The position numbers and the translations under genes were made by a program. Positions 1 through 64,000 of a stretch of 64,000 bases of DNA are shown piece by piece. The stretch covers positions 1 to 64,000 of the forward strand of contig PLDK01000049.1 of the NCBI GenBank assembly GCA_003135135.1, given 5' to 3'. The stretch comes from Deltaproteobacteria bacterium (lineage in GTDB: Bacteria > Desulfobacterota > Binatia > Binatales > Binataceae). A model generated the notes under the pieces. It was not told the DNA's origin and made no database searches. It was given only the letters and a program-made list of their open reading frames with translations. Each line of letters begins with the position of its first letter. Within the stretch, counting starts at the first letter, position 1.

Positions 1-62
1 CCCAGGAGGGCGAAAAAACCGGCGGACTCTACTTATGATTGGCTGGAAATTGGTGAGCAGGC

Positions 63-109
63 CACCCTCACCTACCGGCCGCCTCTCCCGTAAACATAAC
101 GGGCGAGGT
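63..109 (-). repeat. REP-like palindromic intergenic element (family B)
   Basis: Reverse complement tacctcgcccgttatgtttacgggagaggcggccggtaggtgagggt closely matches 29901-29957. Confidence 0.7.
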
Positions 110-142
110 ATCTCAGAGGCAGAACACTCGCTTCTCCCCCTT

Positions 143-244
143 AACCTGTTCTAACAGGGCGCAGCCCGCATCTTCTCTTTTCCCTTCACTGGGTGCAGGG
201 GTCACCCCTGCCCAGGGAAGCGTGAAACCCACGGCGGGTTTCAC
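143..244 (+). repeat. Modular palindromic intergenic repeat (family A, short form)
   Basis: Modules aacctgttctaacagggcgcagcccgcatctt, gggtgcaggggtcacccctg, and inverted repeat gtgaaaccc-acggc-gggtttcac, shared with 13581-13690, 32585-32755 and 41661-41969. Confidence 0.8.
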
Positions 245-293
245 ATTCAATAATTTGTGGCGCAGCGTCAAACGTAATACACTCAAAGGGGCC

Positions 294-1151
294 ATGAGCT
301 TCTTCAAGACGACGATGCTGCTGGGTCTGATGACGGGTCTGCTGATGGTAATCGGCGGGCTGCTCGGAGGCTCGCGCGGCGTGGTGATCTTTTTCGTTAT
401 CGCCGCGGTGATGAACTTCTTCAGCTACTGGTTCTCCGACAAGATCGTGCTGCGCGCGTATGGGGCGCAGGAACTCGACGCGGCTTCGGCGCCGGAACTC
501 TACTCGATCGTCAACGAGCTGGCGCATTCGGCCGGAATTCCGATGCCGCGCCTGTACCTTATCGATTCCGACACGCCCAACGCGTTTGCGACCGGCCGCA
601 ACGTGCATCATGCCGCGGTCGCCGTGACGCGCGGGATCATGCGAATCTGCACGCGCGAGGAGTTGAAGGGCGTCATCGGCCATGAACTCTCGCACGTGAC
701 CAATCACGACATATTGACCAGCTCGATCGCGGCCACGATGGCCGGCGCCGTGATGATGATCGGCACGATGGTTCGATGGGGTGCGATCTTCGGGCTTGGC
801 GGTCGCGACGACGAGGAAGGCGGGCTGGCGGGGCTGCTGGTCGCGGGCATCCTGGCGCCGATCGCGGCGACCCTGATTCAGCTCGCGATTTCGCGCACGC
901 GCGAGTACCAGGCCGATGCGAGCGGGGCCGCGCTGACGCATAATCCGCTGTACCTGGCCAGCGCGCTGCGCAAGCTCGAGGCCGCCAACGAGCGGCTGCC
1001 GATGGAAGCCAGCCCTGCGACGGCTCATCTGTTTATCGTCAATCCGCTGAGCGCAAAGGGAATGTCGCGGCTGTTCTCGACGCATCCGCCGATCGAGGAG
1101 CGAATCCATCGGCTCGAGCAAATGTCCAGCGGACAGATTGGACAAGGGTGA
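294..1151 (+). CDS. htpX: HtpX-type M48 membrane zinc metalloprotease
   Basis: [16 protein letters not shown] (HExxH), multiple TM segments, [11 protein letters not shown]; start set at [11 protein letters not shown] because the upstream N-terminus lies in a repeat. Confidence 0.93.
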
Positions 1152-1633
1152 GGGCGCGATCGATGGAAGAATCAGAGGACAAGCGGGGATTCAAGGTTCA
1201 GGATCGCCGGCGTTTCTCCGCCGAAGGCGAGGCCAAGGCAGGCGACGAGGCGCCATCTGAGCGGGTCGAAGCGCTGGAAATAAAATCCAAACCCGACGCA
1301 TCCGGGCCAGAGTCGATCTCCAAGCCGCAAGCCGCCGCCTCACAGCCCGCGCCGAATCGCCATTCGAACCAAGCGCCCCCCGAGCTGACATTCGCGGCGT
1401 TTCTATGGAGCCTGTCAGAGCAGGCGCTGGCGGCGCTGGGCGAAATACCCGACCCGGCGAGCGGTCAGGTGATGCACGACCTGGTTATGGCGCAGCAGAT
1501 GATCGATATCATCATAATGTTGCGCGACAAGACGCGGGGAAATCTCGATCCCCACGAACAAGCCTTGCTTAAAGAGATTCTTTCCAGTCTGCAAATGAAG
1601 TACGTTGAATTAGCGAGACCGCCGAGCCGTTGA
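1148..1633 (+). CDS. DUF1844 domain protein
   Basis: C-terminus [54 protein letters not shown] resembles DUF1844. Confidence 0.7.
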
Positions 1634-1657
1634 TTGGCCGTCTGCGCTTAATCACAC

Positions 1658-3157
1658 ATGACGCATAAGTTTTCCCGACCCATCGTTTTTCTTGGCGTCG
1701 CGATTTTTACCGCGACATTCGCTTTGATTGCCTCTGGCACGGCGGCACGGGCGGCGGATTCCGCGCCGCCCACGCACTTCTGGACCGAGCTGGCCGACCC
1801 CGCTCACGTGGCGAAGGCCCAGTCGATGCCGGACTTTGTCGATCTCGCAGCCAAGCTCAGCCCCGCCGTCGTGAACATCTCGACCGACGAACCCGCCGAA
1901 GGCGGCGAAGGCGGCGAGTCATCGCCCGAAGAGTCTCCGCACGGCCCTCTCATGCCACCGCACTCGCATCCTTTCGAGGACTTCGGCGGCTCGCCACACT
2001 CCAAGGCGCTTGGCTCCGGCTTCATCATCACCAAGGACGGCTACATCCTGACCAACGAGCACGTCGTGGAGAATCCGGGCACGGTTACCGTGACCACGCA
2101 GGACGGCCACAATTACGTAGCCAAGATTGTCGGGCGTGACGAGAAGAGCGACATCGCGCTGCTGAAGATCGATACGAAGCACGACCTGGCAGTGGCGCCG
2201 CTGGGCGACTCCGACGACTTGAAGGTCGGAGAATGGGTGATGGCGATCGGAAATCCGTTCGGCTTCGATCATTCGGTGACGGCCGGAATCGTCAGCGCCA
2301 AGGGACGCTTCATCCCGGGCAGCTACGAGGACTTCATCCAGACCGACGCGTCGATAAATCCCGGCAACTCGGGCGGTCCGCTGATCGATCTGCGCGGCGA
2401 CGTGGTCGGGGTCAATTGCGCAATCTACACGCACACCGGCGCCAGCATGGGAATCGGCTTTGCGGTACCCATCGAACTGGTCAAGGAAGAGCTGCCGCAA
2501 CTCAAGAGCTCGGGCAAAGTCGTGCGCGGATGGCTCGGCGTTTACATCCAGAAGGTGACGCCCGAGCTGGCCGAGTCGTTGGGGCTGGCGGATTCACGCG
2601 GCGCGCTGGTTGCCAAGGTGCTCGACGGCGGACCAGCCAAAGCGGCCGGGGTCAAGCGCGGCGACGTAATCGTCGCGTTCGACAATCAACCGGTGAGCGA
2701 CTCGCGCGAATTGCCGCTGCTTATAGGCCGCACCGACCTGGGGCACAAAGGGATTCTCAAGGTGATTCGCGACAAGCAGACGATCGATCTGCCGGTGACG
2801 ATTACGCAATCGCACGAGCCCGAAATCGTGGCGTCTGAAGGAAAATCGCAAAAGCCGGACCTCGGCGCGGTCTCGCCCTTCGGCCTTCACGTCAAGGAAC
2901 TGAGTCCCGATCTCGCCAAAGAACTGGGGCTCAATTCGCCCGGCGGCGTCGTGATTTCGTCGGTCCTGCCCGGCAGCCGCGCCGACGAGGCGGGCCTTCG
3001 CGCTCGCGACGTGATCCTCGAGGTCAATCGCGCGGCCGTCAAGAACGTGGACTCGTATCAAAATGCGCTGAAGACCAGCGCCAAGGGCAAGATAGTCCTG
3101 CTGCTCGTCAGGCGCGGCGACGCCACCATCTACGTGACCGTCAAACCGGAGGCCTGA
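1658..3157 (+). CDS. degP: Do/DegP-type periplasmic serine protease with two PDZ domains
   Basis: Signal peptide, TNEHVV, DIALLKI, NPGNSGGPLID catalytic motifs, two PDZ repeats. Confidence 0.93.
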   Translation: MTHKFSRPIVFLGVAIFTATFALIASGTAARAADSAPPTHFWTELADPAHVAKAQSMPDFVDLAAKLSPAVVNISTDEPAEGGEGGESSPEESPHGPLMPPHSHPFEDFGGSPHSKALGSGFIITKDGYILTNEHVVENPGTVTVTTQDGHNYVAKIVGRDEKSDIALLKIDTKHDLAVAPLGDSDDLKVGEWVMAIGNPFGFDHSVTAGIVSAKGRFIPGSYEDFIQTDASINPGNSGGPLIDLRGDVVGVNCAIYTHTGASMGIGFAVPIELVKEELPQLKSSGKVVRGWLGVYIQKVTPELAESLGLADSRGALVAKVLDGGPAKAAGVKRGDVIVAFDNQPVSDSRELPLLIGRTDLGHKGILKVIRDKQTIDLPVTITQSHEPEIVASEGKSQKPDLGAVSPFGLHVKELSPDLAKELGLNSPGGVVISSVLPGSRADEAGLRARDVILEVNRAAVKNVDSYQNALKTSAKGKIVLLLVRRGDATIYVTVKPEA

Positions 3158-3175
3158 GCCGGGGACGCATTCCCG

Positions 3176-5539
3176 ATGTCCCCGAAACGAATCCTCAAGT
3201 TCGCGCTGATCGGCGCCGGCGTGCTCATCTTGTTCGCCGTCCCGCCGACCTTGTGGCTGTTCTTCAGCTACTACAATCAGCTCCAGGATGAGGTCGTCGC
3301 GCGGTTTTCGGGCAAGCGATGGAACATCCCGTCGCGCATTTATTCCGACTCGGTGCTCATTTACCCCGGCCAGGATCTGAAGGACCTCGGTTTCTTCGAG
3401 CGTCTCGCGCGCCTGAATTACCATCCCGTCGATCCGGGCCACGTCACCTCTCGCGGCGAGTACAGCTTCGATCGCAAGCGCGGCAAGCTCGACATCTTTC
3501 TGCATAGCTTCGCGTATCCGTACGGCAACTTCGGCGGCGAATTCGTCGACCTGACGCTTAAGGGAGATACGATCGCGTCGATGGGGGATCCCGTGATCCA
3601 TAAGCCGATCTTCTCGATCGAGCTGGAACCCGAACTCATCAGCGGCATCTTCGAAGGCGAATGGGAGCAGCGCCGGCTCGTGCGCCTGAGCCAGATTCCG
3701 CCCACGATGATCAATGCCATCCTGGCCGCCGAAGACCATCGCTTTTACGAGCATCATGGCGTTGACCTGGTCCGCACCGTCAAGGCCGCGTATATCGATT
3801 TTACCTCGGGGCACGTGCGCCAGGGCGGCTCGACGCTCACCCAGCAGTTGATGAAGAACTTCTTCCTGACCCGCGAGCGAAGTTACAAGCGCAAGCTCAA
3901 GGAAGCGATGATGGCGTACATCGCGGAGCGCCAATACTCCAAGGATGAAATCCTGGAGAACTACATTAACGATATCTACCTGGGCCAGCGCGGACAGGAA
4001 GGCATATACGGCGTCTGGGAAGCGTCTGAGTACTACTTCTCCAAGGAGCCGCGCGATCTGACTATTGGCGAAATGGCTACTATTGCCGGCTTGATCAGTT
4101 CGCCCAACCGGCTCAATCCGCTGCATCATCCCGACGCCGCGCGGCCGCGACGCGACGAGGTCCTGGCTGCGATGCTCGGGGACGGGTACATCGGCAAGAC
4201 CGCTTACGATTCGGCAGTCAGCGAGCCGCTGCATCCGCGGGAAGTTTATGCCGAGGGCAACGACGCGCCCTACTTCGTCGATTACGTCAAGAAGGAACTG
4301 GCCGAGCGTTATCCGCCGCAGGTGCTCAGCGGCGAGGGTTTGCGCATCTTCACCTCGCTCGACGTGCACATGGAAAAGCTCGCCGAGAATGCGATCGCGC
4401 ACAATCTCGGCGATCTGGAAGCCAAGCATCCCAAGCTGGCGCGCCGCGAAACCAAAGAGCGCCTCGAGTCGTGCCTCGTCGCACTCGAGCCGCAGAGCGG
4501 AAAGATTCGCGCGATGGCCGGTGGACGCGATTACCGCTCGAGCCAGTTCAATCGGGTTACTCAGTCCAAACGTCAGCCCGGTTCGGTCTTCAAGCCGGTT
4601 ACCTACCTGGCGGCCTTCGACGAGACCCTGTCGGGAGGAGCGGAGAAGTTCCTGCCGACTACCTATATCGAGGACGCGCCCTTCACCTGGCAGTACGGCG
4701 ACATGAGCTGGACGCCGAATAACTATCGCGACCGCTTCTTCGGCCACGTCACGCTGGAGTTCGCGCTCGGCGAGTCGCTCAACTCCGCGACCGCGCGGCT
4801 GGCCAATAGCGTCGGACTGGATCGAATCCGCGCGATGGCGTCGAAGCTCGGCTTTGGCGACTTGCCGGCCTACCCGTCGATAGTGCTCGGCGGAATCGAA
4901 GTCTCACCGATGCAGGTCGCGCGCGCGTACGCCATAATTGCCAACGACGGAATGGAAATCCAACCCTACGCGGTTACCGCCGTGGTCGATGAAAACAACA
5001 AGGTAATCGAAGGTCACGAACTCGCCGCCGAACAGGTGATTTCGCCGCAGCTCGCTTACATGATGCAGTTCATGCTCGAAAACGTGATCAATCACGGCAC
5101 CGGCGCGGGCGCGCGCTCGATGGGTTTCACGCGGCCGGCGGCGGGCAAGACCGGCACCACCAACGACGCCAAGGACGCATGGTTCGCAGGCTTTACGCCC
5201 AACCTGCTGACAGTGGTCTGGACCGGTTTCGATCAAAAGGAAGTGCTTGGGTTGACGGGCGCACAGGCTTCGCTGCCGGCGTGGACCGCTTTTATGAAAG
5301 CGGCGACCGCGGCACGCCCGGCGCTCGATTTCACCGCTCCGCCGGGAATCGTCGAGGTAAAAATCGATCCGACTACCGGCTATAAGGCGACACCCTATTG
5401 CCCGGTGACGATGATGGGCGTGTACCCGCAAGGGATGGCGCCGACTGAGTACTGCCCGTATCATACTGCGGCGACGGCGTTATCGGCTGACCACGAGATG
5501 CACGAGGCGCCCAATCCCGTTGCCGATCCCAATGACTAG
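3176..5539 (+). CDS. mrcB: Class A penicillin-binding protein (PBP1B-like)
   Basis: GT51 motif AAEDHRFYEHHGVD and QGGSTLTQQL; transpeptidase SVFK, SLN, KTGTT; UB2H-like N-terminal region. Confidence 0.9.
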   Translation: MSPKRILKFALIGAGVLILFAVPPTLWLFFSYYNQLQDEVVARFSGKRWNIPSRIYSDSVLIYPGQDLKDLGFFERLARLNYHPVDPGHVTSRGEYSFDRKRGKLDIFLHSFAYPYGNFGGEFVDLTLKGDTIASMGDPVIHKPIFSIELEPELISGIFEGEWEQRRLVRLSQIPPTMINAILAAEDHRFYEHHGVDLVRTVKAAYIDFTSGHVRQGGSTLTQQLMKNFFLTRERSYKRKLKEAMMAYIAERQYSKDEILENYINDIYLGQRGQEGIYGVWEASEYYFSKEPRDLTIGEMATIAGLISSPNRLNPLHHPDAARPRRDEVLAAMLGDGYIGKTAYDSAVSEPLHPREVYAEGNDAPYFVDYVKKELAERYPPQVLSGEGLRIFTSLDVHMEKLAENAIAHNLGDLEAKHPKLARRETKERLESCLVALEPQSGKIRAMAGGRDYRSSQFNRVTQSKRQPGSVFKPVTYLAAFDETLSGGAEKFLPTTYIEDAPFTWQYGDMSWTPNNYRDRFFGHVTLEFALGESLNSATARLANSVGLDRIRAMASKLGFGDLPAYPSIVLGGIEVSPMQVARAYAIIANDGMEIQPYAVTAVVDENNKVIEGHELAAEQVISPQLAYMMQFMLENVINHGTGAGARSMGFTRPAAGKTGTTNDAKDAWFAGFTPNLLTVVWTGFDQKEVLGLTGAQASLPAWTAFMKAATAARPALDFTAPPGIVEVKIDPTTGYKATPYCPVTMMGVYPQGMAPTEYCPYHTAATALSADHEMHEAPNPVADPND

Positions 5540-5545
5540 TTCGCG

Positions 5546-6439
5546 ATGATGCGACTCGGCCCATTCGCTTTTGCAGTATTTCTGTCGATGCTGCCGATTC
5601 CCGCGATCGCATCGCAGCGCCAACCAACGCTCGTCGCGAGGCTCGAAGAGGAATCGATTCCGGCGCAGGATCTCGTAGCGCCGAGTCCGGCCGCGGCGCC
5701 ATCTCCCGGCGCGGCACCGTCCCCCGACGCCGACACAAATCCCGACTCCGGCGAGTGGATCGCCGCGCCGGCTGGGGAGCCGACGACCGCCGAAAGCCAG
5801 GCGCCGATCCCCAATCCATCGCCCGGTGCGCAGCCTCCCGCAGCAGCGCCCACCGATATCGCGCCGGCGATCGACGTCGGTTCGATCGTGACAACGCCCC
5901 AAATCAGCGACTCGTCGCTGGCGCCGTTGATCGATGCAGCGCCAACTCCCGCTCGCGCCGCATCCTTGAGAATCACCGAGCAGCAGCGCGTCGAACTCGA
6001 GCAGGGGCACACCGACGGCGCGATTCGCGAACTGGCGCATGCGATTTCGATCGATCCGAGCAACTCGTACGCATACTTCTACCTGGGGCGCGCGTACGTC
6101 ACGCGCAAGGACTACACGCAGGCGCAGACCTTCTTCAAGCGCGCGGAAATCGGGCTCGCATCGGATTCCGCGTGGCTCGGCGAAATCTACGCGTTCGAAG
6201 GGCTCAGTCTCGAGGAGTCGGGGAAATCCGCCGAGGCCGCCGCCGCCTATCAGAAGGCTCTCGCCGCGGCTCCGGGCAACCTGACTGCGCGCGTCGGCGT
6301 CACGCGCCTGTCCGTGCCTGCCGATGCCAACCCGGCACCGGCCCCGGATCTCGACCAGCCCGCGCCCGCGGAGCCCGGCGTTGCGCCGCCACCCGACGAG
6401 GCGCCCGCTCCGCCGCCGCCGCCTGCTCCAGCAGACTGA
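5546..6439 (+). CDS. TPR-repeat protein with Pro/Ala-rich regions
   Basis: Signal-like N-terminus; TPR segments AYFYLGRAYVTRKDYTQAQTFFKRAE and KSAEAAAAYQKALAAAPGN. Confidence 0.7.
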   Translation: MMRLGPFAFAVFLSMLPIPAIASQRQPTLVARLEEESIPAQDLVAPSPAAAPSPGAAPSPDADTNPDSGEWIAAPAGEPTTAESQAPIPNPSPGAQPPAAAPTDIAPAIDVGSIVTTPQISDSSLAPLIDAAPTPARAASLRITEQQRVELEQGHTDGAIRELAHAISIDPSNSYAYFYLGRAYVTRKDYTQAQTFFKRAEIGLASDSAWLGEIYAFEGLSLEESGKSAEAAAAYQKALAAAPGNLTARVGVTRLSVPADANPAPAPDLDQPAPAEPGVAPPPDEAPAPPPPPAPAD

Positions 6440-6444
6440 ACGCG

Positions 6445-7449
6445 ATGCTGATACTCGGAATTGAATCTTCGTGCGACGACGCTGCCGCCGCGGTGCTCGA
6501 AACCACCGCCCCGGGCATCGCCGACATTCGCTCGAGCACCGTCGCCAATCAGGACGACGTCCATCGCGCTTACGGCGGTATCGTTCCCGAACTCGCGTCG
6601 CGCAGTCACGTCGTCACGATCGGACCGGTCATCGAGCGCACGCTGGACGGGGCGGGATGCCGGCTCGCGGACATCGAGGGAATCGCAGTCACGCGCGGCC
6701 CGGGCTTGGTCGGCTCGTTGCTGGTCGGCTTGATGTTCGCCAAGGGGCTGGCGCAGGCGAGCGGCGTTGCGATGGTCGGCGTGAATCATATCGAGGGCCA
6801 TCTGCTGGCGCCGCTGCTCGAAAATCGTATCGCGATGCCGTACCTGGCGCTGGTCGTATCCGGCGGTCACACTGCGCTGTTCGCGGTCGAGGATTTCGGG
6901 CGCTACCGCCGGATCGGACGCACTCGCGACGACGCCGCCGGCGAGGCGTTCGACAAAGTCGCCAAGCTGATGGGACTGGGCTATCCGGGCGGCCGGGCAA
7001 TCGACGAGATGTCGCGCCGGGGAAATCGAAAGCGCGTGCGAATCCCGCGCGCCCACGTCAGGGGGGCGCCGATGGATTTCAGTTTCAGCGGGGTGAAGAC
7101 CGCGGTCGCAACTATCCTGGCCAGTGAGGATGGCCGCGCCGAGCGGCCCGAGGATCTCGCCGCGAGCTTTCAGGAAGCTGTCGTCGATATGCTGGTGAAG
7201 CCGACCATCGCCGCCGCGCGCGAGCTGGGCGCGGATACGATCGCACTGACCGGCGGCGTCGCGGCAAATTCGAGATTGCGCGACAGGCTGGCCGAGGCGG
7301 CGGCGGCAGATGGGCGCCGGCTGGTCGCACCCGCGCTCAAATATTGCACCGACAATGCGGCGATGATCGCGCTCGCGGGCAGCTACCGTCTGATCCGCGG
7401 CGAGCGCGACCCGCTCAGCATCGACGCGGAGGCTAATCTCGCGCTTTGA
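6445..7449 (+). CDS. tsaD: tRNA N6-adenosine threonylcarbamoyltransferase TsaD
   Basis: MLILGIESSCDDAAAAV, HIEGHLLAPLL, GGVAANSRLR; ORF track extension to 5755 is spurious. Confidence 0.96.
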   Translation: MLILGIESSCDDAAAAVLETTAPGIADIRSSTVANQDDVHRAYGGIVPELASRSHVVTIGPVIERTLDGAGCRLADIEGIAVTRGPGLVGSLLVGLMFAKGLAQASGVAMVGVNHIEGHLLAPLLENRIAMPYLALVVSGGHTALFAVEDFGRYRRIGRTRDDAAGEAFDKVAKLMGLGYPGGRAIDEMSRRGNRKRVRIPRAHVRGAPMDFSFSGVKTAVATILASEDGRAERPEDLAASFQEAVVDMLVKPTIAAARELGADTIALTGGVAANSRLRDRLAEAAAADGRRLVAPALKYCTDNAAMIALAGSYRLIRGERDPLSIDAEANLAL

Positions 7450-7460
7450 ATCCGGAGCAG

Positions 7461-8402
7461 ATGACGATTGCACGAAAATCGCACGCGCGCCGCAAACTTA
7501 AGGCAGCCAACAGCACTGGCGGCGGAATTGAAACGCCGTCGCGTCCCGCACCGGCACTGGCGAAAGCCGGTGTGCGGCCGGCAAAATCGCGCGGCCAGAA
7601 TTTCCTGACCAGCGGCGCCGTCGCCGATCGAATCGTCGCCGCGGCGGAGCTGTCCGAATCGGACCCGGTAGTCGAGATAGGCCCCGGGCTGGGCATCCTG
7701 ACCGAGAAAATAGCGGCGCGGCCGCTACGCTCGCTGACGCTCGTGGAACTCGACCCGCGCCTCGCGGTTCGGCTCCGGGAGCACTTCGCAGACAGCAGTG
7801 GCGCGAACGTTCACATCATCAACGCCGACTTTCTTGCGATCGATTTCGCGGCGCTCGTCACCGATTCACCGGTCAAGGTAATCGGCAATCTTCCGTTCAA
7901 CGTCGCGGCGGCCATCCTGCGCCGGCTCAGCGACAACGCGCGCATGATTTCGAGAATGGTCCTGATGTTTCAACGCGAGGTTGCCGCGCGGATTCGCGCG
8001 ATCCCCGGCGACGAAGCGTATGGCGCGTTGAGCGTCTTCAATGCGCTGTACTGGAAGATCGATCTGCATTTCGGCGTCGCCGCCGGCAGCTTCCATCCGC
8101 GTCCCAAAATCGACGCCGAAGTTCTCGCCTTCACGCCCCGGGCGACCTCGTCGTTTACCGCTGAAAACGAACGCGACGTGCTCGAAACCGTGCGCGCCTC
8201 GTTCTCCGCGCCGCGCAAGACGATTCGCAACGCGCTCAGCCATGCACTTGGAATCGACAGCCAGCGGATCGCGCGCGCGCTCGAACGCGCGGCGATCGAT
8301 CCGGGCACGCGCGCCGAGAAGCTCGGCGTACCCAATTTTCTAAGACTCGCGCACGCGCTGCGGGTTGAACTGTCCGGCAGGATCGTCACCCGCGATGCCT
8401 GA
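7461..8402 (+). CDS. rsmA: 16S rRNA dimethyladenosine transferase
   Basis: GQNFLTSGAVADRIV, EIGPGLGILTEKI, GNLPFNVAAAIL; upstream TTG at 7446 is an alternative start. Confidence 0.94.
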   Translation: MTIARKSHARRKLKAANSTGGGIETPSRPAPALAKAGVRPAKSRGQNFLTSGAVADRIVAAAELSESDPVVEIGPGLGILTEKIAARPLRSLTLVELDPRLAVRLREHFADSSGANVHIINADFLAIDFAALVTDSPVKVIGNLPFNVAAAILRRLSDNARMISRMVLMFQREVAARIRAIPGDEAYGALSVFNALYWKIDLHFGVAAGSFHPRPKIDAEVLAFTPRATSSFTAENERDVLETVRASFSAPRKTIRNALSHALGIDSQRIARALERAAIDPGTRAEKLGVPNFLRLAHALRVELSGRIVTRDA

Positions 8403-9228
8403 ACTGCCGGAAGTCGAATCGCTGCGCCGGATACTTGTTCGCACCGCCGTCGGCAGAACGATCGTGAGTGTTCGAATCGGCGAGAAACGGCTGCGCCGCG
8501 GCGTCACCGTGGATTTTGCCGCGGCGATCGCCGGCCGGCAAATTGTGAAACTATCGCGCCGCGCCAAGTATTTGATCGTCGAGCTCGACGGCGACGACGT
8601 GATGATTGTGCACCTCGGGATGTCCGGCAGTTTGACTCATCGCCACGACGGCTTTTGCGCCGACGACTTCGATCCGCGCCACGACCATCTCGAATTCTCG
8701 CTCGACGACGCCTCGCGCCTGGTTTACAACGATCCGCGGCGCTTCGGCATGGTCCGTCTCGTCCAGCGCGCCGCGCTGGCTTCCACGGCGGAACTGAAGG
8801 ATCTCGGCCCCGAGCCGTTGTCGCGCGAATTCAACGCCGGCTACCTCGCCGCGAAGGCCCGCGGCCGGAGGGTGGCGATCAAGAGCCTGATAATGGATCA
8901 ACGAATCATCGCCGGTATCGGCAATATCTACGCATCCGAGATTCTATTTCGCGCCGGCGTGCGTCCCGCGCGACGGGCCGGCCGCGTGACGCGAATCGAG
9001 ATCGAAAAAATCGCGGCGGCCGCGCCGGTCATCCTGCGCGCCGCGATCGGCAGTAACGGCACCACCTTTCGCAGCTACCGCGATTCACGCGGACAACCCG
9101 GGCGATTCGCCGCGCGCTTGCGAGTGTACGGCCGCGAGGGGAAACCGTGCTACAGATGCTCGACGCCGATCAAAAATGTGATCGTGGGCCAGCGCGCCAG
9201 CTTCTATTGTCCCAAATGCCAGCACTGA
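8395..9228 (+). CDS. mutM: Formamidopyrimidine-DNA glycosylase
   Basis: MPELPEVE N-terminus; C-terminal zinc finger C-x2-C...C-x2-C; 8 nt overlap with rsmA. Confidence 0.96.
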   Translation: MPELPEVESLRRILVRTAVGRTIVSVRIGEKRLRRGVTVDFAAAIAGRQIVKLSRRAKYLIVELDGDDVMIVHLGMSGSLTHRHDGFCADDFDPRHDHLEFSLDDASRLVYNDPRRFGMVRLVQRAALASTAELKDLGPEPLSREFNAGYLAAKARGRRVAIKSLIMDQRIIAGIGNIYASEILFRAGVRPARRAGRVTRIEIEKIAAAAPVILRAAIGSNGTTFRSYRDSRGQPGRFAARLRVYGREGKPCYRCSTPIKNVIVGQRASFYCPKCQH

Positions 9229-9359
9229 CCTCGAGTCAATCCCCGGCGCTCGAAGGTGTATCAGGACTCATGATGCAGCGACTCATCAAGGCCACTTACG
9301 ATTTGACGATCGATCTGTGTGCCGCTCAACGTTGACGCCGCGTATGTTATGCTGACGCC

Positions 9360-10199
9360 ATGACACTCGACATGCCCACCGGAATCGGCGCCGCAATTGC
9401 GTTCCTCTTCGGCGCGAGCGTCGGCAGCTTCGTTTGCGTGGTTGCGTATCGGCTCCCCCGCGATCTTTCGATCGTAACGCCCCGCTCATTTTGCGAGAGT
9501 TGCGAGCGCGCGATTCCATGGTGGGCGAACATCCCGATTCTCGCTTACATTGGATTGCGCGGGCGATGCGTGATGTGCAGCGCGTCGATTCCGTTCCGCC
9601 ATTTTCTCGCCGAATTCGGACTCGCCATCATCGCCCTTTATCTCTACTTCGCCTTCCCGATCCCCGACGCGTTCGCGCGCTTGGTACTATGCGCCGCGCT
9701 GTGGGTCGTCGCGATCGTCGACTACGACTGGCGGCTGATTCCGAACCTCATTACCTGGCCCGGGACGCTGGTTGGATTCATCGCCGCGGCGCTGATGATG
9801 CCGGAGGTCGGCTGGAAGAGTTCGTTGATCGGAATCGCGCTGGGCGGCGGCGTCCTGTGGGGCACCGGCTATTTCTACCAACTCGTGCGCGGGCGCGAGG
9901 GTGTGGGCCTGGGCGACGTGTGGCTGCTGGGGATGGTTGGTGGATTTCTCGGCTGGCCGGGAGTTTTCTTCACTTTGTTTTTCGGTTCGGTGATAGGCGC
10001 AATCGGCGGAATCGCGTTCGCGCTCAGCGGCGGCGCCGCGACTTCACCCGCTCCGCTGGGCGACCCCGTGACCGATCCGGAGGAAGCAGACGTCTCGATT
10101 CTGCGCACCGAAGTTCCGTTCGGTCCGTATCTGGCGCTGGCCGCCGGCGTCTTCGCTCTCTTTCAGCCGCAACTGACGCGCTGGTATCTTGGCGGATAA
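9360..10199 (+). CDS. pilD: Prepilin peptidase (A24 family, TM methyltransferase/peptidase)
   Basis: CESCERAIPWWANIPILAYIGLRGRCVMCSASI CxxC pairs; VDYDWRLIPN and GLGDVWLL aspartates. Confidence 0.88.
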   Translation: MTLDMPTGIGAAIAFLFGASVGSFVCVVAYRLPRDLSIVTPRSFCESCERAIPWWANIPILAYIGLRGRCVMCSASIPFRHFLAEFGLAIIALYLYFAFPIPDAFARLVLCAALWVVAIVDYDWRLIPNLITWPGTLVGFIAAALMMPEVGWKSSLIGIALGGGVLWGTGYFYQLVRGREGVGLGDVWLLGMVGGFLGWPGVFFTLFFGSVIGAIGGIAFALSGGAATSPAPLGDPVTDPEEADVSILRTEVPFGPYLALAAGVFALFQPQLTRWYLGG

Positions 10200-10229
10200 G
10201 GACGCGCAACGTTCCAATCCAGCTAACTG

Positions 10230-10871
10230 ATGGCAGCCGGTGTATTCATCACGCTCGAAGGCGTCGAAGGAAGTGGCAAGACCACCCAGGCCGCAATCCT
10301 GGGCGACGCGCTGCGCAAGGGCGGCCGCCGCGTAACGGTCACCCATGAGCCGGGCGGCACCCGCGCCGGCGAAACGATTCGCGCGATTTTTCTCGATCCC
10401 GCTGTTTCGCTCGACGTAGCAGCGGAACTGCTGCTGGTCCTTGCCGATCGCGCGCAGCACGTCCGCGAAAAACTCCGGCCCGCGCTCGCTGCCGGCGAAA
10501 CCGTGATTTCCGATCGCTATTCGGATTCGACCACCGCCTACCAGGGCCACGGCCGCGGCTTCGATCTCAAACTGCTCGGCGAGCTGAACCGGCTCGCCAG
10601 CGACAACGTGACGCCCGACCTGACTATCGTCCTGGACCTGCCCGTCGAGACCGGTCTCGAGCGCACCCGCGCGCGGGCAAAGGGCACCGGCCGCGGCTCC
10701 GACCGCTTCGAGGGCGAGCGCGCCGACTTCCATCGCAGAGTGCGCGACGGTTTTCTCGCGATCGCGAAGGCCGAGCCCGCGCGGGTCGTCGTGATCGACG
10801 CCGACCGTCCGGTTGCCGCCGTCACCGCCGACATCCGCCACGCCGTGGACGAGCTGCTCGCCCGCCGATGA
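10230..10871 (+). CDS. tmk: Thymidylate kinase
   Basis: FITLEGVEGSGKTTQ, DRYSDSTTAYQG. Confidence 0.95.
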   Translation: MAAGVFITLEGVEGSGKTTQAAILGDALRKGGRRVTVTHEPGGTRAGETIRAIFLDPAVSLDVAAELLLVLADRAQHVREKLRPALAAGETVISDRYSDSTTAYQGHGRGFDLKLLGELNRLASDNVTPDLTIVLDLPVETGLERTRARAKGTGRGSDRFEGERADFHRRVRDGFLAIAKAEPARVVVIDADRPVAAVTADIRHAVDELLARR

Positions 10872-10881
10872 CTCAATCGCC

Positions 10882-11961
10882 ATGCCCATAACTTCGATCC
10901 GCGGGCATCGCGAAGTCGCAAGCCGGCTGCTCGCCGAATTGCGCAGCCGCCCCTCGCACGCCTACCTCTTCGCGGGCCCGCGCGGCGTCGGTAAAGCGTT
11001 GGTCGCAACCAGCCTCGTCCACGCCATGATGTGCGAGCGATCGCCCGGCGAGAATTTCTGCTGCACTACCGCGCGATGCGCCGTCCGCATCGCGCCGCAG
11101 ACCGAGCGCACGCGCGCGCGTGCCGCCGATGCGGACGCTGCGCGATGCGACTGCTGCTCGGCGTGCGTGCAAATCGCGACCGGCGTGCATCCGGACTTCA
11201 CCTACCTGTCGCGGCCCGTTGGCCGCACCGAAGTTATGATCGACCAGGTACGCGAACTGATTGCGCGGTTGGGAATCCGGCCGTCGCGCTCACCGGTTCG
11301 CATGGCAATTGTCGACGACGCCGAGTCCCTCAATATCCCCGCGCAGAACGCGCTGCTGAAGACGCTCGAAGAGCCGCCCGGCCACGCAATCATCATCATG
11401 GTATCGGCCAGCGAGCGCGCCCTGCTCGACACCGTCCGCTCGCGCACGCGCACGGTCAGATTTCCCGCGCTCCAGACCGCCGATCTCGAGGCTATCCTTG
11501 CCGCGCATGGCGTCGACGATAAAGCTCGCGCCAGTGCGCTTGCGTTGCTGGCTCGCGGCAGCGCTGCAAATGCGATCGCACTCGCCGACGGTGACGAACC
11601 GCCGATGAAGGAGCTGCTCGATGCGCTGAGTACCGCAAAATCGATCGATTTCGCCCGCGCGCAGTCTCTCGCCCAGGAGTTCTTCGCCAACCGCGACGCC
11701 GCCGCCGGCAATTTCGAGCTGCTCGCAAGACTGCTCGAAGAAATACTATGCTACAAACTGCTGAAGGCCGATTTCGTGGCGTTTCCGCCCGAGTCCAGGC
11801 CGAAATTGGCGAGCCTGGCGGATAGTCTCGATGTCGATGCGGTGGTGAAATGTATCGACGCGGCAGTACGCGCCGGCGAAGCGGTCGAAGCGAACGCTAA
11901 TCCTCGGCTGCAGGCTGAGAATTGGTGGACTATCGCCGGTCATGCGATGCGGGGTGAGTAG
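10882..11961 (+). CDS. holB: DNA polymerase III delta' subunit
   Basis: HAYLFAGPRGVGKALVA, NALLKTLEEPPGHAIIIMVS; cysteine-rich zinc module with an insertion. Confidence 0.9.
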   Translation: MPITSIRGHREVASRLLAELRSRPSHAYLFAGPRGVGKALVATSLVHAMMCERSPGENFCCTTARCAVRIAPQTERTRARAADADAARCDCCSACVQIATGVHPDFTYLSRPVGRTEVMIDQVRELIARLGIRPSRSPVRMAIVDDAESLNIPAQNALLKTLEEPPGHAIIIMVSASERALLDTVRSRTRTVRFPALQTADLEAILAAHGVDDKARASALALLARGSAANAIALADGDEPPMKELLDALSTAKSIDFARAQSLAQEFFANRDAAAGNFELLARLLEEILCYKLLKADFVAFPPESRPKLASLADSLDVDAVVKCIDAAVRAGEAVEANANPRLQAENWWTIAGHAMRGE

Positions 11962-11967
11962 AAGATA

Positions 11968-12813
11968 GTGGCTGACATCGATCCGTTTGAAGGCTCGCAA
12001 CCGACTGCGAAAATCGTCGCCGTCAGCCTCCAGCAGGCCGGCCATCTGTATAATTTTCTGGCCGGCGACCGGCCGCTGCGCCGCGGCGAACGCGTGCTGG
12101 TCGAAAGCGAGGACGGCGCCCGGATCGGCACCGTCGAGATCGAGCCGCACGAACCCGCGCAGACGATCGACCTTTCCGGGCTGCGTCCGATCGTCCGCAT
12201 TGCTTCCGAGAGCGACTTCCACGCCGAACGGGAAACCCTCTCGCGTGAGGCGCACGCGCGCCGCTTGTGCGTCGAGCGCATTCGCGAGGCCCGCATCCAG
12301 ATGAAGCTCGTCAGCGCCGACTACACCCTCGACGGGCGCAAGGTCGTCTTCTATTTTGTCGCCGAGGGCCGCGTCGATTTCCGCGAGCTGGTCCACGATC
12401 TCGCCAACACGCTGCGGGTTCGCGTCGAGATGAAACAGATCGGCGCCCGCGATGAAACCAAAGTCACGGGCGGGATAGGTCCCTGCGGACGCGAGCTATG
12501 CTGCTCGAGCTGGCTGCGCGACTTCGAGGCGGTCACGGTCAAGATGGCGCGCGAGCAGGGCCTCGCTCTGAACCCCTCGCGGCTGGCCGGGATGTGCGGG
12601 CGGCTGAAATGCTGCCTGCGCTACGAATACGCCAGCTACGTCGAACTCAAGCGCGCGCTGCCCAACGTCGGCAAGCGCGTGCAATGCGTCAAGGGCGACG
12701 GCCGAGTGGTTCGCCAGAACACCCTCAAGCAGACAGTGCTGGTTCAGCGCGATGAAGACGGCGGCGTCGTCGAAGTGACCCTCGAAGACCTGGTCACCTC
12801 ACGCCCGCAGTAG
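11968..12813 (+). CDS. ricT: PSP1-domain protein RicT/YaaT
   Basis: GGIGPCGRELCCSSWL and GMCGRLKCCLRYEY cysteine signature; adjacent to holB. Confidence 0.9.
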   Translation: MADIDPFEGSQPTAKIVAVSLQQAGHLYNFLAGDRPLRRGERVLVESEDGARIGTVEIEPHEPAQTIDLSGLRPIVRIASESDFHAERETLSREAHARRLCVERIREARIQMKLVSADYTLDGRKVVFYFVAEGRVDFRELVHDLANTLRVRVEMKQIGARDETKVTGGIGPCGRELCCSSWLRDFEAVTVKMAREQGLALNPSRLAGMCGRLKCCLRYEYASYVELKRALPNVGKRVQCVKGDGRVVRQNTLKQTVLVQRDEDGGVVEVTLEDLVTSRPQ

Positions 12814-12856
12814 CAAACACCCTTACCGCCTCACGTCCTGGCGCGCCGGCGCGTCT

Positions 12857-13483
12857 TCAGTTCCCAAAGCTATACGCGCCACCGCGTTCCAGCGCTTTCT
12901 TGTAGGCAGGCCGCTCGTGCAAGCGCTTGATCCACGCGTCGAGGTTGGGATACGGCGCGCGCTTGCCGAACGCGCCGGCTATCTCGCCTACGAAGCTCAT
13001 CTGGATGTCAGCGCCGGTCAGGGTGTCTCCCACAATGAACTGCCGGCCCTTCAAGGCGCCGTCGATGTAACCGAGGTGATTGGCAATCTCGCTCTCGATG
13101 CGCGGCGTCAGCGGCGCCCCCGCTTCACCCAGGCGCGTGACATAAAGGTTGAGCATCAGCGGCAGCATCGCCGAGCCCTCGGCATAGTGCATCCACTGCA
13201 CGTACTCGTCATACGCCGGACTCTCGGGCGCGGGCTGCAGGCGGCCGCCGCCGTGGCGGCGAATCACGTAGTCGATTATCGCGCCTGATTCGATGATGGT
13301 CCGATTGCCATCAGTGATTACCGGTGACTTGCCCAGCGGATGAACCTTCTTCAATTCCGGTGGCGCAAGCCGGGTTTGCGCGTCGCGCTGGTAGCGCTTG
13401 ATCTCGTAGGGCAGGCCGAGTTCTTCCAGCAGCCAGAGGATATGTTGTGAGCGTGAATCGTTGAGGTGATGGACGACAATCAT
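12857..13483 (-). CDS. Glutathione S-transferase family protein
   Basis: MIVVHHLNDSRSQHILWLLEELGLPYEIKRYQR; GST N- and C-terminal domain pattern. Confidence 0.88.
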   Translation of the reverse strand: MIVVHHLNDSRSQHILWLLEELGLPYEIKRYQRDAQTRLAPPELKKVHPLGKSPVITDGNRTIIESGAIIDYVIRRHGGGRLQPAPESPAYDEYVQWMHYAEGSAMLPLMLNLYVTRLGEAGAPLTPRIESEIANHLGYIDGALKGRQFIVGDTLTGADIQMSFVGEIAGAFGKRAPYPNLDAWIKRLHERPAYKKALERGGAYSFGN

Positions 13484-13580
13484 GCGGCTATTCCTCCGTG
13501 CGGACCATTATCTACGCAGTCGCATCTTAACTCCAGGGAATAAGAATGAGAGGGCATAGAACCACCATCGTGCACGCTAC

Positions 13581-13690
13581 CTACCCCCTCACCCCTTCTA
13601 ACAGGGCGAAGCCCGCATCTTCTCTTCCTGGCTCGGGTGCAGGGGCTGGCCCCTGCCCAAGGAAGCGTGAAACCCACGATGGGTTTCGCA
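13581..13690 (+). repeat. Modular palindromic intergenic repeat (family A, short form)
   Basis: ccttctaacagggcgaagcccgcatcttctct, gggtgcaggggctggcccctgcc, gtgaaacccacgatgggtttcgc; ends 13 nt before metG ATG. Confidence 0.8.
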
Positions 13691-13703
13691 TACAATTAAG
13701 TCG

Positions 13704-15266
13704 ATGGCAAACCGCATCCACATCACGACCGCGATTATCTACAGCAACGGCCCGCCCCATGTCGGCCATGCCTACGAAATGCTGGCGACCGACGCGTTCG
13801 CGCGTTTTCAGCGCCGCAAGCTCGGCCCCGCCAACGTCACCTTCCTCACCGGCACCGACGAGCACGGCGACAAAAACAAGCGCGCCGCCGACGCGATCGG
13901 ACTGCATCCGAAGGCGTTCGCCGACAAAATCAGCGCGCTGTTCCGGCAAGGATGGGCCGGTCTGGACATCAGCTACGATATCTTTGTCCGCACCACCGAC
14001 CCGGTGCATGAGGCGTTCGTGCAGAAGATGCTCGCTCGCACTTACCAATCCGGCGACATCTACTTCAAGGACTACGAAGGCCTCTACTGCGTCGGATGCG
14101 AGCGCTTTTACACGGAGAAGGAACTGCTGCCCGGCAACATCTGTCCGGTGCACAATCGGGCCGCCGAGCCTATCAAGGAAGGCAACTATTTCCTGAAGCT
14201 CGAGAAATACCGCGAGGCTATCCGCCGGAACATCGAGAAAAATCCCGATTTCATCCGCCCCGAGCGCTATCGCAACGAGGCGCTCCGGATGCTCGACGAG
14301 CCGCTCGATGATCTTTGCATCTCGCGTCCCAAGGCGCGCCTCGATTGGGGCATCGCGCTGCCGTTTGACGACAAGTACGTCACCTACGTCTGGTACGACG
14401 CGCTGTGGGCGTACATGAGCGAGCTGCCTGACACGGACGACGCGTCGCTGACCGCAATCCTGCCCGCCACCGAACATTTCATCGGCAAGGACATCCTCAA
14501 GACGCACGCGGTGTACTGGCCCGCGATGCTGATGGCGGTCGGCTTGCCGACTTATCGTCATCTGAACGTTCACGGATTTATGAATTTCGGCGGCGCGCGG
14601 CTCTCGAAGAGCTCGGGCAACGTCGAGGATCCCGTCGCCTACCAGCAAACTGTCGGCCCCGACGCTTTGCGGTTCTTCATCTTGCGCGAATTCACTTACG
14701 GCCTCGACGGCGACTTCTCCGAGGAGCGCGTGATCGATCGCTACAATTCGGATCTGGCCAACGACCTCGGCAATCTGACCAGCCGCGTGCTCTCGATGGC
14801 GGCGCGATACTCCCAGGGCGCGATCACGGCAGTGCCGGTCGGCGCCGCCGCGGGCGCAGGCGGCGACCCGCTCGACGTTGCGCTCGCCCAGACGTTCGCC
14901 TCGATACCGGCGCGGGTCGCGCCGCTGGTCGAGGAACTCGCGTTCAATCGCGCTCTGGAAGCCATCTGGCAGGCGCTCGACGCGGCCAACAAGTATATTG
15001 TCGCGACCTCGCCGTTCACGCTCGCCAAGGATCCCGCCAATGGGCCGCGCGTCGCGCAAATCCTGGCCAACCTGGTCGAGGGATTGCGCGTCGTCGCCGA
15101 CACGCTCGAGCCGTTCATGCCGGTAGCGTCGAAAAAGATTCTCGGCCTGCTCAATGTCGATGAGAAACTCGCGCGCGCGCCGTATGGAGACGGCATCAAG
15201 CCGGGGCATCGCGTAAATCCGACCACGCCGCTGTTCCCGCGCATCGACAAGAAAGCCCGCACCTGA
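13704..15266 (+). CDS. metG: Methionyl-tRNA synthetase
   Basis: ITTAIIYSNGPPHVGHAYEMLATD, TGTDEHGDK, ARLSKSSGN (KMSKS-like). Confidence 0.96.
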   Translation: MANRIHITTAIIYSNGPPHVGHAYEMLATDAFARFQRRKLGPANVTFLTGTDEHGDKNKRAADAIGLHPKAFADKISALFRQGWAGLDISYDIFVRTTDPVHEAFVQKMLARTYQSGDIYFKDYEGLYCVGCERFYTEKELLPGNICPVHNRAAEPIKEGNYFLKLEKYREAIRRNIEKNPDFIRPERYRNEALRMLDEPLDDLCISRPKARLDWGIALPFDDKYVTYVWYDALWAYMSELPDTDDASLTAILPATEHFIGKDILKTHAVYWPAMLMAVGLPTYRHLNVHGFMNFGGARLSKSSGNVEDPVAYQQTVGPDALRFFILREFTYGLDGDFSEERVIDRYNSDLANDLGNLTSRVLSMAARYSQGAITAVPVGAAAGAGGDPLDVALAQTFASIPARVAPLVEELAFNRALEAIWQALDAANKYIVATSPFTLAKDPANGPRVAQILANLVEGLRVVADTLEPFMPVASKKILGLLNVDEKLARAPYGDGIKPGHRVNPTTPLFPRIDKKART

Positions 15267-16069
15267 TGATCGTCGATACGCATTGCCATCTCGCCGACGC
15301 AAAGTTCCGCGACGACGTCGAAGCCGTGATCGCGCGCGCATCCGGCGCCGGCGTGGCGCAGATCATCTCGGTCGGCGCGATCGGACCGATCGACAACGAT
15401 CGATTGACCGTCGAGATCGCCGAGCATCACCAAAATGTCTTCGCCGTTGTCGGCGTGCATCCCCACGACGCCCGGGATTGCACGCCCGAGCGAATCGCAC
15501 AGTTGCGCGCGCTCGCCGCGTCGAAAAAGGTTGTCGCGATCGGCGAGAGCGGACTCGATTTCCACTACATGCACTCGCCGCCGCAAGCGCAGGAAGCGTC
15601 GTTGCGTGCGCAGCTTGCGCTCGCCGCCGAACTCGACCTGCCAATCGTGATTCATTGCCGCGACGCCGAGCGCCGGATTGTCGAGATCGCGCGCGAGGCG
15701 GGGATTCCACCGCGCGGCGGCGTGATTCATTGCTTCACCGGCGACACCAGCGCGGCGCGCGAGTTCCTCGCGCTCGGACTGTGCATCTCGTTCTCGGGGA
15801 TCATCACGTTCAAGAATTCCGCATCGGTTCGCGAGGCCGCGTCGATCGTTCCCGATGACCGCCTGATGGTGGAGACGGACGCACCTTATCTCGCGCCCGA
15901 GCCGTATCGCGGCAAACGCAACGAGCCGGCCTACATCACTCGCACGCTCGAAATGCTCGCGAAGCTTAGACGCGTTGAGGCCGCTGCACTCGGCGCGCAG
16001 GTGATCGCGAACGCCGCGCGCTTGTTCAGGCTTCCGCCGCCGGCAAACACGCCGGTGCGACCCGTCTAA
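15266..16069 (+). CDS. tatD: TatD family metal-dependent DNase
   Basis: MIVDTHCHLADAKF, IGESGLDFHY, VIHCFTGD, VETDAPYLAP. Confidence 0.94.
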   Translation: MIVDTHCHLADAKFRDDVEAVIARASGAGVAQIISVGAIGPIDNDRLTVEIAEHHQNVFAVVGVHPHDARDCTPERIAQLRALAASKKVVAIGESGLDFHYMHSPPQAQEASLRAQLALAAELDLPIVIHCRDAERRIVEIAREAGIPPRGGVIHCFTGDTSAAREFLALGLCISFSGIITFKNSASVREAASIVPDDRLMVETDAPYLAPEPYRGKRNEPAYITRTLEMLAKLRRVEAAALGAQVIANAARLFRLPPPANTPVRPV

Positions 16070-16758
16070 CCAAGCGGATGGCCGCCGAAGATCATCGGAT
16101 GCAGTGCGACGATTGCAACGGCCAGCACTATGCCCACGCCAATCGCCGCCCACGGCATGTCACCGCGGTCCCATCGAACCCGCCCGCCGATTAGCGCCGC
16201 GAACGGCACGAACGAGGTCTTCGCGACGAACTTGCGATAGCGATCTCCAAGTTCGCGAATCTTGCGCCGGTCCTGATGCATCCCGCCGATGATTCCGAGC
16301 ACGGGGAACATCCCGAAGAAAATCACGTCGCCGGCCCGTCCGTTCATCAGCATGTGCGCAATTCCAAACAGGCTGAATCCAACAAAAGACGGATGCCGCG
16401 TGATCTTCAGGAGGCCGCGCGGTTCACTGCCGCCCGCCGTCGCGGCCATTGCGCCCGGATTCGGAGTGATGAAACTCCCGACCAACAGGATCAGCGCTGT
16501 CAGCATCAGCAACCACGCAAGCTCTCGAAACGGGTGCACCGCGCGCAGAGCCCAAAGTAAGGGGCCGGCGTGCTTATGGCGCGCGAATTCGTAGATCAAC
16601 GGTCCCAGCGTGGCGAACGCGATTAGCGAATAGATGCCGCGATAGGGCTGCTCGCCGACCGCACTTATCAACCAGGGCCGGACGGCAGACGACGATATGA
16701 TCAGATGACTGGCCAGGAACAAAACTGCCCACAGCGCGATCCAGACGGTCGCATCCAT
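16066..16758 (-). CDS. NnrU family membrane protein
   Basis: Multiple TM segments; ITRHPSFVGFSLFGIAHMLMNG motif; start at MDATVWIALWAVLFLASHL. Confidence 0.8.
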   Translation of the reverse strand: MDATVWIALWAVLFLASHLIISSSAVRPWLISAVGEQPYRGIYSLIAFATLGPLIYEFARHKHAGPLLWALRAVHPFRELAWLLMLTALILLVGSFITPNPGAMAATAGGSEPRGLLKITRHPSFVGFSLFGIAHMLMNGRAGDVIFFGMFPVLGIIGGMHQDRRKIRELGDRYRKFVAKTSFVPFAALIGGRVRWDRGDMPWAAIGVGIVLAVAIVALHPMIFGGHPLG

Positions 16759-16921
16759 AGAGACCTCCGCGCGATCGCCCGGTAGTCGAGACTCCGCGCC
16801 GAGCACGATGATCGCAGGATCGCGGCCCGCGTCAAATGCAGCGCGCCGGCTGCGGACCAGCGGCATCGGCGCGATCCGGCTCGATTCACGAATCGGCTCG
16901 AGCGGGGTTATAGATATCGTA

Positions 16922-17434
16922 ATGGGCAGGGCACACGGACTAGGGATTCCGCCGCCGTTCGAAGCGGCGGTAAAAAGCATGGAACGCGAGATCATGCGCT
17001 TCCTGATGCGCTCGACCGGCGACCGCGAGGATGCGATGGACCTGTTCCAGGAGACGTGGCTGCGCGCCTATCGCGCCTACCCCACGCTGCAATCGGAAGA
17101 CGGACTGCGGCCGTGGATTTTTCGAATCGCATCGAACCTGTGCCGCAATCGCGCGCGGGACAGGATGCGCCGCGGGCGCGTGATCGCCAACCAGACCGCG
17201 GACGGCGCAGCGCCGGCCGATGGCGCGTCGAATCAGCTCGGCGGCGGACCCGAAGGCGCGCTTCATTTGAAGAGGGCCATCTCGCGGCTGCCCGGCAAGC
17301 AGGGCCAGGCATTGATGATGCGCAAGTTCGCGGGGCTCGAATATACGGAGATCGGCACGGCGCTGGATTGCTCGGCCGAGAGCGCGCGGGCAAGCGTCTA
17401 TCAGGCGCTGAAGAAACTCAGGCTCGAAGAGTAG
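16922..17434 (+). CDS. ECF-type RNA polymerase sigma factor
   Basis: Region 2 DREDAMDLFQETWLRAYRAYPT, LRPWIFRIASNLCRNRARD; region 4 LPGKQGQALMMRKFAGLEYTEIGTALDCSAESARASVYQALKKLR. Confidence 0.9.
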   Translation: MGRAHGLGIPPPFEAAVKSMEREIMRFLMRSTGDREDAMDLFQETWLRAYRAYPTLQSEDGLRPWIFRIASNLCRNRARDRMRRGRVIANQTADGAAPADGASNQLGGGPEGALHLKRAISRLPGKQGQALMMRKFAGLEYTEIGTALDCSAESARASVYQALKKLRLEE

Positions 17435-17455
17435 TCAATTAGACGAGTAATCAAG

Positions 17456-18259
17456 ATGAAGACCAATCCAACGGCGACGCAAGTGAAGCGCAGTGCGCCG
17501 ACCGACGACCGGGTGATCGACGCAATGATCCGGCAGACGCGGCCGCGCATCGAGCGCGCGATGAAGATTCTGCGGCGGCCGCAAGCGCGGGTCGGAGTGA
17601 TTTCGTCGCCACTTGGGCGTCTGCTGATCGCGCAGAGCGACCGCGGCCTCGCGGCGATTCACTTTCTTTTCATAAGTGGGGGCGAGCGAACGCTCGAGAT
17701 GCTGCGCAAGAAGTTCGATCTGATCGAGAATGAGCCGAGTGCCCGCCGGATCGGCGCGGAAATCGATCGCGTGTTCGAGGGCGACTTCAATGCGACGGCG
17801 CATCCGGTGGATTTGAGCCTGGTCGAGAGCGACTTCCAGCGCCGCGCGTACATCTCGCTTCGAAAAGTCCCGCCCGGCGCGGTGATCACCTATCACGGGC
17901 TGGCCGCAACGGTTGGACAGCCCGACAGCCAGCGCGCGATCGGCAACACGATGGCGTCGAATCCGATCCCGATCTTCGTGCCGTGTCATCGCGTGATTCG
18001 CTCCGACGGAACGATCGGCAATTACGGCGGCGGCGTGGACAACAAGATCAAGCTGCTGCGCGCGGAGGGATTCGAAGTCGGGCGCGATCTGCGACTGCCG
18101 GCGCTCGCCGTGATGGGGCATCGACGCACCGGAATCTTCTGCCGGCCCGACTGCTCGGCGGCGCGGCGCGCGGATCCGGCCAGGATGCTGATCTTTGCGG
18201 ATGCCAAGTGCGCGGGACACGCCGGGCTGAGAGCATGCAAGCTGTGCAAGCCTGCGTGA
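17456..18259 (+). CDS. O6-methylguanine-DNA methyltransferase with C-terminal Ada-type Cys4 zinc domain
   Basis: FVPCHRVI active site; C-terminal HRRTGIFCRPDC-x27-CKLC like the Ada N-terminal phosphotriester-repair domain. Confidence 0.92.
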   Translation: MKTNPTATQVKRSAPTDDRVIDAMIRQTRPRIERAMKILRRPQARVGVISSPLGRLLIAQSDRGLAAIHFLFISGGERTLEMLRKKFDLIENEPSARRIGAEIDRVFEGDFNATAHPVDLSLVESDFQRRAYISLRKVPPGAVITYHGLAATVGQPDSQRAIGNTMASNPIPIFVPCHRVIRSDGTIGNYGGGVDNKIKLLRAEGFEVGRDLRLPALAVMGHRRTGIFCRPDCSAARRADPARMLIFADAKCAGHAGLRACKLCKPA

Positions 18260-18282
18260 ATCGGGCCGGCTGACAAAGAAAA

Positions 18283-18312
18283 AGAGCGGCGCCGAACGCG
18301 GCACCGCCCTTT
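18283..18312. terminator. Bidirectional intrinsic terminator between convergent genes
   Basis: A-tract, gcggcgccg-aacg-cggcaccgc stem (one mismatch), cctttt tract. Confidence 0.65.
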
Positions 18313-18333
18313 TAAGCCAATCTCGCTGTCCGA

Positions 18334-18681
18334 TTACTCGGTTTCCGACTGCGATTTGAGCTGTTGAATCTGCTGACGTTGATTCTCGATTTCTTGCTGT
18401 TGCTGCTGCACCTGCTGCTGGGTCTGTGCGTTGGCATTTTCCTGATTCTGCATCGAATTGCCGACTACGTAGCCGGTACCACCGCCCAGAACACCGCCGA
18501 TCAGGGCCCCCGCGAGAGGATGGCCTACGGCCATCCCGATCAGTGCCCCGCCACCTGCGCCCACCGCCGTGCCGCCGAGGGTGCCTTCCTCACGAGTCGA
18601 AAGTGGCTGCCCCGAGCATCCTGCAAGAACGAGCGTTCCCGCCAGCGCCAGAGTCATGATTAGTGCAATGCTTTTGCGCAT
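18334..18681 (-). CDS. Glycine-zipper lipoprotein with Gln-rich C-terminus
   Basis: MRKSIALIMTLALAGTLVLAGCSGQPLSTREEG lipobox; Gly/Ala zipper; QQQ tail. Confidence 0.82.
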   Translation of the reverse strand: MRKSIALIMTLALAGTLVLAGCSGQPLSTREEGTLGGTAVGAGGGALIGMAVGHPLAGALIGGVLGGGTGYVVGNSMQNQENANAQTQQQVQQQQQEIENQRQQIQQLKSQSETE

Positions 18682-18723
18682 ACTGAGAACCTCCATCGAT
18701 CAATAATTGATACGTCAGCCGAG

Positions 18724-19158
18724 CTATTCGGTTTCCTGTTGTTGCTTCAATTGCTGAATCTGCTGTTGCTGACCTTCGATCTGCTTTTGCTGCGATTGAA
18801 TCTGCGTCTGAGTTTGCTTGGTGGCGTTTTCCTGATTCTGCATCTCGTTGCCGACCGCGTATCCGCCTAGAGCGCCGATGCCGCCGCCGATTGCCGCGCC
18901 TGCCAGCGGTGCGCCGACCGCGGCGCCAATGATTGCACCGGTTGCGGCTCCGACTCCCGTGCCGATGAACGTGCCCTTCTCACGTGTCGAAAGTGGCTGT
19001 CCCGAGCATCCCACAACCGCCACGATCGCAATCGCCACGAGCAGACCTTTAATCAATGACGCCACGTTTGTCCGCACGAGCTTCCTCCTTCCAAGGGAGC
19101 AGTTTTCATGCCTGCCAACGGCTGGGACATTCCTCCAGCCAACGGCAGGCGAGTTCAT
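18724..19158 (-). CDS. Glycine-zipper lipoprotein, paralogue of the adjacent gene
   Basis: VVGCSGQPLSTREKGT lipobox and same zipper and Gln-rich tail; true start probably at an internal codon nearer LIKGLLVAIAIV. Confidence 0.78.
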   Translation of the reverse strand: MNSPAVGWRNVPAVGRHENCSLGRRKLVRTNVASLIKGLLVAIAIVAVVGCSGQPLSTREKGTFIGTGVGAATGAIIGAAVGAPLAGAAIGGGIGALGGYAVGNEMQNQENATKQTQTQIQSQQKQIEGQQQQIQQLKQQQETE

Positions 19159-19257
19159 TTGGCTGCCGCCAGTTTTCTACCTTCTGCGCATGCGATCAAC
19201 CATTTCGGACATGGAGCGTACCACGGAATTCTTACCTACGTCCAAAATTGTCGTGCA

Positions 19258-20052
19258 TCATAAACGAATATTCATCTTCCGCAGTTGCCGCAAGCGTCCC
19301 GGCATCATGGCGAAGATCCGGGTCGGGCCGCCGGTACCGCTGCCGATTTTCATCGGGATGCAGAATATCGTCGCGCCGCTGGCCGGCAATTTTTCCGCGT
19401 TGGCCAGGTTTTCGAAGCCGGGCTTGTTCGCGCCGAGCCAGAGCCGATGCACCGGGAAATCCTTCGAGTTGCCGGGATCGATGCTCGCGGTATCGATCGC
19501 GATTGCCGCGACCTGCCGATTCTTCAAAATGAAACCCACCGCCTCGGCCGAATAGCCCGGAAAGCGCAGCCCCGCAACGTCGCCGGGCTTGTCGGTGCCC
19601 ATGTAGCGTTTTTTGTCAGGCCAGTATTTGCCCCATCCCGAGCGCGCGACGACGATCGCACCGGCGGGAATCCGGCGGTTGGCGGTTTCGTACGCCTTGA
19701 TGTCTTCGACGCCGAGCATCGCGTCGGGATCCATGGCGGCGCGCGCGGAAAAATCGATCACCGCGGCAGGCCCGATGCAATCGGTGAGCGGAACCTGGTC
19801 GAGCGTAATCCCATTGCGGTTGAAATGGCGCGGCGCATCGATATGCGTGCCGCCGTGTTCGGGAGCCGCGTAATTTGCCGACGCGTAAAAGTAGTGCTTG
19901 GGGGCGCGCGTATCGCCGTCCTTCTCGACCTGATGGACGAAGCCCTTTTCGGCCGGCCAGTAGATCGTCTGGTCGTCGAAGCTGTAGGTGAGATCGACGA
20001 TTTTTGCGGTTTCGATTTTCACCGGGAAATCATAGGTAAGAGGACTCCGCAT
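19258..20052 (-). CDS. Cyclase family protein (kynurenine formamidase-like)
   Basis: HGGTHIDAPRHF signature; IVDLTYSFDDQTIYWP. Confidence 0.88.
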   Translation of the reverse strand: MRSPLTYDFPVKIETAKIVDLTYSFDDQTIYWPAEKGFVHQVEKDGDTRAPKHYFYASANYAAPEHGGTHIDAPRHFNRNGITLDQVPLTDCIGPAAVIDFSARAAMDPDAMLGVEDIKAYETANRRIPAGAIVVARSGWGKYWPDKKRYMGTDKPGDVAGLRFPGYSAEAVGFILKNRQVAAIAIDTASIDPGNSKDFPVHRLWLGANKPGFENLANAEKLPASGATIFCIPMKIGSGTGGPTRIFAMMPGRLRQLRKMNIRL

Positions 20053-20362
20053 TGGAATGTGAGATCGGATCTTGCCCCTCTCTATACGTTGTGGTGCACT
20101 GGCGGCCCATACACTAGGGCTAGCTTTGTTCCGCCAAAATTATTTTCTGGGTTTGCGACGCTAGGCGCAAAGAGACCATGCTTGCGCGCGTCGACACGCG
20201 CTACGGCGTTGGGCGAGTCCGGCAAGTTTGGAGCATCCTGAGTGTTGTCCACTTGGTACACGTAGCACGGCGGGCGCGCCGGCGTCAGGCTGAATAGATC
20301 ATCCCTGAACCTGGACTTGGTGTTGCGACCGGCTTCACGAAAGCACACGCGCACAAGAGCAT

Positions 20363-20459
20363 CTTGGAATTTGGACCCTCACCCGCGCCGGAGGCACGGC
20401 CTCTCCCTGTCAGGGCGAGGCTAGGATCCGGGATTCTTCGCTCCGCTCTAGAATGACAC
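20363..20459 (+). repeat. REP-like palindromic intergenic element (family B, long form)
   Basis: cttggaatttggaccctcacccgcgccggaggcacggcc...gaggctagga...ccgggattcttcgctccgctctagaatgac, shared with 32441-32553. Confidence 0.8.
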
Positions 20460-20517
20460 AAAGGCGGAACCACGCAAAAATGTGCAGGGGCTGGCGCCGG
20501 CGGCGGTGGCCCTCTGC

Positions 20518-22284
20518 CTACCAGCCGATCACTTGCGCGGGCATTACGGGCGCGGCCTGACCGCGCGGATCGGCGCCGCCTGAGAGCACGCCGGTTTTCG
20601 TGTCGATCTGCACCGCGAGCACGTGACCCTCGGACCACGGCGGCCGGACTTCGATCTCATGGCCACGCGCGGCGAGCGCGTCGCGCACGCCGGCGGGGAC
20701 TCGATCCTCGATGCGCACGACGCCGGGGCGACTGTCGTGGGGAAAGAACGTCGAGGGAAAATGCGGCGTCGAAAACTTGGGCGCCTCGATGGCGGCCTGC
20801 AGGTCCATTCCGAAATCGACCACGTTGAGAAAAAATTGCAGCGTCCATTGATCCTGCTGATCGCCGCCTTCCGTGCCGAATGCCAGGTACGGCTCCCCTT
20901 TCAGCATCGCGAGCGACGGCGACAGCGTGGTGCGGGGGCGCTTGCCGGGTTCGAGCGCGTTGGGATGGCGTGCGTCGAGATAAAAAGTCTGCATCCGCGT
21001 TCCCAGCGGAAAGCCAAGCGCGTCGATCACCGGTGAGCTGGGAATCCATCCGCCACTGGCGGTGACGGCGATCAGGTTGCCCGCGCGGTCGGCAGCAGCG
21101 ACGTGAATCGTGCCCGCACCCCACGGGCGCGCGCCGGCGGCGGGACCGTCGCGCAACGCACGCATCGCAACCGGATCGCCCGGCCGCTGATCCATCGAGG
21201 CGCGCCCGGAATCGATAAGCTCGCGACGAATCGCCGCATAACGACCGCTCAGCAATCCGGCAAGAGGAACGCCGATAAATTCCGGATCTCCGTAGTAAGC
21301 CTCGCGATCGGCGAACGAGAGCTTGGCGGCCTCGATGACAGCGTGGATATAGCCGGCGGAATTGTGGCCCATCGCGGCCAGCTCGAAGCCTTCGAGCAAC
21401 TTGAGCTGCTGAAGGAAGACCGGACCCTGCGACCATGGCCCGCACTTGAAGACCGTGACGCCGCGATAGTCCGCGCTCACGGGCGATTCGGTTCGCGTGG
21501 TGAAGCGCGCGAGGTCGGAGGCACCGAGCAAGCCGCCGTTGGCGTCGGACCAGGCGACGATTTCGCGCGCAATGTCGCCCCGATAGAAGCGCTCGCGCGC
21601 GGCGTCGAGGCCTGCGTCGCGCCCACGATTCCTTGCGCCTGACTCGGCATCGAGCACACGCTTGAAAAAGTCGGCAAGCGCGGGATTCTTGAGCACGCTT
21701 GCGGGCTGCGGGACCTTGCCATCGGGCAGATAAACGCGCCCTGAAGACGGCCATTTGGCAAGGAACCGCCTGGCGTTGCTCCGGATCGACGCGCCCGCCC
21801 CAGCGATGGCATCGTCATGGCCGCCATCCTCACCAGACAGTCCCACGTGCATCGGGAAGCCGTCGCCCGCAAGTTCCAGTGCCGGCTCGAGAACGTCGGC
21901 CAGAGATTTGGTCCCGAAATCTCTTAGCGCAGTCACCAGCGCGTCGAAGGCTGCGGGGACACCGGCGGCAAGCAGCCCGGCCGCGGGGATCAGTTCGAGG
22001 CCGAGAGACAGGTAATGGGCTATTGTCGCGCGCTGCGGCGCCATCGTATTGCCGTTAATTGCGACCACGCGGCGGGCAGATGCCGAATAAATCAGCATTG
22101 GCGCCTCGCCGCCGATGGTATGCATGTGCGGGTTGACGACACCCTCGACGAAGGTTGCAGCGACGGCAGCGTCGATGGCATTTCCGCCACAAGCGAAGAT
22201 TCGCGCACCGGCAGAGGCGGACAGATAGTGCTCCGTCGCAAGCATCGTGCGCCGTCCCATTATGAGCGGGTATATTGTGGGCAT
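20518..22284 (-). CDS. ggt: Gamma-glutamyltransferase family protein (Ntn hydrolase)
   Basis: ATEHYLSASAGARIFACGGNAIDAAVAA, GTIHVAAADRAGNLIAVTAS nucleophile region. Confidence 0.9.
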   Translation of the reverse strand: MPTIYPLIMGRRTMLATEHYLSASAGARIFACGGNAIDAAVAATFVEGVVNPHMHTIGGEAPMLIYSASARRVVAINGNTMAPQRATIAHYLSLGLELIPAAGLLAAGVPAAFDALVTALRDFGTKSLADVLEPALELAGDGFPMHVGLSGEDGGHDDAIAGAGASIRSNARRFLAKWPSSGRVYLPDGKVPQPASVLKNPALADFFKRVLDAESGARNRGRDAGLDAARERFYRGDIAREIVAWSDANGGLLGASDLARFTTRTESPVSADYRGVTVFKCGPWSQGPVFLQQLKLLEGFELAAMGHNSAGYIHAVIEAAKLSFADREAYYGDPEFIGVPLAGLLSGRYAAIRRELIDSGRASMDQRPGDPVAMRALRDGPAAGARPWGAGTIHVAAADRAGNLIAVTASGGWIPSSPVIDALGFPLGTRMQTFYLDARHPNALEPGKRPRTTLSPSLAMLKGEPYLAFGTEGGDQQDQWTLQFFLNVVDFGMDLQAAIEAPKFSTPHFPSTFFPHDSRPGVVRIEDRVPAGVRDALAARGHEIEVRPPWSEGHVLAVQIDTKTGVLSGGADPRGQAAPVMPAQVIGW

Positions 22285-22652
22285 CTGGGTGATTTTTCCC
22301 TGTGAAATTTCTCCGCTGAGCCGGGTTTCGTCACGGGATCGCTCCGGAATGCGGTTTTTCGCGATTTATTTCCCCGGTGCTTATTTGAACATCCAGTCCC
22401 CCAACTTAGCAAAAAGGTGCCTCTATTGGGTCAGTGCGGTGGCGCGAATCGGTAACGCAGACAAGGGCCTCGATGCTCAAGTTTCGTCGAAAAAGCATGA
22501 AACCCATTGATTTGCGGGGCTTTCCAGAGCTCTGGATAAATGTAACGCGGACACCTCCCAGACGTCTAAATATTAGGCCCAAAGATTGCTAGTATTAGAG
22601 TCAGGATGAGGGCGGTGGTCGATGGCCAGGAGGGAGTGGAGGAGGTAGAAAT

Positions 22653-22859
22653 ATGATGAGCAGCATAAACACAGAAAAACTAGTCGGAAGGCATTGCAAG
22701 CTGCAGAAACCGGTGCGCGACCACGATGGGCGCAGTCGATTCAGCGAACAACCACGCATCCTGCGCGAGGTAAATAATCTGGACCGGCACATGTATCTGG
22801 TGCAATTCGATGACGGCGCCACCACGTTCCTCTTTCCGGACGAAGTAGTAATCCAGTAG
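22653..22859 (+). CDS. Small conserved-looking hypothetical protein (68 aa)
   Basis: Clear RBS ggaggag upstream; charged compact protein; no competing ORF. Confidence 0.55.
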   Translation: MMSSINTEKLVGRHCKLQKPVRDHDGRSRFSEQPRILREVNNLDRHMYLVQFDDGATTFLFPDEVVIQ

Positions 22860-22929
22860 CCGGTGTGCGGCGCACAGCGCCGTTCACCTCTCACTGTTCA
22901 CGCGCAATGGATGCGCCGGTCAGCGAGTC

Positions 22930-23469
22930 TTAGCCGCGGCGCTCCAGTTCGAGAAAGTCGCGGGCGCGATAAAGCGCGACGATTGATTTCGCATCGACGA
23001 TATCGCCGCGACGAATCATCGCAAACGTTTCCTCGAACGGCACGCGGCTGACGGAGATCACCTCGTCGTGATCGAGCGTGCCCTCTCCCGTTGACAACTC
23101 GCGCGCCAGGTACATCTCGATTCGCTCGTCGCAGAAACTTGGAATCGTGATAATCGACCCAAGATGGTCCCATCGCTGGGCCGCGACGCTGGCCTCTTCG
23201 CCGAGTTCGCGCCGCGCGCATTCGAGCGCATCCTCACCGGCGTTGCGGCATCCCGCGGGAATCTCCCACAGCCAGCCGCCGATCGCGTGCCGATACTGGC
23301 GCAGCATCGCAATGTTCAGGTCGGGATCAGAATCGAGCGCGACGATCGCGCTGGCTCCGGGATGCCTGATGACCGGGAGATCGACTTGCACGCCTCCGGG
23401 CAGCGTCGCACTCTCGACGCCGAAGTCAACGACACCCAATTTGAGAACTGGCCGGCGATTTGAAGACAT
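22930..23469 (-). CDS. Nudix hydrolase (ADP-ribose pyrophosphatase-like)
   Basis: Nudix box GCRNAGEDALECARRELGEEASV. Confidence 0.92.
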   Translation of the reverse strand: MSSNRRPVLKLGVVDFGVESATLPGGVQVDLPVIRHPGASAIVALDSDPDLNIAMLRQYRHAIGGWLWEIPAGCRNAGEDALECARRELGEEASVAAQRWDHLGSIITIPSFCDERIEMYLARELSTGEGTLDHDEVISVSRVPFEETFAMIRRGDIVDAKSIVALYRARDFLELERRG

Positions 23470-23595
23470 TGTGCATCAAGAATGTGCGAGCCGCGTGAGC
23501 CGCGCAAGCGCCGCGCCGGGCTGCCGAGCCAATTGCAGGCGATGCTTGAACGGGAGATTATCGGAGTCAGCGCGAACGGACGGCGTCGCGAAAAT

Positions 23596-24201
23596 ATGAG
23601 CCGGATTCGCATTCCAATCTACTTCGATTACGCCTCGACGCTTTGCTACATCGCGTGGCGAATCGTCGCCGAGCTCGAGGACGAACTCGGCTTCGAGGCG
23701 CTGTGGAAGGGCGTGCCTATCGCGACGCGCGATTTTCGCTTCAAGCCCGGCCGCGTGCTGGGCGAGCGCGAGCGGCAAAAAGTCCTGCTGGTCGCGGCGG
23801 AGACGGGCATTGCGGTCGCGCCGCCGCCGAGCTGGATTGATTCGATGCCCGCGCTGCAGGGATCGGAAATCGCGCGTGACGCGGGCGTTTTTCCGGCGTA
23901 TCACGACGGGGTCTTTCGCGCGGCATTCGAGCAAGGCGCCGACATCGCGGATCGCGGGGTGCTCGACGCGATTGCACAGCGCGCCGGCATCGATCGCTCG
24001 AAGTTTCGCGCGGCGCTCGACAGCGGAGCGATGTCAGCGCGGATTGCCGGGCACAAGCGCGAGGCCGACGAGTTTTCCGCGCTCGGCTTCCCGACGTTTA
24101 TCCTGGGCGACTTTCCGATGATCGGGATACAGCCGATCGAATCGATGCGCCTGTTGCTCGGCCGCTTCATCCGTCAGCGCGCCGAGGAACCGCAAGCCTA
24201 G
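23596..24201 (+). CDS. DsbA-family / 2-hydroxychromene-2-carboxylate isomerase-like protein
   Basis: IYFDYASTLCYIAWRIV thioredoxin-fold start lacking CxxC; GFPTFILGDFPMIGIQPIE C-terminus. Confidence 0.78.
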   Translation: MSRIRIPIYFDYASTLCYIAWRIVAELEDELGFEALWKGVPIATRDFRFKPGRVLGERERQKVLLVAAETGIAVAPPPSWIDSMPALQGSEIARDAGVFPAYHDGVFRAAFEQGADIADRGVLDAIAQRAGIDRSKFRAALDSGAMSARIAGHKREADEFSALGFPTFILGDFPMIGIQPIESMRLLLGRFIRQRAEEPQA

Positions 24202-25034
24202 CGCGCCAGGAACACCGGGCACGGCGCGTTGCGCAGCACGAACTCGGTGGTCGAGCCGAGCACCATCTCGATAATCCTGCTGTGCCCGTATGCCCCGATG
24301 AAGAGCAGGTCGGCATCGTGCTCCTTGAGGAACTTCACAATTTCCTCGTTGGCGTGCCCCTGCAGCAGCTTGAACTCGGCCTTCGGCGTATAGTTCTCGA
24401 AGTAGGTGCGCGCTTCGGCCAGAGTGCGCTCACCCAGCTTGGGATCGCGCGCGCAGGTAATGACGGTTATCGGAACGCCGAGGCCGTGGGCGACTTCCGC
24501 CGCCGAGCGCATCGCGCGCGACGCCCGTTCGCTGCCGTCATACGCCAGCACGGGACGTTTGACCTCGCGAAATTGTCTCGGCGAGATGAACAACTGGCGT
24601 GGAGATTTGCGCGCCACGCTTTCCGCCGTCGAACCCAAAAGCCCGCTCGAGAACTTTTCGTTGACGCCGCGATGCCCGATCATCACCAGATCGGCGCTGC
24701 GCGCCCGCTCGCAAATCTGGTTGGCGACGATTCCCATGTCGATCACGGTCTCGACCGCAATATTCTCGCGGCCTGCCGCGGCGGCAAACTCGTCGAGCGC
24801 GGCGCGGCCCCGGGCGGTCAGCACCTCGCGCATCTTGGACGAGAAATCCAGATATGGTTCCAGCCCGAGCGAACCTGATATATCATGAAAAAACGATCCT
24901 TCGATCGACACGATATCGACGACATGCAATCCGATCAGCGACGCATTGAAGATTCGGGCAAAATAGAAGGCGTACGCCTGTGCGTTGTGGGAGTGCTCGG
25001 AGTTGTCGATGCCGACGAGGATTTTCTTGATCAA
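24198..25034 (-). CDS. Universal stress protein, tandem UspA domains
   Basis: KKILVGIDNSEHSHNAQAYAF; GHRGVNEKFSSGLLGSTAESVARKSP; FIGAYGHSRIIEMVLGSTTEFVLRNAPCPVFL. Confidence 0.93.
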   Translation of the reverse strand: MIKKILVGIDNSEHSHNAQAYAFYFARIFNASLIGLHVVDIVSIEGSFFHDISGSLGLEPYLDFSSKMREVLTARGRAALDEFAAAAGRENIAVETVIDMGIVANQICERARSADLVMIGHRGVNEKFSSGLLGSTAESVARKSPRQLFISPRQFREVKRPVLAYDGSERASRAMRSAAEVAHGLGVPITVITCARDPKLGERTLAEARTYFENYTPKAEFKLLQGHANEEIVKFLKEHDADLLFIGAYGHSRIIEMVLGSTTEFVLRNAPCPVFLAR

Positions 25035-25138
25035 GTGTATGGCCTCCGAGTCAATTACCGCGATAACATGCCGCGCGGTGCTGCCTCAAGAGGGGGCGCG
25101 GCCGCAGCCACAATCGATTGCGCAAGCAGGCGGGTGAA

Positions 25139-25432
25139 ATGAGCGAACTTAGCGAGGCGCGGATGATGAGAATCGTCGATGAGCTCAGCGAGGTTGCCCA
25201 GCGCGTCGGGCTCGAGGTCCGGCGCGAAAAGATCATGCGCGAAATCGGCTACCGCACCCGCGGCGGCGCCTGCCGGTTGCGCGACAAGAACCTGGTCATT
25301 ATCGATCGCGATCAGCCTGCCGCCGAGCAGCTCGAAGTGATTGCCGAAGCGTTGCGCTTGCGCGATCTCGAATCCTTGTATCTGTCGCCCGCGGCACGGC
25401 GCGTCGTTCACCTCGGAGACGCCCCGGCCTGA
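25139..25432 (+). CDS. Conserved hypothetical protein (97 aa) upstream of fur-like gene
   Basis: Compact ORF MSELSEARMMRIVDELSEVAQRVGLEVRREK...; 8 nt upstream of the Fur-family ORF. Confidence 0.6.
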   Translation: MSELSEARMMRIVDELSEVAQRVGLEVRREKIMREIGYRTRGGACRLRDKNLVIIDRDQPAAEQLEVIAEALRLRDLESLYLSPAARRVVHLGDAPA

Positions 25433-25440
25433 GCACCGAG

Positions 25441-25944
25441 ATGCCGCGTTCCGGCGAAATCGCGTCGGCTGGTCACACCGTAATCGATCGCAAAGGGGCG
25501 ATCAGCACGGAAGAGCGGATGCGCGCCTTCCACGTCCGGCTCAAGGAGCGCGGGCTCAAGTCCACCGGCCAGCGCGACGACATCGCACGCGTATTTTTCG
25601 AGCTCGGACATCATATCAGCGCCGAAGAACTGCATGCGAAGGTCAAGGAGATCAACCCGCACGTCGGCTATGCGACGATTTACCGGACGCTGCGCCTGCT
25701 CAAGGAATGCGCGCTGTTGTACGAACGCCATTTTGACGAGGGGCAGGCGCGTTACGAAGCCGTCGGTGAGCGCCATCACGATCATTTCATCTGCGAGCAA
25801 TGCGGCCGGATCATCGAGTTTGAGAACGCCGCGATCGAGCGCATGCAAAACATCGTCGCCCACGATCTCGGCGTGACGCTGACCCGGCACAAGATGGAAC
25901 TGTACGGACTCTGCTCCGACTGCAACGCCCAGCCGGCCATCTAG
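25441..25944 (+). CDS. Fur family transcriptional regulator
   Basis: KSTGQRDDIARVFFELGHHISAEELH..VGYATIYRTLRLLKECALL; HHDHFICEQCG and CSDC metal/zinc motifs. Confidence 0.94.
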   Translation: MPRSGEIASAGHTVIDRKGAISTEERMRAFHVRLKERGLKSTGQRDDIARVFFELGHHISAEELHAKVKEINPHVGYATIYRTLRLLKECALLYERHFDEGQARYEAVGERHHDHFICEQCGRIIEFENAAIERMQNIVAHDLGVTLTRHKMELYGLCSDCNAQPAI

Positions 25945-25991
25945 CCGCGATTTTCGAGCAATCCGCCGGTCGCGCCGCGCCCGAGTTGCCC

Positions 25992-26240
25992 TCAACGCCG
26001 TGAAGAGCGGCCGCCGGAAGGCCGTCGCCTGGCCGGCCGCAGGTCCGCCGCGGCCCTGGGAACCGCCTCGGGACCGGCGCGATGGCGATGCTTCATGTCG
26101 TTGCCGCAGTGTGGACAGTTGAGGTCGTCATACCTGACGACGCGTCCGCACAACGGGCACTTGTAGCGGTGCCTTCCCACGAGATAGAAAAACGCCGCCG
26201 TCAACGCCACCATCAGCAGACCGATGATTGTTTGCCGCAC
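25992..26240 (-). CDS. Small membrane protein with zinc ribbon
   Basis: N-terminal TM; YKCPLCGRVVRYDDLNCPHCGNDMKH. Confidence 0.7.
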   Translation of the reverse strand: MRQTIIGLLMVALTAAFFYLVGRHRYKCPLCGRVVRYDDLNCPHCGNDMKHRHRAGPEAVPRAAADLRPARRRPSGGRSSRR

Positions 26241-26301
26241 CAGACTTGCTCCGAACGTATCGCAGCCGCCAACCCCGTGACCGGCAAGCCGCGCGCTCCG
26301 G

Positions 26302-26736
26302 TTAGACGACCCCTTCCTTCAGCGCCGTTTCGAGCGCGCCGATATTGACCCGATGCCCATCGGCCATCACGACCAGAAATGCCTTGAGCGGCGCATCGCC
26401 GGCGGTCGCTACGTTTTCCTCGATCTTGCGAATCACCCATCGCTGGCCGCGATTGAGCAGCTCGAGCTTGCCGCGAAAATCTCCGACCGCGCGCACCTTC
26501 TCGACAAAGTCTCCGGTCTTGGTCGATGGGCTGGCGCCCAGGCGGCGCACGTGCGCCGCCAGCTCTCCGGCATAGTAGCCTTCGTCGTGGCCGACCTTCT
26601 TGAGCATCTCGCGCAGCTCGAGCGAATGGGCCAGCTCGGCGAGATCGTGCAGGACGCGGCCACCGGCGCGCTCGGCTTCACCCAACAAATTGAGAAATCC
26701 TTCGAGTTGCGAATCCACTGGCTTGCCTCCGGCCAT
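26302..26736 (-). CDS. Hypothetical helical-bundle protein (ferritin-like/DUF6306-like)
   Basis: LLGEAERAGGRVLHDLAELAHSLELREMLKKVGHDEGYYAGELAAHVRRLG. Confidence 0.55.
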   Translation of the reverse strand: MAGGKPVDSQLEGFLNLLGEAERAGGRVLHDLAELAHSLELREMLKKVGHDEGYYAGELAAHVRRLGASPSTKTGDFVEKVRAVGDFRGKLELLNRGQRWVIRKIEENVATAGDAPLKAFLVVMADGHRVNIGALETALKEGVV

Positions 26737-26745
26737 GGCCGGCGA

Positions 26746-28488
26746 TCAGAGCATCGGCGCCACCGGGCAATACGCGGCGCTGAAAATCGCGTGACCGCTG
26801 AGCGCCAGGCGAATCAGCTCGATGACCGGCTCGACGATTCGCGCCGCCGGGCGCTGCGTGATCGACGCGACCATCTTGCCGCTGGTCAGCGATTGTAGCA
26901 GTCCCGGCAGCTCGGGAAGCTCGATGATTCCGACCGGCTGATCGGGAGCGAGGCGCGCCAATCCTTTCGCGGCCGCCATCGCGTCATCGAGTCCGCCAAG
27001 CGAATCGACCAGCTTGAGCTTGAGCGCCTGCTCTCCCGTCCAGACCCGTCCCTGCGCGACCGCATCGGTCTGCTCCACCGTGATATGGCGGCCGGCCGCG
27101 ACCAGTTTCAGGAAGTACTGGTAGTCGCGCATTATCTCATCCTGGAACTGTTTGGATTGCGCGGGGGTGAAGTCGGTCCACATGTCGAACATCCCGACGT
27201 TTGCGCCGCGGCTCACCGCGTCGGTGTTCGCGTAAATCTTTTGCACCGCGGGCGAGACGTTGAACTTGCCGCCGAGCACGCCGATCGAGCCGGTGATCGT
27301 GCCTGGCTCGGCGATAATCTTCGCGGCCGGAACCGATATCAAGTATCCGCCCGAAGCGGCGTATCCCGACATGCTGACGACCACGGGTTTTTTCTTCGCC
27401 GTGAGCTCGACCTCGCGGTCGATGAGTTCCGACGCGAGCATCGAGCCTCCGGGTGAATCGACCCGCAAAATAACGGCGCGAACGTCGTCATCCTCGCGCG
27501 CGGACTTGAACGCTTTGGTCATGTCGTCGGCGGTCATCGCTTCGGTCTCGGGACCTGAAAACGGATCGAAGCCTTCGCCGCCGCGCTGGATCTCTCCATC
27601 CCCGTAAATCACCGCGATTTGATCTCCGCCGCCAAAGCTGGAGAACAGGCTCGCACGCGCATAATTGGTGTAGTCAATCACCTTGTGAAGCGAGCCGCCG
27701 TGATGCTTAGCGCGATCGGTGAATTCGTCCTCGTACTCGAGTCGATCCACCAGCCGCGCCTTCAGGCCCGCCTCCGCATTCAACGGCGCTTGATCGATCA
27801 AGCTCTTGATCGCGTCGGGACTGAGCTTGCGCTCGGCCCCGATCGCCGCGACGATCTGCTCGAACAGGCTCCCGGCCAGTCCTTCGTCCTCTTCCTTTTG
27901 CGCCGGCGTGAAGTCCTTGTTGGTGAACATGTTGGCCGCGCTCTTGTACTGCCCCGCCGAGGCGAAGTTCGGCGTGATCCCCAGCCAGTCGAGCGTGCCG
28001 CGCATGAACAGTTCGCGCAGTTGCACTCCCATCAGGTTGAGGTCTCCCCGCGGCATCAGCGAGACTTCATCGGCGGCGCCGGCAACGATGTAGGGCAGAT
28101 TGCCCGCGCCCGATTCGCCGGCGGTCTCGATATACGCGGTCGTCCATTTGCCGTGGCTCTTGAACGACTGGATCAGTGCGACGATCTCCTGCGCCTGCGC
28201 CAGTTCCATCTCGGGGTCGATAACCTTGATTTCCAGGCCGACGATCTTCGGATCCTTCGCAGCCTGGTCGATCGCATTGCGCAGCTCGTTGAGCGCCGTC
28301 TGATGGGTACTGAGAAGGCCAAGCAGGCCGCTGCCGCCGCGCTCGACTACCGGTCCGTGAAGTTCAACTGCCAGAACCGAGTTGGGCTGCACCCGATGCG
28401 AGATGTAATCCGAGATGGCGACGATCGCGAACAGCACCGCGAATGTGATCACCGTTCGAACAACCCATCGAAAAAATCTTCTGAACAT
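26746..28488 (-). CDS. sppA: Signal peptide peptidase SppA (67K type)
   Basis: VILRVDSPGGSMLASELIDREV, VVVSMSGYAASGGYLISVPA, GSIGVLGGKF; N-terminal TM. Confidence 0.92.
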   Translation of the reverse strand: MFRRFFRWVVRTVITFAVLFAIVAISDYISHRVQPNSVLAVELHGPVVERGGSGLLGLLSTHQTALNELRNAIDQAAKDPKIVGLEIKVIDPEMELAQAQEIVALIQSFKSHGKWTTAYIETAGESGAGNLPYIVAGAADEVSLMPRGDLNLMGVQLRELFMRGTLDWLGITPNFASAGQYKSAANMFTNKDFTPAQKEEDEGLAGSLFEQIVAAIGAERKLSPDAIKSLIDQAPLNAEAGLKARLVDRLEYEDEFTDRAKHHGGSLHKVIDYTNYARASLFSSFGGGDQIAVIYGDGEIQRGGEGFDPFSGPETEAMTADDMTKAFKSAREDDDVRAVILRVDSPGGSMLASELIDREVELTAKKKPVVVSMSGYAASGGYLISVPAAKIIAEPGTITGSIGVLGGKFNVSPAVQKIYANTDAVSRGANVGMFDMWTDFTPAQSKQFQDEIMRDYQYFLKLVAAGRHITVEQTDAVAQGRVWTGEQALKLKLVDSLGGLDDAMAAAKGLARLAPDQPVGIIELPELPGLLQSLTSGKMVASITQRPAARIVEPVIELIRLALSGHAIFSAAYCPVAPML

Positions 28489-28608
28489 TCACTCCTCCGA
28501 ACTGCCAGTGCGCGCCGCTGCGCCTTGGCGGAGTCAAAATGACGCGCCGCCGGGCCCGTTCCCTTGACAGTCGCAACTGCCTATGGATAGCCAACCATAC
28601 CCGATTCC

Positions 28609-29892
28609 ATGGAGCCAGTCGCCGATATACAGCCGCCCCAGCCCGGCGTCCCGGGCAATCCGCGCGAACTGCTGATGAACCAGCGCGCGGCCGGCGCGAT
28701 TCATCTGAGGATCATCGCGCTCGCCTTCGCCGCCTGGATTTTCGACTTCTATGACCTGGTTCTCTACTCGTTCCTGCTGGTCCCCGTTGCGCGCGAACTC
28801 CATCTGACGCCGGAGCAGTCGTCGATTGCGCTGGGTACGTCGCTGCTGATGACGGCGCTCGGCGGAGTCATTTTCGGCTTCCTCGGCGATCGCTTCGGGC
28901 GCAAACCAACGATCGCAGCTACGGTCGCGATCTACGGCGTCGGCACCGCGCTGTGCGGACTGAGCCAAACTCTCCCCCAACTGATCGTGTTTCGATCGAT
29001 AACCGGGCTCGGGATGGGCGGTGGATGGGCCCCCGGACAAAGTCTGGTTGCCGAAAGCGTGCCGGCCGAGCGCCGCGCGCGATACGCAGCATACGTGCAG
29101 ACGGGATCGCCGCTCGGGGTCTTGTTGGCGGCGGCGGCGGGAGGTTATCTCGCACCAGCGATCGGATGGCGTCTGACGTTCATGGTTTCCGCCATCCCCG
29201 CCGTATTTGTCGTCGCCGCGGTGCTGAAGTGGATGCCGGAGAGCGACGTCTGGCAGCGCACGCGCGCGAGTCTTGACCGCGGCGTCGACTTGCGCGCGAT
29301 TCTCGTTCACCGGCGAATCTTCGCGCTGCTGTTCGTAGTCGTCCTGCTGAACTCCGAGGCGTTTTGGTTCATCTACACCTGGATGCCGGGATACCTGGAA
29401 CTCAAGCGCGGGCTCACCGCCGCCGGCGCCAGCCGCCTGATGATCACCATGCAGGCGGGCGGCGTGCTCGGCTACCTGACGTTTGGGCGCGTCGCGGACC
29501 GATTCGGCCGCCGGCCCGCGTTTTGCGCATACGGGATGCTGATGGCGGCCGGCACCATCCCGCCGACGATACTATGGAGTTCAGCGCGGGCGGTGCCCGG
29601 ACTCATCGCGGCTGCGATGTTCACGGCGGGATTCGGCACCGGTATCTGGGCCGGCATCGCGCCGATGATCGCCGAGCTGTTGCCGACGCGGATTCGCAAT
29701 ACGTCTCTGGGACTGCTGCTCAACGTCACGCGCGGATTTCAGTTCTTCACGCCGATCCTGATTGCGGCGCTCGGCGCGCGGCTTGGTTTCGGCGCGACGC
29801 TTTCGCTCGGCGCAGTCTTCTCGACGCTGGGCGCCATGATGGTCTGGATACTGCCCGAGACCCGCGCCCGCTCAATCACCGCCCTCGATTGA
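28609..29892 (+). CDS. MFS transporter (sugar/metabolite:H+ symporter type)
   Basis: 12-TM pattern, GFLGDRFGRKPTIAATV, GRVADRFGRRPAF. Confidence 0.9.
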   Translation: MEPVADIQPPQPGVPGNPRELLMNQRAAGAIHLRIIALAFAAWIFDFYDLVLYSFLLVPVARELHLTPEQSSIALGTSLLMTALGGVIFGFLGDRFGRKPTIAATVAIYGVGTALCGLSQTLPQLIVFRSITGLGMGGGWAPGQSLVAESVPAERRARYAAYVQTGSPLGVLLAAAAGGYLAPAIGWRLTFMVSAIPAVFVVAAVLKWMPESDVWQRTRASLDRGVDLRAILVHRRIFALLFVVVLLNSEAFWFIYTWMPGYLELKRGLTAAGASRLMITMQAGGVLGYLTFGRVADRFGRRPAFCAYGMLMAAGTIPPTILWSSARAVPGLIAAAMFTAGFGTGIWAGIAPMIAELLPTRIRNTSLGLLLNVTRGFQFFTPILIAALGARLGFGATLSLGAVFSTLGAMMVWILPETRARSITALD

Positions 29893-29900
29893 TCCGAACT

Positions 29901-29957
29901 TACCTCGCCCGTTATTTCACGGGAGAGGAGGCCGAGCGTAGCGAGGTAGGTGAGGGT
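29901..29957 (+). repeat. REP-like palindromic intergenic element (family B)
   Basis: tacctcgcccgttatttcacgggagaggaggccgagcgtagcgaggtaggtgagggt. Confidence 0.75.
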
Positions 29958-30162
29958 TCTGCGCCACTCTCACGGCGAACTGCCCATCAACCAACTCGCG
30001 ATTTTACGAGAGATAATGGAAGGGCATCGGGCAACGGCTGGCGCGGTTTGGGCCGAATGAGATCAAATGAGATCAAGGGCGGCTCGTGGCGGTTTCGACT
30101 TATTTAACACATGCCGTGAAATCGAGGGCGGCCCGCCGATTTGCCGTGGAAGTCTGCCATTA

Positions 30163-31035
30163 TTAGCTGGCCGGAGCCTTGACGGCGTATTCCTTTTCGA
30201 CAAAGCCGAATGCGGGATTGCCCCGCACATGCGCCGACCACCAAAATGTCCCGAGGATTTTCCCGAAGAGCGGGTGATCTTCATCGTAGGTTTTGAAGTG
30301 CCCCCGGCAGATATGCATGGCACGTTGCAAATCTCCGCTGCCCTCACGTCCGTCGCCCTTTAGGAGCTGCCGCATGGGATCGATCTGAAGGACCCGCCAT
30401 CTGTCATCCGGCATGGCGGTCCCCCGGTCTTTGCGGACTCGAGTTGAATTACCAACTCGGTCAACAATTTTCACGTTCTTGCAATGAGCAAAGGTGATGG
30501 CGAGTAGCAACGGCTGAAGCATCTCCCATCCGCTGCGCGATAGCATTTGCTGGACCAAATCAGCTTCCGCCTCCTGTCCGGCAGCCTTTAATCTCCTTGC
30601 GAAATCTGAACTGACGGCTGAGCGGACTAATTCATTTCGCGGGCTGCCGTCGCTTTCTGCCGCGCGCTCGATGGCGATCATATCGATGTTGCCGCGAAGG
30701 GCTGGAGGGGCGGCCCGGCTCTGACTGCGGAAAATTAGGAAATTGATGGCAAAATCGCGATCTGCCAATCGTTCGGTGAGCGCAAGCACGCCGCAATTCG
30801 CTGTCAATACCTCTTCCGGGTCGCGAAAGCGATGCATCCATTCCGCGTACATCACCGGCCACGGCGGCACTATCAGAGGGAAATCTCGTTTGAGGTCGAC
30901 CGTCTCGTGCTGCTTATCAAAATCACGAGACCAATAGTCGCTCACGTTCTGAATCCGCAGCTTGACCGCTTCGGTCATCATTCTGGCCATCTGTTCGCCC
31001 GGATATTGCTTCAGTATCTGTTCAATGAACCGCAT
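30163..31035 (-). CDS. Hypothetical accessory protein (290 aa)
   Basis: Long ORF with ordered composition and C-terminal motif RAMHICRGHFKTYDEDHPLFGKILGTFWWSAHVRG. Confidence 0.65.
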   Translation of the reverse strand: MRFIEQILKQYPGEQMARMMTEAVKLRIQNVSDYWSRDFDKQHETVDLKRDFPLIVPPWPVMYAEWMHRFRDPEEVLTANCGVLALTERLADRDFAINFLIFRSQSRAAPPALRGNIDMIAIERAAESDGSPRNELVRSAVSSDFARRLKAAGQEAEADLVQQMLSRSGWEMLQPLLLAITFAHCKNVKIVDRVGNSTRVRKDRGTAMPDDRWRVLQIDPMRQLLKGDGREGSGDLQRAMHICRGHFKTYDEDHPLFGKILGTFWWSAHVRGNPAFGFVEKEYAVKAPAS

Positions 31036-31287
31036 CTCGAATTGCTCCTCGTGACGGCAATTCTATCCGAGGCCGAGGCATCGCGCGCCATATCTCGCCA
31101 ATTGCGCCAGCCCTGCCCGACCGCGACAGCCCGAGACTTCGCACACGTCGCCTAACGCTGCGTTTTCAGTCGCGATGTCGGGCAGTCGGTTGCCCTGCGC
31201 GACCGGCGCGACACGCGGGCTGTGTGCGCTCGTTGGCGAGGAAGTCGCGCTCTGATAAAACCACTCTCTGTGAAGCCGAGCATATTG

Positions 31288-31539
31288 ATGGAAGCCGAAG
31301 ACCTCTTGCGGCGCGGCGGCTTTGAATGGAGCGACGATGACGACGCCTATCGACCCAGAAAGCGCGATGATGAATCGGCACAAGAATACGAACGTCACCG
31401 ACGATTCCTGATCACCCGCAAGGAATTGGCAGATTCTGGCCTACTCGACAGCACGCGACCCCCACTCCTAACACGTCAGAAGAAGGAAGCTCTGAGCGGG
31501 CTCGAAATGCGTATCTCGCTTTTGAACCAGCAGAGATAA
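31288..31539 (+). CDS. Hypothetical small protein
   Basis: MEAEDLLRRGGFEWSDDDDAYRPRKRDDESAQEYERHRR...; overlaps a less plausible antisense ORF. Confidence 0.35.
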   Translation: MEAEDLLRRGGFEWSDDDDAYRPRKRDDESAQEYERHRRFLITRKELADSGLLDSTRPPLLTRQKKEALSGLEMRISLLNQQR

Positions 31540-31689
31540 GGTGGCTTCGGTGCATGTCCTCCTAGATCTCCCGTACTATAATATACATCCGCTGGATCTT
31601 CTTTCTCAGTGGTCGCCTACCAGTGAGAAGCGCGCCCTTCCGCGCGCGGGGAGTCGCTATCTGCAACGATCTAATTGGGAGGGACGGTG

Positions 31690-32208
31690 ATGAGGTTTGA
31701 CGTTTACGGGGGATTCGAGATGTATCGAAAATCGAATCGTCATGGTGTTTTCGACAGGGCTTTTTGGGATCGCGTCAGAGACATGGAGGCCGCCCTACCC
31801 GAGGCATGCGGCTGTTATGTCTTCGCCCTCAAGAATGGCGATAACATCGTAACGTGGTATGTTGGAAAAACCGAAAGGCGAACCTTTCAGACAGAATGTT
31901 TCCAACCTACGAAGATAAATTACTATAATGAGATTTTAATCGACCATAATGGTAAGCCATTGTTGTTCTTCTTGCCGCGCTTGACAGCATCAGAAAGGAA
32001 ATTCTCGAAATCAACCACGCGCGGTTACAAAGATATAGATTATTTGGAGACTATGTTGATCGGAATTGCCATAGACAGAAATCCTGATATTTACAATGTA
32101 AAGAAAACAAAATTACTTCGAGAAATGAAGGTCCCGGGGGTCATCAATAGCCCGCAAGCTCCGCCTACCCTGTCGCAGCGCGACTTGAAGAACGCCCTAG
32201 GCCTCTGA
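31690..32208 (+). CDS. GIY-YIG-like domain protein
   Basis: GCYVFALKNGDNIVTWYVGKTERRTFQTECFQ resembles GIY-YIG core; local AT-rich codons. Confidence 0.6.
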   Translation: MRFDVYGGFEMYRKSNRHGVFDRAFWDRVRDMEAALPEACGCYVFALKNGDNIVTWYVGKTERRTFQTECFQPTKINYYNEILIDHNGKPLLFFLPRLTASERKFSKSTTRGYKDIDYLETMLIGIAIDRNPDIYNVKKTKLLREMKVPGVINSPQAPPTLSQRDLKNALGL

Positions 32209-32440
32209 AGAGCCAAGGCCGCTAGGGAGGCCAATTGTTGGCCGAATCGCGTCGGTAGGTGCGGCACGGTGTCCCGACGCCGCCTTTTCGCCCGCCATAA
32301 CTCCGTGATCGCGCCACAATCGGGCAGGACAAAGGATTCTCCCTGCTATGCTCCCGGATTAGCCGCGCCAACGGACAAGATCCGGGGTCCCTCGGCTTCG
32401 CTCGGGATGACAAAAAGTTAAGAAGCGGCAGAGAAGGCAA

Positions 32441-32553
32441 CTTGGAATTTGGACCCTCACCCGCGCCGGAGGCGCGGCCGTGTGTCTGTGACACCTCCCT
32501 GACAGAGAGAGGCTAGGAAGGAACCGGGATTCTTCGCTTCGCTTTAGAATGAC
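32441..32553 (+). repeat. REP-like palindromic intergenic element (family B, long form)
   Basis: cttggaatttggaccctcacccgcgccggaggcgcggcc...gaggctagga...ccgggattcttcgcttcgctttagaatgac. Confidence 0.8.
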
Positions 32554-32584
32554 AACATAAGAGAATCGACCGTCTTCGCTAACC

Positions 32585-32755
32585 TGTTCTAACAGGGCGA
32601 AGCCCGCATCTTCACTTTTCACTTTTCACTTTTCACTGGGTGCAGGGGTCACCCCTGGCCGTGGCGACGGCAGCGCAGTATTAAGCCGTTGGCAGGGGCC
32701 GCGCGCGCCAACGGAGCGCGGCCTTAACACTGGGTGCAGGGGTCACCCCTGCGCT
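32585..32755 (+). repeat. Modular palindromic intergenic repeat (family A, full-length form)
   Basis: Collinear with reverse complement of 45690-45863, including cgacggcagcgcagtattaagccgttggcaggggccgcgcgc..caacggagcgcggcctta. Confidence 0.85.
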
Positions 32756-32759
32756 TCAC

Positions 32760-32805
32760 GGTGAGCTGCCCAGGGGCTTATGCTCGACCGTCTAGCTGTC
32801 ATTTT
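32760..32805 (-). pseudogene. Decayed C-terminal remnant of the adjacent phosphodiesterase gene
   Basis: gacagctagacggtcgagcataagcccctgggcagctcaccgtga vs gacggctcaacggtcgtgcacaagccgctgggcagctcaccgtga at 34152: 39/45 identical by eye, same stop codon, in-frame TAG. Confidence 0.75.
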
Positions 32806-32822
32806 TGCGCAGTGCCGGCCGA

Positions 32823-33990
32823 CTATTGCGAGCCGTGAGTTACGTGAGCTCTCACCTTCAGCTGACGCCGGTTCGCCACGGCAATTTCGGGGCGGCCCGA
32901 ACCCGCGGGCGCGACTACCCCGATCGCGTACCCGTGGTTGAGAGCCGCCGCGATCGAATTGAGCTCGTCCGTCAGCGTCACGCCAGCGTTTTGCATCGGT
33001 TGCGCCACGATAAGCAACTGGCCACCGTTCGGCGCTGTCAGCTTCTCGAGCGTTTCTGCATCCACGCGTTCGACGTCTCCGGTCTTGATGGGAATCGGAA
33101 TGGGGAGCGGAACCGGGATGATCACGACCCGAGGAATATGGGAGGTGTGGGGTTCGCCAAGTCCGATCGCGTAAACCGGCACTCCGCTCTTTTCGACGCT
33201 GGCGATCAAGTCCTCCTTCTTGAGCGCGCTGCTGTTGTCCACTCCATCGGTAATCACGATCAGCGCGCGATTCTGATAATGCGCCGACTCCAGCAGGTTC
33301 AGTCCTTGTTGGATCGCGTCGTAAAGCGGCGCAAGCCCGTATGCTCTCCGATCCGCCAGACGCATCAGCGCCAGCCGATGGTCGGTTGTAAAGGGTTGTA
33401 ACAGCCTGATCGGTGTCTCATGAAGGTCCGGGTAAGGGCCGGGACCCGGCGTTTGGCCGATGGCATGCTCGTCCGCAAACTCGTTGCCTCCAAACGCCAA
33501 TATCGCGATTTCGTCGCACCCGTTCAGCCTGTCCACCGCGTCAGGCAGCGCTTTTTGAACCGCTTCGACTTTGCTCAGGTGAGGAATCAGTTCGCCCCTC
33601 ATGATTCCCGATAAGTCCATGACGATCACGATCGACGTCGGTGCGCCGTCCGGCTCTTCCTGAAAGTACTGAATCGGCAGAATTTGGCCACCGGCATGAG
33701 CTGCAAAATCCGATCGCTTCAGCCCCTTGACCGGCCTGCCCAACGAGTCCCTCACCGAGACCGCGAATTGTATGAAGCCGGGGTTAGCGAAAAGGTCCTT
33801 TGGTGGCACGGCCACCGGGGTACAGAGCTTGAGCGGCGCCGCAATCTGCGCCGACGGGAGAATCGCATGCCGATTCTGCACGCCAGCGCAGCCGCCGAGC
33901 GCGATCGCAGTTATTACGACAAAAGTCCAACGTCCCCGCGTTGCTTTTCCCGTTACTTCCCCTTTCGACCCCCATCCGCCGCCACTCCCG
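32823..33990 (-). CDS. VWA-domain lipoprotein-like protein (VWFA-related)
   Basis: IVIVMDLSGIMRG, GLAPLYDAIQQGLNLL, ALIVITDGVDNSS; N-terminal hydrophobic segment with GGCAG; exact start uncertain (ORF extends to 34037). Confidence 0.78.
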
Positions 33991-34151
33991 CTGAGCACAG
34001 TCTCCTCTCCTGCCGTTATCTCAACCGGGATTTGCATTTTGAAGCGCGATTCTGACTAACACCAAGCCCGCGCGGTTTACAAACACAAAGTTTACGCCCG
34101 GATTTGAGTCCTAAGGCTTTCCAGGGTGCCACAACCGTGCTGGATTGATTA

Positions 34152-36092
34152 TCACGGTGAGCTGCCCAGCGGCTTGTGCACGACCGTTGAGCCGTCGAGA
34201 TACGGCTCGTCACCGATCCAGCTCACGTGAATCGTCGTCACGGCCTCGACACCTTGCAGCATCAGGTCGGTCGTCATCGTTTGCGTATGCGATCCTCCAG
34301 CGCCGTGGCGGCCATCGGTCAACGCCTCGGCCATCGCGCGTCCCGAGGGCACCGCACCGCCGGGGCCGATATTCGGCAGCATACCCAGTATCTGCGTGAT
34401 CGTCGGCGCAACGTCGGTGTTGGCGGTGGGATTGAAATCGACGAACCCGCGCCGGAAGTCCGGGCCAATCGCGGCGCAAAAATTATGAATCTCGCGCTCG
34501 CCTGCCGCGCCATGCATCCCCATCCCGGTCGTGAACGTTTGGCTGGTCCCGGTATCCCCGTAAACGAGTCCCTTTACCGGATGCACCAGTTCGGCGGACT
34601 TGTTGCGGGTCGAGACCTGTCCGATTTCGCCGATCAGGAACGCGGGATTGGCCGGCCCGGTAAGGCCCTTGTTGTCGGCGTCGGGCTCCTCGCGAAATGA
34701 AATCACCAGATCCGGTGAGCGCGCGGGATTGTAGAGACCCACGACGCGCTGGCTGAAGGTGCCGTCGATCCATCCGAGGTACGGTTTCGGCGCGCGCCGG
34801 CCACGGCCACGACGGCTGCGCTCATCGGGAGGCGGGGCGGCCTCGCGCGAGAAGATCGGTCCGCACCATTCCTGCGCCTCGGCGAAGTTGACGATCTTCT
34901 GCAGCACGGCGTGGCGCGACTGCGGCGTGGGAAATTCCGTCGGCGACAGGTACACGAGGTCCGTGCCGCCGTTGGGGGCGACGATAACGTCGGTGCTGTC
35001 GTGCGATTTCTTGATTCCTGCCGACACCAGCATTTCCGACAGAACGATTCGGAACTTAATCGTCGCGAAGCCGTGGTCCGAGACCACTATCAGGTCGGTT
35101 TTGTCCGCGATGCCAAACGCTTCGATCGCCGCGCGAAGACGCATCAGGTTGTCATCGCAAAGGCTCAACGCCTGCATCGCGGGCAACGTGCCCAACCCGG
35201 CGATGTGCTGCGTGAGATCGGGATTATGCTGCCAGAAGACGACCAACGCAGGCCGGCCCGCATCCGCCGCGCGCTTGGCGGCAGGCAGGGCGTCTTCCAC
35301 GGCCAGCCGCGCGAAGTACATATCGCGCTGCCCATCGGCGATCGCGGTTTTCGAATCGGGCGGCATCGCGGCGCTAATTTTCTGACTCTCCGACCTGGGC
35401 TCGACCAGATCGTCCGAGGCGAACAGGTAATCCTGGTGCGGCTCGCCGAGAATATCCTTGCCGCCGACGACCGTTTCAACGCGATTGTCAAACACGGAGG
35501 TCGGTCCCTGCTTGCCGATCACGGCAACGTAGCCGCCCTCGCGCGCGACCTCCTGCGTGATTGTGTCCAACCCGATCAATCGCCCCTTGAATCCATCGGC
35601 CCCGTTTAAGTCAACTATCGCCCTGGCGCCCTCCGTCCAGACCATCCGACCCTGCGCGTCTTTCGCAATCGTCGGCGCCCCCGGCTTGGCCTCACCTGGA
35701 GCAATGTTGCTGACGGACGCCGGCGTACCTGCCGATGGCGGCAAGTAGAACACGTTGCCCTCGAGTCCGTTGACGCCGGGCGGCGCTCCGGTGGCGAGCG
35801 CGGTTGCGTTTACCATCGTAAGTGTCGGGAAGATCGAATGATGCTTGTCGAAGCGCACGCCCTCGCGCGCCATCCGGTACAGATTCGGCGTGTCGCGTTG
35901 GGTGACGAAGTCGGGCCGCAGCCCATCCCATACCATCAGCACCACGATACGGCCGCGGCCACGATGCGCATCAAAATGGTCTTGCGCCAGGCAGGGCGCG
36001 CCTGCAAACGCAGCTGCCGCAACCAAAAAAAAGAGACGAAAAACGAGAATTTCAGGCGAACGTCGAGTGGAGAACATCCGATCGATCATCAA
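34152..36092 (-). CDS. Alkaline phosphatase/nucleotide pyrophosphatase (NPP-like) family protein
   Basis: LMVWDGLRPDFVTQRDTPNLYRMAREGVRF, SIFPTLTMVNATALATG, VVSDHGFA. Confidence 0.88.
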   Translation of the reverse strand: MMIDRMFSTRRSPEILVFRLFFLVAAAAFAGAPCLAQDHFDAHRGRGRIVVLMVWDGLRPDFVTQRDTPNLYRMAREGVRFDKHHSIFPTLTMVNATALATGAPPGVNGLEGNVFYLPPSAGTPASVSNIAPGEAKPGAPTIAKDAQGRMVWTEGARAIVDLNGADGFKGRLIGLDTITQEVAREGGYVAVIGKQGPTSVFDNRVETVVGGKDILGEPHQDYLFASDDLVEPRSESQKISAAMPPDSKTAIADGQRDMYFARLAVEDALPAAKRAADAGRPALVVFWQHNPDLTQHIAGLGTLPAMQALSLCDDNLMRLRAAIEAFGIADKTDLIVVSDHGFATIKFRIVLSEMLVSAGIKKSHDSTDVIVAPNGGTDLVYLSPTEFPTPQSRHAVLQKIVNFAEAQEWCGPIFSREAAPPPDERSRRGRGRRAPKPYLGWIDGTFSQRVVGLYNPARSPDLVISFREEPDADNKGLTGPANPAFLIGEIGQVSTRNKSAELVHPVKGLVYGDTGTSQTFTTGMGMHGAAGEREIHNFCAAIGPDFRRGFVDFNPTANTDVAPTITQILGMLPNIGPGGAVPSGRAMAEALTDGRHGAGGSHTQTMTTDLMLQGVEAVTTIHVSWIGDEPYLDGSTVVHKPLGSSP

Positions 36093-36134
36093 AGCGGCCC
36101 GCGACCGACCGTGTCAATCGTTCTTCGAGGAAAT

Positions 36135-37160
36135 TCAGGGAGGCGTTGGCGCCGCAACCGCCTGTGTCCGCGGATGCATCTTGAAGAATTCCCAGATGAC
36201 GTCGGTCGCGTTCAGATTGTCGCTCGGCTTGCCGACCCACTTTTCCGGCAGCCGATTCTGCCCGCCGGGCCACACATGGCCCAATCCCCTGACCCTGTAG
36301 TACTCGACCTCTCCGCCCTTGGCACAGCGATCGTAAGTGATTTCCAGCACGCCGTTGCCGCGAGCCGTCTGCACTTCCGGTCCGCAGCCGAGCATCCGTT
36401 CCCACTCCCTTAGCGAATCCTCGACGGGCGGGCGATCTTGAATCGTCTCCCAAGGCAGTTTCACTTTGCCGCCGTCGATCGGGTTGAGCGGGTCTTTGGT
36501 TCCGATGATGAAGAGCAGCGGAACGGGATAGGCGAGCTGTTTTTCGCGCTGCCAGAGATGGCCGGAGACGGGCGCGATCGCCGCGATTCGATTCGACAGG
36601 TTGAGCCCCACGCTGAACGTCATCGACGCGCCGTTGGAAAAGCCCGTGCAATAGATTCGGGCCGGGTCGGCGGCGTAACGCGCCTCCAGGAAATCGATCA
36701 TCGCGGAGATGAACCCGAGGTCGTCCACTTTTTCCACGCCAATCGCGCCGCGGCCGGAGCCGGCGTTCCACAGCCGCGGATTAGTCAGGAATCGGGGCGG
36801 AAGCGCAGCGCGCGGCGGAGTGCCGTCGGGGAAAACCGCGATGAAGCCCTCGCGATCGGACTTCGCGGCCCATCCCGTCTGAGCGATCGCGCCCGCACCG
36901 CTGCCGCCCGCTCCGTGAAGCATGATCACCACCGGAAGTTTCGATTTGCCGTCGAATCCGGGAGGTACGTGCACGATGAACGTGCGCGCCGTCTTGCTGG
37001 CGCCGGCGCCGAGCTCGAGCGACTCGTCATGATTCCCCGGCGCCGGGATCGGCTGGTACGTCGGCGCGCCCGCCGTCGCGGAAAATACCACGGCCATCAA
37101 TATCGCCACGGCGACGGCCAGTGAAAAAAGTGAAAAAGTTGAAATACCTGAACTGCGCAT
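36135..37160 (-). CDS. PHB depolymerase-like / LpqC-family secreted esterase
   Basis: LPVVIMLHGAGGSG, IYCTGFSNGASMTFSVGL (GxSxG), GLGHVWPGG; start at MRSSGISTFSLF signal peptide. Confidence 0.85.
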   Translation of the reverse strand: MRSSGISTFSLFSLAVAVAILMAVVFSATAGAPTYQPIPAPGNHDESLELGAGASKTARTFIVHVPPGFDGKSKLPVVIMLHGAGGSGAGAIAQTGWAAKSDREGFIAVFPDGTPPRAALPPRFLTNPRLWNAGSGRGAIGVEKVDDLGFISAMIDFLEARYAADPARIYCTGFSNGASMTFSVGLNLSNRIAAIAPVSGHLWQREKQLAYPVPLLFIIGTKDPLNPIDGGKVKLPWETIQDRPPVEDSLREWERMLGCGPEVQTARGNGVLEITYDRCAKGGEVEYYRVRGLGHVWPGGQNRLPEKWVGKPSDNLNATDVIWEFFKMHPRTQAVAAPTPP

Positions 37161-37259
37161 GACTTGAGTTGCCCTGAAGCCCCGGTTCGATCCCCAGTTC
37201 AATGTACGCAGCGGCTGACCCGTCGTTTCAAGGTGCAACTCCAATTTTGATTTGGTAGC

Positions 37260-38216
37260 GTGAGCGCAGAAATTTGGAGGATCACCACTTTGCGTATCGC
37301 GTTGCTCGGCCAGGCTGCATTCGCGGAAAAAGCGCTCGAGGCGCTCGTCAATCACGGCGACGAAATCGTTCACGTCTTCGCACCGCCCGATCCACCCGCC
37401 GGCAAGGCGGATCCGCTGGCCGCCAAGGCGCGCGTCATGGGCATCCCGCTGAGCCAGCCCAAGTCGTTCAAGAACGACGCCGCCTGCGAGCAGTTCAAAG
37501 CGCTGGACGCCGAGCTGGCCATCCTCGCGTTCGTCACCCTGATTGTTCCGGAGCGAATTCTCTACGCGCCGCGCTACAAGGCAATCTGCTTTCACCCTTC
37601 CATCCTCCCGCGCCATCGCGGCGCCAGCGGGATCAACTGGGCAATAATCCAGGGCGACGGGGAAACGGGAGTCACGTGGTTCTGGCCGGATAAGGGTATA
37701 GACACCGGACCGATCCTCGTTCAGAAGCGCGTGCCGATTGCGGAGAACGACACCGTCGGCTCGATTTACTTCAACACGCTCTTCCCGATGGGAATCGACG
37801 CGATGATCGAAGCGGTCGATCTGATCAAATCCGGCAACGCGCCCGCGATCGTGCAGGACGAGAGCAACGCGACCTACGAGCCGCCGTGCCGCGACGAGCA
37901 CGCGAAGATCGATTTTGCAAAACCGGGGCGCGAAGTCTTCAACCTGATTCGCGGATGCGACCCGCAGCCCGGCGCGTTCGCGAGCATCGGCGACAAACGG
38001 GTGCGGCTCTACGAAGCCGGCTTCGAAGCCAGCCGCTCAGACAACGAAAGCGCACGGGGAACGTTAATGGCGATCGATGCGGACGGAATGAAGATCGCGC
38101 TCGCGGGCGGGACGATCACGGTCAAGCGAGCGCGAATCGATCCAAATCCAAAGAAAGTAGCACCCGCCCAGCTCGCAGCTTCAGGCGATCTCCGCGTCGG
38201 CGCCAAGCTTACGTAA
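37260..38216 (+). CDS. Formyltransferase family protein resembling the N-terminal hydrolase domain of 10-formyl-THF dehydrogenase
   Basis: ICFHPSILPRHRGASGINWAIIQGDGETGVTWFWPDKGIDTGPILVQK. Confidence 0.85.
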   Translation: MSAEIWRITTLRIALLGQAAFAEKALEALVNHGDEIVHVFAPPDPPAGKADPLAAKARVMGIPLSQPKSFKNDAACEQFKALDAELAILAFVTLIVPERILYAPRYKAICFHPSILPRHRGASGINWAIIQGDGETGVTWFWPDKGIDTGPILVQKRVPIAENDTVGSIYFNTLFPMGIDAMIEAVDLIKSGNAPAIVQDESNATYEPPCRDEHAKIDFAKPGREVFNLIRGCDPQPGAFASIGDKRVRLYEAGFEASRSDNESARGTLMAIDADGMKIALAGGTITVKRARIDPNPKKVAPAQLAASGDLRVGAKLT

Positions 38217-38232
38217 GCTGTCCGCGCCGCCT

Positions 38233-38556
38233 TTATTTTGCCTTTGATTTGAGGCGGGGATCGGCGGCCGAGACGCATACGGATTCCTGCATCCGTCTCG
38301 TCATTTCCGACTCACTAAGGGGATGCATTTTGGCCTTCAGCGTGGCCTGCGCGGCTGCCTGATATTCGGATGGTGTCATTGGGTTTTTGATTGCGTCTTT
38401 TAGAGACGCCTCGCATTCCTGCGCGGAGTCAAAGCTCACGCTCCTTCTCCAATCCGACAAGGGCGCACCTGCGTCAACCCGATTGTCGGCATTGATCGGT
38501 GGAACCATCAGATACCAGGCAACGATCGCGAGCGCGGCGCTGTGGTGGGACTTCAT
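38233..38556 (-). CDS. Hypothetical secreted protein
   Basis: Signal-like N-terminus MKSHHSAALAIVAWYLMVPPINADN; no domain recognised. Confidence 0.5.
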   Translation of the reverse strand: MKSHHSAALAIVAWYLMVPPINADNRVDAGAPLSDWRRSVSFDSAQECEASLKDAIKNPMTPSEYQAAAQATLKAKMHPLSESEMTRRMQESVCVSAADPRLKSKAK

Positions 38557-38675
38557 ACGCGTCTCTTTATCAAGCCGCGCCGGAAAGCAGAAGATCGCGA
38601 GCCGCTCGTGCCGCCCGCTGTTGCGTCTGAGTCCTTTGCGCTACGATCTGTCGCGTTCACGAGAGGTTTACCGGG

Positions 38676-39680
38676 ATGCGTCTGTGCATCGGGACGGCCA
38701 AGGGCATTGTGATTCTGGATCCCTCGCGTGGGGGAACTCCGCTGATGGTGCTTGCCGATCCGTCAGCCGTCTGGTGCATGGCGCAGGACGCCGTCGATCC
38801 CACGCTCATCTATGCCGGCTCGACCGAGAACATCCGCGGCAAGGGGACGCTCGCGCGCTCGACGGACGGCGGCAGAACCTGGACCGACATCACTCCCCCG
38901 CTCGCGCGCGAAGAAGAGGTCTGGTCGATTGCCGCCTCTCCCGCCGTGAAGGATCGCGTGTTCGTCGGGACGTCGCACGCCCGCTTGTTCCGCAGCGACG
39001 ATCGCGGGCGCATCTTCAAGGAATCCGACGGCTTCCTGAAAATTCCGGGGCGCGACCGCTGGACGTTTCCGCCAGCGCCGCATATCCCGCACGTGCGCTC
39101 CATCGCCTTCGATCCGCATGAGCCTTCCACGATGTACGTCGGCGTCGAGGAGGGCGGCGTGTTCCGCTCGCGCAACGACGGCGCGACCTTCGAGCCGCTC
39201 AACGACGGTCTCCATTGGGATGTTCATACCGTCGCGGTGGACTCGCTTGATTCGCGCCGGCTCTACGCCACTACCGGCAATGGGTTCTACTTGTCCGGCA
39301 ACGCCGGTAAATCGTGGCATCACGTAACGCACGGGCTCAACCGCAGCTACACTGTCCCGCTGCTGGTAAGCCGGCCAGACAGCGAAAACGTTTTCACCGC
39401 GGCCGCGATGGGCCCGCCGCCCACCTGGCGGGTCGGACCGGCCGGCGCCGACGCGATGCTGTTCCGCAGCGGCGATCGCGGCGAAAGTTTTACGCCGATC
39501 TCCACCGAACAGACTTTCGGGCGGGGCATGGTGATGCGGCTGAAGGCCGATCCGGAGAGCGGCGGCTTCTTCGCGGTCTGCAACGACGGCGCCGTCGTTC
39601 GCGCCACCGCTGACGGGTCGTCACTCGCGACGATCGCGGAAAAACTGCCGCCCGCCTACGACCTCGCGACAATTCCATGA
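38676..39680 (+). CDS. BNR/sialidase-like beta-propeller repeat protein
   Basis: Repeats STDGGRTWTDI, RSDDRGRIFKES, RSRNDGATFEPL, SGNAGKSWHHV, RSGDRGESFTPI. Confidence 0.85.
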   Translation: MRLCIGTAKGIVILDPSRGGTPLMVLADPSAVWCMAQDAVDPTLIYAGSTENIRGKGTLARSTDGGRTWTDITPPLAREEEVWSIAASPAVKDRVFVGTSHARLFRSDDRGRIFKESDGFLKIPGRDRWTFPPAPHIPHVRSIAFDPHEPSTMYVGVEEGGVFRSRNDGATFEPLNDGLHWDVHTVAVDSLDSRRLYATTGNGFYLSGNAGKSWHHVTHGLNRSYTVPLLVSRPDSENVFTAAAMGPPPTWRVGPAGADAMLFRSGDRGESFTPISTEQTFGRGMVMRLKADPESGGFFAVCNDGAVVRATADGSSLATIAEKLPPAYDLATIP

Positions 39681-39729
39681 GCCAGCGACCGGCGGCTCGA
39701 GCAAGCTGACTATCTCCTCTACCGCAGTT

Positions 39730-40539
39730 CTATCGGAGCTCCGCCGGGGTCGACCCTTCAGTCACCTTCTTCGCGATTATCACCGCCGTCGATCGAGGCA
39801 CCAGCCGCGTCGCATTGGCGCGCACCCAGTTGAACCATCCCGAGATAACGCTCGGCTGCTTGCCGAGCGCGTCGAGCGCGACCCGCACCACGTTTGCCGC
39901 CGGCTCGCCGTGGTCAGGCCCCACGCTCTCTCCCGCCACCGCCTGGAACTCGGTCTTCGTGGGCCCGGGCTCTATCACGAGCGCATCGATACCCGTCCCG
40001 CGCAGCTCGCCCCACAACCCCTCGCCAAACAGCAGATCGAATCCCTTGGTTGCGCTGTAAACCGCGTGCAGCGGCAGCGGCTGGCGTCCCGCCACCGATC
40101 CCACAACGATAACCGCGCCGCGGCCGCGCTTGACCATCCCGGGCATGATGCGGGCGGTCAGCACCACCGGCACGACGCAGTTTACGACCACCATCGCGCG
40201 CAGCCGGTCGATTGCCAGCTTGTCGAAACGGCCCGCGTAGCCGAAGCCCGCGTTGTTGACCAGAAATGCGATCGGCAAATCCGCGACTGCATCGGCCAGA
40301 CGATCCGCGCCGTCCGGCGCCGCGAGATCGACGGCGACCACCCGCGTCTCGACATGAAAATTCTGACGAAGTTCCGCGGCGAGCGCGTTCAGCCGTTCCT
40401 CGCGCCTGGCCGTCAGCACTATCGACATGCCCTCGCGCGCGAGCGCCCGCGCAAACTCAAGGCCGATTCCCGCCGACGCGCCCGTCACGAGAGCCCATTG
40501 CCCGTACTTCTCACGATATTTGCGCCCATTATCTGCCAT
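39730..40539 (-). CDS. SDR family oxidoreductase
   Basis: WALVTGASAGIGLEFARALAREG, LVNNAGFGYAG, YSATKGFDL. Confidence 0.92.
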   Translation of the reverse strand: MADNGRKYREKYGQWALVTGASAGIGLEFARALAREGMSIVLTARREERLNALAAELRQNFHVETRVVAVDLAAPDGADRLADAVADLPIAFLVNNAGFGYAGRFDKLAIDRLRAMVVVNCVVPVVLTARIMPGMVKRGRGAVIVVGSVAGRQPLPLHAVYSATKGFDLLFGEGLWGELRGTGIDALVIEPGPTKTEFQAVAGESVGPDHGEPAANVVRVALDALGKQPSVISGWFNWVRANATRLVPRSTAVIIAKKVTEGSTPAELR

Positions 40540-40675
40540 CGCGATTTCCTCCTGATGCGATCGAGAACCTATCAGCTTTGCCCCATCAGATACTCCTGCA
40601 TAGCCCCGGATGACGCCGCAATCCCGGCCACTTGACACTGGAGCGAAGAAAAAGCGAAGATAGCCAGACCGTCAG

Positions 40676-41656
40676 ATGAATGCCGTCGCCAGATTGCCGC
40701 TTTATTCGCCACCGCCCGAGGAGCTCGACGCCACTCGCGGCGTCGAGTTTATCGAGATGCCGGTGCGGCAGATTCTCAATCGATGCGACAGCCCGCGTGT
40801 GCCGTTTCGATGGACGATCAACCCGTATCGCGGCTGCGAGTTCGGATGCGTGTACTGCTACGCGCGCTACACGCACGATTTTCTCGAACTGCGCGACCCG
40901 ATGGACTTCGAGCGCAAAATATTCGTCAAGCGGATGGCGGCCGAGGTCCTGGCGCGCACGCTCTCACGCACGCCAATCGGCACCGACGCGATCGCAATCG
41001 GCACGGCGACCGACCCCTATCAGCCGGCCGAGCGAAAGTATGGGCTGACGCGCTCGATGCTCGAAGTTTTCGCGCAACTATCGGGGCTGGACCTGTCGAT
41101 CACGACCAAATCCAGCTTGATCGTTCGCGACCTAGAGTGGCTCAAAAAGATTAATCGGCGCTCGAAGCTGTCGGTGAACTTCTCGCTGATAACGCTCGAT
41201 CGAAAACTGCAACGAATCCTCGAGCCGCGAGCGCCACGCCCGGGCCTGCGGCTGCGCGCGCTGCTGGAGCTGGCGCGGGCGGGAATCCGGTGCAACGTGC
41301 TCATGATGCCGATGATTCCGGGACTGACGGACGATCCCGCGGCGATCGAGAGCGTGGTTCGCGGGGCGCGTCGCGCGGGCGCGTCGGGAGTGTGGTGGCG
41401 TTCGCTGTTTCTGAAACCCGCGGCGGCGCGCCGATTCATTCCATTCGTCAAGGAGCGATTCCCGCATCTGGCGGAGCGTATCGACATGTTTTACGCGCGC
41501 GCCGAGTACGTTCCGCATGCGTATGACGATCGGATGCGGGTGATTTTCGATCGCATCCGCGCGCGCTACGGCTTCCCTATCGAGCACGAACGATGCATGG
41601 CGGCCCAGGCGACCGCCGCGCCGCAGCCACCCCGACAGCGCTCGTTGTTTTCCTAG
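40676..41656 (+). CDS. SPL-type radical SAM protein (Rv2578c-like)
   Basis: NPYRGCEFGCVYCYARYTHDF (CxxxCxxC); IGTATDPYQPAERKYGLTR. Confidence 0.9.
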   Translation: MNAVARLPLYSPPPEELDATRGVEFIEMPVRQILNRCDSPRVPFRWTINPYRGCEFGCVYCYARYTHDFLELRDPMDFERKIFVKRMAAEVLARTLSRTPIGTDAIAIGTATDPYQPAERKYGLTRSMLEVFAQLSGLDLSITTKSSLIVRDLEWLKKINRRSKLSVNFSLITLDRKLQRILEPRAPRPGLRLRALLELARAGIRCNVLMMPMIPGLTDDPAAIESVVRGARRAGASGVWWRSLFLKPAAARRFIPFVKERFPHLAERIDMFYARAEYVPHAYDDRMRVIFDRIRARYGFPIEHERCMAAQATAAPQPPRQRSLFS

Positions 41657-41660
41657 TACC

Positions 41661-41969
41661 GGGTGCAAGGGTGAGGTGGAAATTAACTTGATTGAATGTG
41701 AAACCCTCGGTGGGTTTCACACTTCCTTCGGCAGGGGCTGCGGCCCCTGCACCCGCAGTGAGAAGACGCGAAAATCTGCGCAACGCATCTTTTCGCGACT
41801 ACGCTATGGAACAGCCCGCGGACAGAGCTTTCTTAATGCTGGCCTCCCGTGCCAAGGGGTCTTAATACTGGCCAGCCGCGGCGACGGCGGCACAGCATTA
41901 AGCGGTTGGCAGGGGCCGCGCCCGCCAACGGCGGGCGGCCTTAACATTGGGTCCAGGGGTCACCCCTGG
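41661..41969 (+). repeat. Modular palindromic intergenic repeat (family A), composite, abutting tRNA-Leu
   Basis: gtgaaaccctcggtgggtttcac; gcaggggctgcggcccctgc; cggcacagcattaagcggttggcaggggccgcgcccgccaacggcgggcggccttaac; ccaggggtcacccctgg. Confidence 0.85.
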
Positions 41970-42055
41970 TGGTGCGCGGAGCGGGACTTGAACCCGCACG
42001 GTATTGCTACCACCAGCCCCTCAAACTGGCGTGTCTGCCATTCCACCACCCGCGC
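41970..42055 (-). tRNA. tRNA-Leu(GAG)
   Basis: GCGCGGG/TCCGCGC acceptor, GCGGGTTCAAGTCCCGC T-arm, CCAGT-TTGAGGG-GCTGG anticodon arm, long variable arm, encoded CCA. Confidence 0.93.
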
Positions 42056-42132
42056 ATCATGCGTGACGGCCGGAGCCAAGTTGAGGGTCTGAGCGCTCCG
42101 GCGCAAATCCGAAAGTACAGCTACTGCTTCTA

Positions 42133-42513
42133 TTACTTCGCCGACGACGGCGTCGCGGGTCCGGCGGGACCTTGAGCGGCCGGGGCCGGCGCCGCGGGAA
42201 GCGCGTTCTTGGGCGCCTGCTTCGACGCCGGCATCACGCTCGACGGCGCCGACGAGAACGGCCGATCGAAGATACTGCCGGTCACGCGCCGCGCCGAAGC
42301 CAGTGCCAGAAAGATCGAACTCGCGAAAAAAATAATCGCCAGCGTCCACGTCGCCTTGGTCAGCGCGTTGCCCGCTCCGCTGGCGCCGAAGACGGTCTGG
42401 CTCGAACCGCCGAAAACGGCGCCGACCTCCGCACCCTTGCCCTGCTGCAGCAGGATAATGATGCACATAGCCACGCAAACGATCACGTGAATCGAAACAA
42501 CGATTGAAACCAT
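42133..42513 (-). CDS. secG: Preprotein translocase subunit SecG
   Basis: IILLQQGKGAEVGAVFGGSSQTVFGASGAGNALTKATW. Confidence 0.93.
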   Translation of the reverse strand: MVSIVVSIHVIVCVAMCIIILLQQGKGAEVGAVFGGSSQTVFGASGAGNALTKATWTLAIIFFASSIFLALASARRVTGSIFDRPFSSAPSSVMPASKQAPKNALPAAPAPAAQGPAGPATPSSAK

Positions 42514-42523
42514 TTTGTCTTCT

Positions 42524-43297
42524 TCAGCGAGTCCGCGCCCTGACGATGCGCGCGAACGAGTCAGCTTTTAAGCTTGCCCCGCCGACCAGAGCCCCGTCAA
42601 TATCGGGCTTGGAGACGAGCGAGTCAACATTGTCGGCGTTTACGCTGCCGCCGTAAATTATCCGCACCGCTGACGCGCGCTCGGGTCCGTATCGTTCGAG
42701 GAGCGCGCCGCGGATCGCGCCGTGTACCGATTCGGCCTGTTCGGGCGTCGCGTTGCGCCCGGTGCCAATCGCCCACACCGGCTCGTACGCAATCGCCACT
42801 GCGGTCACATGATCGTCGCCAACGTTCTCGAGCCCGCGCTGGAGTTGGTGCAGGACGACATCCAGCGCACGGCCGCTGTCGTGCTCGTCCTGGGTTTCGC
42901 CGACGCACAGAATCGGCGCCATCCGGTGCTTGAGCGCGGCAAGCACTTTCTTGTTGATCAGTTCGTCGGTTTCATGGAAAACGTGGCGGCGCTCCGAATG
43001 GCCGGCGATGACGTGGGTCACGCCATAGGCCTTCAGCATCGGCGGCGACACTTCGCCGGTAAACGCCCCTTTGTCCTCGTAGTGCATATTTTGCGCGCCC
43101 AGCAGGATCGACGAGCCTGCCAGCGCCTGCGCCACGGCCGGGATAAGAATAGCGGGCGGCGCGACCATCACGTCGCGATCTTTGGCCAGCGTCGCGGCGT
43201 CGCGATCTATCTCGGCGCGGATTGCGGCGATGAGCGCGCGGGCCTCGGCCGGCCCAAGATGCATCTTCCAGTTTCCGGCGATTAGTTTCCTGCGCAC
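42524..43297 (-). CDS. tpiA: Triosephosphate isomerase
   Basis: RKLIAGNWKMHLG, AGHSERRHVFHE, AYEPVWAIGTG, IIYGGSV; likely GTG start. Confidence 0.95.
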   Translation of the reverse strand: MRRKLIAGNWKMHLGPAEARALIAAIRAEIDRDAATLAKDRDVMVAPPAILIPAVAQALAGSSILLGAQNMHYEDKGAFTGEVSPPMLKAYGVTHVIAGHSERRHVFHETDELINKKVLAALKHRMAPILCVGETQDEHDSGRALDVVLHQLQRGLENVGDDHVTAVAIAYEPVWAIGTGRNATPEQAESVHGAIRGALLERYGPERASAVRIIYGGSVNADNVDSLVSKPDIDGALVGGASLKADSFARIVRARTR

Positions 43298-43323
43298 GCG
43301 CGTCCTTGCCTCTCGGTACGATG

Positions 43324-44499
43324 TCAAACTTCGAGCGCCTTCACGCCCGGCAGCTCGCGGCCTTCCAGATATTCGAGCGTGGCTCCACCGCCTGTCGAGA
43401 TATGCGTGAACTTTTTCGCCCACGGCGCATGCGCGAAGGCCGAAGCCGTGTCGCCGCCGCCGATTATCGAAATGACGCCCGCTTGATTGGCGAGCGCTTC
43501 ACCGACTCGCATCGTGCCGCCCGCGAACGCCGGGATTTCGAAGAGTCCGAGCGGGCCATTCCATATAACGGTTTTGGCACGCGCGATTTCCGCGATAAAC
43601 GCCGCCGCGGTATCCGGTCCGATGTCGAGCCCCATCATCTCGGAGGGAATTTCGGTGACGGTATGAGGCGTCGCGCCGGCTTCCGGAGCGGATGCGACAA
43701 TATGATCCGACGGCAGCACGATTTTGACGCCTTTGCGCGCGGCCTCGGCGAGCAATTCCTTTGCCAGCTCGAGCTTGTCGTCTTCGACGCGCGAGCGGCC
43801 GACGGCGACGCCCTGAGCCTTGAGAAACGTGTACGCCATCGCGCCGCCAATCAGGATCGCATCGACCTTGGTCAGCAGATTTCTGATGAGGGCGATCTTG
43901 TCGGAGACTTTTGCGCCGCCCAGGATCGCGACCGACGGGTGCTGCGGATTCTCGGTGACCGCGCGCAACGCCTCGAGCTCGCGCATCATCAGGAATCCAG
44001 CCGCGCGCTCCGCGATGAATCGTGTGACTCCGACCGTCGAGGCGTGGGCGCGATGTGCGGAGCCGAAGCCGTCGTTCACATAGACCTGTTTGTGGCGCGC
44101 TAGTTCATGCGAGAAGTCGCGATCGTTGGCTTCCTCTTCTTTGTGGAAGCGCAGATTTTCGAGCAGAATCGCTTCGCCCGGCTTGAGCGCCTCGATCATT
44201 TTGCCGGTGTGATCGCCAATGCAGTCGGGCGCAAGCGCGACCTTCTGCCCGAGCGCCTTAGATAGATACTCGGCCACGGGCTTGAGGCTGAGCTCGGCGC
44301 TGCGCTCTTTGGGACGCCCCAGATGCGAGCAGAGCACGGCCGACCCGCCATGCTCGAGGATGTAGCGAATGGTGTCGAGGCTCGCGTCGATTCGCGCCGG
44401 GTCCTGGATCTTGCCCTCGTGGATCGGCACGTTGAAATCGCACCGCACGAGCACCTTCTTGTCTTTAAACTCAAGACGCGTGATCGGTAAAACAGGCAT
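43324..44499 (-). CDS. pgk: Phosphoglycerate kinase
   Basis: KKVLVRCDFNVPIHEG, LCSHLGRPK, GGGDTASA. Confidence 0.96.
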   Translation of the reverse strand: MPVLPITRLEFKDKKVLVRCDFNVPIHEGKIQDPARIDASLDTIRYILEHGGSAVLCSHLGRPKERSAELSLKPVAEYLSKALGQKVALAPDCIGDHTGKMIEALKPGEAILLENLRFHKEEEANDRDFSHELARHKQVYVNDGFGSAHRAHASTVGVTRFIAERAAGFLMMRELEALRAVTENPQHPSVAILGGAKVSDKIALIRNLLTKVDAILIGGAMAYTFLKAQGVAVGRSRVEDDKLELAKELLAEAARKGVKIVLPSDHIVASAPEAGATPHTVTEIPSEMMGLDIGPDTAAAFIAEIARAKTVIWNGPLGLFEIPAFAGGTMRVGEALANQAGVISIIGGGDTASAFAHAPWAKKFTHISTGGGATLEYLEGRELPGVKALEV

Positions 44500-44538
44500 C
44501 GCGGCCACTCACTCCCGGGTCAGCTCGGTTGCCCGCGG

Positions 44539-45546
<1,008 letters not shown>

Positions 45547-45689
45547 TCAATCCTCCCGAGAGTGCGTTGCGTACAATTGAAACCGTGAACCCGTGAAATA
45601 CAACGACCCGAACCTTAAATAAGTCCGGGTCCGATGTGCAAGGGCGCCTTCAACGGTCAATTCTACGCCGAGGCGCGTCGCGAATGCAG

Positions 45690-45863
45690 TGGCAGGGGGC
45701 AGGGCTTGAGCCCTGCACCCACCGCTAAGGCCGCGCTCCGTTGTGCGCGCGGCCCCTGCCAACGGCTTAATACTGCGCTGCCGTCGTCACGGCCAGGGTC
45801 ATCCCTGCCACCTTAGTATTGAGAAAAGATGCGGCCTGACGGCCTGTTAGAAGGGGTGAAGGG
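45690..45863 (-). repeat. Modular palindromic intergenic repeat (family A, full-length form)
   Basis: Reverse complement collinear with 32585-32755. Confidence 0.85.
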
Positions 45864-45869
45864 GAGAAT

Positions 45870-46322
45870 TCACGGCGCCTGCGCCGGCAGCCGGGTAATC
45901 GAGCGCAAATACACGAACAGCGCACCCGAGAACAACGCAATGTCCACCGCCAGCTCTATCCACATTCTCGATCGCGATGGCGCGCCGACCCCGAAGCATC
46001 CGCAGTCGAGCGTGAGACCTCGAAGCAGTGCGGACGCCAATGCCGTGAAAAACATTAGAGAAACGACGGCGACCGCGAGCGCTCCGACCCGCCTGGTCGG
46101 CGGCACGAGCAGCAGGCCGCCGCATGCGAACTCGAATGGCGGCAACCCCATCACGAACAGGTTGATGAACACCGCCGGCAGGATCGCGAACGCAGCAGTG
46201 CTATCCGCGAACTGCAGCGGTTCGCGGATCTTGCCGATGCCCGCATAAATGAATACGGCCGCCACGGCAATGCTGACCGCGAGCACCGCATAGTTCCGAC
46301 GCGAATTATCGTTAGGCATCAT
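45870..46322 (-). CDS. DoxX/MauE-like membrane protein
   Basis: Four-TM pattern, FIYAGIGKIREPLQFADS, LTLDCGCFG. Confidence 0.82.
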   Translation of the reverse strand: MMPNDNSRRNYAVLAVSIAVAAVFIYAGIGKIREPLQFADSTAAFAILPAVFINLFVMGLPPFEFACGGLLLVPPTRRVGALAVAVVSLMFFTALASALLRGLTLDCGCFGVGAPSRSRMWIELAVDIALFSGALFVYLRSITRLPAQAP

Positions 46323-46942
46323 CGTACGCTCCCTTTAGATGCCGGCAGCCCCGCCGCCGACCACGCATCCCACCCTCCCGTGAAGACGCTGACGTTGCCG
46401 AAGCCGAGACTCAGCAACGCGTTCGCTACGAGCCGGCTGTCATGACACTCACCGCCGGAGCAGTACACGATGATCGGCTTGTCAGTGGCGGCCTGCAGCA
46501 CGCCGGCCAGGTCCCGATAGTCGTGCGCGAAGTCGTCTCGCGCGAGATTAAGCGCTCCCGGTACGTGCCCCTGTTCGAAGAACAGGGACGGCCGGGCATC
46601 AAGGATGAGCGCGCTTTTGCTCTCGACGGCTGAACGGAACCGGTCAAGCCCGACAGTTGCTGCCGGCGCGATCTTAAAGGGCGGCGCCGCAACCAGAGTC
46701 GTCAACTCGGCATCGAACCGCTGCTCCGGCGATTGATAGACGATAGGAAGTGGATGGACCGAAGACCGGTTAATCACGAGTCCAGCCGCCAGAGACACGA
46801 TCGCGAGGATCGCAACTCGGCCGAGATCGCGCACGATCTGCCATGCGAGACTCCTCGCTTGAGGCCGGGCCGCCGGATCAGGGGTGACGATCGACACTGC
46901 TGAAGTCTGCCAGTTGCGTGAGTTCAAGTCGGGGTTGGGCAC
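46319..46942 (-). CDS. Membrane-anchored rhodanese-domain protein
   Basis: KSALILDARPSLFFEQGHVPGALNL, IIVYCSGGECHDSRLVANALLSLGFGNVSVFTGGWDAW; overlaps mauE-like gene by 4 nt. Confidence 0.88.
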   Translation of the reverse strand: MPNPDLNSRNWQTSAVSIVTPDPAARPQARSLAWQIVRDLGRVAILAIVSLAAGLVINRSSVHPLPIVYQSPEQRFDAELTTLVAAPPFKIAPAATVGLDRFRSAVESKSALILDARPSLFFEQGHVPGALNLARDDFAHDYRDLAGVLQAATDKPIIVYCSGGECHDSRLVANALLSLGFGNVSVFTGGWDAWSAAGLPASKGSVR

Positions 46943-46946
46943 TGGT

Positions 46947-47288
46947 TCAATTTAGCAGGCTGTTGTGTCGGTCTGGAGACGGCGGCGGTGGCGGATATTG
47001 GCTCTTTGCAAATCGTCGCGCGGAGATCCCAATGAGAAAGTAAAAGACCGTCAACAGACTTAATGGAACGATCCCGAGAACGTAAGGCCATTGGCGCATC
47101 AGGGGTAGATAAGCGTTCGGGAAAAAAACCTGGACTAAGATTGTGATTAGTCCAACCGCTGCAAGCTCAAAACAGACCCGATGAAGCGGCACGTTTTTGA
47201 GAGGATCGAACTTGACCACGTCCGCTCTTATAGCACGGATTTCCGCGAGTAGGTCATCTGCCGGCGTAGCGCGATGCAGGCGCATCAC
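46947..47288 (-). CDS. Hypothetical small membrane protein
   Basis: Two hydrophobic segments; reasonable coding composition. Confidence 0.5.
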   Translation of the reverse strand: MMRLHRATPADDLLAEIRAIRADVVKFDPLKNVPLHRVCFELAAVGLITILVQVFFPNAYLPLMRQWPYVLGIVPLSLLTVFYFLIGISARRFAKSQYPPPPPSPDRHNSLLN

Positions 47289-47298
47289 GGGAAACTTG

Positions 47299-47362
47299 CC
47301 GTGCTGGTTTTGGGCGCGCCGATAGCGTTATAGTCAGTCGATCTTCAGCCGAATGATTCCGG
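47299..47362 (+). promoter_or_regulatory. Promoter-like element, copy 1 (upstream of B12-radical SAM gene)
   Basis: ccgtgctggttttgggcgcgccgatagcgttatag...gccgaatga; matches 49079-49142. Confidence 0.6.
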
Positions 47363-47440
47363 CGAGTAGGCTCACCTGCTCGCGAGGGGCGACGCGGGTA
47401 CAGCACGGACTCGGAGCGTTGTCGGCGACCAGAGGTGGCC

Positions 47441-49039
47441 ATGCTGGTATTTCTAATCCATGTTCGCGACCCGCAATTTTACGCCGTACCGGCGGACGGC
47501 CGCGCGAAAAACGGCAACCTGCGCATCATGGGGTTCCCGCCGATCGGGATCATGTCGCTCTCCGCGGTGCTCAAGCGCGCCGGCCATGAATGCGTGATGT
47601 TCGACCAGGCCAACGGCGAGACACCAAACCAGGTCATCGTCGAGCAGATTCGCACGCGGCGGCCGCAACTGGTCGGGTTGAGTTTTCTGAGCACGACCAG
47701 TTATCCCTACGCCAAGATTCTCGCCCGCCAGATCCGCGCCGTCGATTCCAAGGTCAGAGTCGCCATCGGCGGCGTCTTCGCGACGCTGAATGCGCCCCTG
47801 GTGAAACTGCAATGCAGCGAAGTGGATTTTGTCTGCCGCGGTGACGGTGAGCAGTTAATTCTCGACCTGGTTGATCAGCTCGACAATCCGGCGGCTGTCG
47901 CCGGGCTGACCTGGGCGCGAGACGGCCAGGTGGTAAACAATCCGGACCGTGCGGTCGAGCGCGACCTCGACCAGTGGCCTTTTCCGGACCGCGAAAGCCT
48001 CGCGCTGGACTTCATCGAGTCGATGCCGCTGGATGTGCCCACGGTTCTGTCAATGGACCGCTTCACCACGATGCAGACGTCGCGCGGATGCCCGTGGCCC
48101 TGCGTTTTCTGCGACATTCCGGTCTTCAACCAGAGCAAGTGGCGCTCGCGCAGCCCTGAGCACGTGCTCGCGGAATTCAATCATCTGAAGGAACACGGCT
48201 ACGGTGCGGTGTACTTTGTCGACGATCATTTCCTGCTGCAACCCAAGCGGATCGAAGCCATCTGCAAAGGGCTAATCGAGAGCGGTCCGAGCATCCACTG
48301 GGGATGCGAGGGCAGGGTCGATTCGGTTGCCCAACATCTGTTTCCGGCGATGGCAAAGGCCAATTGCCGCACTCTGATGTTCGGGATCGAGAGCGGCAGC
48401 CAGAAGATCCTGGACCGGCTCAAGAAGGAGCAGACGCTTAAGGAAGTTGAGACCGCGGTCACCAACGCCAAGCGGGCGGGAATCGAAATCGTGCACGGCT
48501 TCTTCACGGTCGGCAACCCCGACGAGACCGTGGCCGACCTGAGGGCGACATTTGATTTTGCCGCACGGCTGCCGCTCGACACGTTCAACTTCAACCGCCT
48601 ATGCGTCTATCGCGGCACCCCGTTGTGGCAGGAATATGTCCGCCGCAACCTGGTTGACGAGGCCCGAGACTGGTTCAAGTATTTCAAGTGTTCCGAGATC
48701 GATCCGACCTGCCTGCCGGGCGAGGTGATCAACCGCGAGCGCAGCGCGGGTTTCCGCAGAATATTCCGTTACAAGCTGCTTCATTATCCGCTGCAGACGG
48801 TTCGGCTACTGCGCCGTTTCACGCGCTTCATGCCGATGCGCGACGTGGTTTACCTGATACTCAAGCCCTTCTTCGGCAAACCGCGCGGACCCACGGCGGC
48901 TGAGACCCTGTCGCGCACCGTCGAGCATGCGGAACTTAAGGACTCGGCCGCCGCCCTCACCCAGGTCAGCGACGCGATGTTCGAGCAGGCACTGGCCGAG
49001 TCCGAGGCCGCACGGGCCCTGATTCGGCCCGGGCCATGA
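47441..49039 (+). CDS. B12-binding-domain radical SAM protein
   Basis: N-terminal cobalamin-type domain GFPPIGIMSLSAVLKRAGHECVMFDQA; TSRGCPWPCVFCDIPVF (CxxxCxxC). Confidence 0.9.
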   Translation: MLVFLIHVRDPQFYAVPADGRAKNGNLRIMGFPPIGIMSLSAVLKRAGHECVMFDQANGETPNQVIVEQIRTRRPQLVGLSFLSTTSYPYAKILARQIRAVDSKVRVAIGGVFATLNAPLVKLQCSEVDFVCRGDGEQLILDLVDQLDNPAAVAGLTWARDGQVVNNPDRAVERDLDQWPFPDRESLALDFIESMPLDVPTVLSMDRFTTMQTSRGCPWPCVFCDIPVFNQSKWRSRSPEHVLAEFNHLKEHGYGAVYFVDDHFLLQPKRIEAICKGLIESGPSIHWGCEGRVDSVAQHLFPAMAKANCRTLMFGIESGSQKILDRLKKEQTLKEVETAVTNAKRAGIEIVHGFFTVGNPDETVADLRATFDFAARLPLDTFNFNRLCVYRGTPLWQEYVRRNLVDEARDWFKYFKCSEIDPTCLPGEVINRERSAGFRRIFRYKLLHYPLQTVRLLRRFTRFMPMRDVVYLILKPFFGKPRGPTAAETLSRTVEHAELKDSAAALTQVSDAMFEQALAESEAARALIRPGP

Positions 49040-49078
49040 AGTCCGGATAAATCGCGGGCGCGCAAGCGGCCAGACGAC

Positions 49079-49142
49079 CGTGCTGGTTTTGGGCGCGTTG
49101 ATACCCTTATAATAAACGGATTATTCGGCCGAATGGCGGTAT
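49079..49142 (+). promoter_or_regulatory. Promoter-like element, copy 2 (upstream of tolQ)
   Basis: ccgtgctggttttgggcgcgttgatacccttataataaac...gccgaatgg. Confidence 0.6.
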
Positions 49143-49143
49143 T

Positions 49144-49857
49144 ATGCTCCATCAGGTGAGTGGTGCAGGCGGGTTGGGGGTGGTGGAACTGGTGCTGGGC
49201 ACGGGCCCGGTGGTGGCAGTCGTGTTGTGGCTGCTGGTGGCCTTTTCGGTCGGCAGTTGGGGGATCATCCTTTACAAGCTGATTGAGATTTCGCGAGCGC
49301 GGCGCCAGTCCGAACGCTTCATCGCGATCTTCTGGGAATCGAAGAACCTCGCCGCGATTCACACCGCCAGCGTCGGGCTCAAGCGCAGCCCGGTCGCGCA
49401 GGTTTTCCGCGCCGGCTACCAGGAGCTCCTGCAACTCACCCGCGCCAAGCGCCAGGCGGTCGGAGCGGAAAGCGGCTTCTCGACCGATCTCGGCGGAATC
49501 GCCAACGTGATGCGCGCGATGAAGCGCCAGGAAAACGTCGAGCTGACCAAGCTCGAATCCGGCATCACGTTCCTGGCCACCACTGGTTCGTCGTGCCCGT
49601 TCATCGGACTGTTCGGCACGGTGTGGGGAATAATGACGGCGTTCCTGGGCCTGTCGGCGTCTCATACGTCGAGTATCCAGGCGGTCGCGCCCGGAATCGC
49701 CGAGGCGCTGATCACGACCGCGGTCGGCCTGGTCGCCGCGATCCCGGCGCAGATGTTCTACAACTACTTCATCGCGCGGGTGCGCGTGCTGGCGACCGAG
49801 ATGGATAATTTCACCTCCGAATTTTTAAACATCGCCGAGCGTCATTTCCTTTCGTAG
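49144..49857 (+). CDS. tolQ: TolQ/MotA/ExbB proton channel protein
   Basis: LATTGSSCPFIGLFGTVWGIMTAFLGL; operon context. Confidence 0.93.
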   Translation: MLHQVSGAGGLGVVELVLGTGPVVAVVLWLLVAFSVGSWGIILYKLIEISRARRQSERFIAIFWESKNLAAIHTASVGLKRSPVAQVFRAGYQELLQLTRAKRQAVGAESGFSTDLGGIANVMRAMKRQENVELTKLESGITFLATTGSSCPFIGLFGTVWGIMTAFLGLSASHTSSIQAVAPGIAEALITTAVGLVAAIPAQMFYNYFIARVRVLATEMDNFTSEFLNIAERHFLS

Positions 49858-49868
49858 GCGGTATCGCA

Positions 49869-50303
49869 ATGGCATTCGATCCAGGACAGCGCGGGCAGAT
49901 GGTTTCCCAGATCAACGTCACGCCGCTGGTGGACGTGATGCTGGTGCTGCTGGTCATCTTCATGGTCACGGCGCCGATTATTCAGCAGGGCGTCGAGGTC
50001 ACGCTGCCCAGCGTCAAGGCCGAGGCACTGCCCGGCAAGGAAGAGCAGTTCGTCGTGTCGATCACGCGCGACAGCCAGATTTATCTCAACGACGCGAAGC
50101 TCTCGGCCGATGACTTGACCGGCAAACTCAAGGCGATTGCCAATGAGCGTCCCGACCGGCAGGTCTTCATCCGCGCCGACGACCGGGTGCCGTACGGCGA
50201 GGTGATCCGCACGATGGCGGCGATTAAGGCCGCGGGAATCGAAAACGTCGGGATGGTGACGGAGATGCCGGCGGCCAGCGGCACCGACGCGGGCGCGAAG
50301 TGA
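49869..50303 (+). CDS. tolR: TolR/ExbD protein
   Basis: QINVTPLVDVMLVLLVIFMVTAPI. Confidence 0.95.
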   Translation: MAFDPGQRGQMVSQINVTPLVDVMLVLLVIFMVTAPIIQQGVEVTLPSVKAEALPGKEEQFVVSITRDSQIYLNDAKLSADDLTGKLKAIANERPDRQVFIRADDRVPYGEVIRTMAAIKAAGIENVGMVTEMPAASGTDAGAK

Positions 50304-50312
50304 GCGCTGAGC

Positions 50313-51410
50313 GTGGCATCGCGGCACCATAACGGTGACGAGCAGCCGTCGCGAATCGAATATTTCGCGGCGATCTTCGTCTCCGCGCTCGGGCACGCTG
50401 CGCTGTTCGCGACGGTGTTCTTCATCGCGCCGCGCTTTTTGCATCCCGAAGAAGCCCCACCGCCCGCATACACGGTGAAAATCGTCGATAACATTCCGGC
50501 CGGCGACCTCGGAACGCATCTGCCGCGCATCAATCGGCACCCGGCGGATGAAGCGAAGGAGACGGCGCCCAAGCCCGAAGAATCGAAGGTTAAGGTCGAG
50601 CCGCCCAAAACAGAACTCGCGCTCAACGACGATAAGAACGCGCTCAAAATAAATGTGAAGCCGACCGACGCTCCAACCGCGACTCCCACGCCCGAGCCAA
50701 CTGTTGAAGCGACGGTAGCGCCCACTATCGCGCCGACTATCGCGCCGACGATTGCGCCGACGATTGCGCCAACGCCGCAGCCCACTGCGGCGCCGGCGAA
50801 ACACGCGAAGCCAAAGCCCACACCCGACAAGGCGTCGCGCAATCCGCCCAAGTCTGAATCGACGGTAGCCAAGGCAAAGATCGCATCGACGCCGAGCGTC
50901 GAGCAGCGGTTCGCGATGCTGAAGCGCCGGTTGCTCGCGGAGCACGTCAAGGACCTGGCGAAGAACCCGCCGCCTGAAGATGAAGATGACGACGATTCCG
51001 ACTCGGCCGACCGCGATGCCACCGGTCCGGCAGGGGGAGGACCCGTCGTCGCAAGCAAAGCGAGTGAAGGTTCGGGCTACGGAGTCGGCGCCGGCAAGGG
51101 CAGTGTCGGGATTCTACAGGACCCGCAATTTATCCTGTACTATAAAACCGTGCAGGAACAGATTAAAAAGTCGTGGACGTTTACCGGCGGATCGAACGAT
51201 CTGACCGCGACCGTCAATTTCGCGATCGGCCCCGACGGTGCGCTGACCGCCGTGAAGATAGGAACAAGCTCGAACGACTCGGCGTTCGATGATTCCGTGA
51301 TTCGCGCGATTCGTCGGGCGGCGCCGTTTCCCGCGCCGCCGGAAAACTTTCGCGACCAGTTTTCTTCCGGGATCAAAGCGTTGTTTCAGCTCGGCGAACT
51401 AAAGTCCTGA
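50313..51410 (+). CDS. tolA: TolA-like protein with TonB C-terminal domain and Thr-Ile-Ala-Pro repeats
   Basis: N-terminal TM, TVAPTIAPTIAPTIAPTIAPTPQP linker, C-terminal FAIGPDGALTAVKIGTSSNDSAFDDSVIRAIRRAAPFPAPP; GTG start. Confidence 0.85.
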   Translation: MASRHHNGDEQPSRIEYFAAIFVSALGHAALFATVFFIAPRFLHPEEAPPPAYTVKIVDNIPAGDLGTHLPRINRHPADEAKETAPKPEESKVKVEPPKTELALNDDKNALKINVKPTDAPTATPTPEPTVEATVAPTIAPTIAPTIAPTIAPTPQPTAAPAKHAKPKPTPDKASRNPPKSESTVAKAKIASTPSVEQRFAMLKRRLLAEHVKDLAKNPPPEDEDDDDSDSADRDATGPAGGGPVVASKASEGSGYGVGAGKGSVGILQDPQFILYYKTVQEQIKKSWTFTGGSNDLTATVNFAIGPDGALTAVKIGTSSNDSAFDDSVIRAIRRAAPFPAPPENFRDQFSSGIKALFQLGELKS

Positions 51411-51473
51411 GATTGTGATGCTGCAGGAGGTGCGGATGAACTTTTTCTTTTTCAGTTTTTTCAGTGTCAAAGC

Positions 51474-52814
51474 ATGAAGCGGGGAATTCAAGCTTGCGCG
51501 CTTCTGTGCGCGATTGTTCTGGCGTCGATACCAGGCCGGGCCGTCGCGCAGCCCGCTGGTGGGGGGCCGATCACCATCACGATCGCGGGACCCGGCTCGC
51601 AGCTCTCGACGATCGCGGTGTCGGGGCTGAAAGATCTCGGGGGCGACGACGAGCATCGCGTTGGCAGCACGTTTGTCGGCACGCTGCGGCGCGACCTCGA
51701 GCTTTCGGGCTACTTCAGAATTATCGATCCGCACGCGTACATCGAGGATCCGCAATCGTCGGGCTTCGAGCTCGGCCAGTTCAATTTCGCCGATTGGCGA
51801 TCGATCAACGCCGACTTTGTGGTCAAGGGTTCGGTCTCCGCCGGCGGCGCGGGCGTGAAGCTGACGGCTTTTCTCTACGATGTGGCGCAGCAGCGGCGCA
51901 TGATGGGCAAGAATTACAGCGGCGACGCGGGTGACGTGGCGCGGATGGCGCGCCGATTCGCCGACGCGATCCTTGAAGCTGCGACCGGGCAGCGCGGTCC
52001 GTTCGATTCCAAGCTCGCGCTGGTCTCGACGCGCGGCGGTCGCTTCAAGGAAATCTACACGCAGTCGATAGACGGCCAGGACCTGTTCCAGCTGACCCGC
52101 AATCCGACCATCAACCTGTTTCCGAGTTTCGATCGCAGCGCCAACCACCTGCTGTATCTCTCGTACAAGAGCATGGCGCCGGCGCTTTACCTGGTGGATC
52201 TCAAGGCGCAGAGCGAAGTGAAGATCACCAGCCCCCGCGGCCGCGTGATCGGCGGCACGATCTCGCCCGACGGCGAGCGCATCGTCGCCGCGATCGAGCG
52301 TGACGGCGCCACCAATCTGTATTTGATCACGCGCGATGGTGCCGAAATTCGCCAGCTCACCGACACCAGCGGCATCAACGTCAGTCCCGCGATTTCGCCC
52401 GACGGGGGCACGCTCGCGTTCACCTCGGATCGCTCTGGTTCGCCGCAAATTTACGTGATGAGTCTGGCGGGCGGTGCGCCGAAACGACTGACCTATAGCG
52501 GCGATTACAACACCACGCCCGCGTTTTCGCCCAAGGGCGACAAGCTGGCATATCAGAGCCGCAACAACGGACGTTTCGACATCTGGACGATTCCGGCCGG
52601 CGGCGGTGAACCGGTGCAAGTGACGGATGGCAACGGCTCCAACGAGTATCCGAGCTGGTCGCCCGACGGACGCTATCTCGCGTTCAGCTCGACGCGCGGC
52701 CACAACTCGCGAATTTATATAATGATGGTCGGCAACCGGAAAATTATTTCCGCTTTGACGGAGGGTAATGGTAATGATTCCTGTCCAGCGTGGTCGGGGT
52801 GGTTGGGTGAGTAG
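51474..52814 (+). CDS. tolB: Tol-Pal system beta-propeller protein TolB
   Basis: YPSWSPDGRYLAFSSTRGHNSRIYIM; multiple SPDG repeats. Confidence 0.95.
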   Translation: MKRGIQACALLCAIVLASIPGRAVAQPAGGGPITITIAGPGSQLSTIAVSGLKDLGGDDEHRVGSTFVGTLRRDLELSGYFRIIDPHAYIEDPQSSGFELGQFNFADWRSINADFVVKGSVSAGGAGVKLTAFLYDVAQQRRMMGKNYSGDAGDVARMARRFADAILEAATGQRGPFDSKLALVSTRGGRFKEIYTQSIDGQDLFQLTRNPTINLFPSFDRSANHLLYLSYKSMAPALYLVDLKAQSEVKITSPRGRVIGGTISPDGERIVAAIERDGATNLYLITRDGAEIRQLTDTSGINVSPAISPDGGTLAFTSDRSGSPQIYVMSLAGGAPKRLTYSGDYNTTPAFSPKGDKLAYQSRNNGRFDIWTIPAGGGEPVQVTDGNGSNEYPSWSPDGRYLAFSSTRGHNSRIYIMMVGNRKIISALTEGNGNDSCPAWSGWLGE

Positions 52815-53346
52815 TCGTTCGGCATTGGCCAAGGCGATGGCGATTGTGGGTGTTGCGGCGATGCTGGCGATGGCCGCATGCTCGTCGAAGAAGCCGGCGC
52901 CGATAAATGGCGGCGAAAACAATCCGAACGGAAGTCAACTTGGTGAAGGCAACATTGGCAAAGGCGGCGGCAACTCGCTCGAGGACTGGAAGAACGGAAA
53001 ATTCGGCGCGCAAGGTCCGCTCAGCGACATTCACTTCGCGTACAACGAGTACACGATTCAGGAGCAGGACGGCTCCGTGCTGAAATCCGATGCCAGCTGG
53101 CTGCAAGCGCATCCGCAGACCCGGGTACAGGTCGAGGGTCATTGCGATGAGCGCGGCTCCGAGGAATACAATATCGCGCTGGGCGCCAAGCGCGCGCAGG
53201 CCGCCAAGGATTACCTGGTGACACTCGGAATCGGCGGCAGCCGAATCTCGACAATCAGCTACGGCAAGGAGCTTCCACTTTGCACCGAGCACGACGAAAG
53301 CTGCTGGTCGCAGAATCGGCGCGATCACTTTGCGGTCAGCGAATAA
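52807..53346 (+). CDS. pal: Peptidoglycan-associated lipoprotein Pal
   Basis: Lipobox LAMAACSS; OmpA-like VEGHCDERGSEEYNIALGAKRAQAAKDYL; alternative upstream ATG at 52768. Confidence 0.93.
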   Translation: MSSRSALAKAMAIVGVAAMLAMAACSSKKPAPINGGENNPNGSQLGEGNIGKGGGNSLEDWKNGKFGAQGPLSDIHFAYNEYTIQEQDGSVLKSDASWLQAHPQTRVQVEGHCDERGSEEYNIALGAKRAQAAKDYLVTLGIGGSRISTISYGKELPLCTEHDESCWSQNRRDHFAVSE

Positions 53347-53357
53347 GGATTAGAAGC

Positions 53358-54224
53358 GTGCGAAAAACGAACTGGTTGATCGGTGCCGCCGCCGCCCTTG
53401 CCGCGGCGTTCGCGCTGGCGGGATGCGCCGAGCAGGGCGACGTGCAGCAACTCAATCAAAACGAGTTCACGCTGCGCGGGATGATCGCGAGCGACCGCCA
53501 GGAAATCAATTCCCTGAAGCAGCAGATTCAACGTCAGAACGATCAGATCGAGGAGCTCAAGCACGGCGCCGCTGGCGCCGGCGGCGATGCGTCGTCGATG
53601 AACGATCGAGTCGCGAGCCTCGAGGCCGAAGTGAAAGCATTGCAGGCCGGGATGGCGGCGACGCCCGGCGCGATTCCTCCTCCCGGCACGCCGGCGGACT
53701 CGGTCGGCGAGGCGCCCGCGCCGGCAATTCCGTCGGCGGGAGCGCCGTCGGGCGGTCCGGTTCCGCCCGCCGCGCCCGTCGCGATCGCTCCTACCTGGCC
53801 GAACGAACTCGATCAGGAAATTGCGGACGCCAGGACTTCGAGCGAGCCGGGCGTGAAGATCTACCGCGAAGGCCTCGACGCGATGAAGGCCGCCAAGTAT
53901 CCGCTCGCGGTTGCCAGGTTCACCAAGCTGCAGCATGCGTACCCGAAATCGGCGCTGAGCGAGCCCGCCGAATACTTCGCCGCCAACGCGCTGTTTGAAA
54001 CCGGCAGCTACGACCAGGCGATTTTGCAATTCAATGATCTCGTGATGCGCTTTCCCAAGGGCAAATACGCCAGCGCTGCCTTGCTGCGCGAGGCGCAGGC
54101 ATTTGTGAAGCTCAACGATCGAATCGACGCGCGCCTGACACTCCAGAAGCTGGTCGCCGATCACGCGGGGACTCCGGAAGCGGACGCCGCAAACACGATG
54201 ATGAAGGACCTCGCGAGCGATTAA
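53358..54224 (+). CDS. cpoB: Tol-Pal system TPR protein CpoB/YbgF
   Basis: Lipobox ALAGC, coiled-coil, C-terminal TPRs YFAANALFETGSYDQAILQFNDLVMRFPKGKYASAALLREA; GTG start. Confidence 0.9.
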   Translation: MRKTNWLIGAAAALAAAFALAGCAEQGDVQQLNQNEFTLRGMIASDRQEINSLKQQIQRQNDQIEELKHGAAGAGGDASSMNDRVASLEAEVKALQAGMAATPGAIPPPGTPADSVGEAPAPAIPSAGAPSGGPVPPAAPVAIAPTWPNELDQEIADARTSSEPGVKIYREGLDAMKAAKYPLAVARFTKLQHAYPKSALSEPAEYFAANALFETGSYDQAILQFNDLVMRFPKGKYASAALLREAQAFVKLNDRIDARLTLQKLVADHAGTPEADAANTMMKDLASD

Positions 54225-54248
54225 AGGATCGCCTTCGCGCACGATTGA

Positions 54249-55172
54249 ATGGAAATAATTCGCGACCTCGCAGCGCTCGCGCGCCATACCTACCCGGTCA
54301 CCGCGATCGGCAATTTCGACGGCGTCCACCTCGGCCATCGCGCGATCTTGAAGGCGGCCATCGATCACGCGCGTGCGGCCGGCGGCACCGCGTTCGCGCT
54401 CACCTTCGATCCGCTGCCGGCCAAAGTGCTGGCTCCGGCCCGCGCTCCGCGGTTGATCCTGACCCCGGATGACAAACTCGAAATGCTGCGGCTGTCAGGC
54501 ACCGACGGCGTGATCGTGCTCGATTTCACGCGCGAGCTGAGCCGGCTCTCGCCGCGCGATTTCGTGCGCGACTACCTGCGCGCAAAGATCGGCGTGCGCG
54601 AAGTGGTCGTCGGGCACAGCGTAAGCTTCGGCCACAATCGTGCGGGGAACGCGGCCATGATGGTCGAACTCGGCCGCGAATTCGGTTTCGATACGGAGGT
54701 GGTCGGACCGATTAAAATCGACGGCCTCGAAGTCAGTTCAACCAAGGTGCGCGAGGCGATCTCCGCCGGCGACCTGCGCGGCGCCGCCAGGCTGCTGGGC
54801 CGTTACCACTTTTTACGCGGCCCCGTGGTCCGCGGACGCGAGCGCGGACGGACCATCGGATTTCCGACCGCGAATCTCGCCAGCGAGACGGAATGCATCC
54901 CGCCCGACGGCGTTTACGCCACCCGCGTCATCCTCGACGACGGCGCCTACGCGGCGATCACCAACATCGGCATGCGTCCGACATTTTCGGAGACCGAGCG
55001 ATCGATCGAGGCGCATATCTTCGATTTCACGCGCGACCTTTATGGGACGCGCATCAAGCTCGAGCTGATCGAACGAATCCGCGCCGAACGCAAGTTCGAC
55101 AACGCCGATGCGCTCAAGGCGCAGATCGCTCTGGACCTGAGCAAGGTGCGCGAGATCCTCTCCGCGGCCTAG
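54249..55172 (+). CDS. ribF: Bifunctional riboflavin kinase/FAD synthetase
   Basis: TAIGNFDGVHLGHRAIL; RGRTIGFPTANL. Confidence 0.96.
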   Translation: MEIIRDLAALARHTYPVTAIGNFDGVHLGHRAILKAAIDHARAAGGTAFALTFDPLPAKVLAPARAPRLILTPDDKLEMLRLSGTDGVIVLDFTRELSRLSPRDFVRDYLRAKIGVREVVVGHSVSFGHNRAGNAAMMVELGREFGFDTEVVGPIKIDGLEVSSTKVREAISAGDLRGAARLLGRYHFLRGPVVRGRERGRTIGFPTANLASETECIPPDGVYATRVILDDGAYAAITNIGMRPTFSETERSIEAHIFDFTRDLYGTRIKLELIERIRAERKFDNADALKAQIALDLSKVREILSAA

Positions 55173-55180
55173 GCCCGCTT

Positions 55181-56050
55181 TCATTGGCCCGGCCGCGAGC
55201 TATTTCTGCCCGCCGCGATTGCCGGCGCCTTCCTGAACTTGAGCATGAAGCGATCGGTCTGACCGAGATGCTTGAACACAACCCAGGTGCGATCGTCTTC
55301 AGGGTGGCGCAGCGCGCTCGACGCTCCAGACAGCTTGAAGCCCGCCTTCTCCACGTCCTTGATCAGGAACTTCTCGTCGATTCGGTGGAGCGTGGTGGTC
55401 ACCGTATCGTTGGTGCCCGGCTGCGCGCTGTGATCGACGATCCCGTACATCCCCCCCAGCTTGAGCGCCTTGAACACCGCCGCGTTCACGTTCTCGCGAT
55501 TGAGCTTGAAGCCGACCATGTCGTGGTAGTTGAGATGGATGATCACGACGTCGAGCGAGTCCGGCGGCACCGGCAGCACGTCGGGCGCATCGAAGGGTTT
55601 GCTGACCTTGACGACGTTCCTGAGCGCCGGCTCTTTCAATCGTTCGTTCCATGTATCTTCGCTTTTCTTGAACTGCTCGGGGAACGGACCGTTCTGCGAG
55701 TAAACCGTGCCGGTCGATCCGACGATTCGCGCATACAGCTCGGTCATGTAGCCGCCGCCCGCGAATATATCGGCAATCTTCATCCCGGGCTTGATTCCGT
55801 AAAACGCCATCATCTGATCGGGCCTGCGTCCTGCGTCGAGCGCCCTGTCCGCGGCCGGTCGGTCGGGCGAGTTGATCGCGTCGGTGATCACCTTGGGAAT
55901 CTGCGCGGCGGGAATCGGTGCGCTTTCAGCCACGCGTGCCGCAACCGGCGCAACCTGCGCGCGCGCCGGCGGCGAGATCCACGCGAATGCGGCGAATGCG
56001 ACCATCGTTGACATGACCAACCGCCAGGCTCCAATCCGCATTCTCATAGT
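55181..56050 (-). CDS. Class I SAM-dependent methyltransferase with signal peptide
   Basis: GMKIADIFAGGGYMTELYARIVG motif I; N-terminus MRMRIGAWRLVMSTMVAFAAFAWISPPARAQ; start codon choice approximate. Confidence 0.82.
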   Translation of the reverse strand, partial: TMRMRIGAWRLVMSTMVAFAAFAWISPPARAQVAPVAARVAESAPIPAAQIPKVITDAINSPDRPAADRALDAGRRPDQMMAFYGIKPGMKIADIFAGGGYMTELYARIVGSTGTVYSQNGPFPEQFKKSEDTWNERLKEPALRNVVKVSKPFDAPDVLPVPPDSLDVVIIHLNYHDMVGFKLNRENVNAAVFKALKLGGMYGIVDHSAQPGTNDTVTTTLHRIDEKFLIKDVEKAGFKLSGASSALRHPEDDRTWVVFKHLGQTDRFMLKFRKAPAIAAGRNSSRPGQ

Positions 56051-56291
56051 CATCTCGATTCTCCGCGTAACGTTTGATTCATCTGCCACGATCGAGAGCT
56101 AACACACCGATCGCAAAACGGGCAATGCGGTTTCTCCCACCCGTCGTGCGCCCTCCCCCGCAAAGCGAAAAGGCAGGGGGCCGGGGGAGTGGACGCGGGC
56201 ATCGTGCTCACGGCAAGATTAACCACGCGGCGGGGCCGCTCGCGATGAACCCGGAAACGGAATCCAATTCTCGAGACACCCCCAGCTTCAG

Positions 56292-58265
56292 ATGAACCAA
56301 GAGACGCAATTCAATTCCTCGGACAGCACGCCCGGCTTCGGCGGACTTCGCGTCGTCGCCTTCGAGAGCCGCATGGCGGCGGAAGTAGCGGCGATGATCG
56401 AGCGGCGCGGCGGCGTCGCGATTATCGCGCCGGCGATGCGCGAGGTGCCGCTCGAGGACAATCACGCGGCGCTGGATTTTGCCGATCGCCTGCTGGCCGG
56501 CAAGAACGAATTCGAGGTGGTCATTTTCATGACCGGGGTCGGGACGCGCGCGCTGTTCCAGGCGATGGAAACGCGCCATCAGCGGGCGCCGATAGCGGCG
56601 GCGCTGGCCGCAATCACCACCGTGGCGCGCGGCCCGAAAGCGATTCGCGCGATGCGTGATCTTGGCGTCGAACCCTCGATAGTCGCACCGGAGCCGAATA
56701 CCTGGCGCGAAGTGCTCAGCGCGCTTGCGTCGCAGGTCGAGCTCAAGGGCAAGCACGTCGCGATCCAGGAATACGGAGTTTCCAATCACGAGCTGACCGC
56801 GGGGCTCGAGGCGCGCGGCGCCCGGGTCACGATTGTTCCGGTCTATAGATGGACGCTGCCGGCCGATCGCGCGCCGCTGCGAGCGGCGTTGAATGCGATC
56901 GCGGCGGGCGCGGCGGACGTGGCTATTTTCACCAGCTCGAACCAGGTCACGAACGTCATTGCGCTCGCGGAGGCCGAGGGAATCGGCGACGGCGTCAAGC
57001 GCGGATTCGCGCGCATGGCGGTTGGCTCGATCGGGCCGGTATGCTCGGAGCAGATTCGCAACTACGGGCTCCGCGTGGACTTCGAGCCGGAGCATTCGAA
57101 GCTCGGCCATCTGGTCAAGGCGGCGGCGGCGCAAGCGGCTTCGATTCTAATCGCGAACCGCGCTGACACGCATCGAATTGAAGCGGGCGCGGCGCCACAT
57201 CCGCGGCGGCCGGCGATTTCGAACGCGCCGCGATCCCGGCTCGCCGACCATCCGATGCTCAAGGCGTGCCGGCGCGAAGCCTCCCCCTACACTCCTATCT
57301 GGCTGATGCGCCAGGCGGGCCGCTACATGCCGGAGTATCGGCGCGTGCGCGAGCGTCATGGTTTTCTCGAGATGTGCAAGCGGCCCGAGTTGGCCGCCGA
57401 AGTCACCGTCACGGCGGTCGAGCGGCTCAAGGTGGATGCGGCGATCATTTTCGCCGATATCCTGCTGCCCCTGATCCCGATGGAAGTCGGGCTGCATTTC
57501 GAAAAAGGCGACGGGCCGGTGATCGATCGCCCGGTGCGCACCGAGGCCGACCTGGAACGGATTCCGACCGTCGACGTGGCGTCGCTCGGCTTCGTTGGCG
57601 ACGCGATCAAGCTGGTGAATCGCGCGATCGGCGCGACGACTCCGCTGATCGGATTTGCCGGGGCGCCGTTCACGCTCGCGTCGTACCTGATCGAAGGCGG
57701 CTCGTCGCGGCAATACCAGGCGACCAAAACTTTCATGTACATGCAGCCCGAAACGTGGCATCGCCTGATGGAGATGCTGGCGCGGATCACGGCGGATTAT
57801 CTGAACATGCAAATCGCGGCGGGCGCCGACATCGTGCAGATTTTCGACAGCTGGGTCGGCAGTCTCGGCCCCGACGATTATCGGCGCTTCGTGCTGCCGC
57901 ATACCGCGTCGGTGATCGCGGCGATTCCCGCCGACGTGCCCGTAATCCATTTCGGGACCCTGACGGGAAACCTGCTCGGGCTGATGCGCGAGGCGGGCGG
58001 CGACGTTTTAGGGCTCGACTGGCGCGTCGATCTCGCCGACGCGTGGGCGCGGCTCAACTACAGCGTGGCGGTGCAGGGCAATCTCGATCCGATCGCGCTG
58101 TTCGCGGACGTTGCCGAAATCCGCACCCGCGCCCGCGCGATTCTCGATCAGGCGGCCGGACGCCCCGGACATATCTTCAATCTTGGCCACGGAATACTTC
58201 CGGATACGCCGGTCGATCACGCAATCGCGCTCGTCGATATGGTTCACGAGATGAGCATGCGCTGA
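56292..58265 (+). CDS. hemDE: Fused uroporphyrinogen-III synthase / uroporphyrinogen decarboxylase
   Basis: HemD-like N-terminal ~285 aa (VVIFMTGVGTRALF..FTSSNQVTNV..GPVCSEQIRNYGLRVDFEPEHSKLGHLV) in one frame with HemE YTPIWLMRQAGRYMPEYR. Confidence 0.92.
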   Translation: MNQETQFNSSDSTPGFGGLRVVAFESRMAAEVAAMIERRGGVAIIAPAMREVPLEDNHAALDFADRLLAGKNEFEVVIFMTGVGTRALFQAMETRHQRAPIAAALAAITTVARGPKAIRAMRDLGVEPSIVAPEPNTWREVLSALASQVELKGKHVAIQEYGVSNHELTAGLEARGARVTIVPVYRWTLPADRAPLRAALNAIAAGAADVAIFTSSNQVTNVIALAEAEGIGDGVKRGFARMAVGSIGPVCSEQIRNYGLRVDFEPEHSKLGHLVKAAAAQAASILIANRADTHRIEAGAAPHPRRPAISNAPRSRLADHPMLKACRREASPYTPIWLMRQAGRYMPEYRRVRERHGFLEMCKRPELAAEVTVTAVERLKVDAAIIFADILLPLIPMEVGLHFEKGDGPVIDRPVRTEADLERIPTVDVASLGFVGDAIKLVNRAIGATTPLIGFAGAPFTLASYLIEGGSSRQYQATKTFMYMQPETWHRLMEMLARITADYLNMQIAAGADIVQIFDSWVGSLGPDDYRRFVLPHTASVIAAIPADVPVIHFGTLTGNLLGLMREAGGDVLGLDWRVDLADAWARLNYSVAVQGNLDPIALFADVAEIRTRARAILDQAAGRPGHIFNLGHGILPDTPVDHAIALVDMVHEMSMR

Positions 58266-58269
58266 CGCC

Positions 58270-59196
58270 ATGACCGCGAAGGCAAGCTGCGACGCGGTGT
58301 TGATGATTGGTTTCGGCGGACCGACGCGCGCCGACCAGGTGCGGCCGTTTCTCGATAACGTTCTGCGCGGACGGCCAATCCCGCGCGAGCGCTACGAGGA
58401 GGTGGTGCATCATTACGATCTTCTCGGCGGGCGCTCGCCGTACAACGATCTCACGATGCGCCAGGCGGCCGCACTGCGCGAGGAGCTTGCAAAAAAAGGC
58501 GCGCGCGTGCCGGTCGCGGTCGGGATGGCCAAGTGGGAACCGTATATTGCCGACTCGCTTCGCGCGCTCGCCGGCGGTGGAGCGCGGCGCGTGCTCGGCT
58601 TCATCATGGCGCCGCATCGCAGCGAAGCCAGCTTCGAGCGTTACCAGGCAACCGTCAACGACGCACGCGCTGCTTTGGGCGACGGGGCGCCCGAAGTCGT
58701 GTATCCCGAGCCGTGGCACGACCATCCGCTGTTCATCGCGGCGCTGGCGGCGCGCACCCGCGAGGGGTACGCGCGCCTCGACGAGCAGGATCGATCGCGC
58801 GCGCGGCTGATCTTCACCGCGCACAGTATCCCGCTCGCGATGGCGCAGGCCGGGCCGTATGTCAAGCAGCTTGCGCAGTCAGCCTGGATGGTCGCCGCCG
58901 AGCTTGGAATCGGCGGCTGGAAACTCGCGTATCAAAGCCGCAGCGGGAGTCCGCGCGAGGCGTGGCTCGAACCCGACATCAAGGAAACGCTTCGCAGCCT
59001 GGACGCGAAGGCGGCGGTGGTCGTGCCGATCGGTTTTTTGTGCGATCACGTCGAAGTGCTGTACGATCTCGACATCGAGGCAGCGCAAATCGCGCGCGAG
59101 GCGGGAATCAGGATGGAGCGCGCGCCGACGGTCGGCGACCATCCGTTGTTTATCGAGATGATGGCGTCGATAATCGCCCCTTACGCGCGCGGCTGA
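58270..59196 (+). CDS. hemH: Ferrochelatase
   Basis: VLMIGFGGPTRADQVRPFL, FTAHSIPLAMA, YQSRSGSPREAWLEPD, PIGFLCDHVEVLYDLD. Confidence 0.95.
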   Translation: MTAKASCDAVLMIGFGGPTRADQVRPFLDNVLRGRPIPRERYEEVVHHYDLLGGRSPYNDLTMRQAAALREELAKKGARVPVAVGMAKWEPYIADSLRALAGGGARRVLGFIMAPHRSEASFERYQATVNDARAALGDGAPEVVYPEPWHDHPLFIAALAARTREGYARLDEQDRSRARLIFTAHSIPLAMAQAGPYVKQLAQSAWMVAAELGIGGWKLAYQSRSGSPREAWLEPDIKETLRSLDAKAAVVVPIGFLCDHVEVLYDLDIEAAQIAREAGIRMERAPTVGDHPLFIEMMASIIAPYARG

Positions 59197-59221
59197 CGGA
59201 TCGATCGAGGGAGAAGCTCAA

Positions 59222-60658
59222 ACGGACTCCGGCACACATATCAAACGGGTTGCGGTAATCGGCGGGGGCATCAGCGGGCTGGCCGCGGCGTATCGGCTGC
59301 GCGAGCTGGCGGCGGCGCGCGAGTTTCCGCTCGAAGTGGAATTGCTGGAACGCGGCGCGCGATGCGGCGGAGCGCTAGAGACGATTCGCCGCGACGGATT
59401 TGTGATCGAGACCGGCGCCGATTCATTTTTGTCGGAAAAAACCTCGGCCGCCGAGCTCGCGCGGCGGCTTGGGCTGGGCGCGGAACTGATTCCGACCCGC
59501 GAGATCTACGGCAAGACGTTCGTGGTGCGCGCGGGGCGCCTGGTCGAGGTTCCGGCGGGATTCATGATGCTCGCGACGGCGCACTTCGGGCCGGTTTTCC
59601 GAAGTTCGCTTTTTTCGCCGCTCGGAAAATTACGGATGGCGCTGGAACCGTTCATCGCGACGCGAACCAGCAGCGACGACGAGAGCCTGGATTCATTCGT
59701 AACGCGGCGACTGGGGCGCGAGGTGCTCGATCGCGTTGCGCAGGCGCTCGCGGGCGGTATCTACACCGCGGATCCGAAACACCTCAGCACCACGGCGACG
59801 ATCCCGCGCTTTGTCGAGATGGAGCGGCGCTATGGCAGCCTGTTCAAGGGAATGCGCGCGGCAGAACGGGCGCGAGCCTCGAAGAGTCCGGAGGTCAGCG
59901 GCGCGCGATGGAGCCTGTTCCAGAGTTTCAGGAACGGGATGGCGACGCTGCCCGAGACGATTGCGAGGCGGCTGGGCGAGTCGATTCGCACGGGAACGGA
60001 AGTTGTCGGGATGGCGCCAACGGCGGACGGATGGCGGCTCGGTTTGGCCGCCGGCGACTCGATCGACGCCGAGGCGGTAATCTGCGCCGCGCCGGCGTAC
60101 GCGGCCGCGCGCATCGTGTCGCCGCTTGAGCCGGCGGCTGCGAAGCTGCTCGGCGCAATCACTTACGCGTCGGCGGCGACGGTCAACCTGACGTTTCGCG
60201 AGAGCGACTTCGAGGGTCCTCCGCGCGCATTCGGCTTCGTGGTGCCGGCAGTCGAGCATCGGCGCATAATCGCGGCCAGCTTTTCGAGCTTCAAGTTCGA
60301 GGGACGCGCGCCTGCGGGCGCAATCCTGGCGCGCGCGTTCATCGGCGGCGAGCTGCATCGCGAAATGATGAATCTCAGCGACGACGAGATGGTCGCCGCC
60401 GTGCGCGACGAGTTTCGCGCATTGCTCGGCGTGAAGGCGGCGCCGGGAATCACTGTCGTCAGGCGATGGCCCGACGCGATGCCGCAGTACGACGTCGGGC
60501 ATCTGGCGCGGGTCGCCGAGATCGAGCGCCTGATCGCCCCGATTCCCGGCTTCGCAATCGCGGGCGCGGCCTATCGCGGCGTGGGGAGTCCCGATTGCGT
60601 GCGCAGCGGCGAAGCTGCGGCGGATACGATCTTCGCCAAACTCTCGACGCCGAAATAA
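59222..60658 (+). CDS. hemY: Protoporphyrinogen oxidase (oxygen-dependent, HemY/HemG-type)
   Basis: IKRVAVIGGGISGLAAAYRLREL then VELLERGARCGGALETIRRDGFVIETGADSFLSEK; ETGAD and YRGVGSPDCVRSGE; start codon is non-canonical as read (see findings). Confidence 0.88.
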   Translation, partial: TDSGTHIKRVAVIGGGISGLAAAYRLRELAAAREFPLEVELLERGARCGGALETIRRDGFVIETGADSFLSEKTSAAELARRLGLGAELIPTREIYGKTFVVRAGRLVEVPAGFMMLATAHFGPVFRSSLFSPLGKLRMALEPFIATRTSSDDESLDSFVTRRLGREVLDRVAQALAGGIYTADPKHLSTTATIPRFVEMERRYGSLFKGMRAAERARASKSPEVSGARWSLFQSFRNGMATLPETIARRLGESIRTGTEVVGMAPTADGWRLGLAAGDSIDAEAVICAAPAYAAARIVSPLEPAAAKLLGAITYASAATVNLTFRESDFEGPPRAFGFVVPAVEHRRIIAASFSSFKFEGRAPAGAILARAFIGGELHREMMNLSDDEMVAAVRDEFRALLGVKAAPGITVVRRWPDAMPQYDVGHLARVAEIERLIAPIPGFAIAGAAYRGVGSPDCVRSGEAAADTIFAKLSTPK

Positions 60659-60679
60659 GACTCCGATGATGGCGCGCCC

Positions 60680-61933
60680 GTGAGCATCGAGGAGGCTGCC
60701 GGAGCCGGCTCGGCGGCGCATTGGCCGCGAGTGATCGCGCACGCGGACATGGACGCGTTCTACGCGTCGGTCGAAGTGCTCGACAATCCCGCGCTGCGCG
60801 GCCTGCCGGTTATAGTGGGCGGACGCAGCGCGCGCGGGGTGGTGACGTCGGCGTCATACGAGGCGCGCAAATTCGGCGTGCGTTCCGCGATGCCGACCGG
60901 GCAGGCGCGCAAACTGTGTCCGCAGGCGATCTTCGTGCCGGGCCGGATGGAGCGCTACGTGGAAATCTCGCGGGTGGTGCGCCGCGTGTTCGAGAGCTTC
61001 AGTCCGATCGTCGAACCGCTCTCGCTCGACGAGGCGTTTATCGATCTGACCGGCACCGAGCGCCTGCTCGGGCCGCCACTTGACGCGGCGCGCAATCTCA
61101 AGCGCCGGGTGCTCGAAGAAACCGGGCTGGTCGCATCGGTGGGCGTCGCGCCGACCAAGATGGCAGCAAAGATTCTGAGCGACATGTCGAAGCCCGACGG
61201 GTTGCTCGCGGTGGCGCCGGAAAAAATGCGCGAATTTCTGACCCCGCTGCCGGTCGAAAGGCTGTGGGGAGTGGGACGAGTGACGCTCGCGCGGATGCAT
61301 GAATGCGGGATCAAGACGGTCGGCGAACTGGCGCGGCGCGATCCGGCAGAGCTGAAGATCCTGTTCGGCGCGATGGGACCGCATCTGCATGAACTGGCGT
61401 CGGGTAACGATACGCGACCCGTAATCGCCGACTGGCAGCGCAAGTCATACGGCGAGGAAAATACCTTCGCGCAGGACGTCGCGCTCGACTCGGATGAAAT
61501 CCGCCGCGTTCTGATCGCGCATGGCGACGCACTGGCGCGGCCGCTTCGCGCCGACCGGGTGTGCGCGCGCACGATCACGCTGAAGCTGAAACTGGCGCGT
61601 CCACTGGGCGGCGGGCGCTATCCGCTGATCACGCGCAGCTTCTCGCTGGACGCCGCGACCAATGACGGGCCGGAAATCTCGCGAGTCGCGACGGGTTTGC
61701 TGTCGAAGGCCGGCACGCGCGACAAAATTCGTCTCGCCGGCGTGCAGGTGCATCAGCTGGAGCGCGCGGACGGTGCGCAGCTCGGGCTGTTCGAGTCAGC
61801 GCCCGCGGAGGATCGCAAGCGGGACCGGCTCAATCTGGCTCTGGATGCTGTCGCGAAGAAGTTCGGCGATGAGGCCGTGACGCGCGGGCTGGCGCGCGCG
61901 GAGCGCGCCGCGCCGACGCGGCGGATCAAATGA
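60680..61933 (+). CDS. dinB: DNA polymerase IV (Y-family)
   Basis: IAHADMDAFYASVEVLDNP, SLDEAFIDLTGTERL; GTG start. Confidence 0.95.
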   Translation: MSIEEAAGAGSAAHWPRVIAHADMDAFYASVEVLDNPALRGLPVIVGGRSARGVVTSASYEARKFGVRSAMPTGQARKLCPQAIFVPGRMERYVEISRVVRRVFESFSPIVEPLSLDEAFIDLTGTERLLGPPLDAARNLKRRVLEETGLVASVGVAPTKMAAKILSDMSKPDGLLAVAPEKMREFLTPLPVERLWGVGRVTLARMHECGIKTVGELARRDPAELKILFGAMGPHLHELASGNDTRPVIADWQRKSYGEENTFAQDVALDSDEIRRVLIAHGDALARPLRADRVCARTITLKLKLARPLGGGRYPLITRSFSLDAATNDGPEISRVATGLLSKAGTRDKIRLAGVQVHQLERADGAQLGLFESAPAEDRKRDRLNLALDAVAKKFGDEAVTRGLARAERAAPTRRIK

Positions 61934-62023
61934 CGCAACCCCTTCGCTGGCGGGAAGGGGAACAAATCGCGAGTTATTCCGCCGCTTGCAAAGATTGCTT
62001 AACTATAGTTAATATCTTGCCTG

Positions 62024-62503
62024 ATGCAAGCAGTTGTACGCCGCGACCCCATCTTCCGCGCGATCGAGGCGATGACCGCGCTGACGGAGATCTTCGAGCG
62101 CCGGCGCGAGGTGCTGGCCCGCGACGCGGGCATCACGATCGAGCAGTGGCGCGTGCTCGAGGAAATCTCGACCGAGCATTTTATTCCGTCGATGTTCGCG
62201 CGCAGCCGCGACAGTTCGGCGGCGGCGGTATCGAAAATATTGCGCCAGCTTCTCGACGGCGGCATGGTCTCGGCCGCGATTGGGCGGACCGACCGCCGGA
62301 ACCGGCGCTACAAGCTGACCGCGAGGGGCAAGCGGGTGCTGGGCGAGCTGCGCGCGTCACGCCAGGCGGCGATCGAGGCGATCTGGACGGGATTTTCGCG
62401 CGACGAGCTGGCCGCATTCAGCGGTTTCGCGATCAAGCTGTCCGATCGGATCGAACGTTATTCGCGCAGAAAGGGTACGCGGCGCGCGGCGGCGGTCCGA
62501 TGA
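62024..62503 (+). CDS. MarR family transcriptional regulator
   Basis: EQWRVLEEIS..SSAAAVSKILRQLLDGGMVSAAIGRTDRRNRRYKLTARG. Confidence 0.9.
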   Translation: MQAVVRRDPIFRAIEAMTALTEIFERRREVLARDAGITIEQWRVLEEISTEHFIPSMFARSRDSSAAAVSKILRQLLDGGMVSAAIGRTDRRNRRYKLTARGKRVLGELRASRQAAIEAIWTGFSRDELAAFSGFAIKLSDRIERYSRRKGTRRAAAVR

Positions 62504-62593
62504 ATCGAAGTTTGGCAATGAATTCAAACCCGATCCGTTCCTAGGAAAAGCATGACCCGCGCCGAAAACCTTCAAAGACCGGTCCGGAAAGCG

Positions 62594-63148
62594 ATGCCAA
62601 AACAATCCCGCCGCTTCAGCGCGCAAGCCATCGGGGCCTATGGAGAGAAAGCGGCTGAAGCCGAACTCATCCGGCATGGGTGGGTAACAGCCAACATCAA
62701 CACGAGCATGAAAAACGCGGTGGATTTCGACATCTTCGCACGTAAAGGCAAGAGCGCCGTGGCCGTCCGAGTTAAAGCGTGCGGGCCCGGCGTGAACGCC
62801 TTCGCGTTCGGTGGTTTCCGTCCGGGGCAGGGGATCAAATTCGGCAATCTAGGAAAAGCGGATTTCACTGTGCTCGTGGGTATGGGTAAGCAGCGCAGCG
62901 AAGACGTGTTCTACGTGGTTCCAACGCGTATCGTGCGGAAACGTATAGACACCCACCGCACTTACTACCTTTGCAAAAGGGGCCGTGGAGGAAACCAGCG
63001 AAAGGACCTCGGATGGTGGACGCTCCACCTCGCTGACTTAAAGAGCGGTGAGGACCGGCCGAGCTACGGTCTTGCAGACAAGTGGAAGCGTTACCTAGAC
63101 AACTGGACGGCGCTCGAAGGTGGCCGCGCAAATAAGCGAAGGAAATGA
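62594..63148 (+). CDS. PD-(D/E)XK-like nuclease-fold hypothetical protein
   Basis: IGAYGEKAAEAELIRHGWVTANINTSMKNAVDFDIFARKGKSAVAVRVKA. Confidence 0.6.
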   Translation: MPKQSRRFSAQAIGAYGEKAAEAELIRHGWVTANINTSMKNAVDFDIFARKGKSAVAVRVKACGPGVNAFAFGGFRPGQGIKFGNLGKADFTVLVGMGKQRSEDVFYVVPTRIVRKRIDTHRTYYLCKRGRGGNQRKDLGWWTLHLADLKSGEDRPSYGLADKWKRYLDNWTALEGGRANKRRK

Positions 63149-63273
63149 CGGCGAATGGTGGTGATCATCTGGGGGCCGGTTAATAGAGCGAGACGGGAAC
63201 TGAATCCTACTTTTGTCGAATAAAATTGTTGCGCCGCCGGATGCAGATCCGATGCGGCGGGAGTTGAAACGCA

Positions 63274-64000
63274 ATGGCCGCAAAGACCCTGTTTGAAAAA
63301 ATCTGGGAAGCGCACGTGGTCCGCGAAAAGCAATATGAGCCTTCCCTGCTCTACATCGATCTGCACCTGGTTCACGAAGTCACGTCGCCGCAGGCGTTCG
63401 AGGGCCTGCGCCATAACGGGCGCAAGGTCCGCGCGCCGCATCGCACCTACGCCACGCAGGATCACAACGTGCCGACGACCGATCGGAGCAAGCCGATTAC
63501 CGATCCCGATTCGAAACTGCAGATCGAGACGCTCAGACGCAACTGCGCGGAGTTTGGGCTCAGGCTATTCGATATCGGCTCGCGCGAGCAGGGAATCGTG
63601 CACGTCATCGGGCCGGAGCTCGGGCTAACGCAGCCGGGCATGACGATCGTTTGCGGCGACAGCCATACCGCTACTCACGGCGCATTCGGGGCGCTGGCGT
63701 TCGGCATCGGCACCAGCGAGGTCGAACACGTGCTGGCGACGCAATGCCTGTGGGAAGCGCGTCCGCAGACGTTTGAAATCCGCGTCGATGGAAAGCTCGG
63801 CGCGGGAGTCGGCGCGAAGGATTTGATCCTCGGCATCATCGGCAGGATCAAGACCAACGGCGCAACCGGGCACGTGATCGAGTACCGCGGAGCGGCGGTC
63901 GAGGCGCTGTCGATGGAAGAGCGGATGACGGTGTGCAACATGTCGATCGAAGGCGGCGCGCGCGCCGGGATGGTCGCGGCGGACAAGACGACAGTCGAGT
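63274..64000 (+). CDS. leuC: 3-isopropylmalate dehydratase large subunit (3' truncated by window)
   Basis: [76 protein letters not shown]; open to right edge so absent from the ORF track. Confidence 0.95.

What the first reader, a model, noticed from the sequence alone, without database searches (positions are those of the whole stretch)
16922..18259. ECF sigma factor paired with a permuted Ada (MGMT followed by Ada Cys4 domain, no AraC HTH)
Classical Ada is [Cys4 phosphotriester-repair domain]-[AraC HTH]-[MGMT]. Here the order is MGMT (FVPCHRVI) followed by a C-terminal Cys4 module (CRPDC-x27-CKLC), with no DNA-binding HTH. An ECF sigma gene ends 21 nt upstream on the same strand. One hypothesis is that methylation of the Cys4 module signals through the sigma factor instead of an AraC HTH, giving a differently wired adaptive response to alkylation. 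No anti-sigma gene is visible nearby, so the link is inferred from adjacency only.
Basis: partly seen in the sequence, partly recalled or inferred. Interest (0 to 1): 0.75.

Follow-up and report, generated by a model that had tools for sequence, protein, structure and literature searches.

The report
Sigma factor paired with alkylation-repair sensor
In a soil bacterium of the group Binatota, a gene switch (an ECF sigma factor) shares a short operon with a DNA-repair protein that soaks up methyl damage; relatives keep the pair together and in some the repair protein carries a built-in sigma-blocking domain, which suggests a differently wired alarm system for DNA alkylation.

Summary
16922-17434(+) encodes an ECF sigma factor. 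21 nt later, 17456-18259(+) encodes an O6-methylguanine-DNA methyltransferase (MGMT) followed by an Ada Cys4 domain, with PCHR and all four zinc cysteines intact and no AraC HTH.

The pairing is not chance. In the Binatota set, 60 of 64 MGMT-Cys4 loci have an ECF sigma ORF directly upstream, against 2 of 34 other MGMT loci. Two unrelated sigma clades hold the position. Same-family genomes without the sigma-linked copy also lack the sigma orthologue. A conserved promoter-like motif (TTCAC-N14/15-GGGGTT; TTTCAC-N14-GGTGTY in other families) precedes the sigma gene and, in three relatives, a second MGMT gene.

In 15 relatives the MGMT-Cys4 protein has an N-terminal HxxxCxxC zinc domain matching genuine ECF anti-sigma domains (hhalign 97%). 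In the window's own protein that domain is not detectable; a short helix stands there.

Best reading: an autoregulated sigma/sensor pair in which self-methylation of MGMT-Cys4 changes its hold on sigma. Pairing, motif and fusion are shown; sensing and polarity are inferred. ECF sigma beside MGMT is already recorded as group ECF122, mechanism unknown.

The parts
16885..16912 (+). Conserved promoter-like motif TTCAC-N14-GGGGTTATA, 9 nt before the sigma ATG; inferred autoregulated promoter of the operon
   Evidence: Motif found upstream of the sigma gene in 30 of 34 loci of the family (controls near 0; examples); the only exact match in the 3.7-Mb genome
16922..17434 (+). ECF-type sigma factor, 170 aa (regions 2 and 4 only)
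   Evidence: Pfam Sigma70_r2 2e-16, Sigma70_r4_2 9e-10; one of three ECF sigmas among five Sigma70_r2 matches in the genome
17456..18259 (+). MGMT-Cys4 protein, 267 aa (MGMT followed by Ada Cys4 domain)
   Evidence: Pfam and PDB matches; homologues across several families
17507..17572 (+). N-terminal helix, residues 18-39 (DDRVIDAMIRQTRPRIERAMKI), at the place where relatives carry the anti-sigma-type zinc domain; no detectable homology to that domain
   Evidence: Helix in the AlphaFold2 model, residues 196-217 of the fused chain; hhalign to anti-sigma profiles under 2%
17588..18070 (+). MGMT domain, residues 45-205, acceptor Cys177 in PCHR (codon 17984-17986)
   Evidence: DNA_binding_1 8e-29; 1sfe match at residues 45-205; PCHR invariant
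18083..18253 (+). Ada Cys4 (methylphosphotriester-acceptor type) domain, Cys229, 233, 261, 264; predicted acceptor Cys229 (codon 18140-18142)
   Evidence: Ada_Zn_binding 9.4e-12; alignment to E. coli N-Ada FCRPSC...CKRC; four Cys invariant
18280..18313 (.). Terminator-like hairpin (15-bp stem) between MGMT-Cys4 and the convergent lipoprotein gene; listed by the scan on the - strand, near-palindromic and T-rich on the + strand too
   Evidence: Terminator scan

Best explanation
The two genes form an autoregulated operon: an ECF sigma factor and its partner, a suicide DNA-repair protein that doubles as the sensor of alkylation. The MGMT-Cys4 protein takes methyl groups from O6-methylguanine (Cys177) and, by analogy to N-Ada, from methylphosphotriesters (Cys229). 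Unmethylated, it restrains the sigma through its N-terminal region; methylation loosens that hold, sigma then transcribes its own operon (and in some relatives a second MGMT gene), and fresh unmethylated protein closes the loop. Shown: domain content, conserved pairing, two separate sigma clades in the position, co-loss, conserved upstream motif, and an N-terminal anti-sigma-type zinc domain fused to the same protein in one branch. Inferred: binding to sigma, methylation as the signal, and the direction (release rather than activation). In the window's own branch the zinc domain is absent, so the contact would have to be made by the short N-terminal helix or the body of the protein.
For: Adjacency: 60/64 MGMT-Cys4 loci against 2/34 other MGMT loci, Fisher p about 4e-19, relatives not independent. 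Sigma orthologue (E below 1e-38) in G007, G010, G014, G020, G023, G033 but only generic ECFs in G008, G009, G011, G021, G022, G032; in G022 the gene next to tatD has lost both the sigma and the Cys4, while its congener G007 has both. Two distinct sigma clades, A (98/99) and B (100/100), pair with MGMT-Cys4. HxxxCxxC domain in 15 of 15 proteins of f5, f12 and G133; hhalign to 10 ECF-linked anti-sigma domains 97%, E 1e-10, negative controls under 1%. The two other ECF sigmas of this genome are each followed by a zf-HC2 protein at the same position. Upstream motif in 48 of 54 clade-A loci of f1, f2, f5, f12 and G133, and about 70 nt before a second MGMT gene in G039, G355 and G356.
Against: The window protein and its whole family lack the zinc domain. 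AlphaFold2 of sigma joined to MGMT-Cys4 gave pTM 0.56, so no confident complex. Four MGMT-Cys4 loci have no sigma upstream (three beside leuS). The zinc-domain hits are below Pfam's gathering score sequence by sequence (E 0.0005-0.1). No expression or biochemical data.
Confidence: 0.55

Rival explanations
1. The MGMT-Cys4 protein is only a repair effector. The sigma is controlled by other means (its own transcription, proteolysis, an unknown partner) and drives the repair gene as its target; the Cys4 domain just repairs phosphotriesters.
For: No anti-sigma domain is detectable in the window's protein. The upstream motif has a single exact match in the genome, the operon itself. The review lists ECF122 as having no cognate anti-sigma and an unknown mechanism.
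Against: Fusion to an anti-sigma-type zinc domain in 15 relatives; sigma tracks the Cys4-bearing MGMT rather than MGMT in general; co-loss.
Confidence: 0.27
2. The MGMT-Cys4 protein is a co-activator: once methylated it contacts the sigma on promoter DNA and turns it on, much as methylated E. coli Ada contacts region 4 of sigma-70 (that precedent is from my own knowledge, not looked up here).
For: The Cys4 domain is retained with the sigma; the N-terminal zinc domain is absent in the window's family; intact acceptor cysteines.
Against: There is no AraC HTH for sequence-specific DNA binding, and the branch with the zinc domain points to sequestration.
Confidence: 0.15
3. The adjacency is an accident of gene order without functional meaning.
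For: The block is partly syntenic within the family (nnrU and glycine-zipper genes nearby).
Against: The pairing persists in several families with other flanks, with two different sigma clades, in another class (G133) and in Actinomycetota.
Confidence: 0.03

Closest known systems
ECF122 sigma group (Casas-Pastor et al. 2021, seen through the review PMC8999054)
   Same: ECF sigma without a cognate anti-sigma gene, next to a 6-O-methylguanine DNA methyltransferase; mechanism listed as unknown
   Different: The group's model member is from Cellulomonas (Actinomycetota). The review does not mention the C-terminal Cys4 domain or an N-terminal anti-sigma-type domain. The group's own profile was not available to test the window's sigma
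Ada of E. coli (adaptive response)
   Same: MGMT domain plus Cys4 domain in one protein, both with intact acceptor motifs
   Different: Order reversed, AraC HTH missing, ECF sigma gene as partner; below the NCBIfam Ada cut-off (127 against 345 bits)
Zinc-binding (ZAS / zf-HC2) anti-sigma factors such as ChrR and RsrA
   Same: Same gene position after an ECF sigma; relatives in f5, f12 and G133 carry the HxxxCxxC domain at the N-terminus
   Different: The sensor part is a DNA-repair protein; the window's protein lacks the motif
SigS of Staphylococcus aureus
   Same: ECF sigma whose expression is induced by methyl methanesulfonate (PMC4265319)
   Different: I found no link to MGMT or Ada domains in the passages read
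Ada of Caulobacter CC0709
   Same: Listed in that paper as an Ada orthologue with an internal deletion in the regulatory domain (PMC1839093)
   Different: No reversal of domain order and no sigma partner are mentioned in the passages read

Membership tests
ECF122 | ECF-type sigma (regions 2 and 4) | tested here: met
   Pfam
ECF122 | Neighbouring O6-methylguanine-DNA methyltransferase gene | tested here: met
ECF122 | No cognate anti-sigma gene | tested here: met
   No separate anti-sigma gene next to the pair; fused domain only in relatives
ECF122 | Match to the group's own profile or phylogenetic clade | not testable with these tools
   The classification paper and its profiles are not held; sigmas beside MGMT in Actinomycetota fall near clade A with weak support, 83/89
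Ada (NCBIfam equivalog) | Cys4 zinc domain with acceptor cysteine | tested here: met
Ada (NCBIfam equivalog) | MGMT domain with PCHR | tested here: met
Ada (NCBIfam equivalog) | AraC-type HTH and order Cys4-HTH-MGMT | tested here: not met
   127 bits against a cut-off of 345
ZAS anti-sigma factor (window's protein) | HxxxCxxC zinc motif in an N-terminal anti-sigma domain | tested here: not met
   Motif absent; hhalign under 2%
ZAS anti-sigma factor (relatives in f5, f12, G133) | HxxxCxxC zinc motif in an N-terminal anti-sigma domain | tested here: met
   15 of 15 proteins; hhalign 97%, E 1e-10
ZAS anti-sigma factor (relatives) | Binds and inhibits its sigma | not testable with these tools
   Needs biochemistry

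The most novel reading that the evidence does not exclude
A family of alkylation-responsive anti-sigma factors: a suicide DNA-repair enzyme (MGMT plus Ada Cys4) fused to, or acting as, the anti-sigma of an ECF sigma, so that the adaptive response is wired through sigma release instead of an AraC-type activator; found in several Binatota families and, in related form, in Actinomycetota.
Probability: 0.5. Interest if true: 0.8.

Novelty: new variant of a known kind. Interest (0 to 1): 0.62.

Why it matters
The adaptive response to alkylation is usually explained by one protein design, Ada with its AraC HTH. A conserved ECF sigma/MGMT-Cys4 pair would be a second wiring of the same response and would give ECF122, listed with unknown mechanism, a concrete testable one. 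The fusion of an anti-sigma-type zinc domain to MGMT-Cys4 in relatives would make a DNA-repair enzyme the signal receptor of a sigma factor. Binatota are predicted methylotrophs that use chloromethanes (PMC8262859), so a need for such a system is plausible, though this is inference.

Tried and rejected
Chance adjacency: rejected by conservation. Another Ada in the same genome: the two other Ada_Zn_binding hits lie in proteins with a WPGC-type motif, one nuclease-like and one phospholipase-D-like by eye, not in an Ada. PDB search with the relatives' N-terminal domain: only meaningless matches. Link between the window family's N-terminus and the zinc domain: no detectable homology. Wider regulon in the window's genome: only the operon itself matches the motif. 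Phylum-wide search with the full alignment: swamped by ordinary MGMTs, replaced by a class-wide search. Scan of viral contigs failed on the server side. The Casas-Pastor 2021 paper is not held. Literature searches for MGMT as an anti-sigma found nothing relevant among the papers held.

Full report
WHAT IS THERE. The window comes from a Binatota genome; its nearest named relatives are Candidatus Binatus and Binataceae assemblies. ORF 16922-17434(+) is an ECF-type sigma of 170 aa, and ORF 17456-18259(+) is a 267-aa protein with an MGMT domain followed by an Ada Cys4 domain. Solved-structure matches are the C-terminal domain of E. coli Ada and, for the tail alone, N-Ada. Acceptor cysteine 177 and the four Cys4 cysteines are invariant in 17 aligned homologues. 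By alignment to N-Ada, Cys229 corresponds to the first cysteine of its FCRPSC motif. A terminator-like hairpin follows at 18280-18313. This genome has no AraC-type Ada: the only other Ada_Zn_binding matches are two WPGC-type domains in other proteins, and no second MGMT was found with this protein as query.

THE PAIRING. In the family, every one of the first 29 loci with upstream DNA has the sigma gene directly upstream, at 47-91% identity. A class-wide search of 151 genomes and the fetched neighbourhoods gave 64 MGMT-Cys4 loci that could be judged. Of these, 60 have an ECF sigma ORF directly upstream on the same strand. Among 34 MGMT loci without a C-terminal Cys4, 2 do (Fisher p about 4e-19; relatives are not independent, and a few of the 34 have the Cys4 at the N-terminus). 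The four exceptions are L041, L044, L045 (by eye beside leuS) and L109 (match lacks the N-terminal half).

TWO SIGMA CLADES. A tree of 62 sigma sequences puts the sigmas of f1, f2, f5, f12, G133 and two f9 genomes in one clade (98/99, with one long-branched Arthrobacter sequence), and those of f3, f6, f7 and another f9 genome in a separate clade (100/100) among ordinary ECFs. The association therefore arose, or was re-formed with a new sigma, at least twice. Pairs are also found in Actinomycetota: Rubrobacter radiotolerans (genes overlap), Nonomuraea and Streptomyces NBC_00503, each with MGMT then Cys4.

CO-LOSS. The sigma orthologue is found in the checked genomes with a sigma-linked copy (G007, G010, G014, G020, G023, G033) and is absent from G008, G009, G011, G021, G022 and G032, which have only generic ECFs (G011 is only 53% complete). 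G009 and G022 have an MGMT that has lost the Cys4; in G022 it lies next to tatD and metG, the order seen in the window, while its congener G007 has sigma and Cys4. G008 is the counter-example: Cys4 without sigma.

ANTI-SIGMA-TYPE DOMAIN. In all 13 f5 proteins with their N-terminus, in f12 (L111) and in G133 from another class (L112), the MGMT-Cys4 protein has an N-terminal domain with a leading Cys and HxxxCxxC. Single-sequence Pfam hits to zf-HC2 are below the gathering score (E 0.0005-0.1). Profile against profile, 15 such domains match 10 zf-HC2 domains that follow ECF sigma genes in Binatota genomes at 97% probability (E 1e-10), while MGMT, Cys4 and sigma segments score under 1%. The window's genome has three ECF sigmas; two are followed by a zf-HC2 protein and the third by MGMT-Cys4. 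The window's family has instead a short helical N-terminus with no detectable homology to that domain, so anti-sigma action of the window's own protein is inferred from position and kinship, not from its sequence.

PROMOTER AND REGULON. Upstream of the sigma gene lies TTCAC-N14/15-GGGGTT in the window's family and TTTCAC-N14-GGTGTY in other clade-A families. A combined pattern is present in 48 of 54 clade-A loci of f1, f2, f5, f12 and G133, against about zero in reversed and shuffled controls; it is absent from all six clade-B loci. In the window it lies at 16885-16912, 9 nt before the ATG, which predicts a nearly leaderless mRNA. It is the only exact match in the genome. In G039, G355 and G356 the motif also lies about 70 nt before a separate MGMT gene; it was not seen before the MGMT of the other f5 genomes checked. 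In f2 a second MGMT follows in the same direction. This fits an alkylation-repair regulon. That the sigma itself reads this motif is inferred.

STRUCTURE. AlphaFold2 on sigma and MGMT-Cys4 read as one chain gave mean pLDDT 78.7 and pTM 0.56: both parts fold, with a confident N-terminal helix, but their relative placement is not reliable.

KNOWN OR NEW. A review of non-canonical ECF sigmas lists ECF122 as lacking a cognate anti-sigma and lying beside 6-O-methylguanine DNA methyltransferases, mechanism unknown, with a Cellulomonas member as model (PMC8999054). The adjacency is therefore not new as a kind. I found no mention, in the papers held, of the Cys4 domain or of an anti-sigma-type domain in these MGMTs; the original classification paper is not held, so it may describe more. 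The window's sigma could not be scored against the ECF122 profile.

VERDICT. Best explanation at 0.55, plain effector 0.27, co-activator 0.15, accident 0.03.

Noticed in passing
L032 (G000:C11) and L033 (G000:C7): Two other Ada_Zn_binding matches in the same genome are WPGC-type domains at the ends of a nuclease-like and a phospholipase-D-like protein (by eye); they do not look like alkylation sensors.
   Followed up: partly
L035, L036, L093, L095-L098, L101, L102: f5 loci carry, within about 2 kb downstream, a small MGMT-like protein with PWQR in place of PCHR where read (alkyltransferase-like protein).
   Followed up: partly
L103-L105, L107: f2 loci have a second MGMT gene without a Cys4 domain downstream of MGMT-Cys4 on the same strand.
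   Followed up: partly
L119, L120 (G365, G364, family f9): ECF sigma followed by an MGMT without Cys4 whose N-terminus resembles a zinc-less version of the anti-sigma-type domain.
   Followed up: partly
L050 (G006, same genus): A 577-aa ORF that by eye reads as Cys4, AraC HTH and AlkA, followed by an MGMT, in a genome that also has the sigma/MGMT-Cys4 pair; the two wirings can coexist.
   Followed up: partly
window 18334-19158, - strand: Two tandem glycine-zipper lipoprotein genes converge on the operon; relatives have one to several copies.
   Followed up: no
L041, L044, L045: MGMT-Cys4 genes beside leuS without a sigma, in two of these genomes as second copies; what controls them is unexplained.
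   Followed up: no
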